A DNA stretch of 64,000 nt from Nocardioidaceae bacterium (GTDB lineage Bacteria; Actinomycetota; Actinomycetes; Propionibacteriales; Nocardioidaceae), in contig JAGIBL010000005.1 of the NCBI GenBank assembly GCA_017744365.1, forward strand, positions 124,001 through 188,000, in the 5' to 3' direction. Below are positions 1-64,000 of this stretch, piece by piece. Position 1 is the stretch's first letter; each line of letters opens with the position of its first letter. The notes below the pieces were generated by a model. It was not told the origin of the DNA. It did no database searches and worked only from the letters and a program-made list of their open reading frames with translations. Position numbers and translations under genes: made by a program.

Positions 1-9
1 CCCGGGAGG

Positions 10-1446
10 TCAGCCGCGCAGGCTGCCCATCCACTCCTCGATCGCGTCCGGGTCGCGGGGCAGCGCGGCCGACAGGTTCCGGGCACCGTCGGCGGTGACC
101 ACGATGTCGTCCTCGATCCGGATGCCGATGCCGCGCAGCTCCTCGGGCACCAGCAGGTCGTCGACCTGGAAGTACAGCCCCGGCTCCACGGTGAGCACCA
201 TGCCCTCGGCGAGCGGGCCCTCGGGGTAGACCTCCATCGCCGTCGCGGCGCAGTCGTGCACGTCCATGCCGAGCATGTGGCTCGTCGAGTGCAGCGTCCA
301 GCGGGCGTAGACCTTGCTGTCCGGCGCCAGCGCCTCCTCGGCGGAGACCGGCAGCAGGCCGAGGTCCTCGAGCGCGTGCGCGAGCACGTCCATCGCGGCG
401 TGGTGCGGGTCGCGGAAGTGCACACCTGGCCGGATCGCGTCGATGCCGGCCTGCTGAGCCTGGAGCACCGCCGTGTAGAGGTCGCGCTGCAGCGTGGTCC
501 AGCGGCCGTCGATCGGCAGCGTCCGGGTCACGTCGGCGGTGTAGAGCGAGGACGCCTCGGCGCCCATGTCCAGCAGCATCAGCTCGCCAGGGGTGATCGG
601 GCCGGAGTTGTCGATCCAGTGCAGCGTAGTCGCGTGCTGGCCACCGCCGACGATCGAGTCGTAGCCGATGTCGTTGCCCATCGCCCGTGCCCGGCGGAAG
701 AAGGTGCCCTCGATCCAGCGCTCGCCGAACTCCAGCACCCGGTCCCACTCGCGGACCGAGTCCTCGAAGCCGAGCGTGGTGATGTCGCAGGCCTGCTGCA
801 GCTCGCCGAGCTCCCACTCGTCCTTGACCAGGCGGAGCTCGGAGAGCACCCGGGCCAGGTCCGCGTCGCGGCCCTCGTCGGCGGCGACCAGCTTGTCCAC
901 CCCGGCGTCCACGCCGCGCAGCACGCGGGTCTTGGTGGTGCCTCCCAAAGCGGCGGCGAGCTCGTCGATGTGCCGGGTCTCGATGCCCAGCGAGGCCGAG
1001 ATCTCGCCGAGGGAGGGCCGCCGGCCCGCCCACAGCTCGCCGTACTGGCGATCCCGGAAGAACTCGTCGGTGTCCCGGCTGCTGCGCGGCCGCGCGTAGA
1101 GGACCGACTCGCCGCCCTCGACGACCAGCACGGCGTCCGAGGTCTGGTTGCCGGTCAGGTGGGTGTGCGCGGTCTCGGAGCGGAACCGGTAGTCGGTGTC
1201 GTTGGCGCGGACCTTGAAGGTGCCCGCGGGCACCACCAGCCGCTCGCCGGGGAAGAGCTCGGCCAGCCGGGCGCGCCGGGCCGCGGCCCACGGGGTCACC
1301 GGATGCGGCGGCAGATCCAGCTCACGGTCGCCCCAACCGGTGCGCATGAACGCCGCGTACTTCTCGGGGACGGCCTGGTCGTGCTTCTCGACGCGCAGCT
1401 CCTGGGCGGTCTGGGGGTCGGACGGTTCGCTGGTCACATCGCTCAC
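10..1446 (-). CDS. pepP: Aminopeptidase P family (Xaa-Pro) metallopeptidase
   Basis: Likely removes N-terminal residues that precede proline; cytoplasmic, 478 aa. An N-terminal AMP_N-type domain (about residues 45-180) precedes an M24 pita-bread domain. The five metal ligands are all visible: D293 and D305 (LLDMGAE, TADVTRT), H390 (HSTSH), E421 (TVEPGLYF) and E445 (IRIEDD). Length is normal for bacterial PepP. The ATG start is supported by GAGGTGA just upstream on the minus strand. It is divergent from the PrsW gene with a 117-bp gap. M24 members with this layout act on Xaa-Pro; substrate preference is inferred from the family. Confidence 0.93.
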   Translation of the reverse strand: MSDVTSEPSDPQTAQELRVEKHDQAVPEKYAAFMRTGWGDRELDLPPHPVTPWAAARRARLAELFPGERLVVPAGTFKVRANDTDYRFRSETAHTHLTGNQTSDAVLVVEGGESVLYARPRSSRDTDEFFRDRQYGELWAGRRPSLGEISASLGIETRHIDELAAALGGTTKTRVLRGVDAGVDKLVAADEGRDADLARVLSELRLVKDEWELGELQQACDITTLGFEDSVREWDRVLEFGERWIEGTFFRRARAMGNDIGYDSIVGGGQHATTLHWIDNSGPITPGELMLLDMGAEASSLYTADVTRTLPIDGRWTTLQRDLYTAVLQAQQAGIDAIRPGVHFRDPHHAAMDVLAHALEDLGLLPVSAEEALAPDSKVYARWTLHSTSHMLGMDVHDCAATAMEVYPEGPLAEGMVLTVEPGLYFQVDDLLVPEELRGIGIRIEDDIVVTADGARNLSAALPRDPDAIEEWMGSLRG

Positions 1447-1550
1447 CTCGTCACTGTACGACGGGCCCCTGACCGCCCCGCACTCTTATATACGCGCGGA
1501 TCTTCGCCACCCGGGACCGTCCTACGTCAATCTTCCGGTCCGTCGGTCGA

Positions 1551-1556
1551 TAGGCT
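1551..1556 (+). promoter_or_regulatory. -10 box (TAGGCT) of prsW, leaderless
   Basis: TAGGCT ends 7 nt before the ATG at 1564, so transcription should begin at or next to the start codon. No Shine-Dalgarno sequence lies between. The same geometry recurs across the window. Confidence 0.55.
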
Positions 1557-1563
1557 CTCCGCC

Positions 1564-2688
1564 ATGCGAGCCCGCGCGAACAACGTCGCCTTCACCACCT
1601 GGGTCGGCGTCTTCCTGTTCGCGGGCGCCGGCGTGATGGCCCTGGTGCTCGCCGCGGCCGGTGCTCCGCAGGCGATCGCGATCGGCGTGGTGCTCGCCGC
1701 GCTCCCGGTCGGCCCGCTCGTCGGGGTCTACCTGTGGCTGGACCGCTACGAGCCGGAGCCGCGCTCGCTGCTGCTGCTCGCGCTCGGCTGGGGGGCCTTC
1801 GTGGCGACCAGCGCGGCGATCTTCCTGCAGGCCTTCGACGCGTTCGCGTTCGGCTCCAGCGAGGCGCACCAGTCGGTGGTGGTGGCACCGCTGACCGAGG
1901 AGGCCGCCAAGGGCCTGTTCATCGTGCTGCTGCTGGTCTACCGGCGTGCCGAGCTGGACGGGGTGCTGGACGGCATCGTGTACGCCGGCATGGTCGGCAT
2001 CGGCTTCGCCTTCACCGAGAACATCCTGTACCTGAGCCAGGCCTACATCGGCGACGACACCCACGTCGGCAGCATCGAGGATGCGGTGACCCTGTTCGTG
2101 ATCCGCGGCGTGTTCAGCCCGTTCGCGCACCCGTTCTTCACCGCCTTCCTGGGCATCGGGGTCGGCATCGCCGTCTCCTCCCGGTCCCGGTCGCTGCAGG
2201 TGCTGGCGCCGCTGGCCGGCTACCTGCTCGCCGTCGCGGCGCACGCCTCCTGGAACGCCGCGATGCTCCTCGACGGCGGCTCCGCGGCGGTGGCGGCCTA
2301 CCTGCTGCTGATGGTGCCGGCCTTCGTCGCCTTCGCCGCGTTCGCGGTCTGGGCCCGGCGGCGGGAGGGGGTGCTGCTGGCCCATGCGCTGACCGACTGC
2401 GCCCGGCGCGGCTTCCTGGACGCCGCCGAGGTGCCCTGGCTCTCCCGGATCCCCGCCCGGCGGGTCTGCCGCCAGCACGCGCGCCGGGTGGGTGGGCCAC
2501 CGGCGCTGCAGGCGATGCGCGACTACCAGGGCGAGGCGATCGAGCTGGGCTTCCTCCACCACCGGTTCCTGCGTGGCACCGCGCCGGACAGCTATGCCGA
2601 GCTCGGCCAGCGCTACCTGCGGCGGATGTTCGAGCTGCGCCCGCTGCTGGTCTGGCCGCAGCCGGCCGGCGTGGGGGCGGGCCGATGA
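1564..2688 (+). CDS. PrsW family intramembrane metalloprotease
   Basis: Polytopic membrane protein of 374 aa with the PrsW (CPBP-related) signature: EEAAK at 112-116, GFAFTEN at 147-153, H189 in FAHPFFT, and H227 in AAHASWN. These would form the intramembrane metal site. About eight hydrophobic segments cover residues 10-260, followed by a cytoplasmic tail of about 110 aa rich in Arg. In Bacillus, PrsW cleaves the anti-sigma factor RsiW; no RsiW-like partner sits here, so the substrate is unknown. Translation is coupled to the next gene through an ATGA overlap. The ATG at 1564 was chosen because it starts the conserved region and follows a -10 box. Confidence 0.9.
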   Translation: MRARANNVAFTTWVGVFLFAGAGVMALVLAAAGAPQAIAIGVVLAALPVGPLVGVYLWLDRYEPEPRSLLLLALGWGAFVATSAAIFLQAFDAFAFGSSEAHQSVVVAPLTEEAAKGLFIVLLLVYRRAELDGVLDGIVYAGMVGIGFAFTENILYLSQAYIGDDTHVGSIEDAVTLFVIRGVFSPFAHPFFTAFLGIGVGIAVSSRSRSLQVLAPLAGYLLAVAAHASWNAAMLLDGGSAAVAAYLLLMVPAFVAFAAFAVWARRREGVLLAHALTDCARRGFLDAAEVPWLSRIPARRVCRQHARRVGGPPALQAMRDYQGEAIELGFLHHRFLRGTAPDSYAELGQRYLRRMFELRPLLVWPQPAGVGAGR

Positions 2689-4415
2689 GCGACTCCCTGT
2701 ACTCGGGGCAGACCGGGTCCCAGCTGGTCGCCACCCTCGTCCGGGTGCGCGAGGCGCTGCAGGCCGTCCGGCTGCCGCTGGACATCCCCGACGTCGAGCC
2801 GGCCCGCAAGGACCTGCCGGAGATGATCGACCAGCTCGAGGACTACGTGCTGCCGCGGCTGATCCAGATCGACGCGCCGCTGCTCACCGTGGTCGGCGGC
2901 TCGACCGGTGCCGGCAAGTCGACGCTGGTGAACTCGCTGGTCGGCGAGCGGGTCACCGAGCCGGGCGTGCTGCGGCCGACGACCCGGTCGCCGGTGCTGG
3001 TGCACAACCCGGCCGACGCCGACTGGTTCGACAAGGCCCGGATCCTGCCCGACCTGGAGCGGACCACCCGTACGTCGGCCGACCCCGGTGCGCTGCAGCT
3101 GGTCGCCTCCGAGGCGATCCCGCAGGGGCTCGCGGTGCTGGACGCGCCGGACATCGACTCGGTCGAGCAGCAGAACCGGGTGCTCGCCGCGCAGCTGCTC
3201 GGCGCGGCCGACCTGTGGCTGTTCGTCACCTCGGCGGCCCGGTACGCCGACCAGGTGCCGTGGGAGTTCCTCAAGCAGGCGGCCGACCGCAGCGCCGCGG
3301 TCGCGGTGGTGCTGGACCGGACCCGCCCGGAGGCGGTGGCCGAGGTCAGTGCGCACCTGGCCCGGATGCTGACCGCCCGGGGCCTGCGGGACTCGCCGCT
3401 GTTCATCGTCCCCGAGGGCGAGGTGGACGACCAGGGGCTGCTGCCGTCGTCGTACGTGCGGGAGATCCGGGGCTGGCTCAGCTCGCTGGCCGCCGACGCG
3501 GACGCCCGCGACTCCGTCGTACGGCAGACCCTGGAGGGCGTGATCCGGTCGCTGTCCACCCGGGCCTACGCGATCGCCGACGCCTGCCACGACCAGGTGG
3601 AGATCGGCGCGCGGCTGCGCCGGGACGCCGACGACGCGTACGCCGCGGCGCTGGCCGAGATCGACCGGGCCAGCGCGGACGGCACCCTGCTGCGTGGCGA
3701 GGTGCTGGCGCGCTGGCAGGAGTTCGTCGGCACCGGCGAGCTGCTCAAGTCGCTGGAGTCGAAGGTGAGCTGGCTGCGCGACCGGGTCGCGAACGCGGTC
3801 AAGGGCCAGCCGCAGCAGGCCACCCGGGTCTCGGTCGCGGTCGAGTCCGGGTTGCAGACGCTGGTGCTGGAGCATGCCGAGGCCGCCGCCGAGCGCACCG
3901 ACGCGGCGTGGCGCTCGATCGCCGCCGGGCGTGAGCTGCTCGACGCCCACCCCGTCGACCTGTCCCGGGCCTCGCGCGAGCTGCGCCAGCAGGCCGAGCG
4001 GACGGTGCGCGACTGGCAGGCCGCGGTGCTGGAGATGGTGCGTACCGAGGGCGCGGACAAGCGCACCACCGCCCGGGTGCTCGCGTACGGCGTCAACGGG
4101 CTCGGGGTCGCGCTGATGATGGTCGTCTTCGCCTCGACCGGCGGCGTGACCGGTGCCGAGGTGGGCATCGCGGGTGGTTCGGCGGTGCTCGGCCAGAAGC
4201 TGCTCGAGGCGGTCTTCGGCGACCAGGCCGTACGACGGCTCGCCGCGAACGCGCGCGCCGACCTGAACCGGCGGATGCAGGTGCTGCTGGAGGCCGAGGA
4301 GAGCCGGTTCACCGACGTGCTCGACGGACTGGGCATCTCCGCGGAGGTCGTCGAGGAGCTCCGGCTGGGAGCCCGGCGGATCGACGATCTGCGGTTCGCG
4401 TCGCACACCGGCTGA
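2685..4415 (+). CDS. Dynamin-like GTPase, first of a tandem pair
   Basis: A 576-aa P-loop GTPase. G1 is GGSTGAGKST at 71-80, G2 is probably the TT at 99-100, and a G3-like DAPD lies at 153-156 in place of DxxG. No canonical N/TKxD is seen; the equivalent position reads VVLDRTRP. The C-terminal half is mostly helical, with a hydrophobic glycine-rich stretch near residues 470-510 that could act as a membrane-contacting paddle. It overlaps the PrsW stop by 4 nt. The following gene is another GTPase. Adjacent GTPase pairs of this kind in actinobacteria include Streptomyces DynA/DynB and mycobacterial IniA/IniC. Role in membrane remodelling or septation is inferred. Confidence 0.82.
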   Translation: MSDSLYSGQTGSQLVATLVRVREALQAVRLPLDIPDVEPARKDLPEMIDQLEDYVLPRLIQIDAPLLTVVGGSTGAGKSTLVNSLVGERVTEPGVLRPTTRSPVLVHNPADADWFDKARILPDLERTTRTSADPGALQLVASEAIPQGLAVLDAPDIDSVEQQNRVLAAQLLGAADLWLFVTSAARYADQVPWEFLKQAADRSAAVAVVLDRTRPEAVAEVSAHLARMLTARGLRDSPLFIVPEGEVDDQGLLPSSYVREIRGWLSSLAADADARDSVVRQTLEGVIRSLSTRAYAIADACHDQVEIGARLRRDADDAYAAALAEIDRASADGTLLRGEVLARWQEFVGTGELLKSLESKVSWLRDRVANAVKGQPQQATRVSVAVESGLQTLVLEHAEAAAERTDAAWRSIAAGRELLDAHPVDLSRASRELRQQAERTVRDWQAAVLEMVRTEGADKRTTARVLAYGVNGLGVALMMVVFASTGGVTGAEVGIAGGSAVLGQKLLEAVFGDQAVRRLAANARADLNRRMQVLLEAEESRFTDVLDGLGISAEVVEELRLGARRIDDLRFASHTG

Positions 4416-4460
4416 GGTCGGTACTCTTGCCGGTGTCCGCGTAGCCGTATTGAGGGAGCC

Positions 4461-6113
4461 ATGACGTCCTTGCTCGAGGGGGCCAAGAAGCGCCTCACCC
4501 GGGGTTCCGACATCGCCGACCGGGTCCGAGCTCTCGACGACGCGGTGACGGCGGCCCGCGGGCACCTCGACGACGCCGTGCTCGACCCGGCCGCCGAGGT
4601 GGTCACCCGGGCCAGCGACCGGCTCCGGCTCTCCGCGGACCACACGGTGGTCGCGCTGGCCGGCGCGACCGGCTCGGGCAAGTCCTCGACCTTCAACGCG
4701 CTGGTCGGGCTGGACCTGGCCTCGGTCGGCGTACGACGTCCGACCACGTCCTGGGCGACCGCCTGCACCTGGGGCTCCTCGGGCTCCGAGGAGCTGCTGG
4801 AGTGGCTCGGCATCCCACCGCGCCACCAGGTGCGCCGGGACTCGATGCTCGACACCGGCCGCGAGGGCAAGGACCTCGAGGGCCTGGTGCTGTTGGACCT
4901 GCCCGACCACGACTCCACCGAGGTCTCGCACCACCTGGAGGTCGAGCGGCTGGTCAAGCTGGCCGACCTGCTGGTCTGGGTGCTCGACCCGCAGAAGTAC
5001 GCCGACGCTGCCGTGCACGACAGGTTCCTGCGCCCGCTGGCCGCGCACAAGGGCGTGATGCTGGTGGTGCTCAACCACATCGACGAGGTCGCCGAGGACC
5101 GTCGCGCCGGGATGGTCGCGGACGCGCGCCGGCTGCTGGACGCCGACGGCCTGAGCGGGGTGCCGCTGATCCCCATCTCGGCGCTCGAGGGGATCGGCGT
5201 CGACGAGCTGCGGCACGCGATCGTCGCGCGGGTCACCGAGAAGGCGGCCACCAAGGCGCGGCTGTCGCTGAGCGTCACCGAGGCCGCGGACCGGATCGTC
5301 GCGGTCAGCGGGCTGGAGAAGGCCCCGCGGATGTCGGACAACGACCAGACCGAGCTGCGCGCCGCGGTCGCCGACGCGGCCGGGGTGCCGATCGTCGTGG
5401 ACGCGGTCCGCAAGGCCAGCCTGCTCCGGGCCCGCCGGGCGACCGGCTGGCCGGTGACGTCGTGGCTGTCGAGGTTCCGGCCCGACCCGCTCAAGCGGCT
5501 GCACCTGGACAACCAGACGACCGGGCGCGACCTGGTCCGGCAGGCCCGCTCGTCGCTGCCCGCCGCCGACCAGGTGCAGACCGCCCGGGTCGACTCGGCC
5601 GTCCGCGGCCTGGCCGACCGGCTCTCGGAGCACCTGACCAGACCGTGGGCGACCGCGCTGCGCCGGGCCTCGGTGGCCGGGCTGCCCGAGCTGGAGGACC
5701 GGCTCGACCGCGCCGTCGGCAGCACCGACCTGGGTGTCGCCCGGGTGCCGTTCTGGACCCGGTTGGTCCGGGGGCTGCAGTGGGTGCTGCTGCTCACCGC
5801 CCTCGCCGGCGGGCTCTGGCTGGTCGCGCTGGCCGCCACCGACTTCCTGAAGATCGACGTCGCCAGCCCCTCGGTGGGTCCGGTGGCGGTACCGACCCTG
5901 CTGCTGGGCGGCGGAGTGCTGCTCGGGATAGCCCTGGCACTGCTGTGCCGGGCGCTGGTGGCGCGCAGTGCTCGCCGCAAGGCCCGCCGCGCCGAGCGCA
6001 AGCTGCTCTTCGCCGTCGACGAGGTGACCGGCGAGCTGGTGGTCAACCCGATGATCCGGGTGCTCGACGCGTACCGGACCACCACCGACGGGCTGCGTTC
6101 AGCGCGGGGGTAG
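4461..6113 (+). CDS. Membrane-anchored Era/dynamin-like GTPase, second of the pair
   Basis: A 550-aa GTPase. G1 is GATGSGKS at 68-75, G2 is probably the TT at 95-96, G3 is DLPDHD at 146-151, and a G4-like NHID lies at 205-208. Two C-terminal transmembrane segments (about 434-456 and 470-495) are followed by a basic stretch (SARRKARRAERK) and a short cytoplasmic tail. The start is supported by GAGGGAG just upstream. It lies 45 bp after the first GTPase and the two are probably co-transcribed. The combination of one soluble and one membrane-anchored member suggests a heteromeric membrane GTPase. This is inference; no direct function is readable. Confidence 0.82.
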   Translation: MTSLLEGAKKRLTRGSDIADRVRALDDAVTAARGHLDDAVLDPAAEVVTRASDRLRLSADHTVVALAGATGSGKSSTFNALVGLDLASVGVRRPTTSWATACTWGSSGSEELLEWLGIPPRHQVRRDSMLDTGREGKDLEGLVLLDLPDHDSTEVSHHLEVERLVKLADLLVWVLDPQKYADAAVHDRFLRPLAAHKGVMLVVLNHIDEVAEDRRAGMVADARRLLDADGLSGVPLIPISALEGIGVDELRHAIVARVTEKAATKARLSLSVTEAADRIVAVSGLEKAPRMSDNDQTELRAAVADAAGVPIVVDAVRKASLLRARRATGWPVTSWLSRFRPDPLKRLHLDNQTTGRDLVRQARSSLPAADQVQTARVDSAVRGLADRLSEHLTRPWATALRRASVAGLPELEDRLDRAVGSTDLGVARVPFWTRLVRGLQWVLLLTALAGGLWLVALAATDFLKIDVASPSVGPVAVPTLLLGGGVLLGIALALLCRALVARSARRKARRAERKLLFAVDEVTGELVVNPMIRVLDAYRTTTDGLRSARG

Positions 6114-6149
6114 TTCTCCACAGGCGCCGTTGACCGGGACTTTTCCACA
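6114..6149 (+). promoter_or_regulatory. Two DnaA-box-like 9-mers upstream of ssb
   Basis: TTCTCCACA (6114-6122) and TTTTCCACA (6141-6149) lie in the same orientation, 27 nt apart, in the 112-bp gap before the SSB gene. Each matches the TTNTCCACA form of the DnaA box. Both are followed by GG. Confidence 0.45.
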
Positions 6150-6225
6150 GGCCGTCCCGTCGCCCTGGCTCTCGCTTCCGAGCTTGCCGAGGCTTGCTCC
6201 CTACTCACATCGAGAGGGAGAGAAC

Positions 6226-6693
6226 ATGAACGAGACCTACGTGACCCTGCAGGGCTGGGTCGGCAACGAGGTGGACCTGCGCGACGTCGGCGACACCCAG
6301 TGCGCGTCGTTCCGGGTGGGCTGCACCCCGCGGCGGCAGCGCGGCGGCATCTGGGTGGACGGCGACACCTCCTGGTACACGGTGAACTGCTGGCGCGCCC
6401 TGGCTCGCAACGTGGCCGACTCGCTGCGCACCGGGGACGCCGTGGTGGTGCACGGCCGGGTCAAGGTGGACGTCTGGGAGCGCGAGGGGCAGGCGCCGTC
6501 GGTGGCCTGGGTGATCGACGCGACCTTCGTGGGCCACGACCTGACCAAGGGCAGCAGCACGTTCAGCAAGGCGCCGCGGCAGCCGCAGCAGGACAACACC
6601 GCGGACGAGTCGGTCAAGGAGATGCTGCACTCCTACGACCCGGTCGGCCCGCAGCTGGACGCCGACGGGGAGGTGTCGACCTCGGCGGCGTGA
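6226..6693 (+). CDS. ssb: Single-stranded DNA-binding protein (SsbB-like)
   Basis: A 155-aa protein with one OB fold (about residues 4-112). Typical SSB features are the N-terminal VTLQGWVGNE strand, CASFRVGCTPR, WYTVNCW and DAVVVHGRVKV. It binds single-stranded DNA, presumably as a tetramer. The tail is short and ends VSTSAA, without the acidic D-D-x-P-F tip that recruits partner proteins in the main replicative SSB. It is therefore more likely a secondary SsbB-type paralogue. A strong AGAGGGAGAG ribosome binding site fixes the ATG at 6226. The neighbouring ettA matches the Rv2478c-Rv2477c arrangement. Confidence 0.9.
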   Translation: MNETYVTLQGWVGNEVDLRDVGDTQCASFRVGCTPRRQRGGIWVDGDTSWYTVNCWRALARNVADSLRTGDAVVVHGRVKVDVWEREGQAPSVAWVIDATFVGHDLTKGSSTFSKAPRQPQQDNTADESVKEMLHSYDPVGPQLDADGEVSTSAA

Positions 6694-6723
6694 CCCGAGG
6701 CGTGCTCAGCCACGGTGTGCCCG

Positions 6724-6729
6724 TAGGCT
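6724..6729 (+). promoter_or_regulatory. -10 box (TAGGCT) of ettA
   Basis: TAGGCT lies 10 nt before the ATG at 6740. No ribosome binding site is visible in the 46-bp gap after ssb, which suggests a short or absent leader. Confidence 0.45.
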
Positions 6730-6739
6730 TGAGCGCATC

Positions 6740-8412
<1,673 letters not shown>

Positions 8413-8422
<10 letters not shown>

Positions 8423-8433
8423 GCTAGTCGCGC
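8413..8433. terminator. Hairpin spanning the ettA and MarR-gene stop codons
   Basis: GCGCGACT (8413-8420) pairs perfectly with AGTCGCGC (8426-8433) around a 5-nt loop. The stop codons of both convergent genes (8420-8422 and 8424-8426) fall inside it. There is no T tract, so termination in either direction is plausible but unproven. Confidence 0.4.
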
Positions 8434-8957
8434 CCGGGGCGCATGTCGGCGAACTCGGGGTTCTCCTCGACGAGCTGGTCGGAGACGGCGTTCATGACCC
8501 GGCCCAGCGCCTGGAAGTCCTCCGGGCGGGCCAGGTCGACGAAGTGGTTGCGGACGCCGGTCACGTGGGTGTGCGCCGCGGCGACCAGGAGCTCCCAGCC
8601 GGCGTCGGTCATCTTGGCCTCCACGCCGCGCCGGTCGGTCTCCGAGGCGCAGCGGGAGATCAGGCCCGCCTTCTCCATCCGGCTGACCGTGTGCGTGACC
8701 CGGCTGCGCGAGTGCTGCATCGACTCGGCGATCTGCGCCATCCGCAGCGTGCGGTCGGGGGTCTCCGAGAGCCGGACCAGGATCTCGTACTCGCCGAGCG
8801 AGATGCCGTGCGCCTGGCGCAGCTCGCGGTCGAGGGTGTCGAGCAGCAGCGTGGTGCCGACGATGTAGGCGCGCCAGTCGGACTGCTGGTCGTCGTCCAG
8901 CCAGTGGGTCTCGGGTGCGCTCATGGCTGGGGATTCTAGGACCTGGACAGCGTTCAT
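8424..8957 (-). CDS. MarR family transcriptional regulator
   Basis: A 177-aa winged-helix regulator. The DNA-binding core lies around residues 48-115 (YEILVRLSETP, LRMAQIAESM, SRSRVTHTVSRMEKAGLI, then the DRRGVEAKMTDAG wing). I chose ATG 8957 because GGAGG sits 7 nt upstream; ATG 8924, 11 codons in, has no ribosome binding site. It is divergent from the yceI gene. The shared 117-bp gap contains inverted repeats, so it probably controls both itself and yceI. MarR/YceI neighbours are common in actinobacteria. The ligand is not predictable. Confidence 0.9.
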   Translation of the reverse strand: MNAVQVLESPAMSAPETHWLDDDQQSDWRAYIVGTTLLLDTLDRELRQAHGISLGEYEILVRLSETPDRTLRMAQIAESMQHSRSRVTHTVSRMEKAGLISRCASETDRRGVEAKMTDAGWELLVAAAHTHVTGVRNHFVDLARPEDFQALGRVMNAVSDQLVEENPEFADMRPGRD

Positions 8958-9000
8958 CGTCGTACCTCCGCGCGGGGGAATAGGGTTCCACCCGAGTTAG

Positions 9001-9051
9001 TTGAACTTTCTACGAACCCATGCTACGGTTCATAACAAGTTTAGAGTTCAA
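9001..9051. promoter_or_regulatory. Candidate MarR operator region between the MarR gene and yceI
   Basis: TTGAACT (9001-9007) and AGTTCAA (9045-9051) form a perfect 7-bp inverted repeat with a 37-nt spacer. Inside it, GAACC (9014-9018) and GGTTC (9027-9031) form a second one. The stretch is AT-rich compared with its surroundings, as expected for promoters and operators serving both genes. Confidence 0.5.
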
Positions 9052-9074
9052 TCAAAACTCAGGAAGAGGCAGAC

Positions 9075-9614
9075 ATGAGCATCACCACCGACACCGGTCT
9101 CGTGGCCGGCACCTGGACCATCGACCCGAGCCACTCCGAGGTGGGCTTCACCGTTCGCCACCTGATGACCAAGGTCCGTGGCCAGTTCGAGAAGTTCGAG
9201 GGCAAGGTCACCACCGGCACGGAGCTCGCCGGCACCAAGGCCGAGGCCGTCATCGACCTGAACTCGGTCAACACCCGCGACGCGCAGCGCGACGGCCACC
9301 TGCGTTCCGCTGACTTCTTCGACGTGGAGAACCACGGCAACATGACCTTCGTGTCGACCTCGTTCGACGGCGAGAATGCCGCCGGCGAGCTGACCATCAA
9401 GGGCGTCACCCGCCCCGTCGAGCTCGACGTGGAGTTCCTGGGCACCGACGTCGACGCCTACGGCAACACCCGGATCGGCTTCGAGGCCACCGGCGAGATC
9501 AGCCGCAAGGAGTTCGGCGTGGACTTCAACGTCCCGCTGGACGGCGGCAAGCTGCTCGTCGGCGACAAGGTCAGCATCACCCTGAGCGTTCAGGCCGTTC
9601 TCGACCAGGCCTGA
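9075..9614 (+). CDS. yceI: YceI family protein
   Basis: A 179-aa protein of the YceI lipocalin-like beta-barrel family. The family pattern is complete: WTIDPSHSEVGFTVRHL near residue 15, RDGHLRSADFFD in the middle, GELTIKGVTRPVEL, and a C-terminal VGDKVSITLSVQA strand. It has no signal peptide, so it is likely cytoplasmic. Family members bind isoprenoid or amide-type lipophilic molecules; the ligand here is unknown. AGGAAGAGG precedes the ATG. Regulation by the divergent MarR protein is inferred from the inverted repeats in the gap. Confidence 0.92.
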   Translation: MSITTDTGLVAGTWTIDPSHSEVGFTVRHLMTKVRGQFEKFEGKVTTGTELAGTKAEAVIDLNSVNTRDAQRDGHLRSADFFDVENHGNMTFVSTSFDGENAAGELTIKGVTRPVELDVEFLGTDVDAYGNTRIGFEATGEISRKEFGVDFNVPLDGGKLLVGDKVSITLSVQAVLDQA

Positions 9615-9631
9615 TCTCCCTGAGGAACCGC

Positions 9632-9662
9632 GAAGGCCCCGGACCGACGGTCCGGGGCCTTC
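9632..9662. terminator. Bidirectional intrinsic-type terminator
   Basis: A perfect 14-bp stem (9632-9645 with 9649-9662) with a 3-nt loop GAC lies between yceI (+) and the thiolase gene (-), which converge. There is no long T run, as is usual in GC-rich actinobacteria. Confidence 0.8.
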
Positions 9663-9675
9663 GTCGTACGTCGAC

Positions 9676-10890
9676 TCAGGAGAGGCGCTCCAGGATCAGC
9701 GCCATGCCCTGGCCGCCACCCACGCACATGGTGATGAGGCCGGTGGACTTGTCGTGCCACTGCAGCGAGTTGAGCATCGTGTTCTGCAGGCGGGCGCCGG
9801 TCATGCCGAAGGGATGGCCGATCGCGATCGCGCCGCCGTTGACGTTGAGCCGGTCGATGTCGATCCCGAGGTCCTGGTACGACGGCACCACCTGTGCGGC
9901 GAACGCCTCGTTGATCTCGACCAGGTCGATGTCGCCGATGGTCATGTTCGCGTGCTCGAGCGCCTGCTTGGTCGCCTCGACCGGGCCCAGGCCCATGATC
10001 TCGGGGGAGAGGCCGGTCACGCCGGTGGAGACGATCCGGGCCAGCGGGGTCAGGCCCAGCTCCTTGGCCTTGGTGTCGGACATGATGACCACCGCGGCGG
10101 CGCCGTCGTTGAGCGGGCAGCAGTTGCCGGCGGTGACAACGCCGTCGGGGCGGAAGACCGGCTGCAGCTGGGAGACCGCCTCGTAGGTGACCCCGGCGCG
10201 CGGGCCGTCGTCCTTGCTGACCACGGTGCCGTCGGCCAGGGTGACCGGGGTGATCTCGCGCTCCCAGAAGCCGTCGTTGATCGCCTTCTCGGCCAGGTTC
10301 TGGCTGCGCACGCCGAACTCGTCGAGCTCCTCGCGCTTGAGGCCGCGCATCCGCGCCACGTTCTCTGCGGTCTGGCCCATCGCGATGTAGATGTCGGGCA
10401 GCAGGCCGTCCTCGCGCGGGTCGTGCCAGTCCTGACCGCCCTTCGCGTACTCCTCGGTGCGCGCCTGCGCGTCGGCGAACAGCGGGTTCTTCGTGTTCGG
10501 AATGTGGTCGGAGGTGCCGAACTGATACCGCGAGACCGTCTCGACGCCGGCCGAGATGTACACGTCGCCCTCGCCGGCCTTGATCGCGTGGAAGGCGTTC
10601 CGCGTGGTCTGCACCGAGGAGGCGCAGTACCGGGTCAGCGTGGTGCCGGGGATCTCGTACCCCATCAGCGTGGTCACGATCCGGGCCATGTTGTTGCCGG
10701 CCTCGCCGCCGGGCAGGCCGCAGCCGAGGATCAGGTCGTTGACGTCGTTCGGGTCCAGCGCCGGAATCTTGTCCAGCGCGGCCTTCACGATCAGCGCAGT
10801 GAGGTCGTCGGGACGGAAGTCCTTGAGCGAGCCCTTGTTCGCGCGGCCGATGGGGGTACGGGCCGCCGAAACGATCACTGCCTCGGGCAT
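9676..10890 (-). CDS. Acetyl-CoA C-acyltransferase (thiolase)
   Basis: A 404-aa thiolase II-fold enzyme that condenses or cleaves acyl-CoA in beta-oxidation or acetoacetyl-CoA metabolism. The nucleophile is C89 (TRYCASS). Other active-site elements are NEAFAAQ, H359 (GHPFG) and C389 (MCVGGGQG). The N-terminal VSAARTPIGR and the length are typical of FadA/PhaA enzymes. Chain-length preference cannot be read from sequence. It is divergent from a hotdog thioesterase gene. A KstR-like palindrome in the gap overlaps the thiolase TAGGAT -10 box (10928-10933 on the minus strand), which suggests TetR-type control in lipid or sterol metabolism. Confidence 0.93.
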   Translation of the reverse strand: MPEAVIVSAARTPIGRANKGSLKDFRPDDLTALIVKAALDKIPALDPNDVNDLILGCGLPGGEAGNNMARIVTTLMGYEIPGTTLTRYCASSVQTTRNAFHAIKAGEGDVYISAGVETVSRYQFGTSDHIPNTKNPLFADAQARTEEYAKGGQDWHDPREDGLLPDIYIAMGQTAENVARMRGLKREELDEFGVRSQNLAEKAINDGFWEREITPVTLADGTVVSKDDGPRAGVTYEAVSQLQPVFRPDGVVTAGNCCPLNDGAAAVVIMSDTKAKELGLTPLARIVSTGVTGLSPEIMGLGPVEATKQALEHANMTIGDIDLVEINEAFAAQVVPSYQDLGIDIDRLNVNGGAIAIGHPFGMTGARLQNTMLNSLQWHDKSTGLITMCVGGGQGMALILERLS

Positions 10891-10930
10891 GGGGGTCTCC
10901 GATCATCGTCAGGGTGAGATGCGGCCATCC

Positions 10931-10944
10931 TAGAACCTGTTCTG
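10931..10944. promoter_or_regulatory. KstR-like palindrome between thiolase and thioesterase genes
   Basis: The core AGAAC-CT-GTTCT (10932-10943) is a perfect inverted repeat. With its flanks it matches 13 of 14 positions of TNNAACNNGTTNNA, the KstR consensus. It overlaps the thiolase -10 and the upstream promoter region of the thioesterase gene. Another TetR regulator with the same half-site is possible. Confidence 0.5.
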
Positions 10945-10961
10945 GTGGTTGGATCTGGGGT

Positions 10962-11807
10962 GTGCGTCACACCTACGAGTGCCCGATGCGCTGGGCGGAC
11001 ATCGACATGCTGCGGCACGTCAACAACGTCGTGTACGTCGACTACCTCCAGGAAGCGCGGATCGACATGTTCGCCGCGCACCCGGAGTTCCGCGGCGGCG
11101 AGGAGCTCGGCGAGGGCGTCGTCGTGGTCAGGCACGAGCTCGAGTTCGCGGCCCCGCTCGCCTTCCGGCAGCGCCCGGTCCTCGTCGACTCCTGGATCAC
11201 CGAGGTCCGCGCCGGGTCGTTCACCATGGGCTACGAGGTCTACGACGAGGGATCCGAGGGCCGGACGACGTACCTGCGCGCGTCGACCCAGCTGGCTCCG
11301 TTCGTCTTCGCCACCGAGTCGCCGCGGCGGATCAGCCCGACCGAGCGGGCCGTCCTGGAGCGCTACCTCGAGCCGGCCGAGCCCCGCACGCCGCTGAGCA
11401 GGGAGGGGACGAGCAAGCACGTCTACCCGCTGCGGGTGCGGTGGTCCGACGTGGACGCCTACCGGCACGTGAACAACGTGAAGTACCTCGAGTACGTGCA
11501 GGAGGCCCGGATCGCCTACCTGCTCGGCATGCGGGTCCCCGGCGACCGGTTCGGCGCCACCGTCATCGCCCGGACCGATGTCGACTACCGCCGCCCGATC
11601 CTGTTCCGGCTGGCGCCGTACCAGGTGCACACCTGGGTGAGCCACGTCGGCACCTCGTCGTACACGCTCGCGGCCGAGATCCGGGACGGGGACGAGCTGC
11701 TGGCCAGTGCGCAGGCGGTGGTGGTGGCCTTCGACGCCGAGACGCAGCGCGCGGCGCCGCTGCCGGAGGACCAGCGCGCGCGGCTGCTGGAGCAGCTGGA
11801 GTCCTAG
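10962..11807 (+). CDS. Acyl-CoA thioesterase, tandem hotdog domains
   Basis: A 281-aa protein with two 4HBT-type hotdog folds in one chain. The same signature appears twice: RWADIDMLRHVNNVVY near residue 9 and RWSDVDAYRHVNNVKY near residue 160. Each has the Asp and the HVNN helix of the active site and is followed by a YxxYLQEARI-like helix. It probably hydrolyses acyl-CoA thioesters in the cytoplasm. The GTG at 10962 was chosen because TTGGAT ends 7 nt upstream and the conserved domain starts directly after it. Its stop codon shares CTAG with the convergent globin gene. It matches the position of Rv2475c. Confidence 0.88.
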   Translation: MRHTYECPMRWADIDMLRHVNNVVYVDYLQEARIDMFAAHPEFRGGEELGEGVVVVRHELEFAAPLAFRQRPVLVDSWITEVRAGSFTMGYEVYDEGSEGRTTYLRASTQLAPFVFATESPRRISPTERAVLERYLEPAEPRTPLSREGTSKHVYPLRVRWSDVDAYRHVNNVKYLEYVQEARIAYLLGMRVPGDRFGATVIARTDVDYRRPILFRLAPYQVHTWVSHVGTSSYTLAAEIRDGDELLASAQAVVVAFDAETQRAAPLPEDQRARLLEQLES

Positions 11808-12184
11808 ACGGGCTCGTTGGTGTTCACCATGAACTGCGCCGCGTGCGTGACGTAGTCCCAGAACTGCGCGTCCTGCTCCGGGGTGAGCCCGACGCTGTCC
11901 AGCCCGGCCCGGAAGTGCCGCAGCCAGTGCTGCGCGGCGGTCGGGGTGACCGGGAAGGGCGCGTGCCGCATCCGCAGCCGTGGGTGTCCGCGCGTCTCCG
12001 AGTACGTCGTCGGGCCACCCCAGTACTGCGCCAGGAACAGGGTGAACCGCTCGGCCGCCGGGCCGAGGTCCTCCTCGGGGTACATCGGCCGGAGCAGCTC
12101 GTCGGTCGCGACGCCCTCGTAGAACTTGCTGACGATCGCGGAGATGGTCTCCATCCCGCCGATCTCGTCGTAAAAGCTGCTCAT
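11804..12184 (-). CDS. glbO: Group II truncated haemoglobin (GlbO type)
   Basis: A 126-aa globin of the group II truncated 2/2 fold. Landmark residues agree with mycobacterial GlbO: Y22 (B10), Y35 (CD1, in RPMYPEEDL), H74 (proximal F8, in RMRHAPF) and W87 (G8, in HWLRHF). GlbO proteins bind O2 with high affinity and have been linked to peroxide or NO chemistry and respiration. The physiological role here is inferred. The ATG at 12184 begins the conserved MSSFYDEIGG. Its stop codon overlaps that of the convergent thioesterase gene. Confidence 0.94.
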   Translation of the reverse strand: MSSFYDEIGGMETISAIVSKFYEGVATDELLRPMYPEEDLGPAAERFTLFLAQYWGGPTTYSETRGHPRLRMRHAPFPVTPTAAQHWLRHFRAGLDSVGLTPEQDAQFWDYVTHAAQFMVNTNEPV

Positions 12185-12206
12185 GGGCACATTCTGCCGA
12201 CCCGCC

Positions 12207-14633
12207 TCAACGCAGCGCGTCGAGGTACCGCTCCGCCGTCGCCAGGTTCTGCCGGCGCTGCTCCCAGGTGACCGCGACGCCCAGCAGCGCGGCCCCGAGC
12301 AGACCCAGCGAGAGCCAGCGCGGCAGGCCGCTCGCGACGGGTTCGAGGTGGACCACCGCGAGCACGGCCAGGGCGGCCGCACCCGCCAGGAACGGCGCCG
12401 ACCAGCGCTCGGCGATGCCGAGGGCGACGAACAGGCTCGCGACCACGCCGAGAGCCACCGAGCGCACCGAGACCGGGTCGTCGACGACGAGCACGAGCGT
12501 CGGCAGCAGCGCGAGGGTGAGACCGCTGCCCAGCGCGCGCCGGCTGCCGGCCGCCGGGTCGACGAGCAGCCGCCGGTAGCCCGCGGCGAGGAGCAGCACG
12601 GCCGCCGGCGCGGTGGCCAGTTCGGGCAGGGTCAGGTGCTCAGTGATGCGGAGCAGGGTGGCCCCGGCGAGGACGACGACGCCGACCCAGGCGACCTCGT
12701 CGCGGTCCCGGTGCAGGACCGAGGTCAGCGCCGCGGCGGTGCCGGTGGCTGTGAGCAGCAGCGAGACCAGGCCCAGGTCGGCGGGCAGCGCGCACCCGGC
12801 CAGCGCCAGGACCAGGGCGGTCAGCTCGACGGCGACCCGGTCGACCGGTCCGCGGGTGACCAGCGGGGCGAGCAGGCCGAGCGCGACGGCGACGAGCACC
12901 AGGCCGACCGCGGCGGCGTCCCGGCCACCACCCAGCGGGAAGGGCCAGTGCGCGGCGGCCAGGCCCACGGTCAGCGTGGCGGCGACCGCCATGACGGTGC
13001 GCACCTCGACCCCCGAGACCGTGCGGCGGTAGCCGACCGCGAGCCCGACGGCCAGGGCGCTGGCGAACCCGGCGAGCAGCACGTGCGAGGGCATCGCCAG
13101 CCGCAGCCCGACCAGGGACAGGTACGCCGCCGTGAGCAGCGCCGGGGCCACCCCGGCCCCACGCACGACGACCGCGAGGAGGCCGAGCAGCGCCAGCAGG
13201 GCGGACCAGGCGCCGACCGCGACGACCAGCGTGGGGGAGGACTCGAGGACCGCGGTGACCAGGCCGAGACCGGCCAGCACCGGCGCGACCACGGACCAGT
13301 CGCGCAGCGCGAGACCGCGGTGCTCGGCCGCCAGCAGCCGCAGTCCGGCGAGCACGGCGACGGCGAGCCCGGCCGGGACGACCACCGCGGTCCAGCCGGC
13401 GAGCGCGCCGTCGGCCGCGGGCAGCCGGAGCGCCAGGTTCGCCGCGTGCGCCGGGGCGGTCGTGGGCAGCCCCGTCAGCGCTTCCACCGGGCGCAGCAGC
13501 GTGATGGCGCCGAGCGGGACCAGCGCGACGCCGCCGAGCAGGAACGCCGGGCGCGACCAGGTCCCTCGCGCGGCCGCGGCGACCCCGGCCAGCGCGAGCA
13601 GCGCGCCGGTGCCGAGTACCAGCCGGGTGTCGGCGCTCATCGCGGGCAGCAGCACCGTCGCTCCGAGCACCGCGAGCACCGCCCCGGCCGCGATCATCCG
13701 GACCTCCTCGGCGACCCGGTTGACCACCGCGACGGCCGCGGCGAGCAGGGCGGCCACGAGCAGCGGCCAGCAGCCCACCTCGGTCCACCACGGGCCCAGC
13801 GCGACGTCGGCGGCACGACCCGCGCCCTCGGCGGCCAGCGCCAGCCAGCCGAGCACGGCCACGCCGCCGAGTCCGTACGCCGGCCCGGCCAGCCGCAGCG
13901 CCCGGGCGAGCGGCACCGACCCGGCCGCGACCAGGACCGAGGCGACCGTGGCCAGCGGCCGGACGTGGTAACCCTCGAGCGTCCAGGCCTCGGCGGCCGC
14001 GAGCACGAGCGCGCCCGTCGTCGCGACCCCGGTCATCCCGTGGAGCGCGCGCAGCGGCGTGGTCCGGGCCAGCAGCGAGGCCGCGGTCCCGAGGGCGAGG
14101 AGGGCGATGCCCACGGTGGCGACGGCGTGGCGCGGGGCCACGTCGTCGAAGCCGAGCAGCCCGGCGCCGTACGCGGCCGCCAGGTCGATGACCACCAGCA
14201 CCGCGGTGACCAGCCAGAACGTCTCCGCCCCGCCGCGCAGCGCCCGCTGCGTCAGTGTCACCGCGACCAGGCCGAGGCCGGTGGTGACGCCCAGCAGGAT
14301 CGCGGTCTTGGCACCGAGGCCCAGCGAGCTCCACGCGACAGCGACGAAGACGACCGCGGCCACGAGCAGGCAGAGCGCGCCGACCCCGAACAGGACGAAG
14401 GGGACCGACACGGCCGTCCGGCGTCGTGGCGCCCGGACCGGAACGGGCGGCGCCGCCGGGAGGGACGGCTGCCGGCGCAGCGCCTCGACCAGGGTCGCGG
14501 CGCGCTGCATGGTCTGCCAGAGCTGCCCGGCGAGCGGCCCGGTCAGCCGGAGGCCGCAACCGGTGCAGGTCGCCTGCGCGTCGAGCGTCGAACGGCAGTC
14601 CGGGCACAGCGTGGGATCGAGGAGAGCGGTCAT
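12207..14633 (-). CDS. Large polytopic membrane protein with N-terminal zinc ribbon (SCO7613-like)
   Basis: An 808-aa protein. Four cysteines at residues 10, 13, 23 and 26 (CPDC, CTGC) form a zinc ribbon at the cytoplasmic N-terminus. A soluble linker with a basic/proline stretch follows, then about 20-24 hydrophobic segments to the end, very rich in Leu, Ala, Val and Gly. No catalytic motif is visible. Actinobacterial proteins of this size and composition are annotated by similarity to the SCO7613 C-terminal domain. Function is unknown. It lies 22 bp downstream of glbO's start region on the same strand and may be co-transcribed with it. Confidence 0.85.
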   Translation of the reverse strand: MTALLDPTLCPDCRSTLDAQATCTGCGLRLTGPLAGQLWQTMQRAATLVEALRRQPSLPAAPPVPVRAPRRRTAVSVPFVLFGVGALCLLVAAVVFVAVAWSSLGLGAKTAILLGVTTGLGLVAVTLTQRALRGGAETFWLVTAVLVVIDLAAAYGAGLLGFDDVAPRHAVATVGIALLALGTAASLLARTTPLRALHGMTGVATTGALVLAAAEAWTLEGYHVRPLATVASVLVAAGSVPLARALRLAGPAYGLGGVAVLGWLALAAEGAGRAADVALGPWWTEVGCWPLLVAALLAAAVAVVNRVAEEVRMIAAGAVLAVLGATVLLPAMSADTRLVLGTGALLALAGVAAAARGTWSRPAFLLGGVALVPLGAITLLRPVEALTGLPTTAPAHAANLALRLPAADGALAGWTAVVVPAGLAVAVLAGLRLLAAEHRGLALRDWSVVAPVLAGLGLVTAVLESSPTLVVAVGAWSALLALLGLLAVVVRGAGVAPALLTAAYLSLVGLRLAMPSHVLLAGFASALAVGLAVGYRRTVSGVEVRTVMAVAATLTVGLAAAHWPFPLGGGRDAAAVGLVLVAVALGLLAPLVTRGPVDRVAVELTALVLALAGCALPADLGLVSLLLTATGTAAALTSVLHRDRDEVAWVGVVVLAGATLLRITEHLTLPELATAPAAVLLLAAGYRRLLVDPAAGSRRALGSGLTLALLPTLVLVVDDPVSVRSVALGVVASLFVALGIAERWSAPFLAGAAALAVLAVVHLEPVASGLPRWLSLGLLGAALLGVAVTWEQRRQNLATAERYLDALR

Positions 14634-14703
14634 GCCTCCAGGCTGGCCGCGCGGACGTCGTACCGGATCCGCCTTGGCACCCGTCCGGGCTAGGTACTCC
14701 TAC

Positions 14704-15678
14704 TCAGGCCTGCGGGTCCTTCCAGACCATCCGCTGGGGGAGCGGCATCGCGATGCCCTCGGCGTCGAACCGGACCTTGACCCGCTCGCGCATCTCCCGG
14801 GCCACCATCCACTGCTTCTGCGGCATCGTCTTCAGCGTCACCCGGACCACCACGGAGTCGGCGCTCAGCGACTGCACGCCCCAGACCTCGGGCTCCTCGA
14901 TGATCTTGTCGTGGAACTCGGGGTCCTCCCACAGCTCGTGGGCGACCTCCTTGAGCAGCCGCCGTACCCGGGTGATGTCCTCGGTGTAGCCGACCGCGAT
15001 GTCGAGCACGGTCCGCGACCAGTTCTGGCTCTGGTTGCCGACCTTGAGGATCTCGCCGTTGCGCAGGTACCAGACGGTGCCGTCCACGTCGCGCAGCCGG
15101 GTGACCCGCAGGCCGACCGCCTCGATGGTGCCCGAGACGTCGCCGAAGGTCACGGTGTCGCCGACGCCGTACTGGTCCTCGAAGATCATGAAGACGCCGG
15201 AGAGGAAGTCCTTGACCAGGCTCTGCGCGCCGAAGCCGAGCGCGACGCCGATGATCCCGGCGCTGGCGATCAGCGGGGCGATGTTCGCGCCGAGCTCGGC
15301 GAGCGCCATCATCGTCACGACCGAGAAGATCACGCCGCTGACGATGCTCTTGAGCAGCCCGCCCATGGTCTCGGCCCGCTGGGCGCGGCGGTGCACCGCG
15401 GCCTCGCCCTCGTGCTCGGCGAAGGGCCCCTTGGCCAGCTTGCCGGGGACCCCGGCCGCCGCGCGCCGGACCACCCGGTCGATCACCTTGAACAGCAGCC
15501 AGCGCCCGAGCAGGCCCAGGAAGACGAGCCAGACCACGGCCAGGGGCTTGCCGATCAGCCAGCCCGCGGCGTGCGAGAGATCCTCGTTCCCGGTCCAGTG
15601 GTAGACCGCCGCGCAGGTCCAGCTGTCGGTGTCCTTGCACGTGTCAGGCATGTCCAGGAACGCGGTGGGGACAGGCAT
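14704..15678 (-). CDS. Mechanosensitive ion channel, MscS family
   Basis: A 324-aa MscS-type channel that would open under membrane tension to release osmolytes. Three predicted transmembrane segments lie in the first 150 residues. The pore-lining helix carries the family pattern ALGFGAQSLVKDFLSG, followed by FEDQYGVGDTV, the start of the beta domain. The cytoplasmic vestibule (VRVTLKTMP, MRERVKVRFDAEGI) ends with PQRM. Length is typical of small MscS proteins. The ATG at 15678 gives a short periplasmic N-terminus containing two Cys. The upstream gap (83 bp) is shared with a divergent small membrane gene. Confidence 0.92.
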   Translation of the reverse strand: MPVPTAFLDMPDTCKDTDSWTCAAVYHWTGNEDLSHAAGWLIGKPLAVVWLVFLGLLGRWLLFKVIDRVVRRAAAGVPGKLAKGPFAEHEGEAAVHRRAQRAETMGGLLKSIVSGVIFSVVTMMALAELGANIAPLIASAGIIGVALGFGAQSLVKDFLSGVFMIFEDQYGVGDTVTFGDVSGTIEAVGLRVTRLRDVDGTVWYLRNGEILKVGNQSQNWSRTVLDIAVGYTEDITRVRRLLKEVAHELWEDPEFHDKIIEEPEVWGVQSLSADSVVVRVTLKTMPQKQWMVAREMRERVKVRFDAEGIAMPLPQRMVWKDPQA

Positions 15679-15761
15679 GGGTCGGAGGCTACCGACCTCA
15701 CGAAGCGTCCAGGAGGGGTGGGCGGGTGCTCGACCGGCTCCGGTCTCGATATCCTTCGGGC

Positions 15762-16154
15762 GTGACCAGTCACCAGGCCCCGCGTCCCCGCCCGATCCTC
15801 GCCGTCGCGCGCCGTCTCGGCGTGCTCGTCTCGTGCGTGGTCGCGCTGGTGCTGACGCCCGTGGTCGCGTTCGCGGACACGCCCGACAACTGGGAGAAGG
15901 CGCCCGGCGTCTCCGGCCTGCAGTTCCTCGTGGTCCTCGTGCTGATCCCGGCCGGCCTGGCCCTGCTCATCAGCCTGCTCGCGGCGCTGCCCTCGATGGT
16001 CGGCGACAAGGGCTACGAGCCCGGTCAGTCCTGGCGCTCCGAGCCGGAGTGGTTCGGCGGCGCCAGCAAGGGCGTCGAGGCCGCCGAGTCCGTCTCCGAC
16101 AAGCAGCTGGAGTCCGGCGAGAGCAACCGGGGTGGCGCCAGTGGCTCGTGGTGA
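15762..16154 (+). CDS. Small membrane protein of a conserved actinobacterial pair with DUF5130
   Basis: A 130-aa protein of unknown function. A first hydrophobic segment (about residues 14-37, ending AFA) resembles a signal anchor. A short polar stretch (DTPDNWEKAPGVSG) precedes a second segment (about 50-75). A cytoplasmic or surface tail contains GYEPGQSWRSEPEWFGG and is acidic and Ser-rich. GTG 15762 was chosen because TATCCT (15750-15755) ends 6 nt before it, a leaderless arrangement. It overlaps the DUF5130 gene, so the two products probably act together. Confidence 0.7.
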   Translation: MTSHQAPRPRPILAVARRLGVLVSCVVALVLTPVVAFADTPDNWEKAPGVSGLQFLVVLVLIPAGLALLISLLAALPSMVGDKGYEPGQSWRSEPEWFGGASKGVEAAESVSDKQLESGESNRGGASGSW

Positions 16155-16521
16155 CGGCTTCTCCGACGACCAGCGGTACGAGATCGACCGCGCCATCCGC
16201 GCGGCCGAGACGGTCTCCCGCTACGAGTTCTCCGTGTACGTCGGCGCCGCCGACGGCGAGGCAGGCCCGTTCGCGCAGCGGCTGCACGCCTCCCTGGTCG
16301 CACCCGACCGCAGCGTGCTCATCATGGTCGACCCGGCCTCACGGCTGCTCGAGGTCATCACCGGTGCCGCCGTACGACGCGTGCTCCCCGACGACGCGGT
16401 CAAGCTCGCCGTGGTCGCGATGGAGTCGGCGTTCGCCGAGGGCGACCTGGTGGGCGGCATCAAGCGAGGGGTTGCCCAGCTCGCCGATGCCGCCCGCAAG
16501 CCGCAGACGCTGCACGCCTGA
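16132..16521 (+). CDS. DUF5130 family protein
   Basis: A 129-aa cytoplasmic protein matching the DUF5130/TPM-like fold. It starts with GFSDDQRYEIDRAIRAAE, then YEFSVYVG, RSVLIMVDPASRLLEVITG and a C-terminal helix. Related TPM domains occur in putative phosphatases or photosystem-assembly factors, but no catalytic set is clear here. GTG 16132 or GTG 16141 could be the start; both overlap the preceding small membrane gene. It is convergent with pepN, with an inverted-repeat element in between. The neighbourhood matches Rv2468c-Rv2467. Confidence 0.8.
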   Translation: MAPVARGDGFSDDQRYEIDRAIRAAETVSRYEFSVYVGAADGEAGPFAQRLHASLVAPDRSVLIMVDPASRLLEVITGAAVRRVLPDDAVKLAVVAMESAFAEGDLVGGIKRGVAQLADAARKPQTLHA

Positions 16522-16531
16522 GTTCAACGCC

Positions 16532-16639
16532 GACCCGGCACAAAGGTTCACGTAATTGCGCTGACCCGGCGCAAAGGTGCGAGTACATCCGCACCTTTGC
16601 GCCGGGTCAGCGCTTACACGTGCACTTTTACGCCAGGTC
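16532..16639. repeat. 108-bp four-unit inverted repeat element, copy A
   Basis: Four related 22-nt units (core GACCCGGCGCAAAGGTGC) are arranged as two forward and two reverse. The inner pair forms a perfect 23-bp stem (16559-16581 with 16590-16612) around an 8-nt loop; the outer pair (16532-16553, 16618-16639) is degenerate. It lies between the convergent DUF5130 and pepN genes and overlaps the last three codons and stop of pepN. A second copy of the same length is at 45409-45516, about 85% identical by hand alignment. A terminator role is possible. Confidence 0.85.
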
Positions 16640-19168
16640 GCGCGCCTGACCGGCGAGGTAGCGGGCCACGTCGGCGCGGCCCTCGCGCACGTACCTGACG
16701 GCGCCGGGGTCCGCGGTCGTGGTCGCGAGCCAGGCGTCGACCCGGTCCAGGAGCTCCTGCGAGGCGAGCGCGCGCGGGAAGATGAACTCCAGCGCGGTCG
16801 CGGCCTTGTGGGTGCCGAGGTGCTCCCAGAGCGTGTTCGCGGCCTCCAGGTACTTCTCGACGTACGGCGCCAGCACCTCGTCCTGACCCGACGGGCCGAA
16901 CGCGAGGATGATGGAGCGCGCCGTCTCGTTGGGCGTGTCGGTGCGCACGATCGCGGCGTCCCACGCGGCGGCCTTGGCCTCGGCGGTCGGCTGCGCGGCC
17001 CGAGCGCCGGCGGCGTGCTCCTGGCCCGAGATGGTGTTGTCCCGGGTCAGCTCGGTCTCGATGCGGTCCCCCGCTCGGCCGTTGCGGGCCAGCGCCGTGA
17101 TGAGCACCCAGCGCAGGTCCTGGTCCACGGCCAGGCCGTCGAAGACCAGGGTGCCGTCGAGCATCTCCTCCAGGTCCGCCAGGGCGATCCCGCTCTTCGC
17201 GGCTCCGGCGTAGGTGCGCGCGAAGGTGAGCTGCTGGTCGCTGCCCGCCTCGGCCTGCTCGAGCAGGGTGCGCAGGCCGCGCTCCCACTTCTGCCGCAGG
17301 GCCGGCCGGTTCGCCGGTGCCGAGAACGAGTTGACCGCCTGGGCGGCGTACACCGGGATCCGGCTGATGCCCCAGGAGTCGGTCTCGGTGCCGATGTTGG
17401 CCAGCACCAGCTCGACGAAGTCGCTCGCGCGCATCTCCGCGTCCCGGGTCATGTCCCAGGCCGCGCCCCAGCACAGCGCCCGGGCCAGCGAGTCCTCGAG
17501 CTTGCCGAGGCTGGAGACCAGGGTGGCCAGCGAGCGCTCGTCGAGCCGGATCTTCGCGTAGGTGAGGTCGTCGTCGTTGAGCAGCAGCAGGTCGGGCTGC
17601 TTCTTGCCGACCAGCTCGGTGACCTCGGTGGTGGCGCCCTCGACGTCGAGCTCGATCTGGTCGCGGCGGACCAGGGCGCCGCCGACGGCGTCGTACAGGC
17701 CGATCCGGATCCGGTGCCGGCGCAGCGTCGGCCAGTCCGGGTCCGCGCTCTGCTGCACCGTGAAGGCGCCGTACGTGCCGTCCTCGGCGAGCGTGAACGC
17801 CGGCGTCAGGGTGTTCACCCCGGCGGTCTGCAGCCACTCGGCGGCCCAGCCGTCGAGCTCGCGCCCGGACGCCTTCTCCAGGGCCAGCAGCAGGTCGGAG
17901 AACTCCGAGTTCGCGTAGGCGTGGTCCTTGAAGTACTGCCGCAGCCCGGCCAGGAACGGGTCCAGGCCGACCCACGCCACCAGCTGCTTGAGCACCGAGG
18001 CGCCCTTGGCGTAGGTGATCATGTCGAAGTTGACCTCGACCGCGTGCAGGTCGTAGTTGTCCGCGGCGATCGGATGCGTGCTCGGCAGCTGATCCTGCCG
18101 GTAGCCGGTCTGCTTGCGCGCGTTGGCGAAACCGGTCCAGGCGTCGGTGAACTCGGTGACCTCGGCCTCGGCCCAGTAGCAGGCCCACTCGGCGAACGAC
18201 TCGTTGAGCCAGAGGTCGTCCCACCACTTCATCGTCACCAGGTCGCCGAACCACATGTGCGCCATCTCGTGCAGGATCACGCTGCACCGGAACTCGTAGA
18301 ACGAGCGCGGCTGCCGGGAGCGGGGGAGGTACTCGTCGCGCAGGGTCACGCAGCCCGCGTTCTCCATCGCGCCCATGTTGTACTCCGGCACGTAGAGCTG
18401 GTCGTACTTCTCGAACGGGTAGGGGAAGTCGAACTGCTCCTCGAAGAACGCGAAGCCCTGCTTGGTCAGGTTCACGATCTCCTCGCGGTCGAGGAAGTCG
18501 ACCAGCGACTGGCGGCAGTAGTGGCCCAGCGGGATGGTGCCGAACTTGCCCTCGTAGACGTCCTGGACCTCGTGGTACTCGCCGGCGACCAGGGCGGTGA
18601 TGTAGGTCGACATCTTCTTGGTGGCCGGGAACCGCCACACGGCCTTGCCGCCGCCGACAGCCTCGGGGGAGGGAGTGGGCGCGTTCGAGACGACCTTCCA
18701 GTGCTCCGGCGCGGTGACGACGAAGGTGAAGACGCTCTTGAGGTCGGGCTGCTCGAAGGTGGTGAACACCCGGCGGGCGTCCGGCACCTCGAACTGGCTG
18801 TAGAGGTAGACGCGGTCGTCGACCGGGTCCACGAACCGGTGCAGGCCCTCACCGCTGTGCGAGTAGGTGCAGTCCGCCCGGACCACCAGGGTGTTCTCCG
18901 CCTGCAGGCCGTCGAGCTGGATCCGGCTGTCGGCGTACGCCGTCGCGGGGTCGACCGCGGCGCCGTTGAGGGTGATCTCGTGCACGGTCGCGCCGACGAG
19001 GTCGGCGAAGGTGCTCGCGCCCGGCTGGCTGCTCCGGAAGCTGATCGTGGTGGTGGAGGCGAAGGTCTTGTCGCTGGTCGTGAGGTCGAGCTCGATGGTG
19101 TAGGAGTCGACGTCGAGCAACCCGGCGCGGGTCTGCGCCTCGTCGCGAGTGAGGTTGGTTCCTGGCAT
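16628..19168 (-). CDS. pepN: Aminopeptidase N (M1 family)
   Basis: An 846-aa zinc aminopeptidase that removes N-terminal residues from peptides in the cytoplasm. The substrate motif GAMEN is at 266-270 and the zinc site is HEMAH at 300-304 with E323 (NESFAEW). The N-terminal beta saddle (about 15-200), the thermolysin-like domain (about 205-450) and the C-terminal ERAP1-like helical domain (from about 520) are all present. Length fits actinobacterial PepN. Start codons at 19180 and 19177 are also in frame; 19168 begins the family-typical MPGTNLTRDEA. Its last codons (Asp-Leu-Ala-stop) lie inside the repeat element. Confidence 0.94.
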   Translation of the reverse strand: MPGTNLTRDEAQTRAGLLDVDSYTIELDLTTSDKTFASTTTISFRSSQPGASTFADLVGATVHEITLNGAAVDPATAYADSRIQLDGLQAENTLVVRADCTYSHSGEGLHRFVDPVDDRVYLYSQFEVPDARRVFTTFEQPDLKSVFTFVVTAPEHWKVVSNAPTPSPEAVGGGKAVWRFPATKKMSTYITALVAGEYHEVQDVYEGKFGTIPLGHYCRQSLVDFLDREEIVNLTKQGFAFFEEQFDFPYPFEKYDQLYVPEYNMGAMENAGCVTLRDEYLPRSRQPRSFYEFRCSVILHEMAHMWFGDLVTMKWWDDLWLNESFAEWACYWAEAEVTEFTDAWTGFANARKQTGYRQDQLPSTHPIAADNYDLHAVEVNFDMITYAKGASVLKQLVAWVGLDPFLAGLRQYFKDHAYANSEFSDLLLALEKASGRELDGWAAEWLQTAGVNTLTPAFTLAEDGTYGAFTVQQSADPDWPTLRRHRIRIGLYDAVGGALVRRDQIELDVEGATTEVTELVGKKQPDLLLLNDDDLTYAKIRLDERSLATLVSSLGKLEDSLARALCWGAAWDMTRDAEMRASDFVELVLANIGTETDSWGISRIPVYAAQAVNSFSAPANRPALRQKWERGLRTLLEQAEAGSDQQLTFARTYAGAAKSGIALADLEEMLDGTLVFDGLAVDQDLRWVLITALARNGRAGDRIETELTRDNTISGQEHAAGARAAQPTAEAKAAAWDAAIVRTDTPNETARSIILAFGPSGQDEVLAPYVEKYLEAANTLWEHLGTHKAATALEFIFPRALASQELLDRVDAWLATTTADPGAVRYVREGRADVARYLAGQARDLA

Positions 19169-19224
19169 GCGACGCATCATGTCATCCGTCACACAGGCCG
19201 CGGCCAACGGATAAGAGGCGGGGA

Positions 19225-19265
19225 AAACTACATCATTGTAACGGCGTGTCGCAGCGTTGTAGTTT
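19225..19265. promoter_or_regulatory. Inverted repeat in the pepN / CHAP-protein divergent promoter region
   Basis: AAACTACA (19225-19232) and TGTAGTTT (19258-19265) form a perfect 8-bp inverted repeat with a 25-nt spacer in an AT-rich patch. TACAAT on the minus strand (19235-19240), a good -10 hexamer for pepN, lies inside. The regulator is unknown. Confidence 0.4.
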
Positions 19266-19312
19266 GTGGCTTGTGGTAGCCAGAGTGACGAAAGTTGCTC
19301 TAGCGTGCGGGT

Positions 19313-20890
19313 GTGCTGACCCGCAGAACGACCCTGCCTGCCCTCTGCCTTGCGCTGATGGCGGCGTTCGCGACGCTGCTGGTCAGCCCCCCGCCGGCCG
19401 GTGCCTCCTCGACGATCCTGTGCAAGGGATTCACCGCCTGCGCCAAGGCCGGCTACTCGAACTTCGGCTACGCGGCCGTGTACCGCCAGATGTTCTGGCG
19501 GATGTACTCCGGCCACAACTGCACCAACTACATGGCCTACCGGATGATCCAGGCCGGCATGTCGAGCACCCGCCCGTGGAGCGGCAGCGGCAACGCCCGC
19601 AACTGGGGCGTGGTGTTCTCCTCCAAGACCAACCAGACGCCGATGGTCGGCTCGGTCGCCTGGTGGAGCGCCAACCACGTCGCGTACGTCGAGCAGGTCG
19701 TCGACGCGAACACGATCGTGATCTCCGAGGACCACTACGGCGGCGACTTCGACTGGCGCCGGATCGTGCGCAGCGGCGGCGGCTGGCCCACCGGTTTCAT
19801 CCACCTGCGTGACGTGGCGCTCAAGGCCACCGCGGCACCGGCCGTCACCGGGACCGCGCAGGTCGGCCAGACCGTGACCGCGAAGCCGGCCACCTGGTCC
19901 CCGGCGCCGTCGGCGACGTCGTACCAGTGGACCGCCAACGGGGTCGCGATCGCGAAGGCGACCTCGGCCACCCTCGCGGTGACGCCGGACCTGCTCGGCA
20001 AGGCGCTGGCGGTCAAGGTCGCCGCGAGCCGGACCAGCTACCTCTCCGCCTCCAGCGTGAGCAAGGCGACCGCGGCGGTGCTGCCCGGCGTGCTCAAGCA
20101 GACGCAGACCCCGGCCGTGACCGGCATCCCGAAGGTCGGCGCGGTGCTCACCGCGACCCCCGGCGGCTGGACGCCGGCTCCCGCCTCGATGGTGCTCTCC
20201 TGGCGCGCCGACGGCGTGCCGATCCCCGGCGCCACCGGCAGCACGCTGCGGCTGGGGCCGGCTCAGCTGAGCAAGAAGATCACCGTGGTCACCACGGCGG
20301 CCAAGACCGGGTACACCACCGCCACCAGTACCTCGGCGGCCACGGCCCCGGTGGGGCCGGAGAAGCTGACGATGTCGAAGGCGCCCGGACTGACCGGCGT
20401 GGCCCGCGTCGGCGGCGTCCTGGAGGTGACCCCGGGTCAGGTGACACCGGCGGCGGCCACCGGCTACCAGTGGTTCCGCGACGACCAGCCGGTCCCCGGC
20501 GCGAACGCGGCCCGGTACCCGGTCACCTCGGCGGACCTCGGTCACGTGCTCAGCGTGAAGGTCGCCTACACCCGGCCCGGCTACACCACGATCGAGCGCG
20601 TCCTGCGCGCCCCGATCCGGACCCGGTCGATCCCCGTGGTTCGCCTGCGCGCCGCCAGCTCGCGGGCCGTGGTGGTGCGGCTCACCGCGGCCGGCATCGA
20701 CCCGGTGAACGCGTTCGTGCGGATCACCGAGGGCGCCAACGCAACCTCGTGGCACCAGCTCGTCAACGCGCGCAGCACCTTCACGCCGCGCTGGCTGAAG
20801 CCGGGGACCCACCGTCTCACCGTGACGGTGCGGCGCTCCCCGTGGATCGAGGCTCGGACGGTCACGCTGACGGTCACGATTCCCCGCTGA
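19313..20890 (+). CDS. Secreted CHAP-domain protein with three Ig-like repeats
   Basis: A 525-aa exported protein. It has a signal peptide at 1-31 (RRTT, hydrophobic core, PAGAS), then a CHAP amidase/peptidase domain with C70 (GHNCTNY) and H122 (ANHVAYVE) as probable catalytic residues. Three repeats of about 85-90 aa follow from residue 163. Each opens with a P-x-V/L-T-G-x-x-x-V-G pattern and contains a YQW/SW strand. A final beta domain lies at 440-525. CHAP enzymes cleave peptidoglycan cross-links, so a cell-wall or lysin role is likely. GTG 19313 follows TAGCGT (19301-19306) by 6 nt, a leaderless start. Confidence 0.85.
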   Translation: MLTRRTTLPALCLALMAAFATLLVSPPPAGASSTILCKGFTACAKAGYSNFGYAAVYRQMFWRMYSGHNCTNYMAYRMIQAGMSSTRPWSGSGNARNWGVVFSSKTNQTPMVGSVAWWSANHVAYVEQVVDANTIVISEDHYGGDFDWRRIVRSGGGWPTGFIHLRDVALKATAAPAVTGTAQVGQTVTAKPATWSPAPSATSYQWTANGVAIAKATSATLAVTPDLLGKALAVKVAASRTSYLSASSVSKATAAVLPGVLKQTQTPAVTGIPKVGAVLTATPGGWTPAPASMVLSWRADGVPIPGATGSTLRLGPAQLSKKITVVTTAAKTGYTTATSTSAATAPVGPEKLTMSKAPGLTGVARVGGVLEVTPGQVTPAAATGYQWFRDDQPVPGANAARYPVTSADLGHVLSVKVAYTRPGYTTIERVLRAPIRTRSIPVVRLRAASSRAVVVRLTAAGIDPVNAFVRITEGANATSWHQLVNARSTFTPRWLKPGTHRLTVTVRRSPWIEARTVTLTVTIPR

Positions 20891-20938
20891 TTCGACTTTC
20901 AAGGAATATCGGCGCGGCGCGGTCTCGTTGCGCCAGGT

Positions 20939-21547
20939 ATGACGACCTCGGATACCGCTGACTTCTGGTTCGACCCGCTCTGCCCGTTCGCGTGGATCAC
21001 CTCACGATGGATCCTCGAGGTGGAGCAGGTGCGCGACATCGAGGTCCGCTGGCACGTGATGAGCCTGGCCTACCTGAACAAGGACAAGGACATCCCCGAG
21101 GAGTACCGCAAGCTGCTGGCGCCCGCCTGGGGCCCCGTGCGGGTGCTCGTCGCGGCCGCCGAGAAGCACGGCGACGAGGTGCTGCTGCCGCTCTACAACG
21201 CCTTCGGCACCCGGATCCACCACGAGAAGCAGCCGATCGACCGCAAGCTGGTCGACGACGTGCTGGCCGAGGTCGGCCTGGAGCCGGAGCTGGCCGAGGC
21301 GATGGACGACCCGTCGTACGACGAAGCGGTGGCGCGCTCGCACCACGAGGGCATGGACCAGGTCGGCGAGGACGTGGGCACGCCGACGATCGCGGTGAAC
21401 GGGTCGGCGTTCTTCGGCCCGGTGCTCACGAAGATCCCGCGCGGCGAGGACGCCGGCAAGATCTGGGACGGTGCCGTGGCGCTCGCGGCGTACCCGTACT
21501 TCTTCGAGCTCAAGCGCACCCGCACCGGAGAGCTGGACTTCAGCTGA
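20939..21547 (+). CDS. DsbA-fold protein, Rv2466c (mycothiol-dependent nitroreductase) family
   Basis: A 202-aa thioredoxin-like protein with a DsbA helical insertion. The active-site region reads FDPLCPFAW, with C15 as the only Cys of the motif; the position of a resolving Cys is Ala18. A cis-Pro loop is present (VGTPTIAVN) followed by [13 protein letters not shown]. Mycobacterial Rv2466c, as I recall it, reduces nitro compounds with mycothiol and has a CPWC motif; a monothiol version would need mycothiol for resolution. Its position between pepN and rpiB (with insertions) fits the conserved order. Exact substrate unknown. Confidence 0.85.
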
Positions 21548-21555
21548 GCGGCGCC

Positions 21556-21561
21556 TAGTCT
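21556..21561 (+). promoter_or_regulatory. -10 box (TAGTCT), leaderless
   Basis: TAGTCT ends 7 nt before the ATG at 21569, and no ribosome binding site lies between. Confidence 0.45.
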
Positions 21562-21568
21562 CGGGGAC

Positions 21569-22099
21569 ATGGACGAGATCCGGGTTCTCTCGCACGCCCT
21601 CGACCAGACCGGCGACCTCCTCGCCCAGGTCCACGTCGACCAGCTCTCCCTCCCGACGCCGTGCGCCGACTGGACGGTGGCCGAGCTGGCCGCCCACCTG
21701 GTGGCTGCTCCAGGGCGGTTCCTGCAGATGCTGAACGGCGAGCAGCCGGACTGGTCGGCGACCCCCGCGCCGATCCAGGACCGCGCCGCGGAGACGTTCC
21801 GCAACGCCGCCGACGACCTGATCCACGCCTGGCACCGGCAGCCCGCCGAAGCGGCGGCCGGGGCAGACTGGCAGACGGCGGAGTTCGCGGTGCACACCTG
21901 GGACCTCGCCACGGCGATCGGGCGGTCGACCGACTCGCTCGACCCCGAGGTCGCCGAGCGCGGGGCGGCGTTCATGCGCGCCAACCTGACCGAGGAGAAC
22001 CGGGACCCCGTGTTCGGGCCGGAGCAGGACGCGCCCGAGGACGCGGATCCCTACACCCGCTTGGCGGCGTTCGCCGGACGCTCTGTCGGAAGGGAGTAG
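21569..22099 (+). CDS. TIGR03086 family / mycothiol-dependent maleylpyruvate isomerase-like protein
   Basis: A 176-aa DinB-like four-helix metal-binding protein. It shows the family opening LPTPCADWTVAELAAHLV, with a His in the second helix, and a C-terminal EFAVHTWDLATAIG carrying the second conserved His. Enzymes of this fold use mycothiol in actinobacteria, but the substrate of TIGR03086 members is generally unknown. The N-terminal half binds the metal; the C-terminal part is acidic. It sits between the Rv2466c-like protein and metG. Confidence 0.85.
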   Translation: MDEIRVLSHALDQTGDLLAQVHVDQLSLPTPCADWTVAELAAHLVAAPGRFLQMLNGEQPDWSATPAPIQDRAAETFRNAADDLIHAWHRQPAEAAAGADWQTAEFAVHTWDLATAIGRSTDSLDPEVAERGAAFMRANLTEENRDPVFGPEQDAPEDADPYTRLAAFAGRSVGRE

Positions 22100-22109
22100 C
22101 GGTCCTGAA

Positions 22110-22115
22110 TAGGAT
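22110..22115 (+). promoter_or_regulatory. -10 box (TAGGAT) of metG, leaderless
   Basis: TAGGAT ends 6 nt before GTG 22122, leaving no room for a ribosome binding site downstream of the expected transcription start. Confidence 0.5.
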
Positions 22116-22121
22116 CGCCCG

Positions 22122-23927
22122 GTGAGCAAGGTTCCCCCGAGCAAAGTGCTGAGTGCGGTCGCCTGGCCGTACGCCAACGGTCCCCGTCACATCGGCCACG
22201 TCGCCGGTTTCGGCGTGCCCTCCGACGTCTTCAGCCGCTACATGCGGATGGCGGGCCACGACGTGCTCATGGTCTCGGGCACCGACGAGCACGGCACGCC
22301 GATCCTGATCGCCGCGGACGAGGCCGGGCTGACCCCGCAGCAGCTGGCCGACCAGAACCACCGGGTCATCGCCGAGGACCTGCGCGACCTCGGCATCTCC
22401 TACGACCTGTACACGCGCACCACCACGCGCAACCACACCGCGGTGGTGCAGGAGCTGTTCACCGGCGTCTTCGAGAACGGCTACTTCCTCGAGCAGACGA
22501 CCAAGGGCGCCATCTCGCCGTCCACCGGGCGCACCCTGCCGGACCGGTACATCGAGGGCACCTGCCCGATCTGCGGCTACCCGGACGCGCGCGGCGACCA
22601 GTGCGACAACTGCGGCAACCAGCTCGACCCTGCCGACCTCATCGACCCGCGCTCGAAGATCAACGGGGAGACCCCGGAGTTCATCGAGACCCAGCACTTC
22701 TTCCTCGACCTGCCGGCGCTCGCCGGTGCGCTCAAGGTGTGGCTGGACGAGCGCGAGGCCAGCGGCACCTGGCGTCCGAACGTCATCAAGTTCAGCCAGA
22801 ACATCCTCGAGGACATCCGCCCGCGCGCGATGACCCGGGACATCGACTGGGGCATCCCGATCCCGCTGGACGGCTGGCGCGAGAACCCGACCAAGCGGCT
22901 CTACGTCTGGTTCGACGCGGTCATCGGCTACCTGTCGGCGAGCATCGAGTGGGCGCGGCGCTCCGGCGACCCGGAAGCGTGGCGCCAGTGGTGGAACGAC
23001 CCGGCCGCCCTGTCCTACTACTTCATGGGCAAGGACAACATCACCTTCCACAGCCAGATCTGGCCGGCCGAGCTGCTGGCCTACTCCGGCAAGGGCGACA
23101 AGGGCGGCACGCTGCACGCGTACGGCGAGCTGAACCTGCCGACCGAGGTGGTCAGCTCGGAGTTCCTGACCATGGAGGGCAAGAAGTTCTCCTCCTCCAA
23201 GCGGGTCGTGATCTACGTCCGCGACCTGCTCTCGCGCTACCAGCCCGACGCCTTCCGCTACTTCGTGGCCGCGGCGGGCCCGGAGAACCAGGACTCCGAC
23301 TTCACCTGGGCCGAGTTCGTCCGCCGGACCAACGACGAGCTGGTCGCGGGCTGGGGCAACCTGGTCAACCGGACCGCCACGCTCATCAACAAGAACTTCG
23401 GTGCGATCCCGCCGGCCGGCGAGCTCACCGAGGCCGACACGGCCCTGCTGGCAGGCGTCGAGGAGTCCTTCGGCACCGTCGGCGACCTGATCGCCCGGCA
23501 CCGGCAGAAGGCGGCCATCGGCGAGGCGATGCGCGCGGTCGGCGAGGTGAACAAGTACCTGGCCGAGCAGGAGCCGTGGAAGCTCAAGGGCGAGGACCAG
23601 CGCGAGCGGCTCGGCACCGTCCTGCACGTGGCCGCGCAGTGCGTGGTCGACCTCAACCTAGTGCTCTCCCCGTTCCTGCCGTTCTCGGCGAACGCGGTCG
23701 ATGCGACGTACGGCGGGAGCGGAGCCGTCGCGCCGATGCCGCAGCTCGTCGAGGCCGACGACCTGGACGCCGGCGCGGGCTACCCGATCCTCACCGGCGA
23801 CTACACCGGCGTGCCGGCCTGGGAGCGCAAGCCGGTCGTCGTCGGCACCCCGATCGAGAAGCCGAGCCCGGTCTTCACCAAGCTCGACCCGTCGGTGGTC
23901 GAGGAGGAGCTGGCCCGGCTCGGGTAG
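22122..23927 (+). CDS. metG: Methionyl-tRNA synthetase
   Basis: A 601-aa class I synthetase that charges tRNA-Met. The HIGH motif is at 23-26 (PRHIGHVAG). The connective peptide carries a zinc-knuckle pair CPIC and CDNC (C148, C151, C161, C164), and a KMSKS-type loop KKFSSSKR lies near 355. The anticodon-binding helical domain occupies about 400-560. No C-terminal tRNA-binding (Trbp111-like) domain is present, as in the shorter actinobacterial enzyme. Start is GTG, following a -10 box directly. The stop codon abuts the convergent YrdB-like gene with no gap. Confidence 0.97.
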
Positions 23928-24266
23928 CTACTCCTCGACCAGCACCCGGATGGAGGGCAGCTGCGCGAGCGCGTTGATCGCGACCGAGAACACGAGGTAG
24001 GCGATCGCGAGCGCCTCGTGCCCGCTGACCCACAGGCCCACCGAGGCCAGGGTGAACACCAGGATCTTCACCACCGGGCGCACCAGGGTGCCGCCGTACC
24101 GTGCCTTCGGCGAGGCGAACAGGAACCAGACGGCCACCACGGCGACGCCGGCGAGGACGGCGAGCAGCGGCCCGCCGGCCCACGCGCCCCAGGTGGCAGC
24201 GGCCGAGATCGCGAGCAGCTCGTCGACGAACACCAGGAACAGCACGGTCCAGCCGAAGATCGCCAT
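23928..24266 (-). CDS. YrdB family (DUF2568) membrane protein
   Basis: A 112-aa integral membrane protein with four predicted helices. It opens with MAIFGWTVLFLVFVDELLAI and contains WGAWAG and a basic cytoplasmic loop (FASPKARYGG), which matches the YrdB/DUF2568 pattern. Function unknown. It starts 24 bp from the divergent LURP-one-related gene and shares a symmetric promoter with it. Confidence 0.8.
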   Translation of the reverse strand: MAIFGWTVLFLVFVDELLAISAAATWGAWAGGPLLAVLAGVAVVAVWFLFASPKARYGGTLVRPVVKILVFTLASVGLWVSGHEALAIAYLVFSVAINALAQLPSIRVLVEE

Positions 24267-24272
24267 GGCCAG

Positions 24273-24284
24273 GACTCTAGAGTC
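24273..24284. promoter_or_regulatory. Symmetric bidirectional leaderless promoter (GACTCTAGAGTC)
   Basis: A perfect 12-bp palindrome holds TAGAGT on both strands (24278-24283 on plus, 24274-24279 on minus). Each -10 ends exactly 7 nt before the start codon of its gene (24291 plus, 24266 minus). One site therefore seems to fire both divergent genes without leaders. Confidence 0.6.
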
Positions 24285-24290
24285 ACCCCC

Positions 24291-24872
24291 ATGACTGGCC
24301 CCAGGCACGACCCGCCGCAGTACCTGCCCGCCTTCTTCGTCAAGCAGAAGCTGACCCTGATGGTGAACCGCTACGAGATCCTCGCGGCCGGCCCGAACGG
24401 CGAGCCCGGTGAGCTGCTCGCGGTCGCGCAGCAGAAGCGGATGGCGTTCAAGGAGCACGTCACCTTCTACGCCGACGAGGAGCGCACCCGGCCGGTCTTC
24501 TCGTTCAAGGCGCGCCAGGTCATCGACCTCTCCGCCGGCTACGACGTCTTCGACGCCGACGGCGAGGCGATCGGGTTCTTCCGCAAGGACTTCGGCAAGA
24601 GCCTGCTGCGCTCGACGTTCCACCTCAACGGCCCGTCGCTGGACGCCGTCGGGCAGGAGCGGAACCAGGCGGTCGCGATCATGCGCCGGTTCATCGACCT
24701 CCCATTCGCGTTCCACTTCGACTTCACCGACCCGCACGGCACTACGGTGCTGAGCGTCGAGCGGCAGTTCTCGATGCGCGACCGGTACGCCGTCACCGTG
24801 CCCGACCGGCGGCTGGACTTCCGGCTGGCCGCGGCGATGACCGTCGCGCTCGACGCGCTCATGTCCCGCTGA
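24291..24872 (+). CDS. LURP-one-related (tubby-like fold) protein
   Basis: A 193-aa cytoplasmic protein with an alternating beta-strand pattern typical of the LURP-one-related/scramblase-like fold. Segments include FFVKQKLTLMVNRYEIL, VTFYADEERTRPVFSFKAR, YDVFDADGEAIGFFRKDF and LLRSTFHL. Members of this family have no known activity in bacteria. The C-terminal basic segment (FSMRDRYAVTVPDRRLDFRL) is conserved in character. Its TGA overlaps the next ATG by one base, so translation is coupled to the esterase. Confidence 0.75.
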   Translation: MTGPRHDPPQYLPAFFVKQKLTLMVNRYEILAAGPNGEPGELLAVAQQKRMAFKEHVTFYADEERTRPVFSFKARQVIDLSAGYDVFDADGEAIGFFRKDFGKSLLRSTFHLNGPSLDAVGQERNQAVAIMRRFIDLPFAFHFDFTDPHGTTVLSVERQFSMRDRYAVTVPDRRLDFRLAAAMTVALDALMSR

Positions 24873-25762
24873 TGGCGCTGCATCCCCAGGGCCGCGCTGC
24901 CGTCGCGGCGTACGAGAAGGAACCGAAGGTCACCGACCCGGACTTCGACATCGACGCCTCGCGCGCCGAGGCCCGGGCGGTCGCCGCCGCGCAGCCGCGC
25001 GAGGACGTCGCCGAGGTCCGTGACGTCGACGCCGACGGGGTGCGCTGCCGGCTCTACCGCCCGGCGGGCTCGGACGGGCCGGCGGAGGGGCTGATCGTGC
25101 ACCTGCACGGGGGCGGCTTCGTCTTCCACGACATCGACGTGCACGACGCCGCCGCGCGCCGCCTGGCCAACCGCTCCGGCCTGGCGGTGCTCAGCGTGGA
25201 CTACCGGCGCCCGCCCGAGCACCCGTTCCCGGCCGCGCCCGACGACGTGGACACGGTGCTGCGCTGGCTCGCCTCGAGCGAGCTCGCCGAGCTCCCGGTG
25301 CTCGTGCACGGGGACAGCGCCGGCGGCAACCTGGCCCTGGTCGCCGCGCTGCGCAACCCGGGCCGGTTCGCCGGGGTCGCGCTGATCTATCCCTTCCTGG
25401 ACCCGAGCGCGGGCTTCTCGTCGTACCGGACGGCTGCCGACGCCTTCGACGCCGAGGAGGCGGCCTGGTACTGGCAGCAGTACGCCGCGCACCCGGCCGA
25501 CCTGGCGAACCCCGACCTGGCGCCGTTGCTCAGCGACCGGCTCGGCACGCTGCCGCCCACACTGGTGGTCACCGCCGAGCACGACCCGCTGCGCGACGAG
25601 GGCGAGGAGCTGGTCCGCCGGCTCGCCGAGGAGGGCGTCCTCGTGGTCGGCACCCGCTACCTCGGCCAGGTGCACGGGTTCTGGCGGCACGCGGACGTCT
25701 TCGACGCGGCGGAGCCGCTCACCGGGCAGGTTGCGGCGTTCCTCCGCCAGCGCCTGCGCTGA
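24872..25762 (+). CDS. Alpha/beta hydrolase, hormone-sensitive lipase-type esterase
   Basis: A 296-aa esterase. The oxyanion motif HGGG (LHGGGFVF) is followed by the nucleophile elbow GDSAGG, the acid DPLRDEG and the His in GQVHGF. Together these form a complete Ser-Asp-His triad of HSL family (Abhydrolase_3). It probably hydrolyses short or medium acyl esters in the cytoplasm; no signal peptide is present. Translationally coupled to the LURP-one-related gene. Confidence 0.92.
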   Translation: MALHPQGRAAVAAYEKEPKVTDPDFDIDASRAEARAVAAAQPREDVAEVRDVDADGVRCRLYRPAGSDGPAEGLIVHLHGGGFVFHDIDVHDAAARRLANRSGLAVLSVDYRRPPEHPFPAAPDDVDTVLRWLASSELAELPVLVHGDSAGGNLALVAALRNPGRFAGVALIYPFLDPSAGFSSYRTAADAFDAEEAAWYWQQYAAHPADLANPDLAPLLSDRLGTLPPTLVVTAEHDPLRDEGEELVRRLAEEGVLVVGTRYLGQVHGFWRHADVFDAAEPLTGQVAAFLRQRLR

Positions 25763-25819
25763 CCGGCCACCTGCGCGTGCCATGATCGGGCACCAGGGGG
25801 CAACCGGGAGGAGGTGGCC

Positions 25820-26830
25820 ATGGCGATTCCGGGTCGCGTCCTCGCTGCCGTCGCCGGTGTGCTCGCCGCGCTGCTGCTGCCGCTCGGCATCGCGTCCGCC
25901 TGGGTGGACGCGGTCGTCGGCGACACCGACCGGTACGTCGACACCGTCGGGCCCGTCGCGGACGACCCGGTCGTCCAGCGCGCGGTGATCGCCGCCCTGG
26001 ACCGCGAGGCCCTCAAGGTGGTCGACCTGGGCGTGCGCAGCCCGGCCCTGGTCCGGTTCCTCACCGAGCACGGCTTCGGTGCCCTGGCCCGCTCCGGCGG
26101 CGCGGTGACCGGGGCCCTGCGCGAGGAGGTCGCCGACGCGGTCCACCAGGCCGTCCGCACGGTCGTCACGGGTCCGCACTTCACCCCGGCGTGGAAGGCG
26201 GCCAACCGGTCCGCGCACACCGAGCTCATCCGGGTGCTCGACGACGAGGACGGCCAGGTCGTCGGCAGCGACGGCCGCGTCAGCATCGAGCTCGGCACCG
26301 TGCTCGGCACCGTGCTCGCCGGCCTGCAGGCGGAGGGCCTGGTCCCGCCCGGCGCGCTGCCCGAGGTGAAGACCTCGTTCACGCTGCTCAAGTCCGACGA
26401 CCTCGACCAGGCCCGGCGGGCCTACCGGGTGCTCGACGCGCTCGGCTTCTGGGTGCCGGTCGCCTGGCTGGTCTGCTTCGTGCTCGTGGTGCTGCTCAGC
26501 CGCCGGCGGGTCCGTGCGACCCGGAGGGTCCTGCTCGGCAGCCTGGCCGGCCTGCTGGTGCTGCTGCTCGCGGTGATCTGGCTCGGCAAGGAGGTCGCCG
26601 ACCGCTCGCCGGACCGGGACGTGACGGCGGCCGTCTGGGAGCAGGTCACCCTCGGGCTGCGCGCGGCGCTGACCGTCACGTCGCTGGTCACGGCGGCGAT
26701 GTTCACCTGGCTCTCCACCCTCCTGCGCAACCGGATCGGCATCCTGCCGAGCCGGACCGCGGTGCTCACCGGCCGGATCGCGGCCGGCGTCCTGCTCGTC
26801 CTCGCGGTCGTGATGGTGGTGACGCTCTGA
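25820..26830 (+). CDS. Membrane protein with a large extracytoplasmic domain
   Basis: A 336-aa protein of unknown function. An N-terminal signal anchor (about 5-30) is followed by an extracytoplasmic region of about 180 aa. That region includes WVDAVVGDTDRYVDTVGPVA, an Asp/Val-rich opening common in actinobacterial membrane proteins. Three C-terminal transmembrane helices follow (about 213-233, 245-262, 280-335). A near-perfect GGGAGGAGG lies 6 nt before ATG 25820, which I prefer over GTG 25814. Coupled by a TGATG overlap to the RDD gene. Confidence 0.75.
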   Translation: MAIPGRVLAAVAGVLAALLLPLGIASAWVDAVVGDTDRYVDTVGPVADDPVVQRAVIAALDREALKVVDLGVRSPALVRFLTEHGFGALARSGGAVTGALREEVADAVHQAVRTVVTGPHFTPAWKAANRSAHTELIRVLDDEDGQVVGSDGRVSIELGTVLGTVLAGLQAEGLVPPGALPEVKTSFTLLKSDDLDQARRAYRVLDALGFWVPVAWLVCFVLVVLLSRRRVRATRRVLLGSLAGLLVLLLAVIWLGKEVADRSPDRDVTAAVWEQVTLGLRAALTVTSLVTAAMFTWLSTLLRNRIGILPSRTAVLTGRIAAGVLLVLAVVMVVTL

Positions 26831-27753
26831 TGGCCCAGGACAGGCGCGGCTTGGGCCGGCTGACCGGCGCGATGACCGAGAAGGTCGTCGAGGCCATCGA
26901 CCCCGACATCGTCCTGGACCAGGTCGACGTCAACGCGCTCATGGACCGCATCGACGTGAACCGGGTGCTCGACCGTGTCGACATCGACCGGCTGCTCGAC
27001 CGCGTCGACATCGAGCGGCTGCTCGCGCGGGTCGACACCGCGGCGCTGGTGCAGCGGTCCGGGGTGCCCGAGATCGTCGCGGAGAGCACCGGCCGGTTCG
27101 CGGGCTCCGCGCTGGACACCGGCCGCCGCCAGCTCGTCGTGGTCGACGTCCTCACCGCGCGGCTGGTCGACGCGCTGTTCCGCCGCCGGCGCCAGGACTG
27201 GGCGCACTGCCCGCCGCGGTTGCGGCCGGCGGCGCCGCGGGTCACCCGGGACGGACGGCTGGACGTGAGCGGCCGGTACGCCGGCTGGCTGACCCGGATG
27301 CTGGCCAGCGTCGCCGACGTCTGGTTCTTCATCACCGCCGGCACCCTGCTGCTGGCGGGGGCGGACTTCCTGGCCCGCAAGAGCCTGGGGCACGGGGCCG
27401 GCATCGACGTGTCCTCCCCGTGGTGGGTCGCCGTCGTCGTGGTGGTCGGCTACCTCTACGTGTTCCTCTCCCTGGAGGTGGCCGGGCGGACGCCGGGGAT
27501 GGCGCTGGTCGGACTGCGCGCGGTGGCCTGGGACGGGGCCCGGCTGCGCCCGAAGGCAGCCGCCACCCGGGCGCTGGTGCTGCCGCTGAGCGCGCTCACC
27601 GTGGTCGGCTCGCTCGGGGTGCTGCTGCAGCGCGACCGGCGTGCCTTGCACGACCGGATCAGCCGCACCGCGGTGGTGCACGACTGGGCGCCGCGGCCGG
27701 TCCTGCTGCCGCCCTCGATCGCCGCCTCCCTGCTGCCGGAATCAGGGAACTGA
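26830..27753 (+). CDS. RDD family membrane protein with five 9-residue N-terminal repeats
   Basis: A 307-aa protein. Residues 29-73 hold five consecutive 9-residue repeats of the form L-D-R-V-D-I-x-R-L (LDQVDVNAL, MDRIDVNRV, LDRVDIDRL, LDRVDIERL, LARVDTAAL). A linker follows, then an RDD membrane domain (about 155-290) with R-Y-A-G-W, three hydrophobic segments, TPGMALVGLR and DRRALHDRISRT. RDD domains have been tied to small-molecule or ion transport. The repeat may form a beta-helical or coiled scaffold. Its 3' end overlaps the convergent lipoprotein gene by 12 nt. Confidence 0.85.
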   Translation: MAQDRRGLGRLTGAMTEKVVEAIDPDIVLDQVDVNALMDRIDVNRVLDRVDIDRLLDRVDIERLLARVDTAALVQRSGVPEIVAESTGRFAGSALDTGRRQLVVVDVLTARLVDALFRRRRQDWAHCPPRLRPAAPRVTRDGRLDVSGRYAGWLTRMLASVADVWFFITAGTLLLAGADFLARKSLGHGAGIDVSSPWWVAVVVVVGYLYVFLSLEVAGRTPGMALVGLRAVAWDGARLRPKAAATRALVLPLSALTVVGSLGVLLQRDRRALHDRISRTAVVHDWAPRPVLLPPSIAASLLPESGN

Positions 27754-28743
27754 CGTGGAGGACCCCGACGGCCCGGCCTGCTCGCAGTGGCCGGTGGCGA
27801 GGTGACAGCGCACGAGGGCGTAGCGCGGCGTCTGGTCGCCACGCTCGGTCGCCGTCTCCGTGCTGAGCAGCAGGGTCGCCGAGTCCTCGAAGGTGATCCG
27901 GTCGGCGACCAGTCCGTCGCGGGTCAGGTCGAAGCGCCGGACCAGGCTGCCGTCCGCGGAGCGGCGAACCTGGACACGGCCGCCGTCGGCGTCGCCCTGG
28001 GCCGCGAGAGAACGCCCGTCCGGTGAGATCGCGGAGAGGTGCAGGTCGGCCCCGGCCTTCCAGAGAACCCGGCTCGGCTCCGAGACCCGGACCGCCTCCG
28101 TGGAGGTCTTGCCGCTGACTTCGTCCACGCTCAGGATCGCCAGGTCACGCTCCAGGTCGATCAGAGCCGGGTGCTCGCCGACGTCCAGCGCCATGACCCG
28201 GCGTCGTGAGCCGTCCGGGCGCCACAGCTCGATCCCGTCGTCGCCGTCGAGCAGTCCGCCGGTGGGGACCGTCCCGACCAGGCTGGGTGCGATCTTCTCG
28301 ATGCGGCGCACGACGCGTCCGGTGCGGGCGTCGACCTGGCTCACGGTGCTCTCGCCGGTGCCGCGGTCGCTCAGCTGCAGGTACAGACGACCCGCGGCGT
28401 ACCCGTTCAGGACACCCCCGTACGTCGGGTAGGTGCCCAGCCGACGGACCTGACCGGTCGCGGCCACGCTCATCAGCGTCAGGCCGTCGCCGGCCTGCGG
28501 GTCGACCAAGTAGCGGCCGTCCAGCCCGCCCAGCACCTGGTAGCCGCCCTCGGTGTGCGGGAGCGTCACGGTTCCCGCCCCGGTGTAGAGGGTGTCGTCG
28601 ATCGTGGCCGGGGTGCGCGGCGGTGGCCCGTCAGCAAGCGGTGCCGGCCTCGCCGCCGTCGGCAGCGGGTCCGCGCCGCACCCGCCGGCCACCACGGCCG
28701 TGAGCAAGGCGGCGACCAAGCCCGGTCCGGTCCCTGTTCGCAT
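27742..28743 (-). CDS. Putative secreted lipoprotein with beta-propeller-like repeats
   Basis: A 333-aa protein. A lipoprotein signal with lipobox VAGGC (Cys22) would anchor it outside the membrane. The mature region alternates blade-like segments (YLVDPQAG, LYLQLSDRG, VSQVDARTGRVVRRI, IELWRPDG, LSAISPDGRSLAAQG, VQVRRSADGSLVRRF) typical of WD40/PQQ-type propellers. No enzyme motif is seen. The start codon follows TAGCCT by 8 nt on the minus strand. It may bind a ligand or partner at the cell surface; function unknown. Confidence 0.75.
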   Translation of the reverse strand: MRTGTGPGLVAALLTAVVAGGCGADPLPTAARPAPLADGPPPRTPATIDDTLYTGAGTVTLPHTEGGYQVLGGLDGRYLVDPQAGDGLTLMSVAATGQVRRLGTYPTYGGVLNGYAAGRLYLQLSDRGTGESTVSQVDARTGRVVRRIEKIAPSLVGTVPTGGLLDGDDGIELWRPDGSRRRVMALDVGEHPALIDLERDLAILSVDEVSGKTSTEAVRVSEPSRVLWKAGADLHLSAISPDGRSLAAQGDADGGRVQVRRSADGSLVRRFDLTRDGLVADRITFEDSATLLLSTETATERGDQTPRYALVRCHLATGHCEQAGPSGSSTSVP

Positions 28744-28816
28744 CCCCCGAGGCTAGGCACCGGGACGGCGGGATGGGTGGTTCGAGGCCCTCGGCCGGTC
28801 TGAAAAGATGACGCCC

Positions 28817-29308
28817 ATGCGCGTCCACCTGGGATCCGACCATGCCGGCCTCGAGCTGAAGGAGCACCTGCTCGACTGGCTCCGCGAGAACGGTCACGAG
28901 CCCGTCGACCACGGTCCGTTCGTCTACGACGCGCTCGACGACTACCCGGTCTTCTGCCTGCGCGCGGCCGAGGGCGTGGCGAGCGACCCGGGCAGCGCCG
29001 GGATCGTCATCGGCGGCTCCGGCAACGGCGAGCAGATCGCGGCCAACAAGGTCGCCGGCATCCGGGCCGCCCTGGCCTGGAGCAACGAGACCGCGGCGCT
29101 GGCCCGCGAGCACAACGACGCCAACGTGATCTCGGTCGGCGGCCGGATGCACACGCTCGAGGAGCTCACCGGCTTCGTCGAGGTGTTCCTGAGCACCCCG
29201 TTCAGCGGGGACGAGCGGCACGTACGGCGGATCGCGATGATGTCGTCGTACGAGACCGGCGCCGGGCTGCCGCCGCTGCCCGCCTCGGCCCAGGGGCACG
29301 ATGCCTGA
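28817..29308 (+). CDS. rpiB: Ribose-5-phosphate isomerase B
   Basis: A 163-aa enzyme interconverting ribose-5-phosphate and ribulose-5-phosphate in the pentose phosphate pathway. The RpiB pattern is complete: VHLGSDHAGLELK at the start, YDYP-like DDYPVF, GIVIGGSGNGEQIAANKV, and the phosphate-binding NDANVISVGGR. Actinobacterial RpiB uses Glu (GNGEQ) rather than Cys as base, consistent with this sequence. ATG 28808 is an in-frame alternative three codons upstream. Overlaps nei by 8 nt, in the order Rv2465c-Rv2464c. Confidence 0.95.
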   Translation: MRVHLGSDHAGLELKEHLLDWLRENGHEPVDHGPFVYDALDDYPVFCLRAAEGVASDPGSAGIVIGGSGNGEQIAANKVAGIRAALAWSNETAALAREHNDANVISVGGRMHTLEELTGFVEVFLSTPFSGDERHVRRIAMMSSYETGAGLPPLPASAQGHDA

Positions 29309-30143
29309 GGGGCACACCCTCTACCGGCTCGCCGGTGAGCTGGACGCCGCGTTCGCCGGTGGACCCGTTCGGGTGAGCAGCCCGCAGGGCCGGTTCGCCG
29401 CGGACGCTGCTCTGCTCGACGGCGCGGTGCTGCTCGGCGCGACCTCGGCCGGCAAGCACCTGTTCGTGGAGTTCGAGGGCGACCGGTTCGTGCACGTCCA
29501 CCTCGGTCTCATCGGCAAGTTCGACGTGGTCGCGCTCAACGGCACGCCGCTGCCCGCGCCGGTCGGCCAGGTGCGGCTGCGGCTGGTCAACGCGACGTCG
29601 TACGCCGACCTGCGCGGTGCCACCCAGTGCGACCTGGTCGGCGCCGACAAGAAGGAGGCGATCCTGGCCAGGCTCGGCCAGGACCCGCTCGACCCGGCCG
29701 CCGACCCGGAGCGGGTGTGGCGGCGGATCTCGAAGAGCCACCGGACCATCGGCGAGCTGCTGATGGACCAGGCGGTGCTGGCCGGGGTCGGCAACGTCTA
29801 CCGGGCCGAGATCCTCTTCCGGCACCGGCAGCACCCGCTGCGGCCCGGGACGTCGGTGCGCCGCAAGGTCTTCGACGCGATGTGGGCCGACCTGGTCGAG
29901 CTGATGACCGACGGCGTCCGGACCGGGCGGATCGACACGGTCCGTCCCGAGCACACCCCGGAGGCGATGGGACGGGCGCCGCGCAAGGACGACCACGGCG
30001 GCGAGGTGTACGTGTACCGGCGTACCGGGCAGCCGTGCCTGGTGTGCGGGACGAGCGTGCGCACCCAGGTGCTCGCCGGGAGGAACCTGTTCTGGTGCCC
30101 GAAGTGTCAGCCTGTCTACCGGTCGCGTGCCGCCGTAGGCTGA
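29301..30143 (+). CDS. nei: Fpg/Nei family DNA glycosylase
   Basis: A 280-aa bifunctional glycosylase/AP lyase for oxidised bases. After Met removal, Pro2 is the nucleophile and Glu3 the acid (MPEGHTLYR). The helix-two-turn-helix carries GVGNVYRAE. A C-terminal zinc finger is complete: CLVCG and CPKCQ. The GHTL start is typical of Nei (endonuclease VIII)-like members rather than Fpg (MPELPEVE). It overlaps rpiB and is probably co-transcribed. Confidence 0.93.
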   Translation: MPEGHTLYRLAGELDAAFAGGPVRVSSPQGRFAADAALLDGAVLLGATSAGKHLFVEFEGDRFVHVHLGLIGKFDVVALNGTPLPAPVGQVRLRLVNATSYADLRGATQCDLVGADKKEAILARLGQDPLDPAADPERVWRRISKSHRTIGELLMDQAVLAGVGNVYRAEILFRHRQHPLRPGTSVRRKVFDAMWADLVELMTDGVRTGRIDTVRPEHTPEAMGRAPRKDDHGGEVYVYRRTGQPCLVCGTSVRTQVLAGRNLFWCPKCQPVYRSRAAVG

Positions 30144-30203
30144 CCCTGCACCTGCAACCACGTCGGGAGCCCCGCCGCCGTGCCCACGACGGAAGGTAGA
30201 GCG

Positions 30204-31328
30204 TTGACGACCACGATGGGTCGACTCACCGCCGGTCCGTTCGACCGGTTCTCCGACTGGCGGATGCGGCTGCGCCGGCAGATGGTGGACTCCGACCGCC
30301 CGGCGCTGCTGCTGCTGGCGCTGCTGACCGTCGGCCTCGTGGTCGGGGGCGTCATCGACGAGGACATCTTCCCGCAGTCCGCGATCCTGGTGCCGATCTT
30401 CCTGGCGACCCTCTGGCTGGGCCCGAAGACGCTGCCCTGGTTCGTGGTGTTCAGCCTGGTCGGGGAGGTCGTGATGATCTCCACCCAGCCCCGCATCACC
30501 ACCGGCAGCGTCTCCCGCGTGCTGATCGTCTTCGGGATCGGGCTGCTGGTGATGATCACCTCGTTCCGGCGGGCCCGGCTCGGCGTCTCCGGGCCGCGCG
30601 GCGAGTCGATGTTCGTCGACCTGCGCGACCGCATCGTCAAGCAGGGCACCATCCCGCCGCTGCCCGCCGAGTGGCAGGTCGAGGCGGCCACCCGGTCGGC
30701 CGGCGGCGCCTCGTTCGGCGGTGACTTCCTGGTGGCCAGCCGGGCCACCGACGGCGGCACCGTCGAGCTCATCGTGGTCGACGTCTCCGGCAAGGGCGTC
30801 GAGGCCGGCACCCGCTCGCTGCTGCTGTCCGGCGCGTTCGGGGGCCTGGCTTCCGCGGTCCCGCCGGCGGAGTTCCTCTCCGCGGCCAACGAGTACCTGC
30901 TCCGCCAGGGCTGGGACGAAGGCTTCGCCACCGCCATCCACCTGCACCTGTGCCTGAACACCGGCGAGTTCGAGCTGCGCAAGGCCGGGCACCCGCCGGC
31001 CGTGTGGCTGCACGCCGGCTCGGGCCGCTGGACCACGCTGGACTCCGACGGGCCGGTGCTCGGGCTGATCCCAGACACCTCCTTCGAGCTGGTCACCGGG
31101 ACGCTGCTGCCCGGCGACGCGCTGCTCATGTACACCGACGGCCTGGTGGAGACCACCCGGCGCGACATCGGCAGCGGCATCGACAAGCTCGCCGGGCGCG
31201 GGCAGCTGCTGTTCTCGACCGGGTTCGCCGGCGGAGCCCGGGCGATCATCGAGGAGCTCGCGACCGTCAACGACGACGGTGCCCTGGTGCTGGTGCACCG
31301 GCGCGCGGCGCTGCTGGGGGAGCGGTAG
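30204..31328 (+). CDS. Membrane-anchored SpoIIE/PP2C family serine/threonine phosphatase
   Basis: About 374 aa from TTG 30204, which has GGAAGG 7 nt upstream; GTG 30180 and ATG 30216 are alternatives. Three or four hydrophobic segments (about 30-125) anchor a cytoplasmic SpoIIE-type phosphatase domain (about 150-370). Metal-binding signatures are FGGDFL, VVDVSGKGVEAG, LRKAGHPPAVW and LMYTDGLVETTR. Such phosphatases act on anti-anti-sigma proteins in partner-switch pathways. No sensor domain beyond the membrane region is apparent. An ECF sigma gene begins 18 bp downstream. Confidence 0.88.
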   Translation: MTTTMGRLTAGPFDRFSDWRMRLRRQMVDSDRPALLLLALLTVGLVVGGVIDEDIFPQSAILVPIFLATLWLGPKTLPWFVVFSLVGEVVMISTQPRITTGSVSRVLIVFGIGLLVMITSFRRARLGVSGPRGESMFVDLRDRIVKQGTIPPLPAEWQVEAATRSAGGASFGGDFLVASRATDGGTVELIVVDVSGKGVEAGTRSLLLSGAFGGLASAVPPAEFLSAANEYLLRQGWDEGFATAIHLHLCLNTGEFELRKAGHPPAVWLHAGSGRWTTLDSDGPVLGLIPDTSFELVTGTLLPGDALLMYTDGLVETTRRDIGSGIDKLAGRGQLLFSTGFAGGARAIIEELATVNDDGALVLVHRRAALLGER

Positions 31329-31346
31329 GGCGCGGGACGCGACGCG

Positions 31347-31895
31347 GTGGGGGCGCGAGACGACGGTGACCTGGTCGCGGCCATGCGGGCCGGCGACGAG
31401 GACGCCTTCCGGCAGGTCTACCGGGCGGTGCAGCCCGGGTTGCTGCGCTACCTGAGCGTGCTCGTCGGCGTGCACGACGCCGAGGACGTGGCCGGGGAGA
31501 CCTGGGCGCAGGCGATCCGCGACCTCGACCTGTTCCTCGGCTCCGACGACGCGTTCCGCGGCTGGCTCACCACCATCGGGCGTAACCGGGCGCTGGACCT
31601 GCTGCGGAGCAAGGGGCGCCGCCCGATCCTCGACGTGCCCGAGGAGGAGATCGTCGGACGCGCCGACGGCCGCGACACCGAGGCGGACGCGCTCGCCCTG
31701 GTCGGCACCGCCGAGGCGCTCCGGCTCATCGCCACGCTGCCGCCGGACCAGGCCGAGGCGGTGCTCCTGCGGGCGGTGGTGGGCCTGAACGCCAAGGCAG
31801 CCGGGCAGGTCCTCGGCAAGGGCGCGGGGGCGGTGCGCACCGCGGCGTACCGGGGGCTGCGCAGCCTGGAGAAGAAACTTCAGCCGGAGGTGTGA
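31347..31895 (+). CDS. ECF-type RNA polymerase sigma factor
   Basis: A 182-aa sigma-70 family protein with region 2 (about 25-95: DAEDVAGETWAQA, FRGWLTTIGRNRALDLLRS) and region 4 (about 125-178: LPPDQAEAVLLRAV, KAAGQVLGKGAGAVRTAAYRGLRSL), and no regions 1 or 3. Start GTG. The following gene encodes a one-pass membrane protein that may regulate it. The upstream gene is a membrane phosphatase. Target promoters cannot be predicted from this window. Confidence 0.92.
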   Translation: MGARDDGDLVAAMRAGDEDAFRQVYRAVQPGLLRYLSVLVGVHDAEDVAGETWAQAIRDLDLFLGSDDAFRGWLTTIGRNRALDLLRSKGRRPILDVPEEEIVGRADGRDTEADALALVGTAEALRLIATLPPDQAEAVLLRAVVGLNAKAAGQVLGKGAGAVRTAAYRGLRSLEKKLQPEV

Positions 31896-31928
31896 CATTT
31901 CCGCCGGTGCCGACGCTGACGAGGTGAG

Positions 31929-32723
31929 ATGAGTACCCGATTCCGGTTGACCCGCCGTTCCGCCGACCGCCTTCTCGACGCCCCGAGCGCCGACGAGCCG
32001 GTCGCGGGTCTGCTGCGTGCCGCATCCGCTCCCGTCACCGGCGAGCTGCCGGGCGAGCGGACGGCGCTGGCGCAGTTCCGCGCGTCGGCTTCTCTCGGTC
32101 CTGTCGTCTCCGCCGAAGGAACCTCCCTGATGTCTCGTGCCTCCCGCAAGCTCCTCGCCGTCCCGGTGGCCGCCCTGGCCGCCGCCGGTGTTCTCGTCGC
32201 CGGTGGTGGTGTGGCCCTGGCTGCGTCCCAGGGCGCGCTGCACGTGCCGTTCACCGGCCACGACAACCGCTCCGACGAGGCTCCGAGCGCACCGGCCTCG
32301 CAGAACCCGGGCCTGTCCGGCTCGCACGGACCGGCGACCCCGGGGGAGGACGCGACGCACGCACCGAGCGGCACCCCGTCGCCGTCCCTCGACGGCCTCT
32401 GCCACGCCTTCCAGGCGGGCGCGGAGCACGGTGGCCAGGACAACCCGGCCTTCGCGGCGCTGACCGCCGCCGCGGGTGGCGCGGACAAGGTGGACGCCTT
32501 CTGCGCGGACCGGATCGGCCCGTCCGCGAAGCCGACCCACCCGGCCAAGCCCACGCACCCGGCCAAGCCGACCCAGGCCGCGACGCCCGAGCACCCCAGC
32601 CCGTCGCACGCGACCCCGACGCACCCGAGCCCGACGAAGCCGACCCAGGCCGCGACGCCGGGCACCCGTCCCGCGCTGCCGGCCCCGGCCGTCACGCCGA
32701 CGAAGCCGCCGCAGGCGCACTGA
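31929..32723 (+). CDS. One-pass membrane protein with Pro/Thr/His-rich C-terminal repeats, sigma-factor partner
   Basis: A 264-aa protein. A cytoplasmic N-terminus of about 70 residues (RRSADRLLDAP, ELPGERTALAQFRAS) resembles the opening of actinobacterial sigma-linked membrane proteins. One transmembrane helix (about 74-100, rich in Ala, Val and Gly) precedes an outer domain with two Cys (GLCHAF, AFCADRIG). The tail repeats KPTHPA, KPTQAATP and THPSPT. The extended low-complexity tail could span the cell wall. A regulatory role for the upstream ECF sigma is inferred only from gene order and topology. Confidence 0.75.
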   Translation: MSTRFRLTRRSADRLLDAPSADEPVAGLLRAASAPVTGELPGERTALAQFRASASLGPVVSAEGTSLMSRASRKLLAVPVAALAAAGVLVAGGGVALAASQGALHVPFTGHDNRSDEAPSAPASQNPGLSGSHGPATPGEDATHAPSGTPSPSLDGLCHAFQAGAEHGGQDNPAFAALTAAAGGADKVDAFCADRIGPSAKPTHPAKPTHPAKPTQAATPEHPSPSHATPTHPSPTKPTQAATPGTRPALPAPAVTPTKPPQAH

Positions 32724-32736
32724 ACTTGGGGGAAGG

Positions 32737-32773
32737 GCCGAGGCCGCTCCGGGGTGACCCGGGCGGCCTCGGC
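32737..32773. terminator. Strong hairpin terminator between the sigma-linked gene and tRNA-Gly
   Basis: An 11-bp stem (32737-32747 with 32763-32773) is extended by a 5-bp inner stem after one bulged T, with loop GTGA. It serves two converging transcripts. A pyrimidine-rich tail (TCTCTGTCTCTC) follows on the plus strand. Confidence 0.75.
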
Positions 32774-32787
32774 TCTCTGTCTCTCGT

Positions 32788-32861
32788 TGGAGCGGATGAC
32801 GGGAATCGAACCCGCGTAGCCAGTTTGGAAGACTGGGGCTCTACCATTGAGCTACATCCGC
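32788..32861 (-). tRNA. tRNA-Gly (TCC anticodon)
   Basis: A cloverleaf is readable on the minus strand. Acceptor GCGGATG pairs with CATCCGC. The anticodon stem CCAGT/ACTGG holds loop CTTCCAA with anticodon TCC. The T arm is GCGGG-TTCGATT-CCCGT and the discriminator is T. CCA is encoded (32788-32790 on plus as TGG). Without CCA the gene is 32791-32861. A 14-bp palindrome (32869-32882) lies in the leader. Confidence 0.95.
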
Positions 32862-32939
32862 GTGACCCCGGGAGCGCTCCCGCGAGGCCGCGGACAATGG
32901 TGCCACAGACGCGATTGGGGTCGGCGGTCGGCCGTCCTC

Positions 32940-32967
32940 TAGACTGCCGTGTCGGCCCTGACAGGGC
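32940..32967 (+). promoter_or_regulatory. Promoter and leader hairpin of tRNA-Pro
   Basis: TAGACT (32940-32945) is a good -10 box, with TTGGGG at 32915-32920 as a weak -35. GCCCT-GAC-AGGGC (32955-32967) forms a small hairpin in the tRNA 5' leader. Confidence 0.45.
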
Positions 32968-32976
32968 GGGCGAACC

Positions 32977-33052
32977 CGGGGCGTAGCGTAGTGGCTAGCG
33001 CGCCTGCTTTGGGAGCAGGAGATCGCAGGTTCGAGTCCTGTCGCCCCGACCA
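32977..33052 (+). tRNA. tRNA-Pro (TGG anticodon)
   Basis: Acceptor CGGGGCG pairs with CGCCCCG. The anticodon stem CCTGC/GCAGG holds loop TTTGGGA with anticodon TGG. The T arm contains GTTCGAGTC, the discriminator is A, and CCA is encoded at 33050-33052. It ends 33 bp before the trigger factor start codon. Confidence 0.95.
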
Positions 33053-33085
33053 CCATCAAGTGCAGTTGCTACAAGGAGAACACCT

Positions 33086-34456
33086 GTGAAGAGCGCCGTC
33101 GAGACGCTGAACCCGACCCGGGCGAAGCTCACCATCGAGGTTCCGTTCGAGGAGCTCAAGCCGAGCCTGGACGCGGCCTACCAGCGGATCGCCAAGCAGG
33201 TGAACATCCCGGGCTTCCGCAAGGGCAAGGTGCCGCCGCCGGTCATCGACCGCCAGGTCGGCCGTGGCGTCGTCCTCGACGAGGCGATCAACGACGCCCT
33301 CCCCAAGCTCTACGTGCAGGCCCTGCAGGAGAACGACCTGCAGCCGCTGGCCCAGCCGGAGATCGACATCACCAAGCTCGAGGACAACGAGTCCCTGGAG
33401 TTCACCGCCGAGGTCGACGTGCGCCCGAGCATCACGCTGCCGTCGTACGAGGGTCTGAAGGTCCAGGTCGACGACATCGAGGTCAGCGACGAGGACGTCG
33501 AGACCCAGTCCGAGGCGCTGCGTGAGCGCTTCGCGACCCTCAACGAGGTGGACCGGGCCGCGCAGGACGGCGACATCGTCTCCATCGACCTGGTCGCCAC
33601 CAAGGACGGCGAGCCCGTCGAGGGCGGCGAGGTCTCCGGCTACTCCTACAAGGTCGGCGCGGGCGACATGCTCGACGGCATCGACGACGCGCTGCGCGGC
33701 CTCGAGGCCGGGGAGGAGAAGTCCTTCGTCAGCCAGCTCCTCGGCGGCGACCTGGCCGGCCAGGACGTGGACGTGCTGGTCAAGGTCTCCTCGGTCAAGG
33801 AGCAGGAGCTCCCGGCCTTCGACGACGACTTCGCCCAGACCGCCTCGGAGTTCGACACCGCCGCCGAGCTCATCGAGGACATCAAGACCCGCCTGGAGCG
33901 CGGCAAGCGCCTCGAGCAGGCCGCGGCCGCGCGCGACGCGGTGCTCGAGCAGCTGCTCGACGCGACCGAGATCCCGCTGCCCGAAGGTGCCGTCGAGGCC
34001 GAGCTCGCCCAGCGCCGCCAGGAGATCGAGCAGCAGCTCATGTTCGCCGGCATGTCGATGGAGCAGTACCTCGACAACGAGAAGCAGACCATCGACGAGT
34101 TCGAGGCCGACCTCGAGAAGCGGGTCCGCGACGCGATGGCGGCTCAGTTCCTGCTCGACGAGGTGGCCAAGGCCGAGGAGCTCGGCGTGGAGCAGAACGA
34201 GCTCTCCCAGCACCTGTTCCGTCGTGCGCAGCAGTCCGGCCAGAACCCGGACGAGTTCATGAAGCACATGATCGAGCACAACCACATCCCGGAGATGGTC
34301 TCCGAGGTCGTCCGCGGCAAGGCGCTCGCGATGATCGTCGAGGGCGCCGAGGTCACCGACGCCTCCGGCAACCACGTCGAGCTGAAGAACCTGCGCCCCG
34401 ACGGCACCATCGGCGACCCGGAAGCAGACGCCGCGGCGGAGGCCGAGGAGGCCTGA
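33086..34456 (+). CDS. tig: Trigger factor (ribosome-associated chaperone and prolyl isomerase)
   Basis: A 456-aa chaperone that binds nascent chains at the ribosomal exit. The N-terminal ribosome-binding domain carries the signature PGFRKGKVP (near residue 46). An FKBP-type isomerase domain covers about 160-245 (GDIVSIDLVATKDG, GAGDMLDGIDDALRG). The helical C-terminal domain follows, with an acidic tail rich in Ala and Glu. GTG 33086 is set by AAGGAGAA. It sits 33 bp after tRNA-Pro and upstream of the clp genes, the common tig-clpP-clpX order. Confidence 0.96.
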   Translation: MKSAVETLNPTRAKLTIEVPFEELKPSLDAAYQRIAKQVNIPGFRKGKVPPPVIDRQVGRGVVLDEAINDALPKLYVQALQENDLQPLAQPEIDITKLEDNESLEFTAEVDVRPSITLPSYEGLKVQVDDIEVSDEDVETQSEALRERFATLNEVDRAAQDGDIVSIDLVATKDGEPVEGGEVSGYSYKVGAGDMLDGIDDALRGLEAGEEKSFVSQLLGGDLAGQDVDVLVKVSSVKEQELPAFDDDFAQTASEFDTAAELIEDIKTRLERGKRLEQAAAARDAVLEQLLDATEIPLPEGAVEAELAQRRQEIEQQLMFAGMSMEQYLDNEKQTIDEFEADLEKRVRDAMAAQFLLDEVAKAEELGVEQNELSQHLFRRAQQSGQNPDEFMKHMIEHNHIPEMVSEVVRGKALAMIVEGAEVTDASGNHVELKNLRPDGTIGDPEADAAAEAEEA

Positions 34457-34464
34457 GCCACATT

Positions 34465-34484
34465 CAGTGCACAACCGTGCACTG
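34465..34484. promoter_or_regulatory. Perfect 8-bp inverted repeat between tig and the lipase-like gene
   Basis: CAGTGCAC (34465-34472) and GTGCACTG (34477-34484) flank AACC. It lies 20 bp before GTG 34504, where a -35 region would be if TTCAAT (34492-34497) is the -10. It could be an operator or a weak tig terminator; there is no T tract. Confidence 0.45.
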
Positions 34485-34503
34485 AGCATGGTTCAATCGG
34501 GTC

Positions 34504-35664
34504 GTGAAGACCCGATTGCCTGACGAGCCCGGCCTGCTCGAGGCCGCGGCACTGGCCGCCGAGACGCTCGACCTGCTCGTCCTCGGCGCGGTCCGCGACG
34601 TGCACGGGAGCGTGGCCGGCCGGATCCCGGTGCCGCACCGGATCCACGACGGCATCGCCGCTGGCGTCTACGCGAGCATCGGCCTCGGCCTGCGCGGCGC
34701 CGCCCGCGGGCTCCGGCTCGCCAGCGACCACGGTCTCGGGCCGCGGGTGGACGCGAGCCCGCAGGGCCGGTTCGTGGTGGCCGCGGTCAACGGGCTCATC
34801 GGGGACCGGCTCTCGACCGAGGGTTCGGCGCTGGCGATCGAGGCCGGCGCCCGCGTCGGCGGCCGGGACGTGCCGCTGACCCCGGAAGGCCTCGCCGCGG
34901 CGTACCCCGGCGCCACCGACGCGCTGGTCGTCTTCCTGCACGGGCTCTGCGAGACCGAGTCCTACTGGGAGCGCGGTGAGAAGCCCCCGTACGGCGAGCG
35001 CCTAGCCGCCGACGAGGGCTGGACGCCGGTCTACGTGCGCACCAACACCGGGCTGCCGCTCGCCGAGGCCGGGGTGGCGCTGTCCGCGCTGCTGGGCCGG
35101 CTGACCGAGGCCTGGCCGGTTCCCGTACGACGGATCGCGCTGGTGGGGCACTCGATGGGCGGGCTGATCGCCCGGGCGGCCTGTGGCGTGGCCACCAGCG
35201 CCGAGCACCCCTGGACCGACCTGGTCACCGACGTGGTCACCCTCGGCACCCCGCACCTCGGCTCGCCGGTCGAGCGGAACATCGCCCGCGGCATGCGGCT
35301 GGCCGCCGGGCGGCGCGACCTGCTCCCGCTGACCCGCGTCTTCGAGCAGCGCTCGACCGGGGTGCTCGACCTGCACGACGGGATGCCGGAGGACGCGGCC
35401 CGGCTGCCGAACGCCCGCTACCACCTGGTCGCGGCCACGCTGTGCCGCACGACGCGGAACCCGCTGGCGCACACGGTGGGGGACTACCTGGTCCCGTACC
35501 GCTCGGCCGCCGCGCTGCTGCCCGGCGACGTGGAGCTGTTCCCGGGAGCCGACGTCCTCCACATCCCGAACGCCCACCACTTCGACCTGCTCAACCACGA
35601 TGATGTGTACGACGCGATGCGCACCTGGCTCGCGCGCCGACCGACGAGGAGCAGGCATGAGTGA
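34504..35664 (+). CDS. Lipase-like alpha/beta hydrolase (PGAP1/esterase type)
   Basis: A 386-aa protein. An N-terminal helical region of about 135 residues precedes an alpha/beta hydrolase domain: VVFLHGLCETESYW (oxyanion), nucleophile GHSMGG, TLGTPHLGS and a late His in NAHHFDLLN. This resembles PGAP1-like or triacylglycerol lipases. No signal peptide is present, so it is probably cytoplasmic or peripheral to the membrane. In mycobacteria lipP (Rv2463) also lies next to tig, but it is a beta-lactamase-fold esterase, so this is not an obvious orthologue. Overlaps the SRPBCC gene by 8 nt. Confidence 0.85.
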   Translation: MKTRLPDEPGLLEAAALAAETLDLLVLGAVRDVHGSVAGRIPVPHRIHDGIAAGVYASIGLGLRGAARGLRLASDHGLGPRVDASPQGRFVVAAVNGLIGDRLSTEGSALAIEAGARVGGRDVPLTPEGLAAAYPGATDALVVFLHGLCETESYWERGEKPPYGERLAADEGWTPVYVRTNTGLPLAEAGVALSALLGRLTEAWPVPVRRIALVGHSMGGLIARAACGVATSAEHPWTDLVTDVVTLGTPHLGSPVERNIARGMRLAAGRRDLLPLTRVFEQRSTGVLDLHDGMPEDAARLPNARYHLVAATLCRTTRNPLAHTVGDYLVPYRSAAALLPGDVELFPGADVLHIPNAHHFDLLNHDDVYDAMRTWLARRPTRSRHE

Positions 35665-36133
35665 GGCAGCCGCCCGCGAGCTGCGGGCCGAGACCACGAT
35701 CGACGCGACCCCGGACGCCGTCTGGGCGGCGCTGACCGACCTGCGCCGGATGCCCGAGTGGAGCCCCGAGCTGGTCCGGATGGTGCCGCTGAAGCCGGGC
35801 GGCCTCAAGGTCGGCCAGCAGTACCTGGGCATCAACCGGCGCAAGGCCGCCGTCTGGCCGACCCGCAGCGTCGTGGTCACCCTCGAGCCCGGGCGGGCGC
35901 TGGCCTGGGACACCCGGTCCAGCGGTGCCCGGTGGATCTACGAGCTGGCCGCCGAGGGCAGCGGCACCCGGGTGGTGCACCGCCGGCCGGTGCCGCGCAG
36001 GATCACCCTGCTCAGCCGGCTCTACGCGCCGGTGGCCCTGGGCGGCAGCGACGGGCACGCCGACGAGCTGGAGGCGGGGATGGCCCGCACCCTGGAACGG
36101 CTCAAGGCCGCGCTGGAGGTTGCGGCCGGCTAA
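35657..36133 (+). CDS. SRPBCC family protein
   Basis: A 158-aa protein with the START/Bet v1-like helix-grip fold. It opens with [27 protein letters not shown], then a beta sheet ([37 protein letters not shown]) and a long C-terminal helix ([17 protein letters not shown]). It would bind a hydrophobic ligand or lipid. Coupled to the upstream lipase by an overlap, so a shared lipid substrate is plausible but unproven. Confidence 0.88.
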
Positions 36134-36150
36134 ATCTGCTCTGGGCGAAC
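36133..36150 (+). promoter_or_regulatory. Candidate degenerate ClgR-like site upstream of clpP1
   Basis: Fifteen of 18 positions agree with the ClgR consensus WNNWCGCYNANRGCGWWS as I remember it. The right half GGGCGAAC is intact and the left half reads CTGC instead of WCGC. It lies 52 bp before GTG 36202. ClgR activates clpP operons in other actinobacteria. Confidence 0.3.
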
Positions 36151-36188
36151 AAGCCCGGATTGCCCGTGGAATTGACGAGGTGTCCGTC

Positions 36189-36194
36189 TAGGGT
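36189..36194 (+). promoter_or_regulatory. -10 box (TAGGGT) of clpP1P2, leaderless
   Basis: TAGGGT ends 7 nt before GTG 36202. This supports GTG 36202 over the internal ATGs at 36217 and 36235, although those remain possible. Confidence 0.45.
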
Positions 36195-36201
36195 CTGGGC
36201 T

Positions 36202-36843
36202 GTGAACGAGATTCAGATGAACGGCGGGCCCCAGATGAATGGTGGCGGAGCGTCGTACGGGCTCGACGACCACATCTACCAGCGGCTGCTCCGGGAGCGG
36301 ATCGTGTTCCTCGGCTCCGAGGTCCGCGACCAGAACGCGAACGCCATCTGCGCGCAGCTCCTGCTGCTCTCCGCGGAGGACCCCGAGGCCGACATCTTCC
36401 TGCACATCAACTCGCCGGGTGGCTCGGTGGACGCGGGCATGGCGATCTACGACACCATGAACTACATCCCCAACGACGTGGCCACCGTCGGCATGGGCCT
36501 GGCCGCCTCGATGGGCCAGTTCCTCCTCTGCGCCGGCGCGAAGGGCAAGCGCTACGCGCTGCCGCACGCGCGGATCATGATGCACCAGCCCTCGGGCGGC
36601 ATGGGCGGCTCGGCCTCGGACATCAAGATCCAGGCCCAGCAGTCGCTGCACATCAAGAAGGTGCTGCTCGACCTGATCTCCAAGCACACCGGCCAGCCGC
36701 TGGAGCAGGTGGAGACCGACGCCGACCGCGACCGCTGGTTCACGGCACCGGAGGCCAAGGAGTACGGCTTCATCGACCAGGTGATCAGCAGCGCGCTGCA
36801 GGCCGCCGACGAGGGCCGGCCGGCCCGCAAGGACAAGGACTGA
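36202..36843 (+). CDS. clpP1: ATP-dependent Clp protease proteolytic subunit ClpP1
   Basis: A 213-aa serine protease subunit from GTG 36202. The triad is S103 (GLAASMGQF), H128 (ARIMMHQP) and D177 (DRDRWF). It forms heptameric rings with ClpP2 and degrades substrates fed by ClpX or ClpC. The N-terminus ([11 protein letters not shown]) is probably a cleaved propeptide. A GAGGACATG junction links it to clpP2, 4 bp away. This paralogue pair is characteristic of actinobacteria. Confidence 0.96.
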
Positions 36844-36847
36844 GGAC

Positions 36848-37453
36848 ATGAACTACTACATCCCGCAGTGGGAGGAGCGGACGTCGTACGGCTTCCGCCG
36901 GATCGACCCGTACGCCAAGCTCTTCGAGGACCGGATCATCTTCCTCGGCACCCCGATCAGCGACGACATCGCCAACGCGGTGATGGCCCAGCTGCTCTGC
37001 CTGGAGTCGATGGACCCGCAGCGCGACATCTCGATCTACATCAACTCGCCGGGCGGCTCGTTCACCGCGATGACGGCCATCTACGACACGATGAAGTTCA
37101 TCCAGCCGGACGTGCAGACCGTCTGCCTGGGCCAGGCCGCCTCGGCCGCGGCGATCCTGCTCGCCGCCGGTACGCCGGGCAAGCGGATGGCGCTGCCGAA
37201 CAGCCGGATCCTGATCCACCAGCCCTACACCGAGGGCACCTACGGGCAGTCCTCGGACATCGAGATCCAGGCCAACGAGATCCTGCGGATGCGCGAGCTG
37301 CTGGAGACGATGATCGCCGAGCACAGCGGAAAGTCGGCCGAGGAGGTCAGCCGCGACATCGAGCGGGACAAGATCCTGACCGCCGAGGGCGCGGTCGAGT
37401 ACGGCCTGATCGACTCGATCCTGGAGTCCCGGAAGGCGGCCGCACTCGTCTGA
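36848..37453 (+). CDS. clpP2: ATP-dependent Clp protease proteolytic subunit ClpP2
   Basis: A 201-aa partner of ClpP1. The triad is S99 (GQAASAA), H124 (RILIHQP) and D174 (IERDK). IYINSPGGS (63-71) forms the oxyanion strand. It starts 4 bp after the clpP1 stop, in the same operon. In mycobacteria the active particle is a ClpP1-ClpP2 hetero-tetradecamer, so both subunits are expected to be needed. The 3' end, with the stop codon, is folded into a 12-bp hairpin. Confidence 0.96.
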
Positions 37454-37464
37454 CGAGTGCGGCC
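37438..37464. terminator. 12-bp hairpin containing the clpP2 stop codon
   Basis: GGCCGCACTCGT (37438-37449) and ACGAGTGCGGCC (37453-37464) pair perfectly around loop CTG. The TGA (37451-37453) lies at the loop. It separates clpP1P2 from clpX and may terminate or attenuate transcription, or stabilise the 3' end. Confidence 0.6.
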
Positions 37465-37615
37465 TCCGCTCGGGCGATTTATGGCCGTGTCCGCCCACGA
37501 ACGTCGGTGTGACGGAGTACGGTCTACATCAGTGCACGGCGCCGGCGGTGGCGTCGTACGGCACGAGGAACGACGCCGGCCCCAGGTCGGCAACGGATGA
37601 GGGGAGACGTCGCCC

Positions 37616-38893
<1,278 letters not shown>

Positions 38894-38959
38894 CGTTCAC
38901 CAGCACCACCTGTCCGTTCCGCACCAATAGCCCGAATGGGCCATGGGGCGAACTCGACC

Positions 38960-38975
38960 GAAACCGTAGGGTTTC
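38960..38975. promoter_or_regulatory. Palindrome over the -10 box of the His/Lys-rich protein gene
   Basis: GAAACC (38960-38965) and GGTTTC (38970-38975) flank GTAG. TAGGGT (38967-38972) ends 6 nt before ATG 38979 and overlaps the palindrome, as expected for a repressor site on a leaderless promoter. Confidence 0.4.
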
Positions 38976-38978
38976 CTC

Positions 38979-39539
38979 ATGACCACACAAGAGTGGTCGG
39001 GAGAGTCGCGAAGCGCGCGGCTCGGGAACTCGGGAGCTTCGTTGACCGTCGATCGCACACGCCCGCTGCTCGCGTACGCCGTCGTGGCGCTCGTGTGCGC
39101 GCTGGTGCTCGTGCAGGGCCTGCGCAGCGGCGCGGTCCAGGAGCTGATCGGCGGCGCCCCCGACGTCACCCCCGGAACCGAGCTCGGGGCGGTGCACGGC
39201 ACCGTTCTCACCGCCCGGCACGCCGCCGCCCCTGCGGCGCGGCCCACCGCGACCCCCAGCGTCCTGCGGGCGGTCACTCGTACGACGAGCCGCCCGGCGT
39301 CCAGCGGCGGCGGGTCCTCCTCGGGCAACGCCGCGAAGGCGGGGCCTCAGGCGGGTCCGAAGGCGGCACCGAAGCAGGCTCCGACCGCCAAGAAGCCCGC
39401 TCCGGCGACGAAGAAGCCGGCGGTGGCCAAGGGCGCCAAGGGCGGTCACGGCAAGGCCGACGCCCGGACGGCCACGACCCAGGGTCACGGCAAGGGCCAC
39501 GCGAAAGGTCACGCGAAGGGCCACGGCAAGGGCCACTGA
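38979..39539 (+). CDS. One-pass membrane protein with Lys/Ala/Pro tail and C-terminal GHGKGH repeats
   Basis: A 186-aa protein of unknown function. It has a cytoplasmic N-terminus of about 27 residues, one hydrophobic helix (LLAYAVVALVCALVLVQGL, about 29-48), and a long disordered tail rich in Ala, Pro, Lys and Thr. The tail ends with alternating GHGKGHAKGH-type repeats (6-7 His within the last 22 residues). The His tail could bind Ni, Zn or Cu; the Lys/Ala/Pro region looks like a cell-wall or DNA-binding linker. It lies between clpX and the convergent valS. Confidence 0.7.
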   Translation: MTTQEWSGESRSARLGNSGASLTVDRTRPLLAYAVVALVCALVLVQGLRSGAVQELIGGAPDVTPGTELGAVHGTVLTARHAAAPAARPTATPSVLRAVTRTTSRPASSGGGSSSGNAAKAGPQAGPKAAPKQAPTAKKPAPATKKPAVAKGAKGGHGKADARTATTQGHGKGHAKGHAKGHGKGH

Positions 39540-39560
39540 TCCTGCCGGGGCCGTCAGGCC

Positions 39561-42164
39561 CTACTCGCTCGCGGCGACCTCCGCGGTCACGCTCAGCTCG
39601 GTGGCGCTCTCGTCCGTCTTCAGCTCCAGCTCGCCGGTGATCTTGGCGACCTTGCGCAGGTCCTCGGCGGCCACCGCGACGGCGTCCAGCAGCGCCTGCG
39701 GGCCGGCGATCTCGGCGCGGGTCAGCTCGGTGCGCATGGAGACCTTCGCCGTCGACTTCGCCCCGCGCAGGCCGGCCAGAGCCGCCGCGACCGCGTCGAT
39801 GACCGCCTGGTCGCCGTCGATGCCGGCCAGCTCACCCTGCGGCCAGGCCGCGTGGTGGATGGAGCCGCCCGCGTTGGCCGAGCCCCACCAGGACCAGACC
39901 TCCTCGGTCACGTAGACCAGGAACGGCGCCAGCAGCCGCAGCTGGACGTGCAGCGCGGTCGCCAGGGTCGCCTTGGCCGACGCCGTCGCCGCGCCACCCT
40001 CCTCTGCGTACGCGCGCTCCTTGACCAGCTCCAGGTAGTCGTCGCAGAACTCCCAGAAGAACTTCTCCGCCGTCTCCAGCGCGGTCGTGTAGTCGTAGGC
40101 CTCGTAGGCGGCGGTGGCCCGCTCGACCACGTCGTCGAGCCGGGCCAGCAGCGCCCGGTCGACCGGCTCGGTGACCAGAGAGACGTCCGGCGTGCTCGCC
40201 CCGACGCCGCCGAGCACGAACTTCGACGCGTTCAGCACCTTCATCGCCAGCCGGCGGCCGACCTTCATCTGGCTCTCGTCGAACGGCGAGTCCAGGCCCG
40301 GCCGCGCCATCGCCGCGCGCCAGCGGACCGCGTCGGCGCCGTACTTGTCCAGGATCTCGGTCGGGACGACCACGTTGCCCTTGGACTTCGACATCTTCTT
40401 GCGGTCCGGGTCCATGACGAAGCCCGAGATCAGCGCGTGCGTCCACGGCACGGTCCCGTTCTCGTGGTGCGCCCGGACCACCCGGGAGAACAGCCAGGTG
40501 CGGATGATGTCGTGCGCCTGGGTGCACAGGTCCATCGGGAAGGTGCGCTCGAACAGGTCCGGGTCGGACTCCCAGCCGCAGGCGATGTGCGGGGTCAGCG
40601 ACGAGGTCGCCCAGGTGTCCATCACGTCCGGGTCGCCGAGGAAGCCGCCCGGCTTGCCGCGCTGGTCCTCGGTGTAGCCGGCCGGGGCGTCGGTCGACGG
40701 GTCCACCGGCAGCGCCGCCTCGGCCGGGAGCAGCGGGTGCTCGTAGTCCGGCTCGCCGTCGGCGTCGAGCGGGTACCAGACCGGGAACGGGATCCCGAAG
40801 AACCGCTGCCGGGAGATCAGCCAGTCGCCGTTGAGTCCGCCGACCCAGTTGTCGTAGCGGTGCCGCATGTGCGGCGGCACCCAGGTGATCTCGTCGCCCT
40901 CGGCGATCAGCTCGGCGCGCAGGTCCGCGTCGCGGCCGCCGTTGCGGATGTACCACTGCCGGGTGGCCACGATCTCCAGCGGCTTGTCGCCCTTCTCGAA
41001 GAAGTTCGTCATCCGCTGGGTCGGGGAGGGCTCGCCGTCCAGGTCGCCGGACGCGCGCAGGAGCGCCACCATCGCCTCACGCGCGCTGAAGGTGGTCTTG
41101 CCGGCAATCTCCTCGTACGGCGCCGCGTTGGTCAGCCACTCCGGGGTCTCCCGGTGCAGCCGGCCGTCGCGGCCGATCACGGTCCGGACCGGCAGCTGCA
41201 GCTCGCGCCACCACTGCACGTCGGTGAGGTCGCCGAAGGTGCAGCACATCGCGATGCCCGCGCCCTTGTCCGGCTCGGCCGCCTCGTGGGCGAGCACCGG
41301 GATCTCCACGCCGAAGACGGGGGAGGTGACGGTCGTGCCGAAGAGCGGCTGATAGCGCTCGTCGTCGGGGTGCGCGATCAGCGCGACCACGGCCGGGATC
41401 AGCTCAGGGCGGGTGGTCTCGATGTAGACAGGTCCCTCAGCCCCGTGGAACGCCACCCGGTGGTAGGCGCCCGGGTACTCCCTGGCCTCCAGCTCGGCCT
41501 GCGCGACCGCGGTCTGGAAGGTGACGTCCCACAGGGTCGGCGCTTCCTGCAGGTAGGCCTCACCGCGGGCGAAGTTGCGCAGGAAGGCGCGCTGGCTGAC
41601 CGTCTGGGCGTGCTTGCCGATGGTCGTGTACGTCGTCGACCAGTCCACCGAGAGGCCGAGGGTGCGCCACAACGACTCGAAGACCTGCTCGTCCTGCTCG
41701 ACCAACTGCTCGCACAGCGCGATGAAGTTCGGCCGGGAGATCGGGACCTGCTTCTTGGGATCGGGCTTCTCCGGAGGCGTGAAGTCGGCGTCGTACGGGA
41801 GGGACGGGTCGCAGCGCACGCCGAAGTAGTTCTGCACCCGGCGCTCGGTCGGCAGGCCGTTGTCGTCCCAGCCCATCGGGTAGAAGACCGACTTGCCGCG
41901 CATCCGGTGGTAGCGGGCGATCACGTCGGTGTGGGTGTAGGAGAACACGTGCCCGACGTGCAGGCTGCCGGAGACGGTCGGCGGCGGCGTGTCGATCGAG
42001 TACACGTTGGCGCGCGGCTGGGTGCGGTCGAACGCGTAGGTCTCCGCGTCCTTCCAGCGCTGCGACCAGGTGCCCTCCAGGCCCTCCAGAGCGGGCTTGT
42101 CCGGTACGTCGACCGCGGCGGGCGCGGTCGGCGGGGTCACGGACGGGCTCTGGGTGTCGGTCAT
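39561..42164 (-). CDS. valS: Valyl-tRNA synthetase
   Basis: An 867-aa class I synthetase. The HIGH equivalent is HVGH ([10 protein letters not shown], near 70), the CP1 editing domain covers about 200-400, and the KMSKS motif is KKMSKSKG near 590. An anticodon-binding domain follows, then a C-terminal coiled coil (from about 790) that contacts tRNA. It charges tRNA-Val and clears mischarged Thr. The ATG at 42164 begins MTDTQSPS. It is divergent from the GNAT gene and lies 21 bp from the end of the convergent His-rich gene. Confidence 0.97.
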
Positions 42165-42230
42165 GCGCGCAATGCTACGGAAGCGCTCGGCGGCGGTGAA
42201 AACCAGTTCTGACCTGCGAACTCGGGTGGC

Positions 42231-42236
42231 TAGCGT
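42231..42236 (+). promoter_or_regulatory. -10 box (TAGCGT) of the GNAT gene, leaderless
   Basis: TAGCGT ends 6 nt before ATG 42243, with no ribosome binding site between. Confidence 0.45.
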
Positions 42237-42242
42237 CGGGGC

Positions 42243-43124
42243 ATGAGCCACGCACTCGAGTTCCTCGACGACCCCGCGAAATTCCAGGCGGTGGCGGCCC
42301 CGCTGCTCGAGGCGTCGCCGGTGGTGAGCACCGTCGTCGCGAGCGTGACCGCACGGTTGCGGCGCGACGGTGTGCCCGCCGAGCCGCCGGCGCCGCTGTG
42401 GTGGCTGGTCGTCCGTGACGATGCCGGTGACGTGGTCGGGGCGGGCATGCGCACCTCTCCGGAGGCGCCGTACGCGCCGTACCTGCTGCCGATGCCGGAC
42501 GAGGCCGCCCGCGAGCTGGCCCGGACGCTGCACGAGCGCGGGGAGACCGTCACCCGGTTCAACGGCGCGCTGCCCGCGACCCAGGTCGCCGGTTCGGAGA
42601 CCGCGGCCCTCACCGGCGGGACCACTCGGCTCGCGGAGCGGATGCGGCTCTACGAGCTCGGCACGCTGACGATGCAGGCCACGCCGCCGGGCGCGCTGCG
42701 GCTCGCGGTCGCCGCTGACCTCGACGTCGTGCTGGCCTACTTCGACGCGTTCCCGGGCGACGCCGACGAGCAGGCCGGGCACACCGGCCAGCACTCCGCG
42801 CCGATCGAGTCGCGGGAGAGCGCCCTGCGCCGGATCGAGGCCGGCGAGGTGTGGCTCTGGGAGGTCGACGGCGTCCCGGTGCACGTGACCGCGTTCAACC
42901 CGCCGCAGTTCGGGGTGGCCCGGGTCGGCCCGGTCTTCACGCCGAAGGAGCACCGCGGCCACGGGTACGCCGCGGCCGCGGTCGCCGAGGTGTCCCGGGT
43001 GCTCCAGCAGGCCGGGAACCGGGTCTGCCTGTTCGCCGAGGTGGACAACCCGGTCTCCTGTGCGCTCTACGAGCGTCTCGGGTACCAGACCGTCGTGGAC
43101 ATGGGCAATGTGGTGGTCGGCTAG
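42243..43124 (+). CDS. GNAT family N-acetyltransferase
   Basis: A 293-aa acyltransferase. The N-terminal half (about 1-140) is a degenerate GNAT-like region. The C-terminal half has the acetyl-CoA site: [20 protein letters not shown] (motif A, Q/RxxGxG/A-type) and then [21 protein letters not shown] (motif B). Substrate cannot be predicted. It follows a divergent gap with valS and precedes the FdhF/YdeP gene by 21 bp. Confidence 0.87.
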
Positions 43125-43145
43125 CCGGCGCGCCAGGATGGTCCC

Positions 43146-45410
43146 GTGACCCGACGCGCGCGTGAGCAGTACGACGAAGACACCCTGAGCCTGAGCAAGC
43201 CGCGGACCAAGGCGGCCGGGGTCGAGGCCGTCGCGGTCTCGCTGAACCGGGCGCTGGAGCAGATGAGCCCGCTGCGGGCGGCCCGGGCGCTGTCCCGGGT
43301 CAACCACCGGCACGGGTTCGACTGCCCGGGCTGCGCCTGGCCGGAGGAGAACGGCCGCCGCCGGCCTGCCGAGTTCTGCGAGAACGGCGCCAAGGCCGTC
43401 GCCGAGGAGGCCACCCAGCGCGTCGTGGACCGCTCCTTCTTCGCCCGGCACAGCCTCGACGACCTGCGCGGTCGCTCGGGATACTGGCTCGGGCAGCAGG
43501 GCCGGCTCGCCGAGCCGATGGTGCTGCGCCCGGGAGCGACGCACTACGAGCCGATCTCCTGGGAGGACGCCTACGGACTGGTGGCGTCCTCGCTGCGCGG
43601 ACTCGGGTCGCCCGACGAGGCGGTCTTCTACACCTCCGGCCGCACGTCGAACGAGGCCGCGTTCCTCTACCAGCTGCTGGTCCGCTCCTTCGGCACCAAC
43701 AACCTGCCGGACTGCTCGAACATGTGCCACGAGTCCTCGGGCACCGCGCTGACCGAGCAGATCGGCATCGGCAAGGGCTCGGTCTCCATCGACGACGTCG
43801 CCGACGCCGACCTCATCCTCATCGCCGGGCAGAACCCGGGCACCAACCACCCGCGGATGCTGGCCACCCTGGAGAAGGCCAAGGCCCGGGGGGCGCGCAT
43901 CATCGCGATCAACCCGCTGCCCGAGGCCGGGCTGCTCGGCTTCAAGGACCCGCAGAAGGTGGGTGGCGTGCTCGGTCACGCCACCCCGATCGCGGACGAG
44001 TTCCTGCAGATCCGGATCGGGGGAGACCTGGCCCTGTTCCAGGGACTCGGCCGGCTGCTGGTGGAGCGCGACGCCGTCGACCACGACTTCGTCGCCGCGC
44101 ACACCGCCGGCTGGTCGTCGTACGAGGAGAGCGTGCGGAAGGTCGACCTGGACACCGTCCTCGAGGCGACCGGCCTGACGATGCAGCAGCTCGAGGAGAC
44201 CGCGGACGCGCTGGCCCGCTCGGAGCGGACCGTGGCGTGCTGGGCGATGGGGCTCACCCAGCAGCGGCACGCGGTCGCGACCATCGCCGAGTTCACCAAC
44301 CTGCTGCTGATGCGGGGGATGATCGGCAAGCCCGGCGCCGGGGTGTGCCCGGTGCGTGGCCACTCCAACGTGCAGGGCGACCGGACCATGGGCATCTTCG
44401 AGCGGATGCCGGAGGCGTTCCTGGCCGCTCTCGACGCCGAGTTCTCGATCACCTCGCCGCGGGTGCACGGGTTCGACACGGTCGCGGCGATCCGGGCGAT
44501 GCGCGACGGGCAGGCGAGGGTGTTCGTCGGGATGGGCGGCAACTTCGCGAGCGCGACGCCCGACACCGAGGTCACCGAGGCGGCGCTGTCCTCCTGCGAG
44601 CTGACCGTGCAGGTCTCCACCAAGCTCAACCGCTCGCACGTGGTCACCGGCCGGACCGCGCTGATCCTGCCGACGCTCGGCCGCTCCGACTCCGACCTGC
44701 ACGACGGGACGCGGCAGTCGGTCTCGGTCGAGGACTCGATGTCGATGGTGCACCTGTCCACCGGGCGCCTCGAGCCGGTCTCGTCCCAGCTGAGGAGCGA
44801 GCCGACCATCGTCTGCGAGCTGGCTGAGGCGCTGCTGGGACCCGAGCACCCGGTGCCGTGGGCGCGGTTCGCGCACGACTACGACGCCATCCGGGACTCG
44901 ATCGCGCGGGTCGTCCCCGGGTGCGAGGACTACAACCGCCGGGTGCGCACCAAGAACGGCTTCCAGCTGCCGCACCCGCCGCGGGACAGCCGGACCTTCG
45001 TGACCCTGACCGGCAAGGCGAACTTCGCGGTCAACGACCTGGAGTGGGTGCCCGTGCCCGAGGGCCGGCTGGTGCTGCAGACGATGCGCAGCCACGACCA
45101 GTACAACACCACCATCTACGGGCTGGACGACCGGTACCGCGGGGTGAAGGGAGACCGCCGCGTCGTCCTGGTCAACCCCGCGGACCTGGCGGAGCTGGGC
45201 TTCGCCGCAGGGGACACCGTGGACGTGATCTCGGAGTGGGAGGACGGCGAGCGCCGGGTCTCCGGCTTCACCCTCGTCGGCTACGACACCCCGCGCGGGA
45301 ACGCCGCCGCGTACTACCCCGAGACCAACCCCCTGGTCCCGCTCGACCACACCGCCCGCGGCTCGAACACCCCCGTCTCCAAGGCGATCGTCATCCGCCT
45401 CGAACGCTGA
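43146..45410 (+). CDS. FdhF/YdeP family molybdopterin oxidoreductase
   Basis: A 754-aa molybdo-bis-MGD enzyme of the YdeP type, which resembles formate dehydrogenase alpha chains. The N-terminus has CPGC and CENG cysteines ([18 protein letters not shown]), possibly for an iron-sulfur cluster. MGD-binding segments include [42 protein letters not shown], and a C-terminal molydopterin dinucleotide-binding domain ([31 protein letters not shown]). The true reaction is unknown; E. coli YdeP contributes to acid resistance. Its last Arg codon and stop (CGCTGA) coincide with the start of the inverted-repeat element copy B. Confidence 0.92.
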
Positions 45411-45516
45411 CCCGTCGCAAAGGTGCACGTAATTGCGCTGACCTGGCGCAAAGGTGCACGTACACGTGCACCTTTGCGCCAGGTCAGCGTCAACACGTGC
45501 ACCTTTGCGCCGGGTC
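45409..45516. repeat. 108-bp four-unit inverted repeat element, copy B
   Basis: Same architecture as copy A. The inner stem is a perfect 26 bp (45436-45461 with 45464-45489) with a 2-nt loop. The outer units (45409-45430, 45495-45516) pair with one mismatch. It lies between the convergent FdhF/YdeP and alcohol dehydrogenase genes. A C-to-T change in the left inner arm relative to copy A is matched by G-to-A in the right arm, which keeps pairing intact. Confidence 0.88.
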
Positions 45517-45520
45517 GGGC

Positions 45521-46609
45521 TCACCAGAGGAGGACGGGTTTGACGACCTTGCCGGCGAGGACGTCGGCCACGGCCTGGTTGATCTCGGCGACGGGGTAGG
45601 TGGTGACGAGGGGGTCGACGTCGAACTCGCCGGCCTGGTTCAGCTCGATGAGCCGCGGCACCATCTGCTGGGGGTCGGAGTCGCCCTCGACGGAGGAGCG
45701 GATCACCTTGCCGGTCTGCAGGAGGTCGATGGCGTCCACGGCGTACTCCTCGGCGCCGAGCCCCAGTGCGACCAGGGTGCCGCGGGCGCGCAGCGACTGC
45801 TGGGCCTGCTTGACGACGTCGGAGATCGCGGTGGTGTCGATCCCGTACGACGCCCCGCCGCCGGTCAGCTCCTTGACCCGGTCCACGACCGTCTCGGTGG
45901 TGGGATCCACGCCGATCGCGCCGTACCGGGCGGCCGCCTCGCGACGGCTGGCCATCGGGTCCACGGCGACGAGGGTCCGCACGCCGAGGTGACGGGCGGC
46001 GGCGAGCGCGGCCAGGCCGACCGCCCCGACGCCGTACACCACCAGGCTGTCCTCGGGTTCGGGGTCGAGCACGTTGAACACGGTGCCGGCGCCGGTCTGG
46101 AAGCCGCAGCCGTAGGGCGCGACCTTGGTCAGGTCGACGGACCTGTCCACCACGACGCAGTTGTCGGCGTAGGCGATCGCGTGCGCGGAGAGGCTGGACT
46201 GGCCGAAGAACGAGCCGAAGACCGGTGCGCCCTCGCGGGAGTACGTCGTCGAGCCGTCCATCCGCATGCCCATGTAGTTGAGGAGCAGCGACTGCTCGCA
46301 GTAGCCGACGTGGCCGGCCGTGCACTCGGCGCAGGCGCGGCACGAGCGAAAGCTGAGCACGACCTGGTCGCCCACCTCGATCCCGGTGACGTCCGGCCCG
46401 ACCGCCTCCACGACGCCGGCGCCCTCGTGCCCGAAGACGTTCGGGAACATCTCCTCGGGCAGGAACCCCTTGAGGTGGATGTCGGTGTGGCACAGGCCGG
46501 TGGCGACCATCCGCACCAGCACCTCGTCTGCCCGCAGGGCGTCCAGGTCGACCTCGGTGAGCGCGAAGTCGGCGCCCTGCTTCTCCACGACGGCAGCGGT
46601 GGTCCTCAT
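45521..46609 (-). CDS. Zinc-dependent alcohol dehydrogenase
   Basis: A 362-aa medium-chain dehydrogenase. Catalytic zinc ligands are C40 (LCHTDIH), H61 (GHEGAG) and the Cys in YGCGFQTG. Four structural cysteines (C90, C93, C96, C104) bind a second zinc. The Rossmann motif GVGAVG binds NAD(H). It probably oxidises aryl or aliphatic alcohols. An in-frame GTG at 46630 exists, but the conserved start is ATG 46609, with TATTGT 6 nt upstream on the minus strand. A 14-of-14 KstR consensus match lies just upstream, so regulation by a KstR-like TetR protein is likely. Confidence 0.93.
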
Positions 46610-46622
46610 GTCCCGACAATAG

Positions 46623-46636
46623 TGGAACACGTTCTA
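46623..46636. promoter_or_regulatory. KstR-type operator upstream of the alcohol dehydrogenase
   Basis: The site reads TGGAACACGTTCTA on plus, matching all fixed positions of TNNAACNNGTTNNA. It lies 14-27 nt before ATG 46609 and directly upstream of the minus-strand -10 TATTGT. Orientation is toward the dehydrogenase, though folC starts 29 bp on the other side. Confidence 0.6.
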
Positions 46637-46664
46637 CTTCGGCGAGCACTAGGCTGAGCCGGCG

Positions 46665-48035
46665 ATGAGTGAGTTCCCCGAAGAGGCCCGTCCCGCCGAG
46701 ACCTACGCCGAGGTCGAGGACGCGCTGCTGTCCCGCTGGCCGGAGAGCCGGCTGGTGCCGACGCTGGACCGGATCGAGCTGTTCACCGAGCTGCTCGGGG
46801 AGCCGCAGCGCTCCTACCCGGTGGTCCAGCTGACCGGCACGAACGGCAAGACCTCGACGGCGCGGATGATCGAGACGCTGCTGCGCGGGCTCGGGCTGCG
46901 CACCGGACGGTTCACCAGCCCGCACCTGGAGTCGATGACCGAGCGGATCGTGGTCGACGGCGAGCCGCTCTCCGACGAGGACTTCGTGCGCGCGTTCAAC
47001 GACGTGGCGCCCTACACGCACCTGGTCGACGCCGACTCCGACCACCCGCTGTCCTTCTTCGAGACCGTCGTCGGGATGGCCTACGCCGCCTTCGCGGACG
47101 CCCCTGTCGACGCCGCCGTCGTCGAGGTCGGCATGGGCGGCACCTGGGACGCGACCAACGTCGCCGACGCGGCGGTCGCCGTGCTCACCCCGATCGCGGT
47201 CGACCACGCCCAGTACCTCGGCGAGACCGCCGCCGAGATCGCCCGGGAGAAGGTCGGCATCATCAAGCCGGGCGCGACGGTCGTGACCGCGGTGCAGGAC
47301 GCCGACGTGGCCACCCAGATCGTGCAGCGCTGCGCCGAGGTCGGCGCCACCGTGGCCCGCGAGGGGCTGGAGTTCGGCGTGCGCAGCCGGGTGCCCGCGG
47401 TCGGCGGCCAGCTGGTCTCCCTGCAGGGCCTGCGAGCGACGTACGACGAGATCTTCATCCCCCTGTACGGCGCTCATCAGGCCCAGAACGCCGCGCTCGC
47501 ACTCGCCGCGGTCGAGGCCTTCGTCGGCGGCGACGACCCGCTCGACGCCGAGGTCGTTCAGCAGGCGTTCGCGGAGGTGACCTCGCCGGGCCGGCTGGAG
47601 ATCGTCCGCCGCTCGCCGACCATCGTGCTCGACGCCGCCCACAACCCGCACGGCGCGACCGCGCTGGTCGAGGCGCTCGAGGACTCGTTCACGTTCAGCC
47701 CCCTGGTCGGCGTCGTCGGCGTGATGGCCGACAAGGACTACGAGGGCCTGCTGGCCACCCTCGAACCAGTGCTCGCGCACGTCGTGTGCACCCGGAACTC
47801 GACCGACCGGGCGATGCCGGCCGAGGCGCTGGCCGAGGTGGCCCGCGGCATCTTCGGCCAGGACCGGGTCAGCGTCGCGCCGCACCTGGTGGACGCGATC
47901 GACCAGGCGAGCACGCTGGCCGAGGCCGGCGGCGTCTTCGGCGAGGGCCTCGGCTCCGGCGGCGTGCTGGTCACCGGCTCGGTGGTCACCGTCGGCGAGG
48001 CGCGTGCGCTGATCCTGCGCGGGCAGGGCTCCTGA
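46665..48035 (+). CDS. folC: Bifunctional dihydrofolate / folylpolyglutamate synthase
   Basis: A 456-aa Mur ligase-like enzyme that adds Glu to dihydropteroate and to folates. The P-loop is GTNGKTS (58-64), and [24 protein letters not shown] and the [10 protein letters not shown] region in the C-terminal domain are family-specific. ATG 46665 follows TAGGCT (46650-46655). It sits downstream of valS in the ancestral block, now separated by inserted genes. Overlaps the DUF4233 gene by one base. Confidence 0.96.
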
Positions 48036-48358
48036 TGCGGCGCAGGCTCTGCGCGGCGATCCTGTCGCTGGAGGCGATCGTGCTCGGGCTGACCACCCCG
48101 GTGCTGATCTCGGTGGAGTCGGTGGACAAGGCGCAGTCGCTCTGGATCGGGCTCGGCCTGACCGTGGCCAGCCTGCTGCTCGCCGGGCTGCTCCGGTTCT
48201 CCTGGGCTTTCCACCTCGGCTGGGTGCTGCAGGTGGCGGCGATCGCGCTCGGCGTGCTGGTGACCCCGATGTACGCGCTCGGGCTGATCTTCCTGGTCCT
48301 TTGGTTCACCGCGTTCCGCCTCGGCGGGGTCATCGACCGGGACCGCGCCGCCGCCTAG
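48035..48358 (+). CDS. DUF4233 membrane protein
   Basis: A 107-aa protein with about three to four transmembrane helices ([48 protein letters not shown]). The position directly after folC with a TGATG junction is typical of DUF4233 (Rv2446c-like). Function unknown. Its stop codon TAG is also the first part of a -10 box for the next gene. Confidence 0.88.
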
Positions 48359-48361
48359 TCT
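48356..48361 (+). promoter_or_regulatory. -10 box (TAGTCT) of the acyl-CoA synthetase gene, leaderless
   Basis: TAGTCT ends 7 nt before ATG 48369 and overlaps the DUF4233 stop codon. Confidence 0.45.
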
Positions 48362-48368
48362 CGGCTCC

Positions 48369-49976
48369 ATGGAGTCCTACGCACGCGGTGAGACCGAGCC
48401 CGCCCTCCTCGAGGAGACCATCGGCGCCAACTTCGAGCGCACCGTGGCGGCTTTCGGGGACCGGGAGGCGCTGGTCGAGGTGGCCTCCGGCCGGCGCTGG
48501 ACCTACACCTCGTTGAACGAGGACGTCGACGCCCTCGCCCGGGCGCTGCTGGCCGCCGGAGTGGCGGTCGGGGACCGGGTCGGGATCTGGGCGCCGAACT
48601 GCGCGGAGTGGACGCTGACCCAGTACGCGACCGCGAAGATCGGCGCGATCCTGGTCAACATCAACCCGGCCTACCGGACCCACGAGCTGGCCTACGCGCT
48701 CAACCAGTCCGGGGTCTCGCTGCTGATCTCGGCGACCGACTTCAAGACGAGCGACTACCGGGCGATGGTGGCCGAGGTGCTCCCCGCAACCGCCGTACGA
48801 CGGGTGGTCTTCATCGGCGACCCGACGTGGGAGGAGCTGCTCGCGGGAGCCTCCGGGGACGAGGACGTCGCCGCGGTGCTGGCCACGCTCGCGCCGGGCG
48901 ACCCGATCAACATCCAGTACACCTCGGGCACGACCGGCTTCCCCAAGGGCGCCACGCTCTCGCATCGCAACATCTTGAACAACGGCTTCTTCGTCACCGA
49001 GACGATCAACTTCACCTCAGCCGACCGGCTCTGCATCCCGGTGCCCTTCTACCACTGCTTCGGGATGGTGATGGGCAACCTGGGATGCACCACCCACGGC
49101 GCCACCATGGTGATCCCGGCGTCCGGCTTCGACCCGGTGGTCACGCTGCGGGCGATCCAGGACGAGCGCTGCACGGGCGTGTACGGCGTGCCGACGATGT
49201 TCATCGCGATGCAGAACGCACCGGGGTTCGCGTCGTACGACCTGTCGTCGCTGCGCACCGGGATCATGGCCGGATCGCCGTGCCCGGTCGAGGTGATGAA
49301 GCGGTGCATCGACGACATGCACATGGCCGAGGTGTCCATCGCCTACGGGATGACCGAGACCTCGCCCGTGTCGACGCAGACCCGGGCCGACGACGACCTG
49401 GACCGCCGTACGGCGACCATCGGGCGGGTGCACCCGCACGTGGAGATCAAGATCGTCTCGCCGGCGAGCGGCGAGATCCTCGAGCGCGGCGAGCCCGGCG
49501 AGCTGTGCACCCGGGGGTACTCGGTGATGCTCGGCTACTGGGACGACCTGGAGAAGACTGCCGAGGCCGTCGACGCCGAGGGCTGGATGCACACGGGGGA
49601 CCTGGCGGTGATGCGCGAGGACGGGTACGCGGTGATCGTCGGGCGGATCAAGGACATGGTGATCCGCGGAGGGGAGAACATCTACCCGCGCGAGATCGAG
49701 GAGTTCCTCTACACCCACCCCGACATCGAGGACGTCCAGGTCGTCGGCGTCCCCGACGAGCGGTACGGCGAGGAGCTGTGCGCCTGGGTTCGGCTCAAGC
49801 CCGGGGCCGCCCCGCTGGATGCCGACGCGGTCCGGGAGTTCGCCACCGGGAGGCTCGCGCACTACAAGATCCCGCGGTACGTGCTGGTGGTCGAGGAGTT
49901 CCCGATGACCGTGACCGGGAAGATCCGCAAGGTGGAGATGCGCGAGGAGTCGGTCCGGGTCCTGGGGCTGGGCTAG
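48369..49976 (+). CDS. AMP-binding acyl-CoA synthetase
   Basis: A 535-aa ANL-superfamily ligase that activates a fatty or organic acid to acyl-CoA. The P-loop [11 protein letters not shown] (about 183-193), the YGMTETSP adenylate motif, [33 protein letters not shown] and catalytic C-terminal Lys (MTVTGKIRK) are all present. No signal peptide. Family is medium/long-chain FadD-like; the acid cannot be specified. It may share pathways with the thiolase and thioesterase upstream in the window. Confidence 0.93.
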
Positions 49977-49983
49977 CCGTCGT

Positions 49984-49989
49984 TAGTCT
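49984..49989 (+). promoter_or_regulatory. -10 box (TAGTCT) of ndk, leaderless
   Basis: TAGTCT ends 7 nt before ATG 49997. Confidence 0.45.
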
Positions 49990-49996
49990 GTGCGCC

Positions 49997-50407
49997 ATGA
50001 GCGAGCGCACCCTGGTCCTGCTGAAGCCCGACGCGGTCCGTCGTGGCCTGGTGGGCGAGGTCCTGTCCCGGTTCGAGGCGAAGGGTCTGAGCATCGTCGC
50101 GCTGGAGCAGCGCACCATCGACGCCGGCATGGCCGACCAGCACTACGCCGAGCACGTCGAGCGGGACTTCTACCCGCCGCTGCGCGCGTTCGTGACCAGC
50201 GGCCCGCTGGTGGCCGCTGTGCTCGAGGGCGACGAGGCGATCGAGGTGGTCCGGGCGATCAACGGCGCCACCGACGGCCGCAAGGCCGCCCCGGGGACGA
50301 TCCGCGGCGACCTGTCCCTGTCGAACCGGGAGAACCTGGTGCACGGCTCGGACTCCCCGGAGTCGGCCGCCCGGGAGATCAAGCTCTGGTTCCCCGAGCT
50401 GGGCTGA
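49997..50407 (+). CDS. ndk: Nucleoside diphosphate kinase
   Basis: A 136-aa enzyme that balances NTP pools by phosphotransfer through a His. The signature is NLVHGSDSPESA with phospho-His116; RTLVLLKPDAVRRGLVG opens the ferredoxin-like fold. Full family length. In Streptomyces ndk also lies next to the mre cluster, as here. Confidence 0.97.
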   Translation: MSERTLVLLKPDAVRRGLVGEVLSRFEAKGLSIVALEQRTIDAGMADQHYAEHVERDFYPPLRAFVTSGPLVAAVLEGDEAIEVVRAINGATDGRKAAPGTIRGDLSLSNRENLVHGSDSPESAAREIKLWFPELG

Positions 50408-50423
50408 GGCTGACCGAACCACG

Positions 50424-50484
50424 AGGCCTGATTCGGCGGACCAGAAGGCCTGATTCGGCGGACCAGAAGGCCTGATTCGGCGGG
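50424..50484. repeat. 22-bp tandem repeat, about 2.8 copies
   Basis: The 22-bp unit begins AGGCCTGATTCGG and ends ACCAGA. Units lie at 50424-50445 and 50446-50467 (identical) and a partial at 50468-50484. They fill almost the whole gap between ndk and the convergent DUF937 gene. Confidence 0.85.
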
Positions 50485-51024
50485 CTAGCGGCGGCCGCGT
50501 CCCAGCAGGCCGCCGAGGACGTCGCCGATGATCGAGCCGGCGCCCTGGCCGCCGCCCGATCCCTGGGACGCGCCCTTGAGGACCTCCTCGAGGATCGAGC
50601 CGACGACGCCGCCGCCCGCGTTGTCTCCCGCGCTGCCGGAGCCGGCCCGCCCGCCGACCTGCTTGGCCAGGTAGGCGAGCACGAGGGGCGCGAGCAGCGG
50701 GATCAGCTTCTTCACCAGGTCGCCCGAGACGCCCTGGACACCCCCGAGCTGCTGCACGACCTGGTCCTGGGAGTCGCCGAAGATGTGGCCGGCGATCTTC
50801 GCGCCGTCGGCCGGGTCCGGGTCCCGCTGGCCTTCGTGCTGGGTGAGCGCCTCGGCGATGGAGTCCGCACCCGCGGAGTCCTGGGCGTTCGCGTGCAGCC
50901 CCCCGAGCAGGGCGGGGATCGCGGCCTCGGCGGCGGAGCGTACCGAGGCGGGGTCGGCGCCCAGCCGGGCGGCGAGGTCGTCGAGGGGGAGTCCGGCCAG
51001 GATGTCGGTGGTGGGGTCGCTCAT
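50485..51024 (-). CDS. DUF937 domain protein
   Basis: A 179-aa protein matching DUF937: an N-terminal helical segment (LDDLAARLGADPASVRSAAEAAIPALLGGLHANA), a middle Q/D/V-rich region (FGDSQDQVVQQLGG) and hydrophobic LVKKLIPLLAPLVLAYLAKQV. The C-terminal 45 residues are Gly/Ser-rich with GSILEEVLKG and GSIIGDVLGGLLG, as in many actinobacterial members. Cytoplasmic, function unknown (related to YidB). Divergent from mreB across a 156-bp gap. Confidence 0.85.
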   Translation of the reverse strand: MSDPTTDILAGLPLDDLAARLGADPASVRSAAEAAIPALLGGLHANAQDSAGADSIAEALTQHEGQRDPDPADGAKIAGHIFGDSQDQVVQQLGGVQGVSGDLVKKLIPLLAPLVLAYLAKQVGGRAGSGSAGDNAGGGVVGSILEEVLKGASQGSGGGQGAGSIIGDVLGGLLGRGRR

Positions 51025-51095
51025 GAGCCGGGAACCTACCCCGCGACCCCGGGCCGCTGCCGCGTGTCGTCCCCCGGATCGGCCCGATTTCTCCT

Positions 51096-51101
51096 TAGGC
51101 T
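51096..51101 (+). promoter_or_regulatory. -10 box (TAGGCT) of the mre operon
   Basis: TAGGCT lies 79 nt before ATG 51181, so, unlike most genes here, mreB would have a leader of about 70 nt. The leader contains CCCCAGGAG before the start codon. Confidence 0.45.
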
Positions 51102-51180
51102 CGTGACTGGTGAGACGCGTGGTTCCTCCTGAGGCTGGAGCGGCGCGGCTCTCCTCTTCCCCAGGAGTAAGGCGACTTTC

Positions 51181-52212
51181 ATGGCGAACAACCTGATCGG
51201 TCGTGACATGGCGGTGGATCTCGGCACCGCGAACACGCTGGTCTACGTCCGCGGGCGCGGCGTGCTGCTCGACGAGCCCTCGGTCGTCGCGATGAACGCG
51301 CACACCCGCGAGCTGCTTGCCGTCGGCACCGATGCCAAGCGCATGATCGGCCGCACCCCCGAGGGGATCACGGCGATCCGGCCGCTGCGCGACGGCGTGA
51401 TCGCCGACTTCGACGCCACCGAGCAGATGCTGCGTCACTTCATCGCCCAGGTGCACCGGCGCCGCTACTTCGCCAAGCCGCGCCTGGTCATCTGCGTGCC
51501 GAGCGGGGTCACCCCGGTCGAGCAGCGCGCCGTCAAGGAGGCCGGCTACCAGGCCGGCGCTCGCCGGGTCTACGTCGTCGAGGAGCCGATGGCCGCCGCG
51601 ATCGGCGCCGGGCTCCCGGTCCACGAGGCCACCGGAAACATGGTCGTCGACATCGGCGGCGGCACCACCGAGGTCGCGGTCATCTCGCTCGGTGGCCTGG
51701 TCACCACGCTGTCCGTGCGCACCGCCGGCGACGAGCTGGACCAGGCGATCATCGCGTACATGAAGAAGGAGCACTCCCTGATGCTGGGGGAGGGCACCGC
51801 CGAGGAGATCAAGATGACCCTCGGGTCGGCGTACCCGCAGGCCGACGAGCCCAGCGCCGAGATCCGCGGCCGGGACATGGTCTCCGGCCTGCCGCGCACG
51901 GTCCTGGTGAGTGCACCCGAGATCCGCCGGGCCATCGAGGAACAGCTGCACATGATCATCGACGCGGTGCGCAGCACCCTGGACCAGACCCCGCCCGAGC
52001 TGGCCGGCGACATCATGGATCGCGGCATCGTGCTCACCGGCGGCGGCGCCCTGCTCCGCGGCCTCGACGAGCGGCTGCGCCAGGAGACCGGGATGCCGGT
52101 GCACGTGGCCGCCGACCCGCTCTCCTGCGTCGCGCTCGGCGCCGGCAAGTGCGTCGAGGAGTTCGAGGCGCTGCAGCAGGTGCTGGTCTCGGAGACCCGG
52201 CGAGCAGGATGA
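51181..52212 (+). CDS. mreB: Rod shape-determining protein MreB
   Basis: A 343-aa bacterial actin that organises lateral cell-wall synthesis. Actin-fold nucleotide motifs are MAVDLGTANTLVYVRG (phosphate 1), VVDIGGGTTEVAVISLGG (phosphate 2), and DRGIVLTGGGALL (adenosine). An AGGAG sequence precedes the ATG. Overlaps mreC by an ATGA junction. In Streptomyces MreB acts mainly in spore wall assembly; in a rod-shaped actinobacterium it could serve elongation. Confidence 0.97.
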   Translation: MANNLIGRDMAVDLGTANTLVYVRGRGVLLDEPSVVAMNAHTRELLAVGTDAKRMIGRTPEGITAIRPLRDGVIADFDATEQMLRHFIAQVHRRRYFAKPRLVICVPSGVTPVEQRAVKEAGYQAGARRVYVVEEPMAAAIGAGLPVHEATGNMVVDIGGGTTEVAVISLGGLVTTLSVRTAGDELDQAIIAYMKKEHSLMLGEGTAEEIKMTLGSAYPQADEPSAEIRGRDMVSGLPRTVLVSAPEIRRAIEEQLHMIIDAVRSTLDQTPPELAGDIMDRGIVLTGGGALLRGLDERLRQETGMPVHVAADPLSCVALGAGKCVEEFEALQQVLVSETRRAG

Positions 52213-53111
52213 GCCGCAGCTTCGGGAGGGATCCGGACGGGCGGGGCAACCCGCGCCGGGTGCTCGGCCTGCTCGTGCTGGCCAGCATCACCGTGATGAC
52301 CCTGGACGCCAAGACCGGCTCGGACTCGCCGGTCGACGCGGTCCGGGCGACGGTCGGCAGCGTGGTCGGGCCGGTGGAGACCGTCACCGACGGCATGGTC
52401 CGCCCGTTCACCGACCTCGGCGGCTTCGCGAAGACGAACAAGTCGCTGCGCGAGGACGTCGCCGACCTCGAGGCCGAGAACGCCCGGCTGCGCAGCCAGG
52501 CCGCCACCGAGCCGGTGGACCGGGCCCGGCTGGCCGAGCTCGACGGGCTGACCCGGACCGCCGCCGACACCGGCTACGCGCTCGTCGCCGCCCGCGTCGT
52601 GGCGATGGGCCCGATGCAGTCGTTCTCCCGCACGGTCACGATCGACGCGGGCACCTCGTCGGGGGTGCGCAAGGACATGACCGTGCTCAACAACGACGGG
52701 CTGGTCGGCCGCGTGGTCTCCGCGACCCGTACGACGGCCACCGTGCTGCTCGTCGTGGACACCGACTCGGTCGTGGGCGGCCGGCTCGGCTCGAACCTGG
52801 AGATCGGCTTCCTGCGCGGGCGCGGCTCGGTCGGCGACGACGGCACCCTGGCGCTGGACCTGGTCGACAACCAGGTCACGCCCTCGCGCGACGACGTGGT
52901 GGTCACCTGGGGCTCGCCCCACGGCGTCCCGTACGTCGCCGGCATCCCCATCGGGAAGGTGAGCTCGGTGGTCTCCTCGCCACGGCAGAGCTCGCGGCAG
53001 GCGGTCATCGAACCGTTCGTGGACTTCTCCTCCCTCGACGTGGTCGGCGTGGTGGTGCCGAAGGGCACCCGCGGCGACCGGGACCTCATCACCGCCGGGA
53101 GTGCACGATGA
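52209..53111 (+). CDS. mreC: Rod shape-determining protein MreC
   Basis: A 300-aa bitopic protein with one N-terminal transmembrane helix (about 18-35), a coiled coil (about 75-105, LREDVADLEAENARLRSQ) and two beta-barrel domains (VVAMGPMQSFSRTVTIDAG, GVRKDMTVLNNDGLVGRV). It links MreB to extracytoplasmic PBP2. ATGA coupling on both sides keeps the mre order. Confidence 0.93.
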   Translation: MSRSFGRDPDGRGNPRRVLGLLVLASITVMTLDAKTGSDSPVDAVRATVGSVVGPVETVTDGMVRPFTDLGGFAKTNKSLREDVADLEAENARLRSQAATEPVDRARLAELDGLTRTAADTGYALVAARVVAMGPMQSFSRTVTIDAGTSSGVRKDMTVLNNDGLVGRVVSATRTTATVLLVVDTDSVVGGRLGSNLEIGFLRGRGSVGDDGTLALDLVDNQVTPSRDDVVVTWGSPHGVPYVAGIPIGKVSSVVSSPRQSSRQAVIEPFVDFSSLDVVGVVVPKGTRGDRDLITAGSAR

Positions 53112-53617
53112 ACGGCGTCCGCCCGGCGATCCTGGTCGGCCTGGTCACGATGGCCGTGGTCGCCCAGTCCGTGCTGTTCCGGCACCTCGACGTCGAGGGC
53201 GTGGTCCCGAACCTGGCCCTGGTCGTCACCGTGGTCGCCGCGATCGCGCGTGGTCCGCAGTTCGGCGCCGTCCTGGGCTTCGGTGCCGGGCTCCTCCTCG
53301 ACGTGGCTCCGCCCGCCGACCACGTGGCCGGCCGCTGGGCACTCGCGCTGGTGCTCGTCGGCTACCTGGCCGGCCGGGTCCGCCAGGACGCCCGGTCCTC
53401 GACGCTGACCGCCGTGCTGGTGGTCGGCGCCGCCTCGTTCGTCGGCACGTCGGTCTACGCCCTGACCGGGCTCGTCGTCGACGACCACAGCTGGGCCATG
53501 GGGGAGATGCTTCAGGTGGTCGTCATCAGCGTGCTCTGGGACCTGGCGCTGGCTCCGTTCCTGGTGCCGCTGCTGCTCAAGGTGATGGACGCGACGCAGC
53601 CCGCCCGGGCCCTGTGA
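53108..53617 (+). CDS. mreD: Rod shape-determining protein MreD
   Basis: A 169-aa integral membrane protein with about five helices. The characteristic LDVEGVVPNLALVVTVVAAIARG and FGAGLLLDVAPPADHVAGRWAL segments are present, where LD and P are conserved among MreD proteins. Start overlaps mreC by 4 nt. Confidence 0.9.
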   Translation: MNGVRPAILVGLVTMAVVAQSVLFRHLDVEGVVPNLALVVTVVAAIARGPQFGAVLGFGAGLLLDVAPPADHVAGRWALALVLVGYLAGRVRQDARSSTLTAVLVVGAASFVGTSVYALTGLVVDDHSWAMGEMLQVVVISVLWDLALAPFLVPLLLKVMDATQPARAL

Positions 53618-53629
53618 CGGGCCCGTGCC

Positions 53630-55765
53630 ATGAACGCCGTCCTCATCCGCCCCGACCGCTCGAAGGGCCGTGTGCGCCTGTTCGTGCTGCAGGTGCTGAT
53701 GCTCTCCCTGTTCGCGACCCTGCTCGCCCGGCTGTGGTTCCTCCAGGGGCTCTCCGGCGAGGAGTACCAGGCCAAGGCCGCCGAGCAGTCGGTCCGTGAC
53801 GTCGTGGTGCAGCCTGCGCGCGGCCTGATCGTCGACGCGATGGGCCGCCCGCTGGTGGCTAACCGGGTCAGCTGGGTGGTCAGCGTGGACCGGACCGTGC
53901 TCGGCAACCTCGCCGAGGCGTCGCGGGAGGCGCTGCTGCGCAAGATCGCGGCCACCACGGGCGAGAAGTACGACGACGTGCTCGCCCGGACCCGCCTGTG
54001 CGGCACCCCCGACGCGGTCAAGGGAACCTGCTGGAACGGCTCGCCCTTCCAGCCGATCCCGGTCGCCACCGACGTCCCGCAGAAGGTCGCGGTGCGGATC
54101 TCCGAGCAGGCCGAGGACTATCCCGGGGTGGTCGCGCAGCGGGAGAGCGTGCGCGCCTACCCCTCGCCGTACGGGGTCAACGCGGCCGGCGTGCTGGGCT
54201 ACCTGAGCGCGGTGACCGCCGAGGAGCTCGAGGACGCCGAGAAGGACGGCGACAAGACCCTCAACGGCGCCTCCGTGGTCGGCCGGGCCGGCCTGGAGAA
54301 GACCTACGACCAGTGGCTGCGCGGCATCCCCGGCTTCCAGAAGGTCGTCGTCGACTCGATGGGCCGCACCCAGGGCTCCTCCGGTGAGGTCGCCGCGACC
54401 CCCGGCGACACCCTGGTCACCTCGATCGACGCCAAGGTGCAGGGCGTGGTCGAGCGCGAGCTGCACGAGGCGATCACCAACGCCCGCAAGACCTTCGACA
54501 AGGTCACCGGCAAGAACTACGTCGCCGACTCCGGTGCCGCGGTCGTCCTGGACGCGAAGACCGGCAACGTGGTCGCGATGGCCAGCCAGCCGACGTACGA
54601 CCCCTCCGTCTGGGTGGGCGGCATCACCAGCAAGCAGCTGAAGCGGCTGTACTCCAAGAAGCACGGCCTGCCGCTGGTGCAGCGCGCCATCCAGGGTCAG
54701 TTCGCGCCGGGCTCGACCTGGAAGCCGATCATGACCGTGGGGGCGCTCAACCACGGCTTCTCCGAGGACACCCGGCTGGACTGCTCGTCGGGCCTGCAGG
54801 TCGGCAACCGCTGGTTCAAGAACTACGAGTCCGCCTCGGCCGGCATGATCGGCTTCGACCGCGCGCTGCAGCTCTCCTGCGACACCTTCTTCTACCGGGT
54901 GGGCCTCAGCTTCTGGAACAAGTACGGCTCGAACGCCGGCAACGTCAACGCCAAGGACCCGCTGGCCGCCGAGGCGAGGTCGTTCGGCTTCGGCGCCAAG
55001 ACCGGCGTCGACCTGCCCGGCGAGGCCTCCGGGCGGATCTCGGACCGGAAGTGGAAGCGCTCCTACTGGGATGCCATGAAGGGCTACTACTGCAAGGTCG
55101 ACAAGAGGAACAAGACCGGCAAGCGGGACTTCCTGCACGTCTTCGCCCACGAGTTCTGCCTCGAGGGCAACCTCTACCGGGCCAGCGACGCCGTGAACTT
55201 CTCCATCGGCCAGGGCGACACCATGGTCACCCCGCTGCAGCTGGCCCGCGCCTACGCGGCGATCTCCAACGGAGGCACCCTGTTCGCGCCGCGGATCGCC
55301 AAGGCGATCGTCGATCCCGACGGCAAGGTCGTGAAGCGGATCGCCCCGGTGGTGCAGGGCAAGGTGAAGTCGAAGAAGGCGGCGCTGAAGTACGTCGACA
55401 CCGCGCTGCAGGGCACCCCGAAGGTGGGCACCCTGGGCTGGAAGTTCGGCGGCTTCCCGCTCGACAAGGTCAAGATCCGCGGCAAGACCGGGTCGGCCGA
55501 GGTGTGGGGCAAGCAGAGCACCTCGTGGGTGGCGACCTACACCAAGGACTACGTGGTCGTGATGATGGTGACCCAGGGTGGCACCGGCTCGGGCACCTCC
55601 GGCCCGGCGGTGCGCAAGATCTGGGAGGCGCTGTACGGCATCGAGGGGATGGATGTGAAGCCAGCGAAGGCGACCATCCCGGGGACCACGCCGCCGCGCC
55701 GGCTGCCCACCTTCGCCGAGGACGGCTCGATCCTGCCGCCGGCACGACGTGGAGGTGGGCGATGA
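53630..55765 (+). CDS. mrdA: Penicillin-binding protein 2 (class B transpeptidase)
   Basis: A 711-aa class B PBP that cross-links peptidoglycan with RodA. One N-terminal transmembrane helix (about 15-38) and a dimerisation domain precede a transpeptidase domain with S362-T-W-K365 (GSTWKP), SxN-like SCD (LSCDTFFY, near 416) and KTG at 619-621 (GKTGSAE). The tail ends with a Pro/Arg-rich stretch. Overlaps rodA by an ATGA junction. Confidence 0.95.
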   Translation: MNAVLIRPDRSKGRVRLFVLQVLMLSLFATLLARLWFLQGLSGEEYQAKAAEQSVRDVVVQPARGLIVDAMGRPLVANRVSWVVSVDRTVLGNLAEASREALLRKIAATTGEKYDDVLARTRLCGTPDAVKGTCWNGSPFQPIPVATDVPQKVAVRISEQAEDYPGVVAQRESVRAYPSPYGVNAAGVLGYLSAVTAEELEDAEKDGDKTLNGASVVGRAGLEKTYDQWLRGIPGFQKVVVDSMGRTQGSSGEVAATPGDTLVTSIDAKVQGVVERELHEAITNARKTFDKVTGKNYVADSGAAVVLDAKTGNVVAMASQPTYDPSVWVGGITSKQLKRLYSKKHGLPLVQRAIQGQFAPGSTWKPIMTVGALNHGFSEDTRLDCSSGLQVGNRWFKNYESASAGMIGFDRALQLSCDTFFYRVGLSFWNKYGSNAGNVNAKDPLAAEARSFGFGAKTGVDLPGEASGRISDRKWKRSYWDAMKGYYCKVDKRNKTGKRDFLHVFAHEFCLEGNLYRASDAVNFSIGQGDTMVTPLQLARAYAAISNGGTLFAPRIAKAIVDPDGKVVKRIAPVVQGKVKSKKAALKYVDTALQGTPKVGTLGWKFGGFPLDKVKIRGKTGSAEVWGKQSTSWVATYTKDYVVVMMVTQGGTGSGTSGPAVRKIWEALYGIEGMDVKPAKATIPGTTPPRRLPTFAEDGSILPPARRGGGR

Positions 55766-56937
55766 GTCTCCTCGCTCCGGCCCGCACCCCGCTGCGCCCG
55801 CGCACCGGCACCGCGCCGAGCACCGACTGGCTGCTGGTCCTGGTCACCGGCGCGATCCTGGTCATCGGCACCCTGCTGGTCTGGTCCTCCACGGCTGCCA
55901 ACGACGCCCTGACCGGCGACCACCCGACGGCGTTCCTCGAGAAGCACCTGGTCAACGTGGCCATCGGGCTCGCGCTCGCGGCCGCGGTGCTGATGACCGA
56001 CCACCGCTGGGTGCGGATCCTGGCGCCGCTGGTCTACCTGGGCTCCATCGGCGGGCTGCTGCTGGTGCTGGTGATGGGCTCGACGATCAACGGCTCCCGG
56101 TCCTGGCTGCTCATCGGCGGGATGTCGATCCAGCCGGCCGAGTTCGCCAAGCTGGCCGTGGTCGTCGGGATGGCGCTGCTGGTCGCCGAGCGCACCGAGA
56201 GCTCGCGCCGCCGCCGGGTCGGCAACCTCGACGTGCTGCTCATGCTGGCCATCGCCGGCGTGCCCGCGCTGCTGATCCTGATGCAGCCCGACCTGGGCAC
56301 CATGCTGGTGCTCTCCGCGACGGTCTTCGGGGTGCTCGCCGCCGCCGGGGCGCCGGGACGCTGGCTCTCCGGGCTGGCCGGCGGAGGCGTGCTCGCGGCG
56401 GCCCTGGTGGTCTCCGCGCACATCCTCAAGGCCTACCAGATCGACCGGTTCATGGCCTTCACGAACCCCGACCTCGACCCGCGCGGTGCCGGGTACAACA
56501 CCACCCAGGCGCGGATCGCGATCGGCAACGGCGGGCTGTTCGGGCAGGGGCTCTTCCACGGCTCGCAGACCCGGTCCGGCTTCGTGCCCGAGCAGCACAC
56601 CGACTTCGTGTTCACCGTGGCCGGCGAGGAGCTCGGCCTGCTCGGGGCGGGCGTGCTGATCGTGCTCTTCGGGATCCTGCTGTGGCGCGCGCTGCTGACC
56701 GCCGTCCGGGCTCAGGACCTGTTCGGACGCGTCGCCGCCGCCGGGATCGCCTGCTGGTTCGGCTTCCAGACCTTCCAGAACATCGGGATGTGCCTGGGGA
56801 TCATGCCGGTCACCGGGGTGCCGCTGCCGTTGGTCTCGTACGGCGGCAGCTCGATGTTCGCCTCGCTGATGGCGGTGGGGCTGCTCTTGAACATCCAGAA
56901 GCGAGCCGCGGTCCCGAAGGCCCTGGCTAGGGCTTGA
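55762..56937 (+). CDS. rodA: RodA peptidoglycan polymerase (SEDS family)
   Basis: A 391-aa SEDS glycosyltransferase with ten membrane helices. Hallmarks are RSWLLIGGMSIQPAEFAKLA, MQPDLGTMLVLS, the catalytic Asp region in DFVFTVAGEELG, and GVPLPLVSYGGSSM. It forms lipid II into glycan strands with PBP2. Its 3' end overlaps the convergent antiporter gene by 11 nt. Confidence 0.95.
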   Translation: MSLLAPARTPLRPRTGTAPSTDWLLVLVTGAILVIGTLLVWSSTAANDALTGDHPTAFLEKHLVNVAIGLALAAAVLMTDHRWVRILAPLVYLGSIGGLLLVLVMGSTINGSRSWLLIGGMSIQPAEFAKLAVVVGMALLVAERTESSRRRRVGNLDVLLMLAIAGVPALLILMQPDLGTMLVLSATVFGVLAAAGAPGRWLSGLAGGGVLAAALVVSAHILKAYQIDRFMAFTNPDLDPRGAGYNTTQARIAIGNGGLFGQGLFHGSQTRSGFVPEQHTDFVFTVAGEELGLLGAGVLIVLFGILLWRALLTAVRAQDLFGRVAAAGIACWFGFQTFQNIGMCLGIMPVTGVPLPLVSYGGSSMFASLMAVGLLLNIQKRAAVPKALARA

Positions 56938-58033
56938 TCGACAGGAACACGAACGCGGCGAGCAGCACCAGGTGCACGCCGCCCTGCAGCGGCTTGGCCC
57001 GGCCGGGGACCACGGTCAGGATGCCGACGAAGCAGGACATCACCAGTAGCACGATCTGCACCGAGGTGAGCCCCAGGGTCAGCGGGCCGTCGAGCCAGAT
57101 GCTGGCCACCGCGATGGCCGGGATGGTCAGGCCGATCGAGGCCATCGCCGAGCCGTAGGCCAGGTTGAGGCCGGTCTGCACCTTGTTGCGCAGGCCCGCG
57201 CGAACGGCGGCGATCGTCTCCGGGGCCAGCACCAGCAGCGCGATCACCACGCCGACGAACGCCTGCGGCAGCCCCGCCGCGGCGACGGCGCGCTCGATGC
57301 CGCTCGACTCGATCTTGGCCAGCCCGACCACGGCGACCAAGGAGACCAGCAGCAGACCCAGGCTCCACCGGGCCTCGGCGTCCGAGACCTCGTGGGCGTC
57401 CTCGATGCCGTCGCCGTCAACGTCGACGGGCAGGAAGAACTCGCGGTGCCGGACGGTCTGGGTGAAGACGAACATCCCGTACAGCGCCAGCGAGGCGATC
57501 GCGGCGAAGGCGAGCTGGGACGCGGTGAACTCAGGACCCGGCTCGCTGGTGGAGAACCGCGGTAGCACCAGCGTGAGCGAGGCCAGCGAGATCACCGTGG
57601 CCAGCGCGGCGCCGGTGCCCTCGGGGTTGAAGTTGGCCAGGTGGTGGCGCAGCGCGCCCACCAGCAGCACCAGCCCGACGATCCCGTTGAGGCAGATCAT
57701 CACAGCGGAGAAGACGGTGTCGCGGGCCAGCGTCGAGGTGTCCTTGTCCGAGGTCATCAGCATGACGATGAGGCCGACCTCGATGACCGTGACCGCGACC
57801 GCGAGCAGCAGCGATCCGAAGGGCTCGCCGACCCGGTGCGCGACCACCTCGGCGTGGTGCACCGCGGCGAAGACGGCGCCGCCGAGTAGGGGGACCAGTG
57901 CCACCAGGGCGAGGTCGTTGGGGTGGCGTCCCCAGAAGAGGGCCAGCGCGACGGCGGCGAGCACCGGGACGTACGTCGTCGACTCCCGCAGCCGGCTCGC
58001 CAGGGAACTGGTGGTCGTGCTGGGGGAGGCCAT
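56927..58033 (-). CDS. Calcium:proton antiporter-like cation exchanger (CaCA family)
   Basis: A 368-aa protein with about ten helices. Two repeats carry the exchanger acidic motifs: VTVIEVGLIVMLM near residue 85 and LLVLAPETIAAVRAG near 270. A loop at about 201-213 contains DVDGDGIEDAHE, close to an EF-hand calcium-binding loop. It would exchange Ca2+ or another cation for H+. The ATG at 58033 has TAGGAT 7 nt upstream on the minus strand, a leaderless start. Confidence 0.88.
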   Translation of the reverse strand: MASPSTTTSSLASRLRESTTYVPVLAAVALALFWGRHPNDLALVALVPLLGGAVFAAVHHAEVVAHRVGEPFGSLLLAVAVTVIEVGLIVMLMTSDKDTSTLARDTVFSAVMICLNGIVGLVLLVGALRHHLANFNPEGTGAALATVISLASLTLVLPRFSTSEPGPEFTASQLAFAAIASLALYGMFVFTQTVRHREFFLPVDVDGDGIEDAHEVSDAEARWSLGLLLVSLVAVVGLAKIESSGIERAVAAAGLPQAFVGVVIALLVLAPETIAAVRAGLRNKVQTGLNLAYGSAMASIGLTIPAIAVASIWLDGPLTLGLTSVQIVLLVMSCFVGILTVVPGRAKPLQGGVHLVLLAAFVFLSIKP

Positions 58034-58074
58034 GGCAGTGATCCTAGAGAACGGGCCGATGGCAGGATCGAGGC

Positions 58075-59076
58075 GTGGATCTGCTCGCCGAGCTCGGTCT
58101 CTCCTGTCCTCTCGTCGCCGCTCCGATGGCCGGCGGGCCGACGACGCCCGCGCTGGTCGCGGCCGCGCGCTCGGCCGGCGCGCTCGGCTTCCTGGCCGGC
58201 GGCTACAAGACGCCCGAGCAGCTCGCCGGCGAGCTGGGGGAGGGCAGCTACGGCGTGAACCTGTTCGCGCCGAACCCGGTGCCGGTGGACCCGGCCGCCT
58301 ACGCGTCGTACGCCGAACGGCTGCGCCCGCTCGCGGAGCGGCTCGGGGCACCGCTCCCCGCGACGCCGAGCGATGACGACGACGCCTGGGAGGAGAAGGT
58401 CGCCCTCCTGGCCGCCTCGCCGCCGGCGCTGGTCTCCTTCACCTTCGGGCTGCCGGGTCCGTCCGCGGACCGGTTGCGGCGGGCCGGGTGCCTGCTCGCG
58501 CAGACCGTCACCTCGGCCGACGAGGCCCGGCTGGCGGACGAGGCCGGGATGGACGTGCTGGTGGTGCAGGCGCCGGCCGCCGGCGGGCACGCGGGGACGT
58601 TCACGCCGGCGACGCCAGTGGTTCCGCGTCCGCTCCCCGACCTGGTCCGCGAGATCCGGGCCGCGGTGGACCTGCCGGTGATCGCGGGCGGCGGGGTCGC
58701 GTCCGCCGCCGACGTACGGGACGCGCTGGAGGCGGGCGCCCAGCTCGTCGCCGTCGGCACGCTGCTGCTGCTCGCCGACGACGCGGGCACCTCGCCGACG
58801 TACCGGAGCGCCCTCGAGGGTCCCGACCGGGGCGAGCCGGTCCTCACCCGTGCCTACAGCGGGCGGCCGGCGCGCGGGCTGCCGACCACCTTCATGGCGA
58901 CGTACGACGCGAGCGCGCCGCTCGGATACCCCGCGGTGCACCACCTGACCAGCCCGCTGCGCAGGGCCGCTGCCGCCGCCGGGGACGCCGACAACGTCAA
59001 CCTCTGGGCCGGCACCGGCTACCGCGCGGCCCGCCGCGGAGGGGCGGCGGAGATTCTGCGTTCGCTGCTGCCGTAG
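58075..59076 (+). CDS. Nitronate monooxygenase (2-nitropropane dioxygenase family)
   Basis: A 333-aa FMN TIM-barrel enzyme that oxidises nitronates such as propionate-3-nitronate. Family features: APMAGG at the start, GFLAGGYKTPE, VQAPAAGGHAGT, PVIAGGGVASAADV and GTLLLLADDAG, with FMN phosphate contacts in the latter two. Start GTG, with CAGGAT 6 nt upstream. It is divergent from the antiporter gene. Confidence 0.9.
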   Translation: MDLLAELGLSCPLVAAPMAGGPTTPALVAAARSAGALGFLAGGYKTPEQLAGELGEGSYGVNLFAPNPVPVDPAAYASYAERLRPLAERLGAPLPATPSDDDDAWEEKVALLAASPPALVSFTFGLPGPSADRLRRAGCLLAQTVTSADEARLADEAGMDVLVVQAPAAGGHAGTFTPATPVVPRPLPDLVREIRAAVDLPVIAGGGVASAADVRDALEAGAQLVAVGTLLLLADDAGTSPTYRSALEGPDRGEPVLTRAYSGRPARGLPTTFMATYDASAPLGYPAVHHLTSPLRRAAAAAGDADNVNLWAGTGYRAARRGGAAEILRSLLP

Positions 59077-59126
59077 CCGGGCGCGTACCCTTGTTCCTCG
59101 TCCCTGTGTCTTCGAGAGGTCCCGTC

Positions 59127-61058
59127 GTGCCCGAGTCGCTGTTCGCCCGCCTGGAGCCGCACCTGCCGCGTGTGCAGAAGCCGATCCAGTACGTCGGCGG
59201 CGAGCTCAACTCGGTGACCAAGGAGTGGGGTCCCGACGAGAGCACCGTCCGGTGGGCGCTGATGTATCCGGACGCCTACGAGGTCGGGCTGCCCAACCAG
59301 GGCGTGCAGATCCTCTACGAGATCCTCAACGAGGCCGAGGACACCCTGGCCGAGCGCACCTACGCCGTCTGGCCGGACCTCGAGGCGATCATGCGCGCCG
59401 AGGGAATCCCGCAGTTCACCGTGGACAGCCACCGGCCGGTGCGCGCCTTCGACGTGCTCGGGCTCTCGTTCTCCACCGAGCTCGGCTACACCAACATGCT
59501 CACCGCGCTCGACCTGGCCGGCATCCCGCTGCACGCGGTCGACCGCGGCGAGGACGACCCGATCGTGATCGCGGGCGGGCACTCGGCGTTCAACCCCGAG
59601 CCGATCGCGGACTTCCTGGACGCCGCCGTGCTCGGCGACGGCGAGGAGGTCGTGCTCGCGATCAGCGCCGTCGTGCGCGAGTGGAAGGGCGAGGGCCGTC
59701 CCGGTGGCCGCGTCGAGCTGCTGCGCCGGCTGGCCGTCTCCGGCGGGGTCTACGTGCCGCGCTTCTACGACGTCTCGTACGGCAACGACGGGTCGCTCGG
59801 TGCCGCCGTCCCGAACACGCCGGGCGTGCCCGCGCGGGTCACCAAGCACACCCTGATGGACCTGGACTCCTGGCCCTACCCGCGCAACCCGCTGGTGCCG
59901 CTGGCCGAGACCGTGCACGAGCGGTTCAGCGTGGAGATCTTCCGCGGCTGCACCCGCGGGTGCCGGTTCTGCCAGGCCGGGATGATCACCCGGCCGGTAC
60001 GGGAGCGCTCGATCAGCACGATCGGTGACATGGTCGAGAACGGCATCCGGAAGTCCGGCTTCGACGAGGTCGGGCTGCTGTCGCTCTCCAGCGCGGACCA
60101 CACCGAGATCGGCGACATCGCCCACGGCCTGGCGGACCGGTACGACGGCACCAACGTCTCCCTCTCGCTGCCGTCGACCCGTGTCGACGCCTTCAACATC
60201 ACCCTGGCCAACGAGTTCTCCCGCAACGGCCGCCGGTCGGGCCTGACGTTCGCGCCCGAGGGCGGCAGCGAGCGGATGCGCAAGGTCATCAACAAGATGG
60301 TCACCGAGGAGGACCTGATCCGCACGGTCGCGGCGGCGTACAGCCACGGCTGGCGGCAGGTGAAGCTCTACTTCATGTGCGGGCTGCCGACCGAGACCGA
60401 CGCGGACGTGCTCGAGATCGCCGACCTGGCGAAGAAGGTGATCGCCAAGGGGCGCGAGGTCTCCGGGCACAACGACATCCGCTGCACCGTCTCGATCGGC
60501 GGCTTCGTGCCCAAGCCGCACACCCCGTTCCAGTGGGCCGCGCAGCTCGACCACGAGACCACCGACGAGCGGCTGCGCAAGCTCCGCGAGGAGGTCCGCT
60601 CGGACAAGCGCTACGGCCGGGCGATCGGCTTCCGCTACCACGACGGCAAGCCCGGCATCGTCGAGGGCCTGCTCTCGCGCGGCGACCGGCGGGTCGGCCG
60701 GGTCATCGAGGAGGTGTGGCGCGACGGGGGCCGCTTCGACGGCTGGAGCGAGCACTTCTCCTACGAGCGGTGGATGGCGGCGTGCGAGAAGGCGCTGGCC
60801 GGCACCGGCGTGGACGTCGACTGGTACACGACTCGCGAGCGCACCTACGACGAGGTGCTGCCCTGGGACCACCTGGACTCCGGCCTGGACAAGGACTGGC
60901 TCTGGGAGGACTGGGAGGACGCCCTCGACCCGGACTCCGTCGAGGTCGAGGACTGCCGCTGGACCCCGTGCTACGACTGCGGGGTGTGCCCGGAGATGGG
61001 CACGGACATCCAGATCGGGCCCACGGGGCAGAAGCTGCTCCCGCTCAGCGTGGTCTGA
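59127..61058 (+). CDS. TIGR03960 family B12-binding radical SAM protein
   Basis: A 643-aa protein. The N-terminal region (about 40-240) includes a B12-binding-like Rossmann fold (VLGLSFSTELGYTNML, VIAGGHSAFNPEPIADFLDA). The radical SAM core has C275, C279 and C282 (CTRGCRFC), which bind a 4Fe-4S cluster and SAM. The C-terminal third carries WTPCYDCGVCPEMG with several Cys that may bind another cluster. These proteins are usually followed by a DUF2344 partner gene (TIGR03936), which is absent here. Reaction unknown. GTG 59127 has GAGAGG upstream. Confidence 0.92.
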   Translation: MPESLFARLEPHLPRVQKPIQYVGGELNSVTKEWGPDESTVRWALMYPDAYEVGLPNQGVQILYEILNEAEDTLAERTYAVWPDLEAIMRAEGIPQFTVDSHRPVRAFDVLGLSFSTELGYTNMLTALDLAGIPLHAVDRGEDDPIVIAGGHSAFNPEPIADFLDAAVLGDGEEVVLAISAVVREWKGEGRPGGRVELLRRLAVSGGVYVPRFYDVSYGNDGSLGAAVPNTPGVPARVTKHTLMDLDSWPYPRNPLVPLAETVHERFSVEIFRGCTRGCRFCQAGMITRPVRERSISTIGDMVENGIRKSGFDEVGLLSLSSADHTEIGDIAHGLADRYDGTNVSLSLPSTRVDAFNITLANEFSRNGRRSGLTFAPEGGSERMRKVINKMVTEEDLIRTVAAAYSHGWRQVKLYFMCGLPTETDADVLEIADLAKKVIAKGREVSGHNDIRCTVSIGGFVPKPHTPFQWAAQLDHETTDERLRKLREEVRSDKRYGRAIGFRYHDGKPGIVEGLLSRGDRRVGRVIEEVWRDGGRFDGWSEHFSYERWMAACEKALAGTGVDVDWYTTRERTYDEVLPWDHLDSGLDKDWLWEDWEDALDPDSVEVEDCRWTPCYDCGVCPEMGTDIQIGPTGQKLLPLSVV

Positions 61059-61130
61059 GCACCGCCGGAGTGAGACGCAAACGCTGGCGCGAGATTCCGA
61101 CTTTCCACTTGTGAGAAAGTTTCGCCCGAG

Positions 61131-61247
61131 ATGACCTGGGCACCCGATGGCCGAGCCACCTTTGAGTACGGCGAAGAACTGCGTCCGGGCGAGCCGCACC
61201 TCGTCTGGCGCCGTGTCGGCACCCACGACATCTTCGGGCGGCCGTAG
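61131..61247 (+). CDS. Possible small protein (38 aa), unrecognised
   Basis: ATG at 61131 opens 38 codons: MTWAPDGRATFEYGEELRPG and then EPHLVWRRVGTHDIF, ending GRP. Composition is balanced and unlike the low-complexity shadow frames. An inverted repeat ACTTTC-N9-GAAAGT lies just upstream, with no clear ribosome binding site. It could be a small gene, or the 3' remnant of a longer one. I do not recognise the family. Confidence 0.35.
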   Translation: MTWAPDGRATFEYGEELRPGEPHLVWRRVGTHDIFGRP

Positions 61248-61299
61248 GCGGCTGCCGACCCTGGTGCTCTCCCGCCGTCGGTGGTGTGACGACCGACGG

Positions 61300-61989
61300 T
61301 CAGTGACCGCTCGGCGGGCTCTGCCCGGCGGTGTCCTGGGACAGGTCGTCGGCGGTGGAGACCGTGAGCCCGCCGACCATGAACGCCGCGATGACCGCGA
61401 CGAGCGCCCCGGTCCCGAACGTCGGGATGAACCGACGGGCCCCGGTGACCGGTCCGCTGGTGCCGTGGTGCTCGTGGGTGAGCGCGTGGCCCTTCCCGCG
61501 CCGCAGCAGCGAGCGGTTGACCGGGTAGGCCGCGAAGAACGCCACGGTCAGGGAGATGGGCATCCCCACCCAGAAGGTCGGGTTCACCAGGCCGGCATCC
61601 ATGGCTCCCGGGATGAGCGCCATCACCAGGTTGTCGACGACCTCCATGGTCGCGATGGACAGGGTGTCGGCAGCGAAGACCAGCGTGACGGCCGCGCCGA
61701 CCGCGAGGCCGGACCTGAGGAGCGGCAGCGTGGAGAGGGTGTAGCCGAACAGGAACGCCAGCGCGATGGAGAGCACGATGGTGGTCCCGTTGGACAGGCC
61801 TGCCGCGGTGCCGATGATCAGTCCGAGCACCTCACCGACGGCGCAGCCGGTCAGGCAGTGGAGCGTCGCGCTGGCGGCCATCGAGCTCAGGCTCCCACCG
61901 CCGTGCCCGTGATGCGCGTGCGCGTGCTCCGCGGGCGCGGTGTGCTCCGCGTGCTCCGCGTGCTCGTGCTGGTGGGTGTGCTCGGTCAT
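61300..61989 (-). CDS. DUF4396 membrane protein with His-rich N-terminus
   Basis: A 229-aa membrane protein. The first 32 residues contain about ten His (EHTHQHEH, EHAHAHHGHGGG), which suggests metal binding. DUF4396 features follow: LHCLTGCAVGEVLGLIIG, a DTLSIATMEVVDN helix, and VNPTFWVGMPISL. About five to six helices. It lies downstream of a CsoR-like palindrome, so control by copper or another soft metal is plausible. Function of DUF4396 is unknown. Confidence 0.85.
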   Translation of the reverse strand: MTEHTHQHEHAEHAEHTAPAEHAHAHHGHGGGSLSSMAASATLHCLTGCAVGEVLGLIIGTAAGLSNGTTIVLSIALAFLFGYTLSTLPLLRSGLAVGAAVTLVFAADTLSIATMEVVDNLVMALIPGAMDAGLVNPTFWVGMPISLTVAFFAAYPVNRSLLRRGKGHALTHEHHGTSGPVTGARRFIPTFGTGALVAVIAAFMVGGLTVSTADDLSQDTAGQSPPSGH

Positions 61990-62036
61990 CAGAGGTCTCC
62001 TCGGTCAGTTTTCGCGTCTGACATCGCCCAACATAT

Positions 62037-62053
62037 ATACCCCCTGGGGGTAT
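62037..62053. promoter_or_regulatory. CsoR-like operator (ATACCCCC-T-GGGGGTAT)
   Basis: A perfect palindrome with 8-bp arms lies 48-64 nt upstream of the DUF4396 start on the minus strand. It matches the G-tract pattern of CsoR/FrmR-family operators (TACCC...GGGTA). No csoR gene is found in the window. The flanks are AT-rich, which supports a promoter here. Confidence 0.65.
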
Positions 62054-62111
62054 TCCGCAAGTCAGTTGCTGTGCTGGGTTTCACCGAGTGCCACGAGGCG
62101 GGCGACAACGC

Positions 62112-62312
62112 TCACCGCTCGCCGCGGTCGTAGCGTTTGATGAACCTGACCGCGACGATCGAGCAGGCCAGGAAGGCGAGGCCGAGGAGAAGACTCACCT
62201 CGTCCGACCCGGCAAGGTGAAAGATGCCGCTCGCTAGTCCGAGCAGCACGGCGACGAGCGACAGGGCCGTGGCACGGTTGCCCAAGGGACTGCGGGGCCC
62301 GGCATGGCTCAC
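62112..62312 (-). CDS. Small two-helix membrane protein
   Basis: A 66-aa protein starting GTG 62312, 1 bp after the stop of the upstream gene. Two hydrophobic helices (LSLVAVLLGLASGIFHLAG, LLLGLAFLACSIVAVRF) and a basic C-terminus (IKRYDRGER). Function unknown; third gene of the minus-strand MFS operon. Confidence 0.7.
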   Translation of the reverse strand: MSHAGPRSPLGNRATALSLVAVLLGLASGIFHLAGSDEVSLLLGLAFLACSIVAVRFIKRYDRGER

Positions 62313-62313
62313 G

Positions 62314-62907
62314 TCAGACCAGGCCCAGGATCCGCGCCTCGAGTGAGTCCCGGACCGCCGGCGTGACGGCGCGCTCGATCTCGCGCTGGAGGTCGTCCGG
62401 GTCGTCGAGGTGGGCCAGCAGGTCGCGCAGGTCGAGGTTGTCGACGGTGCGCAGCAGGATGTCGTCGGTCTTGAGCGCGGCGTTCACCACCGAGTCCGGG
62501 AGGGCGCGGATCGCGGCCTTCAGGAGTCTGTTGAGGTCCATCGCGTCGAGGGCCTCGTCGACCAGGTCCGAGGCCGGGGGCAGCGTGCCGTCCGCCTTCA
62601 TCCGTCGTACGGCGGAGCGCAGGCCGTCGTGCAGGGCGCCGACCTGCGCGTCGGTCCGCGACGCCGGGTCGGCCAGGTCCAGGGTGAGCGTCTCGCGGGT
62701 GACGTGCAGCCGGCAGGCGGCGGCGTCGATGCCGAGCAGCACCAGGCGCTCGGTGAGGCCGTCGATGCCGTCGGCCTGCGAGGTGACCTTCCGGGCCGCG
62801 CACGGGTCGGCCGGGTGCAGCGGCTCGAAGGAACCACCGCCGGCGGCGACCTGGATGCCGAGGACCGCGCACACCAGGGCCAGTGCGGCCAGCGGAAGCG
62901 ACCTCAT
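62314..62907 (-). CDS. Secreted protein of unknown function in an MFS operon
   Basis: A 197-aa protein with an N-terminal signal peptide (MRSLPLAALALVCAVLGIQVAAG). The mature part has two Cys (C36, C65) that could form a disulfide, and amphipathic helices with a D/L/R-rich C-terminal half (LDLRDLLAHLDDPDDL). It overlaps the MFS gene by an ATGA junction. I do not recognise the family. Confidence 0.75.
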   Translation of the reverse strand: MRSLPLAALALVCAVLGIQVAAGGGSFEPLHPADPCAARKVTSQADGIDGLTERLVLLGIDAAACRLHVTRETLTLDLADPASRTDAQVGALHDGLRSAVRRMKADGTLPPASDLVDEALDAMDLNRLLKAAIRALPDSVVNAALKTDDILLRTVDNLDLRDLLAHLDDPDDLQREIERAVTPAVRDSLEARILGLV

Positions 62908-64000
62908 GCCGTCCGCCTGCGGGGTGCGACCACGACGACCAGCGCCACCAGGGCGATCCCGGCGCCGAGCAGGAACGAGTCCCGGAACGCCCAGGTGGCG
63001 GCGCGTTCGAGCTGGACGTCGAGGTCGCGCTCGAGCCGGGCGGCCGCCGGGCGCTGGCCGGGGGAGAGGTCCGCGGTCGCGAACGCGTGGTGCAGGTCGG
63101 GAACGCGGCCCTGCTGGCCGACCAGGTCCGCGCCGAGCGCCTGGGCCAGGGCGATCTTGTCCTGCGGCAGCAGCGGTGCGTCCAGGACGAGCGAGGTGAT
63201 CGCCTGCTGCGCGGGGGCCTGGGCCTCCTGCAGGTCCGCGGTGAAGACCGGGGTGAGAATCGCCAGGCCCAGCACCACGCCGAGGTGGCGGGCGCCGATG
63301 GTCCAGCCCGCGTGGTGGACGCGGGGCAGCCGCATCTCCATCGCCTGCGCGGTGAGCCGGTCCACGGTCAGCCCGAGCCCGAGCCCGACCAGAGCCTGCG
63401 GAGCGACCGTCCAGGCCAGGTGCGCGGACGGCGGGATGGCCAGGCCGACCAGGCCGCCCGCGATGCACAGGCACCCGACCGCGACCTCGGTCCGCGCCGA
63501 GGGCCGGAACCACCGGGCCAACGGGCGCGCGGCCAGCGCGGCGAGCGGCACCACGGACACCGTCACCGCGGCGGTGGCCGGGGACCGGCGCCAGCCCTCG
63601 ACCAGCAGCAGCACCAGCAGGAACAGCGCCGCGGTCAGGGCCGCCGAGAGCAGCGCCAGGGTCAGGTTGGGCCGGACCGCCGGCCGGTGCCGGTCCTCGT
63701 CGGTCACCGGCCCGGCCGCGACCGCCAGCGCGGCCGGCACCGCGAGCACGGCGAACGGCACCTGCACCACGAAGATCGCCTGCCACGAGATCGCCTCGGT
63801 GAGCAGTCCGCCGACCACCGGACCGGCCGCGGTCCCGATCACGCCGGCGGTGACCCAGGTCGCGACACCGCGGCGCTCGCCGCGCTCGGTGACCAGCAGC
63901 TCCAGGCAGCCGACCAGGGCCAGGGCGCCGCCGAGCGCCTGCACGCACCGGGCGGCCACCAGCACGCCGATGGACCCGGCCACCGCGCACCAGGCCGAGG
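62904..64000 (-). CDS. MFS transporter, partial (5' end outside window)
   Basis: At least 365 codons remain; the frame stays open to the window edge, so the start is missing. Residues before the GTG at 63983 still look like membrane-protein coding. Features of a DHA2-type MFS exporter: AARCVQALGGALALV, GTAAGPVVGGLLTE, SWQAIFVVQVPFAVLAV and later helices, then a soluble loop (DLHHAFATADLSPGQRPAAARLERD) and a final helix. Drug or small-molecule efflux is inferred. Confidence 0.88.
   Translation of the reverse strand, partial: SAWCAVAGSIGVLVAARCVQALGGALALVGCLELLVTERGERRGVATWVTAGVIGTAAGPVVGGLLTEAISWQAIFVVQVPFAVLAVPAALAVAAGPVTDEDRHRPAVRPNLTLALLSAALTAALFLLVLLLVEGWRRSPATAAVTVSVVPLAALAARPLARWFRPSARTEVAVGCLCIAGGLVGLAIPPSAHLAWTVAPQALVGLGLGLTVDRLTAQAMEMRLPRVHHAGWTIGARHLGVVLGLAILTPVFTADLQEAQAPAQQAITSLVLDAPLLPQDKIALAQALGADLVGQQGRVPDLHHAFATADLSPGQRPAAARLERDLDVQLERAATWAFRDSFLLGAGIALVALVVVVAPRRRTA

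Follow-up and report, generated by a model that had tools for sequence, protein, structure and literature searches.

Phased palindromic repeat arrays at gene 3' ends of a Nocardioidaceae genome and their linkage to genes for AbiEi/Vsr-like proteins

We have identified, in the genome of a Nocardioidaceae bacterium (G000), a family of short inverted elements built from phased units and concentrated at gene 3' ends, and have linked it to a gene whose product is predicted to join an AbiEi-like half to a Vsr-like half. Relatives of this gene in the same genus are flanked by arrays with units of their own, which are dispersed in the genomes that hold the respective genes and vary together with the protein. 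These gene-and-repeat pairs, whose repeats differ among relatives, point to a previously undescribed genetic system. Our best reading is a nuclease-repeat system that is REPIN/RAYT-like but unrelated to REPIN/RAYT.

Repeat elements in the window and across the genome

The window analyzed here is a stretch of 64,000 nucleotides, in which the original prediction had placed two 108-bp copies of an inverted repeat, A (16532-16639) and B (45409-45516), each with two units followed by two inverted ones. Both were found at these coordinates with units in the order ++--, and the identity of about 85% was reproduced, with 92 of 108 aligned positions identical and 85% across 118 nt. Including its CGCY ends, copy A is a solitary element at 16528-16643 (no strand assigned). 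Its units lie at 16532-16549 (+, two mismatches to GACCCGGCGCAAAGGTGC), 16563-16580 (+, exact), 16591-16608 (-, exact) and 16622-16639 (-, three mismatches, the altered bases forming the TTA that is the stop of the right-hand gene). Copy B, likewise solitary and without a strand, occupies 45405-45520, with units at 45409-45426 (+), 45440-45457 (+), 45468-45485 (-) and 45499-45516 (-, exact GACCCGGCGCAAAGGTGC); the left-hand gene ends with the TGA at 45408-45410, which overlaps the first unit of this copy. Unit starts in both copies are spaced 31, 28 and 31 nt. With up to three mismatches allowed, GACCCGGCGCAAAGGTGC matched eight times in the window versus 0.12 expected. Single-strand folding gave -87.4 kcal/mol for copy A (z -14.1 versus shuffles) and -103.4 kcal/mol for copy B (z -16.4). 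The long inner helices described earlier are present, their uninterrupted lengths being 24 bp in A and 25 bp in B rather than 23 and 26 bp. A third element in the window (50415-50488, minus strand) consists of three 22-nt units of a different family and lies between convergent ndk and DUF937 genes.

Across the 4.76-Mb genome, the 12-mer GCGCAAAGGTGC was counted 62 times (reversed control, 0), and a degenerate 18-mer searched genome-wide with up to three mismatches gave 155 matches versus 9 for its control. BLAST with copy B and the unit scan alike yielded 37 loci, of which 36 are solitary elements and one contains a gene; this bears out the proposal of an intergenic repeat family with more than two copies. 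The exact ++-- order is seen in 28 of the 36 solitary elements (up to four mismatches per unit), and the remaining eight have three or five recognizable units. Units have an 18-nt core, CGCY-GACCYGGCGCAAAGGTGC, which recurs at intervals of 31-32 nt, or roughly three turns of the helix, opposite a set in inverted orientation. At up to two mismatches the unit gave at most three matches, the control level, in the 23 other genomes of the genus.

The copies in G000 are alike along the whole element, spacers included. Inner arms agreed better within a copy than between copies (0.927 versus 0.871; 0/5000), which could reflect selection for an RNA or DNA hairpin or one arm having been corrected from the other. 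The outer arms displayed neither a within-copy excess (0.810 within, 0.830 between copies) nor covariation, so hairpin selection over the whole element is unsupported. Target-site duplication was absent in sets of 28 and 11 copies, where the longest shared flank word was 3.21 and 3.45 versus 3.27 and 3.55 after shuffling, a result that argues against staggered-end, cut-and-paste insertion. Matches of the hairpin in Rfam were confined to microRNAs below threshold and were taken as chance, and targeting of tRNA genes was rejected, as five sampled loci of the 37 lacked them.

Placement at gene 3' ends and at orthologous sites

Gene orientations were taken from a purpose-made codon-based gene caller. 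As originally described, both copies sit between genes that face each other: a TPM/DUF5130 gene and an M1 peptidase gene flank copy A, and a molybdopterin oxidoreductase gene and a zinc-dehydrogenase gene flank copy B. This positional bias holds for the family, since convergent genes flank 26 of the 36 elements, tandem genes 9 and divergent genes 1, compared with 33 convergent pairs among 269 other gene pairs in the same loci (p 1.5e-16). Convergent shares in other families were 9/16 for a second family of G000, 15/26 in G019 and 7/18 in G020. On 101 of the 149 sides where an element meets the 3' end of a gene, the unit core falls at -2 to +9 nt relative to the stop codon, a closeness due in part to the generally tight packing of convergent pairs in this genome (median 14 nt in pairs lacking an element). 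Three arrangements of the stop were found: directly before CGCY, as the TGA of CGCTGACC, or created by an altered unit base, as in copy A. We also observed that TAG or TAA had been gained at about the same unit position in L044, L056, L060, L038 and L046 and at 16628-16630 of the window, through changes of CAA to TAG/TAA and of its neighbors, and that each such triplet is the stop of the adjoining gene.

The terminator role suggested in the original prediction is plausible in that, at one orthologous site, array elements in two other genomes occupy the place of an ordinary hairpin; a U-run after the stem was not visible in the elements. At that site (window 9614-9676), G000 has an ordinary terminator-like hairpin between convergent genes (9632-9662, no strand), and G019 (L134) and G013 (L109) have array elements. 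All comparisons of filled and empty sites are between species, and the sites were drawn from loci chosen for holding elements, which makes site frequency not estimable from them.

For the site that separates the left gene of L037 from the pyruvate kinase gene, the sequences of 22 of the 24 genomes of the genus were compared, arrays being judged by eye. Solitary arrays with units of several families were present in G000, G013, G014, G016, G019 and G020, partial or decayed arrays in G005 and G017, and a gene of the AbiEi/Vsr-like kind in G015 and G003, with a weak array in G003; in the other 12 genomes read, no array was recognizable by eye. A second site, read in 19 of 24 genomes, held elements in G000 and G019 and a short remnant in G017, and no elements were recognized in the rest of the 19, several of which have other neighbors there. 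At some orthologous sites, different species carry different unit families. The units at a third site (L135/L186) are related rather than different, and at the fourth and fifth sites the element is missing in another species. The shared sites fit either hot spots or inheritance with unit replacement. In G017, the gene beside era is broken (L077), and only short palindromic remnants were seen at two compared sites; might this be array decay after gene loss?

The linked gene and its relatives

The first-family unit flanks one gene, G000:C11:274693-275634, which lies outside the window, as inverted, inward-pointing arrays. The gene sits between era-like and ABC-transporter genes (its two neighbors on each side being SIP, era-like, ABC ATPase and ABC permease) and is syntenic beside era in three genomes. 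From similarity, its product is predicted to combine an AbiEi-like DNA-binding half with a Vsr/I-Bth0305I-like nuclease half. Pfam gave AbiEi_4 above the cutoff and MTES_1575 and DUF559 below it; the N-terminal two thirds are AbiEi-like by padloc matches (to 3.6e-14) and by structure 6y8q. Fold matches were to Vsr and AbiEi, with a Vsr-like nuclease fold whose acidic and histidine residues are conserved; these nuclease residues, which we take to be of the type named EDxHD, are invariant across 14 sequences. Vsr-like folds also turned up in RNA-binding RAP domains, and a profile search against sequences of solved structures gave no matches. An IS110 identity was rejected, the matches being weak, below cutoff and not supported by the fold matches. 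No gene for an AbiEii nucleotidyltransferase toxin was found among the four neighbors. The downstream ABC ATPase matches the AAA_21 model, described as putative AbiEii, and matches ABC_tran much more strongly.

Relatives of the gene occur in all 24 genomes of the genus. In a first set of 30 gene loci, a direct repeat array scored above threshold on both sides in 17, on one side in 7 and on neither in 6 (control scores reached at most 13.5 in shuffled flanks and 18.5 in 148 other segments). A second set comprised the best 80 of 322 relatives found, all named loci and mostly from Nocardioides/Marmoricola. Periodic arrays were seen on both sides in 46, on at least one side in 69 and above threshold on neither side in 11; of the control segments, 12 of 320 passed the threshold. 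This set overlaps the first, for example through a 450,664-bp contig common to L200 and G019. Most arrays repeat at 32/31 or 22/21 nt, equivalent to three or two turns of the helix. Units differ from gene to gene; their front is shared and of type CGCYGASNSGKC, and their rear varies. Unit distance tracked protein distance over 21 genes (r 0.45; 0/20000 permutations) with units picked by hand. The inverted score of upstream against downstream arrays exceeded the 99th percentile of mismatched pairs in 0 of 80 loci; near-identical loci inflate that percentile and spoil the control, and the score was not counted as proof.

For a prediction test, seven units were read only from arrays beside other genes and searched for in the 24 genomes with three degenerate patterns. 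Pattern 1 matched 76 times in G019 and 44 times in G020, pattern 2 in G000 (40), G013 (25) and G014 (32), and pattern 3 in G015 (14) and G020 (10), with no matches in the remaining 22, 21 and 22 genomes, respectively, and none for the reversed controls. The predicted units thus occurred solely in genomes holding their source genes and, among the matches listed, all but 3-6 per unit (2 in G013) lay away from the gene. Several such genes coexist in G000: the second family belongs to G000:C7:499920-500837, and arrays of two further units flank G000:C9:274741 and G000:C7:1054566. The window array at 50415-50488 represents the third family of G000, its unit flanking a gene of the same kind at G000:C9:274741-275568 (L329).

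At L180 (G020:C1:1776300-1782900, positions 2922-3649), plus and minus arrays surround a small gene of non-nuclease kind, as if the pair carried another passenger gene. This small gene presumably resembles YqeY.

Interpretation, known analogues and a farther genus

The closest analogue is REPIN/RAYT, in which, according to PMC3733652, REPs are tied to a REP-associated tyrosine transposase and a GTAG tetranucleotide foot adjoins the palindrome. By the accounts in PMC3733652 and PMC8049555, the two share numerous palindromic intergenic elements, a gene flanked by its own dispersed repeats (as found here), a bias to 3' ends and species-specific families. They differ in that the enzyme here is AbiEi- plus Vsr-like rather than HUH/Tyr, in that the unit is a phased array unit, and in that a genome has several genes with different units. 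Membership in REPIN/RAYT, and with it the REP/BIME affiliation that had been offered for copies A and B, was rejected because the units read CGCY-GACC..GTGC without a GTAG foot and the linked gene is AbiEi/Vsr-like, not an HUH tyrosine transposase. CGTC-tagged REPs, for which PMC3733652 reports short palindromic 3'-end repeats and no linked transposase, are similar in being short palindromes at 3' ends, and one unit group here holds GAGGCGTC; the tag here lies inside the unit, and the likeness drawn is one of description.

MITEs resemble the elements in being small, non-coding, inverted and dispersed with a gene-bearing form; they differ in target-site duplication, the absence of which here led us to reject a MITE reading, in the phased unit-array ends, and in a protein that is no known transposase. 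Unlike I-Bth0305I and Vsr-like nucleases, the present system has dispersed multi-unit arrays and an AbiEi-like half; that one orthologous site occurs both with the gene and without it would be consistent with homing insertion. The protein resembles AbiEi of AbiE toxin-antitoxin systems in its N-terminal part, whereas here that part is fused to a nuclease and the neighbors checked include no AbiEii. The open-access journal literature searched yielded no report linking AbiEi/DUF559-type proteins to dispersed repeats, and the passages considered of PMC3733652, PMC3710099, PMC12907096 and PMC8049555 contain no link of the AbiEi/Vsr-like family to repeats.

On balance, we favor the view that the elements are clusters of recognition sites of the nuclease-like protein, and that the arrays are copied by repair and double as terminators. 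We infer binding, cutting, copying and termination as follows. The protein would bind the phased arrays via its AbiEi-like half, and its Vsr/homing-type half would cut or nick at arrays or targets. Repair would copy the arrays to new sites or over older arrays, which would give each genome its own family. Persisting copies would be those at the 3' ends of genes, with the long hairpin acting as a two-way terminator. We tentatively extend this to a widespread actinobacterial selfish system acting within genomes, in which a homing-type nuclease gene is centered in its own palindromic multi-unit site, gene-free copies are spread by nuclease-driven copying, and arrays are replaced at conserved terminator positions after each specificity change.

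Rather unlikely, in our estimation, is that the protein is a chromosome- or terminator-binding factor that uses the arrays as stations without spreading them, its nuclease acting rarely or elsewhere. Fixed helical phasing (31/32, 22 and 42 nt), strong placement at convergent 3' ends, synteny beside era in three genomes, as for a domesticated gene, and the occurrence of Vsr-like folds in RNA-binding RAP domains would suit such a factor; invariant nuclease residues in 14 sequences argue against it, and whole-element likeness including spacers, together with genome-private families, calls for a copying process. A reading in which some unrelated enzyme moves the arrays, as mobile or functional terminators, and the AbiEi/Vsr-like genes are passengers at array-flanked sites, is improbable given that gene-specific unit arrays flank this one kind of gene in 69 of the 80 named loci and that unit and protein co-vary, even with the strong hairpins at 3' ends and the different small gene between arrays at L180 in its favor. 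We are equally doubtful of a self/non-self or addiction device in which a genome's own arrays hold or titrate the nuclease and array-less DNA is attacked or loss punished: the checked neighbors lack an AbiEii partner, set against the AbiEi similarity, the intact nuclease residues and families that differ between species.

If the selfish-system proposal is true, a selfish nuclease keeps rewriting host transcription terminators; should the arrays stop transcription, terminators along the whole chromosome would be shaped by a nuclease system. The recognition-site reading supplies a candidate role for the large AbiEi_4/DUF559-type protein group of unknown function, which is present in all 24 genus genomes examined, and the system would mean that the REPIN/RAYT principle had arisen a second time from unrelated components. 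What sets it apart from that nearest analogue is that neither the enzyme nor the repeat is related; judged by function alone, it would be another form of enzyme-linked dispersed repeats. Because every gene is paired with a unit of its own that already occurs at dozens of sites, direct tests of the specificity code, of nuclease action and of copying are possible.

In a farther genus of the same class (g4), the palindrome family GAGCAGACGYARAA gave 112 matches in G173, one of four g4 genomes, and 7, 3 and 14 in the other three, with none in three other genomes tried or in the controls. One relative of the gene (L331) has GAGCAGACGYARAA-type palindromes on both sides; gene-array linkage in this genus was weak (3 of 24 gene loci). 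At four places in G173 (G173:C1:884142-885836, 900628-902328, 2924350-2926041 and 4357735-4359427), the palindrome halves are about 1.68 kb apart rather than 42 nt, as if an insert of the same size sat inside each.
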